DNA from: Nitrospinota bacterium
GTDB lineage: Bacteria > Tectomicrobia > Entotheonellia > J063
Assembly (NCBI GenBank): GCA_003696125.1
Contig: RFHZ01000607.1
Span: 1-5,182 of the forward strand
Reading direction: 5' to 3'
Length of the DNA stretch: 5,182 nucleotides
Shown here piece by piece: positions 1 to 5,182 of the stretch. How positions within the stretch are numbered: position 1 is the stretch's first letter; each line of letters begins with the position of its first letter. The translations under genes were made by a program, and so were the position numbers. The notes below the pieces were generated by a model. That model did not search any database. It was not told the origin of the DNA and saw only the letters and a program-made list of their open reading frames with translations.

Positions 1-846
1 AAGGTACTCTACGACCGGGATTCGCTCTACCACCGGATCATCGTGGAGGAGTACAACGATATCCGCTACCTGCGCTTCAGCACCGACATCATTCAGAGTG
101 CGGTCTCGGTCAAGGAGCCGGACAAGCTGGTCCTCCATTACACCAACTATGCTCATCTCGCCTTCCTCTTCCACCCAGATCCTCACCAGATCCTGGTCAT
201 CGGGCTGGGGGGCGGTTCCCTGCCCCGGAAATGGCACCATGACTATCCCCAGGCGCGGATCGATGCGGTGGAGATCGATCCGCAGGTGATCGAGGTAGCC
301 AAACGGTTCTTCTTTTTCCAGGAAGACGACCGCTTACACGCCATTGCCCAGGATGGCCGCCTCTTTGTCCAGCGCACCCGTACCCATTACGATCTGATCT
401 TTGTCGATGCCTATCTGAGCAGCAGGATCCCTTTTCATCTGACCACACGGGAGTTTTTTGCCGAGGTAAAGAAGAAGCTGACAGAGAACGGGGTGGTGGC
501 CTTTAACCTGATCGGGGCATTGCAGGGACCCAAGAGCCAGCTCTTCCGCTCTCTGTACAAGACCCTGCAGCACGTCTTCCCCCAGGTCTATGTCTTCCCG
601 GTGGGCACAGTCTCTTCTCTCAACGAAGAATCGATCCGTAACATCATTCTGATAGCCACCCAGGAAGAGAAGCGCTGGACCAAGGCAGAGATCCTGCAGC
701 AGGCGGAACAGCTCGAGCGCAGGGGAGCTGTCCAGGCCCCGGTCTCTTTTTTCGCGTCGACCTACTACACGGAGAAGGTTTTGCTCAACGGCGTTCCACT
801 CTTAACCGATGACTACGCGCCGGTGGAGCTGTTTCAGATCCGTTGA
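1..846 (+). CDS. Spermidine synthase-like (class I methyltransferase-fold) protein, 5' end cut off by window
   Basis: The frame is open from base 1 to the TGA at 844-846, giving 281 residues; the true start lies upstream. A GTG at 43 is internal, because the sequence before it (KVLYDRDSLYHRI) is typical of the N-terminal beta-region of spermidine synthase-like proteins. Counting from window codon 1, the nucleotide-binding loop GLGGGSLP is at 68-75, the acidic strand AVEIDP at 89-94, DGR at 118-120, YDLIFVDAY near 130-138 and a C-terminal LLTDDYAPVE at 267-276. True SpeE enzymes have GGGDG in the loop and a DS(T/S)DP motif whose second Asp is catalytic. Here the loop has Ser in place of the Asp, and the second motif reads DAYLSS. 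The family is clear, but putrescine aminopropyltransferase activity is doubtful. The LTDDYAPVE ending is common in proteins where this domain is fused to a membrane transporter-like N-terminus, which would lie outside the window. No terminator is evident after the stop. Confidence 0.87.
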   Translation, partial: KVLYDRDSLYHRIIVEEYNDIRYLRFSTDIIQSAVSVKEPDKLVLHYTNYAHLAFLFHPDPHQILVIGLGGGSLPRKWHHDYPQARIDAVEIDPQVIEVAKRFFFFQEDDRLHAIAQDGRLFVQRTRTHYDLIFVDAYLSSRIPFHLTTREFFAEVKKKLTENGVVAFNLIGALQGPKSQLFRSLYKTLQHVFPQVYVFPVGTVSSLNEESIRNIILIATQEEKRWTKAEILQQAEQLERRGAVQAPVSFFASTYYTEKVLLNGVPLLTDDYAPVELFQIR

Positions 847-858
847 GATGGTGAAGGT

Positions 859-1069
859 TTAAGTAACTATGACCAACATTTCGAGCATTTTTCTGCCCCA
901 AGAACCCAGCGCTGTCTGCCGGTTTACACCGCCGAGGACGCCGAGGGCGCAGAGCGTTTTTGCTTATGTATCCCGGCGTTCTCTGCGGGCTCGGCGGTAA
1001 AAAAGGTTTTCGGTAACACGTAGCCACACGAGGCAACAAAGTGCAAAAGGGTTAGGAATAGCTACTTAA
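859..1069. mobile_element. Candidate MITE-like non-autonomous element, about 211 bp
   Basis: Nearly the whole spacer is bounded by imperfect terminal inverted repeats. The left end TTAAGTAACTATGACCAAC (859-877) matches the reverse complement of the right end (1051-1069) at 15 of 19 positions, and at 11 of the outermost 12. The outermost TTAA is palindromic, so it may be a 4-bp target duplication rather than part of the repeat; the inner element would then be 863-1065. The interior has no credible ORF and holds a large hairpin at 928-999. These are the traits of a miniature inverted-repeat element moved by a transposase encoded elsewhere. The right end abuts the ribosome binding site of the next gene, supplying the AA of AAGGAGG. 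No family is recognised, and copy number cannot be judged from one window. Confidence 0.55.
928..999. repeat. Large imperfect hairpin of the CGCAGAG/GCCGAG intergenic repeat type
   Basis: The left arm (928-956) begins ACCGCCGAGGACGCCGAG and runs on to GGCGCAGAGCG. The right arm (977-999) reads as its near complement, ending CTCGGCGGTA. About 20 bp can pair across a 20-nt centre. The left arm carries a tandem partial duplication (GCCGAGGAC then GCCGAGGGC), so one copy must bulge out. No run of T follows on either strand, so it does not look like an intrinsic terminator. From memory, similar GCCGAG/CGCAGAG arms recur between genes in many environmental bacteria; that could not be checked here. 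It sits in the middle of the candidate mobile element and may be its folded core. Confidence 0.6.
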
Positions 1070-1076
1070 GGAGGAG
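1068..1076 (+). promoter_or_regulatory. Ribosome binding site of the gamma-glutamyltransferase-like gene
   Basis: AAGGAGGAG lies just before the ATG at 1081, with a 6-nt gap after the AGGAGG core. It fixes the start at 1081. Its first two bases are also the end of the candidate mobile element. Confidence 0.85.
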
Positions 1077-1080
1077 ATTT

Positions 1081-2772
1081 ATGCCCAGGTTCCCAGCGTA
1101 TCGACCCGCAGTCAGTGGCCGGCACTACATGGTCTCTTCTGGTCACTGGCTGGCCAGCCTGGCCGCTGCCCGCGTCCTCCAGCAGGGAGGAAACGCCATC
1201 GATGCCGGAGTGGCAGCCGGACTCTGTACCAATGTGGTGCAGTCAGATATGACCTCGTTCGGTGGGGTGGCAGCCATCATCATCTACCTGGCACGTGAGC
1301 AGCGGGTGGTGACGATCAGCGGGGTCGGCACCTGGCCACAGGCTGTTTCCATCGACCTGTTTCAAGAAAGATATGGGGGGGATATGCCGCTGGGGGTGGC
1401 CCGCTGCTGTGTGCCGGCTGCTCCGGATGCCTGGCTCACCGCCCTGGAACACTTTGGGACGCGCAGCTTTGCCGAGGTGGCTGCCGATGCGATCACGCTG
1501 GCCGAGCAGGGATTCCCCATGCACGCCTTCATGGCCAACACGTTACGGGAGCATCAAAAGGAGATCGCCCAGTGGCCTTCCACCGCCGCCATCTATCTTC
1601 CCCAGGGCCGGGTGCCGCAGGTAGGGGAGCCGTTTTACCAGAAGGACCTTGCCCGCACCCTGCAGCGGATGGTGGCCGCAGAGGCGCAACAGGAGGGAGG
1701 ACGCGAGAAAAAGATCCGGGCGGCACGGGATTTCTTTTATACCGGGGAGATCGGGAAGACCATGGTCGAGTTCTGCCAGCAGGAAGGTGGTTTCTTGACC
1801 ATGGAGGATATGGCTGCCTTTCAGGTGGAGATAGAGGAACCGGTCACCACCACCTACCGGGGGTATCAGGTCTTTGCCTGTGGTCCCTGGTGTACCGGTC
1901 CGGTCTTGCTCCAGATGCTCAACCTCCTGGAGCTTTTTGACCTGCCCGGCCTGGAACACAACAGCGCCGCCTATATGCACCTGGTAACCGAAGCGATGAA
2001 ACTCGCCTTTGCCGATCGAGAACGCTACTACGGCGATCCCCGTTTCGTTGCTGTGCCCATGGACCAGCTCCTCTCCAAGGCCTATGCGCAGGAGCGAGCC
2101 GCCTTGATCGACATGGAGCGGGCCTGGCCTGAGATGCCCCCTTATGGGAACCCTGCTTCTTTAGCCGGATCGACCGGTTCCACTGATCTCGATACCAGCG
2201 CCCTCTGTGTGGTCGATGCCGAGGGGAACGCCTTTGCCGCCACTACCAGCGATACGGTGTACTGGACGCCGGTGGTTCCCGGGCTGGGGATCCCCATTTC
2301 GGGGCGAGGCGGGCAGTCCTGGCTCGATCCGGACCATCCCAGCTCGGTACAGCCGGGAAAGCGTCCCCGCCTGACCCCTAATCCGGCCATTATCCTCAGA
2401 GACGGTCGCCTTTTTGCTCCCCTGGCCAGCCCAGGGGGGGATATGCAACCGCAGGCCATGCTCCAGGTTTTCCTCAACATGGTTCACTTCGGCCTGGATC
2501 CGCAGGAAGCGATCTCTGCGCCTCGCTTTGGTACCTGGAGCTTCCCCAACTCCTTTTATCCCCACGCCTACCAGCCGGGGGATTTAAAGGTGGAGAATCG
2601 TGTGGATCCCCAAACCCTGTCCGCCTTGCGGGCCAAAGGACACCGCCTGGAGGTGTGGCCGGAGTGGGAGTGGCGTGCCGGGGGCGTGGTGACGATTCTG
2701 GTGGACCAGGAACGCGGTGTCCTCTGGGGAGGGGCAGATCCACGACGAGAGAACTACGCCATCGGCTGGTAG
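1081..2772 (+). CDS. Gamma-glutamyltransferase-family Ntn hydrolase, divergent substrate pocket
   Basis: This 563-residue protein has the length and layout of the family. An N-terminal large-subunit region contains QQGGNAIDAGVAAG (34-47), GYQVFACGPWCTGP is at 261-274, and MKLAFADRERYYGDP is at 306-320. The conserved processing site follows at DTSALCVVDAEGN, where Thr372 aligns with the E. coli nucleophile Thr391. Self-cleavage there would give subunits of about 371 and 192 residues. The oxyanion-hole motif SPGG is at 450-453. By hand alignment, the Arg that binds the glutamyl alpha-carboxylate (E. coli FRETAP) falls on SGVGTWP (80-86) with no Arg. The Asp that binds the alpha-amino group falls on Gln412 in GRGGQ. 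The enzyme is therefore probably an autoprocessing amidase of this family, but gamma-glutamyl transfer is not assured. No signal peptide is visible, unlike the periplasmic E. coli enzyme, so it is probably cytoplasmic. It may be read through from the upstream gene, as no promoter is evident in the spacer. Confidence 0.88.
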   Translation: MPRFPAYRPAVSGRHYMVSSGHWLASLAAARVLQQGGNAIDAGVAAGLCTNVVQSDMTSFGGVAAIIIYLAREQRVVTISGVGTWPQAVSIDLFQERYGGDMPLGVARCCVPAAPDAWLTALEHFGTRSFAEVAADAITLAEQGFPMHAFMANTLREHQKEIAQWPSTAAIYLPQGRVPQVGEPFYQKDLARTLQRMVAAEAQQEGGREKKIRAARDFFYTGEIGKTMVEFCQQEGGFLTMEDMAAFQVEIEEPVTTTYRGYQVFACGPWCTGPVLLQMLNLLELFDLPGLEHNSAAYMHLVTEAMKLAFADRERYYGDPRFVAVPMDQLLSKAYAQERAALIDMERAWPEMPPYGNPASLAGSTGSTDLDTSALCVVDAEGNAFAATTSDTVYWTPVVPGLGIPISGRGGQSWLDPDHPSSVQPGKRPRLTPNPAIILRDGRLFAPLASPGGDMQPQAMLQVFLNMVHFGLDPQEAISAPRFGTWSFPNSFYPHAYQPGDLKVENRVDPQTLSALRAKGHRLEVWPEWEWRAGGVVTILVDQERGVLWGGADPRRENYAIGW

Positions 2773-2783
2773 GGTTCCCCGGT

Positions 2784-3812
2784 TCAGAGGTGCAGGGGAT
2801 AGCTCCCGTACTTTTGCACCGCCTCGGAGAGGGCCAGCACGTTCTCCGGCTTCAGGTATCCGGCCAGGCTGTTCCCGCTGGTCACGATATAGCCTCCACC
2901 CGGTCCCACATCCCGGATGAGTTCACGCACCTCGGTGTCCACCTCCTGCGGGGTGCCCATGCCCAGGATGTTCAGATCGACATTCCCCAGCAGGCAGAGG
3001 CGATCCCCGTATTCCTGTTTCATGCGCCGGATGTCCATGGCCCCCTTTTCGATGGGATGCAGCCCGCTGATACCTAACTGCAGGAACTGGTCGAGAAAGG
3101 GGAGCACGTTTCCATCGCTATGGATCACCCAGGGCAGGGTGATCTTCTCCGCCACCCGGCGGTAACGAGGAGCAACGAGATCACGGAATATGGCCGGAGA
3201 GAAGAAGGTGGTCTTCTTGTCCGCCATGTCATCGGTCGAGATAAAGACATCGAATCCCATCTGGCAGACCCGTTCGGCAACCGCCACCGACCAGTCGCAG
3301 TAGCGGTCGAGTATGGTCTCGACCAGGGGACGGTTGTCGTACAGGGCGAGACAGAAGTTCTCTATGCCCATGCTCAGCATGGTGGGGAAGAGGCCGATAC
3401 GGGTCACGAAGAAGAGCGCGTAATCTCCCTTGTTTTGCACAAATCGTTCTGCCTCGGCGTACAGGGCGTCGTCAAAGGGGTCAGGGAGCTGGAGCAGTTC
3501 CAGGTCATCCTCGCTTTTGATCATCCCTTCCCCGTAGAAGAGGCGTCCATCTTTCCCCGCGTGTTTGTGGGCATAGACCGGGGCACGCAGGACGTAAGAG
3601 ATGTTGTCCAGCTTGAGACGTGCGGCGATCGCCTTGGCCTCCTCCACCGTATAAGGGTTGGCCTCCAGGTTGGTGGCCTGGCTTACCGGCTCTCCCCAGC
3701 CCATGAGACGCTGGGCCAGGGGGCGATCGACCGATAACTCACAGTAAGGAACCCGATCCGGCTCCTCCCGGTGTAGGGCGGTTAGCACCCGCTCTCGTGC
3801 ACTCATACGCAT
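2784..3812 (-). CDS. Uroporphyrinogen decarboxylase (URO-D) fold family protein, function unknown
   Basis: The 342-residue product begins MRMSARERVLTALHREEPDRVP, the usual opening of the URO-D/MtaA/CmuA superfamily. Further family signs are STDDMADK (192-199), HSDGN (231-235), ISGLHPIE (248-255), LLGNVD (274-279) and the C-terminal LKPENV (320-325). The RQAGR motif of true HemE is absent, so haem synthesis is unlikely. Corrinoid-linked methyltransferases of the MtaA type bind zinc through HxC and a later Cys. Here the first site is HSD and the later region reads TSGNS, so that zinc site is also missing. It belongs to the broad uncharacterised group for which substrates are mostly unknown. The longer reading from GTG at 3830 is rejected because that codon overlaps the AAGGAGG; the ATG at 3812 has a proper 6-nt spacing. 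It is convergent with the gamma-glutamyltransferase-like gene, 11 bp between stop codons, with no terminator in between. Confidence 0.87.
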   Translation of the reverse strand: MRMSARERVLTALHREEPDRVPYCELSVDRPLAQRLMGWGEPVSQATNLEANPYTVEEAKAIAARLKLDNISYVLRAPVYAHKHAGKDGRLFYGEGMIKSEDDLELLQLPDPFDDALYAEAERFVQNKGDYALFFVTRIGLFPTMLSMGIENFCLALYDNRPLVETILDRYCDWSVAVAERVCQMGFDVFISTDDMADKKTTFFSPAIFRDLVAPRYRRVAEKITLPWVIHSDGNVLPFLDQFLQLGISGLHPIEKGAMDIRRMKQEYGDRLCLLGNVDLNILGMGTPQEVDTEVRELIRDVGPGGGYIVTSGNSLAGYLKPENVLALSEAVQKYGSYPLHL

Positions 3813-3818
3813 GGTTTT

Positions 3819-3825
3819 CCTCCTT
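3819..3825 (-). promoter_or_regulatory. Ribosome binding site of the URO-D-family gene
   Basis: Read on the minus strand, AAGGAGG precedes ATG at 3812 with a 6-nt gap. The second in-frame ATG (3806) would be 12 nt away. This sets the start at 3812 and excludes the upstream GTG at 3830. Confidence 0.85.
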
Positions 3826-3859
3826 CTCACTTAGGCCTCGGCAAGCTGTGGATGGGTCA

Positions 3860-3883
3860 GCGTATCTGCATATTACGATACGC
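3860..3883. promoter_or_regulatory. Inverted repeat, candidate operator overlapping the leftward -10
   Basis: GCGTATC (3860-3866) and GATACGC (3877-3883) form a perfect 7-bp dyad separated by 10 bp, with arm centres 17 bp apart. The intervening bases contain the putative leftward -10 box. A dimeric repressor bound here would block that promoter. It could also fold as a hairpin, but no T-run follows. No known regulator motif is recognised. Confidence 0.45.
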
Positions 3884-3899
3884 AGGATGGGGTTGTAAA
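3870..3899 (-). promoter_or_regulatory. Putative leftward promoter for the URO-D-family gene
   Basis: On the minus strand TTTACA (plus 3894-3899, 5 of 6 to the -35 consensus) is followed after 18 bp by TAATAT (plus 3870-3875, 4 of 6 to TATAAT). Transcription would start near 3863, giving a leader of about 50 nt to the ATG at 3812. It is the best match seen in this spacer for the leftward direction, but the -10 is weak. Confidence 0.45.
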
Positions 3900-3942
3900 G
3901 AGGGAACTTATTCTCTTTGCCCCTGCTATATCCGGCCTCGAG

Positions 3943-3971
3943 TTGCCTCCTCTGGGGCTATCCTCTATAAT
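3943..3971 (+). promoter_or_regulatory. Sigma-70/A-type promoter of the archease-rtcB operon
   Basis: TTGCCT (3943-3948, 4 of 6 to consensus) is followed by an exact 17-bp spacer and a perfect TATAAT (3966-3971). Transcription would begin near 3978, leaving a leader of about 119 nt before archease. It is divergent from the putative leftward promoter, with the two -35 boxes 43 bp apart. Confidence 0.72.
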
Positions 3972-4000
3972 ATAGGTGCCGTGTTGCAGGATATTGGATC

Positions 4001-4026
4001 GAGGGGCGATAGACTTGTCGCCCCTC
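4001..4026 (+). promoter_or_regulatory. Strong hairpin in the archease-rtcB 5' leader
   Basis: GAGGGGCGA (4001-4009) pairs perfectly with TCGCCCCTC (4018-4026). Two inner pairs (one T-G, one A-T) close an 11-bp stem on the tetraloop GACT. It begins about 23 nt after the predicted transcript start. The following TCCTTTCTCT is pyrimidine-rich but lacks a true T-run, so an attenuator is possible but not clear. A smaller stem, CCCTG/CAGGG with loop GAAG, follows at 4062-4075. No riboswitch class is recognised. Confidence 0.55.
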
Positions 4027-4096
4027 TCCTTTCTCTAGTAAACCGCTGTTCTGGCTGGTCGCCCTGGAAGCAGGGGAGAGGAAAAGGGGAGAGAGC

Positions 4097-4531
4097 ATGG
4101 AAAGAGAGCCGGTACCACCGCGCTTCATCGAGCTCGATCATACGGCCGATGTTGGGGTCATCGTTCAAGGGAGGACGCTTGCCGAACTCTTTGCCAACGC
4201 CGGGTATGCTCTTTTTGCCACCATTGCGGATCTGGCAACGGTAGAGGAGCAGGTGTCTTATACGGTCTCTGCCCAGGGGGAAGATTGGGCCTCTCTCATG
4301 CACGAATGGTTGAGCCGGTTACTTCGCTTTTTTACCTTACACGGGTATCTCCTGTGCCGCTTTGATATTCAAGAGCTTGTCCCCTACCAGATACAGGCCG
4401 AGGTAGGGGGTGAGCCGCTCGATCTGGACAAGCATACCTTCTACACCGAGATCAAGGGGGTCACCTATCACCAGCTCTCTGTCCGGCAGCAAGGGGACGG
4501 ATGGGAGAGCCAGATCATCTTCGATGTGTGA
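4097..4531 (+). CDS. Archease, RtcB-activating protein
   Basis: The 144-residue product matches archease in length and in its motifs. FIELDHTADVGV is at 10-21, EWLSRLLRFF in the middle, EIKGVTYHQL near the C-terminus, and the protein ends FDV. Asp14 and Asp18 in the HTAD motif and the penultimate Asp143 correspond to the conserved acidic, metal-binding face of the family. Archease promotes GTP-dependent guanylylation of the RNA ligase RtcB and makes it a multiple-turnover enzyme. The start ATG has AGGGGAG (4085-4091) 5 nt upstream, weaker than the other ribosome binding sites here. It is the first gene of an operon with rtcB, 25 bp from stop to next start, behind the promoter at 3943-3971. 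It has no signal peptide or membrane segment and should be cytoplasmic. Confidence 0.93.
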   Translation: MEREPVPPRFIELDHTADVGVIVQGRTLAELFANAGYALFATIADLATVEEQVSYTVSAQGEDWASLMHEWLSRLLRFFTLHGYLLCRFDIQELVPYQIQAEVGGEPLDLDKHTFYTEIKGVTYHQLSVRQQGDGWESQIIFDV

Positions 4532-4541
4532 AAGACATGTA

Positions 4542-4548
4542 AAGGAGG
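4542..4548 (+). promoter_or_regulatory. Ribosome binding site of rtcB
   Basis: AAGGAGG lies 8 nt before the ATG at 4557, in the short gap after the archease stop. It supports separate, efficient translation initiation of rtcB on the shared transcript and fixes this start. Confidence 0.85.
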
Positions 4549-4556
4549 GAGCAGAG

Positions 4557-5182
4557 ATGGAAAAAGGGAAGATCGAGCTCCATCAAGTGGATACATATGT
4601 CTGGGAAATCCCCCAACAGGGAGAGATGCGGGTACCCGGACGGATCTATGCGAGCAAGAAGATCCTGGAAGAGATTCGCCTGGACGAAAGCCCACAGCAG
4701 GTGGCTAACGTGGCCTGCCTGCCGGGCATCGTGAAGTATTCGCTGGCCATGCCCGATGTCCACTGGGGATACGGTTTTCCCATCGGTGGAGTGGCGGCCA
4801 TGGACGTGGAGGAAGGGGTGATCTCACCGGGAGGGGTCGGGTACGACATCAACTGTGGTGTCCGCCTGTTGCGCACCAACCTGACCTTCCCGGAAGTAGA
4901 GCCTCGCCTGGAGGCGCTGGTGGAGGAGCTGTACCGGAACATCCCGACCGGGGTGGGGGCCAAAGGAGGGATCGGCAAGCTGTCCAAGGCCGAAGTGAGA
5001 GAGCTGGCTGTGAAGGGGATTGATTGGGCCATTGAGCGAGGTTATGCCACTCCGGCGGACAAGGATCGCACCGAAGAGCTGGGGCGGCTGGCCGGTGCCG
5101 ATCCGGACAAGGTAAGTGAGCAGGCCATAGAACGCGGCACCCACCAGGTCGGGACCCTCGGCTCGGGAAATCATTTCCTGGA
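4557..5182 (+). CDS. rtcB: RNA-splicing/repair ligase RtcB, 3' end cut off by window
   Basis: The frame is open from ATG 4557 to the window edge: 208 full codons of a protein usually about 480 residues long. It starts MEKGKIELHQVDTYVWEIP, as in long bacterial and archaeal RtcB. Signature motifs are MPDVHWGYGFPIGG (65-78), GGVGYDINCGVRLL (92-105) with manganese ligands Asp97 and Cys100, and GTLGSGNHF (199-207), where Asn205 is the guanylate-contacting Asn and His206 a metal ligand. The catalytic His that becomes guanylylated lies beyond the window. RtcB joins 2',3'-cyclic-phosphate or 3'-phosphate RNA to 5'-OH RNA using GTP and Mn2+, in tRNA splicing (archaea, animals) or RNA repair (bacteria). 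The site before Cys100, where some archaeal RtcB genes carry an intein, is uninterrupted. The adjacent archease gene suggests an archease-dependent enzyme. The missing part is a window effect, not a mutation. Confidence 0.96.
   Translation, partial: MEKGKIELHQVDTYVWEIPQQGEMRVPGRIYASKKILEEIRLDESPQQVANVACLPGIVKYSLAMPDVHWGYGFPIGGVAAMDVEEGVISPGGVGYDINCGVRLLRTNLTFPEVEPRLEALVEELYRNIPTGVGAKGGIGKLSKAEVRELAVKGIDWAIERGYATPADKDRTEELGRLAGADPDKVSEQAIERGTHQVGTLGSGNHFL

Follow-up and report, generated by a model that had tools for sequence, protein, structure and literature searches.

The 234-bp spacer that separates a gene with a spermine/spermidine synthase domain, ending at position 846, from a gamma-glutamyltranspeptidase gene, starting at 1081, is almost certainly a MITE, to judge from sequence comparison, and about 40 copies and fragments, this one included, are found in its draft genome. 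Overall, the spacer of the 5,182-nucleotide stretch of DNA analysed here (the window) is best explained, with good confidence, as a 205-bp non-autonomous element that duplicates TA on insertion and was moved in trans, likeliest by an IS5-family transposase. The MITE is new as a family and of a known kind. The comparison of copies settles the spacer as a mobile element and defines its true ends and its likely target (TA), and the analysis also names a candidate transposase partner in a phylum that is sparsely sampled, with five genomes in the set. The features of the region are as follows.

1-846, + strand: upstream gene, spermine/spermidine synthase domain (PF01564, E 2.3e-18); its 5' end lies outside the window
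860-861, no strand: left TA, one copy of the putative 2-bp target duplication; TA conserved, flanks differ
862-1066, + strand (orientation of the copy alignment): MITE proper, 205 bp, from genome matches with common ends
862-879, + strand: left terminal inverted repeat (TIR), family consensus AGTARCTATKACTMAC, from the copy alignment
928-998 (arms 928-954 and 981-998), no strand: central GC-rich hairpin of imperfect 9-bp units, from folding
1049-1066, - strand: right TIR, from the copy alignment and a TIR pattern search
1067-1068, no strand: right TA, second copy of the putative target duplication; TTA in 21 of 24 right ends
1081-2772, + strand: downstream gene, gamma-glutamyltranspeptidase (PF01019, E 1.6e-123)

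Ends and gene context of the element

A first-pass annotation had described positions 859-1069 as a gene-less candidate MITE with mirror-image ends and a strong hairpin. These structural observations hold: 859-877 and 1051-1069 are inverted repeats that match at 15 of 19 positions, and at 11 of 12 in the outer part, no recognisable gene lies between them or elsewhere in the spacer interior, and 928-954 pairs with 981-998. An inverted-repeat pair of such quality (span 190-231 bp) is unique within the window, and none comparable was found in three mononucleotide-shuffled windows. The candidate itself is borne out by 42 genome matches with common ends, but its boundaries have to be corrected to 862-1066. 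An 84-aa minus-strand ORF (785-1039) was rejected as evidence for a gene, being mechanical and spanning one edge of the element.

The AGGAGG of the gamma-glutamyltranspeptidase gene (1069-1074) follows immediately after the element and, since both genes point in the same direction, the window copy is probably part of an intercistronic transcript; an effect on the expression of the downstream gene is only hypothetical. Within the element, no promoter-like site and one weak terminator-like site were detected. A likely ribosome-binding site is located directly downstream of several copies (window 1066-1081; L009, L013 and L040), and copies that end just before such sites would reflect either a preferred target or a position that is the only one in which they are tolerated and so survive. 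Elsewhere in the window, adjacent genes for archease (4097-4531) and the RNA ligase RtcB (4557-5182), a known functional pair, are found on the + strand.

Copies in the draft genome

The source assembly is a 4.18-Mb draft in 990 contigs, 94.8% complete and with an estimated contamination of 8%. In a sequence search, from which the genome-wide counts come, the spacer has 42 matches at E below 0.001 in this genome, and about 20 of the copies are near full length. As the first-pass annotation had anticipated for a mobile element, the copies end at the same bases, and their flanking sequences are unrelated; several break off at contig ends, as is usual for repeats in fragmented assemblies. The TIRs are kept across copies in both the alignment and the pattern search: with at most one mismatch allowed, TAAGTARCTATKAC has 37 matches in the genome, and its reversed control has 2. 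Lacking genes, bearing TIRs and present in many copies that end alike amid unrelated flanks, the element was in all likelihood mobilised in trans.

Pairwise identity among 19 aligned copies ranges from 62 to 96% (median 80%), and the closest pairs, among L009, L010, L011, L012, L015 and L016, are 94-96% identical, which indicates that the family holds old as well as younger members. The copies are located between genes, in varying orientation and at varying distance from them. Insertion into genes was considered and rejected, as joining the flanks did not convincingly restore any gene, and start codons lie downstream of the junctions.

The element was found in none of 59 other genomes, including the four others of the phylum, and it had no match in a plasmid collection. 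The nearest genomes examined, which lack the element, belong to another family of the same class.

TA as the probable target duplication

The first-pass annotation had suggested that the TTAA at both ends of the window copy could be a target duplication, a proposal that was rejected on comparing the ends of copies. Counted by eye, the base before TAAG at left ends (n = 10) is T in six, A in two, and C and G in one each, and the base after TTA in the 21 intact right ends, taken from the aligned ends, is A in nine, G in six, and T and C in three each. TTAA stands on both sides in only two of the eight copies with both ends intact, those in the window and on contig C362. As the outer T and A vary while the inner TA is conserved, the outer bases would be due to chance or a mild preference. 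On contig C590, two abutting copies overlap by exactly TA (...GCGACT-TA-AGTAACTATGAC...), and this common dinucleotide, together with the conserved inner TA, places the element proper at 862-1066 instead of 859-1069. The TA might in principle be part of the element, yet a single TA common to the two copies on C590 is what insertion of one copy at the border TA of its neighbour would be expected to leave. The aligned ends therefore make TA, rather than TTAA, very probably the duplicated target.

A candidate transposase

In the proposed mechanism, a transposase supplied in trans would recognise the AGTARCTATKAC inverted repeats and move the element to a new TA dinucleotide, which would be duplicated on insertion. 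The likeliest source of this enzyme would be an IS5-family element ('IS5_3' type, similar to the IS427 group) that survives as a truncated copy on contig C772. The copies, their common ends, the TA borders and the positions between genes are seen directly in the sequences; we infer the identity of the transposase and the direction of derivation, as well as whatever present activity the family may have.

The sole match to DDE_Tnp_1 (PF01609) in the genome lies at the start of C772 (2-232, 88 residues) and belongs to the IS5 family (PF13586, E 3.8e-9; NF033580, 'IS5_3' type, E 3.2e-23). It is truncated, being cut by the contig end, and the assembly contains no second copy of it. Its stop codon is followed by 52 bp, ending in ...ACTTA, and this DNA, read inwards from the presumed end (TAAGTCACTTTTGAAGCTTCTGACGGGTCAGGGGATCAATGCTGTCTAGAAG), is similar to the left arm found in one MITE subfamily, comprising C397, C412, L026, L030 and L040. 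Pairwise alignment of the C772 arm yields a z of 4.1 with C397 and of 3.5 with C412, and the left-arm profile of that one subfamily matches the C772 DNA with an E of 0.0063 among 311 kb of sequence, compared with an E of 1.6 for a profile of all MITE subfamilies. The end on C772 lacks about 10 bp that are found in the TIR of the MITE, and the matching stretch may itself be what is left of a MITE lying next to a defunct transposase gene.

Relatives of the C772 transposase, 38-48% identical to it, occur in two genomes of the same class (G001 and G002) as multicopy insertion sequences bordered by TA, which end about 50-55 bp past the match to the transposase C-terminus (hand count), similar to the 52 bp on C772. 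Elements of the IS5/IS427 group mostly have 2-bp direct repeats and inverted repeats of 13-21 bp (PMC3281130). Like them, the family in the window shows a 2-bp, TA-type duplication, and the truncated transposase in its genome has a similar end; unlike them, the MITE contains no transposase, and its derivation from the group would be read from a single truncated copy, with a TIR that differs by the roughly 10 bp mentioned. Given that the element is a MITE, these similarities incline us towards an IS5-type transposase as its partner.

No complete autonomous transposon sharing these ends, a find that the first-pass annotation had named as prospective support, turned up in the assembly, where the truncated IS5-family candidate was found in its place; such an element may simply be absent from a draft of 990 contigs with 8% estimated contamination. 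Solitary TIRs on C397, C549, C454, C624 and C763 were inspected as possible ends of intact insertion sequences and rejected. Their ORFs are not transposase-like and no second TIR was found beside them, so that these loci look like decayed MITEs.

TIR-like sequences in G002 (TAAGTAACATTTACC) were likewise set aside, since they belong to a different element with a TnpB-like remnant. On G002:C1 (L124-L127), a set of short elements, which share the start TAAGTAACATTTACCAAC and have the ends GGGAATTATATACC and GTATATAATTCCC, gave six matches, of which four were read; three of these four contain an apparent remnant of the TnpB C-terminus (LDRNVNTAVNILVAG). These short elements are a separate miniature family.

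IS630 is the usual TA-duplicating transposase family, and the same MITE might have been mobilised by an IS630/Tc1-mariner transposase, as has been proposed for RUP, a reading that we consider unlikely. Most bacterial MITEs described so far have TA borders, as do Correia elements, and a link has been drawn between RUP and its presumed partner IS630-Spn1 (PMC2229807); however, a search for DDE_3 (PF13358) that matched in 3 of 14 control genomes found no IS630-type transposase in the whole draft assembly, which may be incomplete, and an IS5-type candidate with a similar arm is present instead.

Correia/NEMIS elements of Neisseria and RUP of Streptococcus pneumoniae are small and non-coding, have TIRs and TA ends, and are thought to be moved in trans (PMC2229807). 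The MITE in the window resembles them in its size, its lack of coding sequence, its TIRs and its TA ends, and differs from them in the sequence of the TIR.

A second MITE family

The genome also contains a second, roughly 140-bp MITE family, which has the ends CTTGACAATGTTA...TAACATTGTCGAG, 27 matches and a similar GC hairpin core.

L156-L182, e.g. G000:C832:3088-3233 and C990:4921-5060: members of the second family

Two of its members (L156 and L158) have inserted into left TIRs of the window family. L156 is flanked on both sides by GTAA, and L159 and L170 by CTAT, repeats which suggest a four-base duplication around TA for the second family. Two families with different ends, together with an apparent chimera, have a common hairpin core in the same genome. 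The chimera (L075, G000:C105:4800-5600) appears to join an arm of the window family, at the hairpin, to half of a second-family element.

The central hairpin

For the preferred IS5-moved MITE, the central GC hairpin would be cargo or ancestral baggage. Its arms decay in older copies, which indicates that it is not strictly kept.

That the copies are instead a dispersed regulatory or structured RNA, kept for a function such as one on the downstream gene and mobile in the past only, appears improbable. The whole element folds stably as RNA, with z = -3.85 for the + strand and -2.82 for the - strand (-1.23 when folded as DNA), and the copies in the window and at L009, L013 and L040 lie directly upstream of a likely ribosome-binding site. 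Against such a function, most pairs are invariant in 22 aligned hairpins and none is changed on both sides (covariation term -0.06), so that selection for an RNA structure is not indicated; furthermore, a search of Rfam with the element matched no curated family, orientation and distance to genes vary among copies, and the arms are decayed in older copies.

REP and REPIN palindromes are GC-rich intergenic hairpins present in many copies, a description that fits the hairpin here as well. The hairpin alone could accordingly be imagined as the mobile unit, with the TIR-bearing arms secondary, especially as its motif recurs both in the second MITE family and in the genomes of unrelated families, where a single genome has as many as 120 matches, compared with 0 for the reversed control. 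Unlike REP/REPIN, however, the MITE in the window combines TIRs and TA borders with long arms outside the hairpin, and its copies are homologous over all 205 bp, similarity ending abruptly at the TIRs' outer ends rather than at the edge of the hairpin. These copy boundaries largely refute the hairpin-alone reading for the window's family, and we regard it as very improbable.

With the MITE as the mobile unit, the distribution of its core beyond the two families can be considered separately. Hairpin-like sequence is also found elsewhere in the same genome, and 16 of 193 genomes, from different families, contain the motif ACCRCVGAGGACRCVGAG, whose reversed control has hardly any matches. Among the motif sites, two-armed hairpins account for 15 strand-wise hits at 9 loci, with none in shuffled sequence, and some single motif hits look like coding DNA. 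A literature search by the hairpin sequence found no relevant description in the library covered. It is conceivable, though doubtful, that the 9-bp-periodic GC hairpin (ACCRCVGAGGACRCVGAG...) serves as a portable module, adopted as a core by different MITEs; if so, its spread as a shared module would need a separate explanation.

The dispersed hairpin motif is found in G064, G184, G180, G091 and other genomes (L093-L122). In G064, which has 120 matches, it is partly arranged in a tandem array with a period of about 100 bp (G064:C2:26528-27003).
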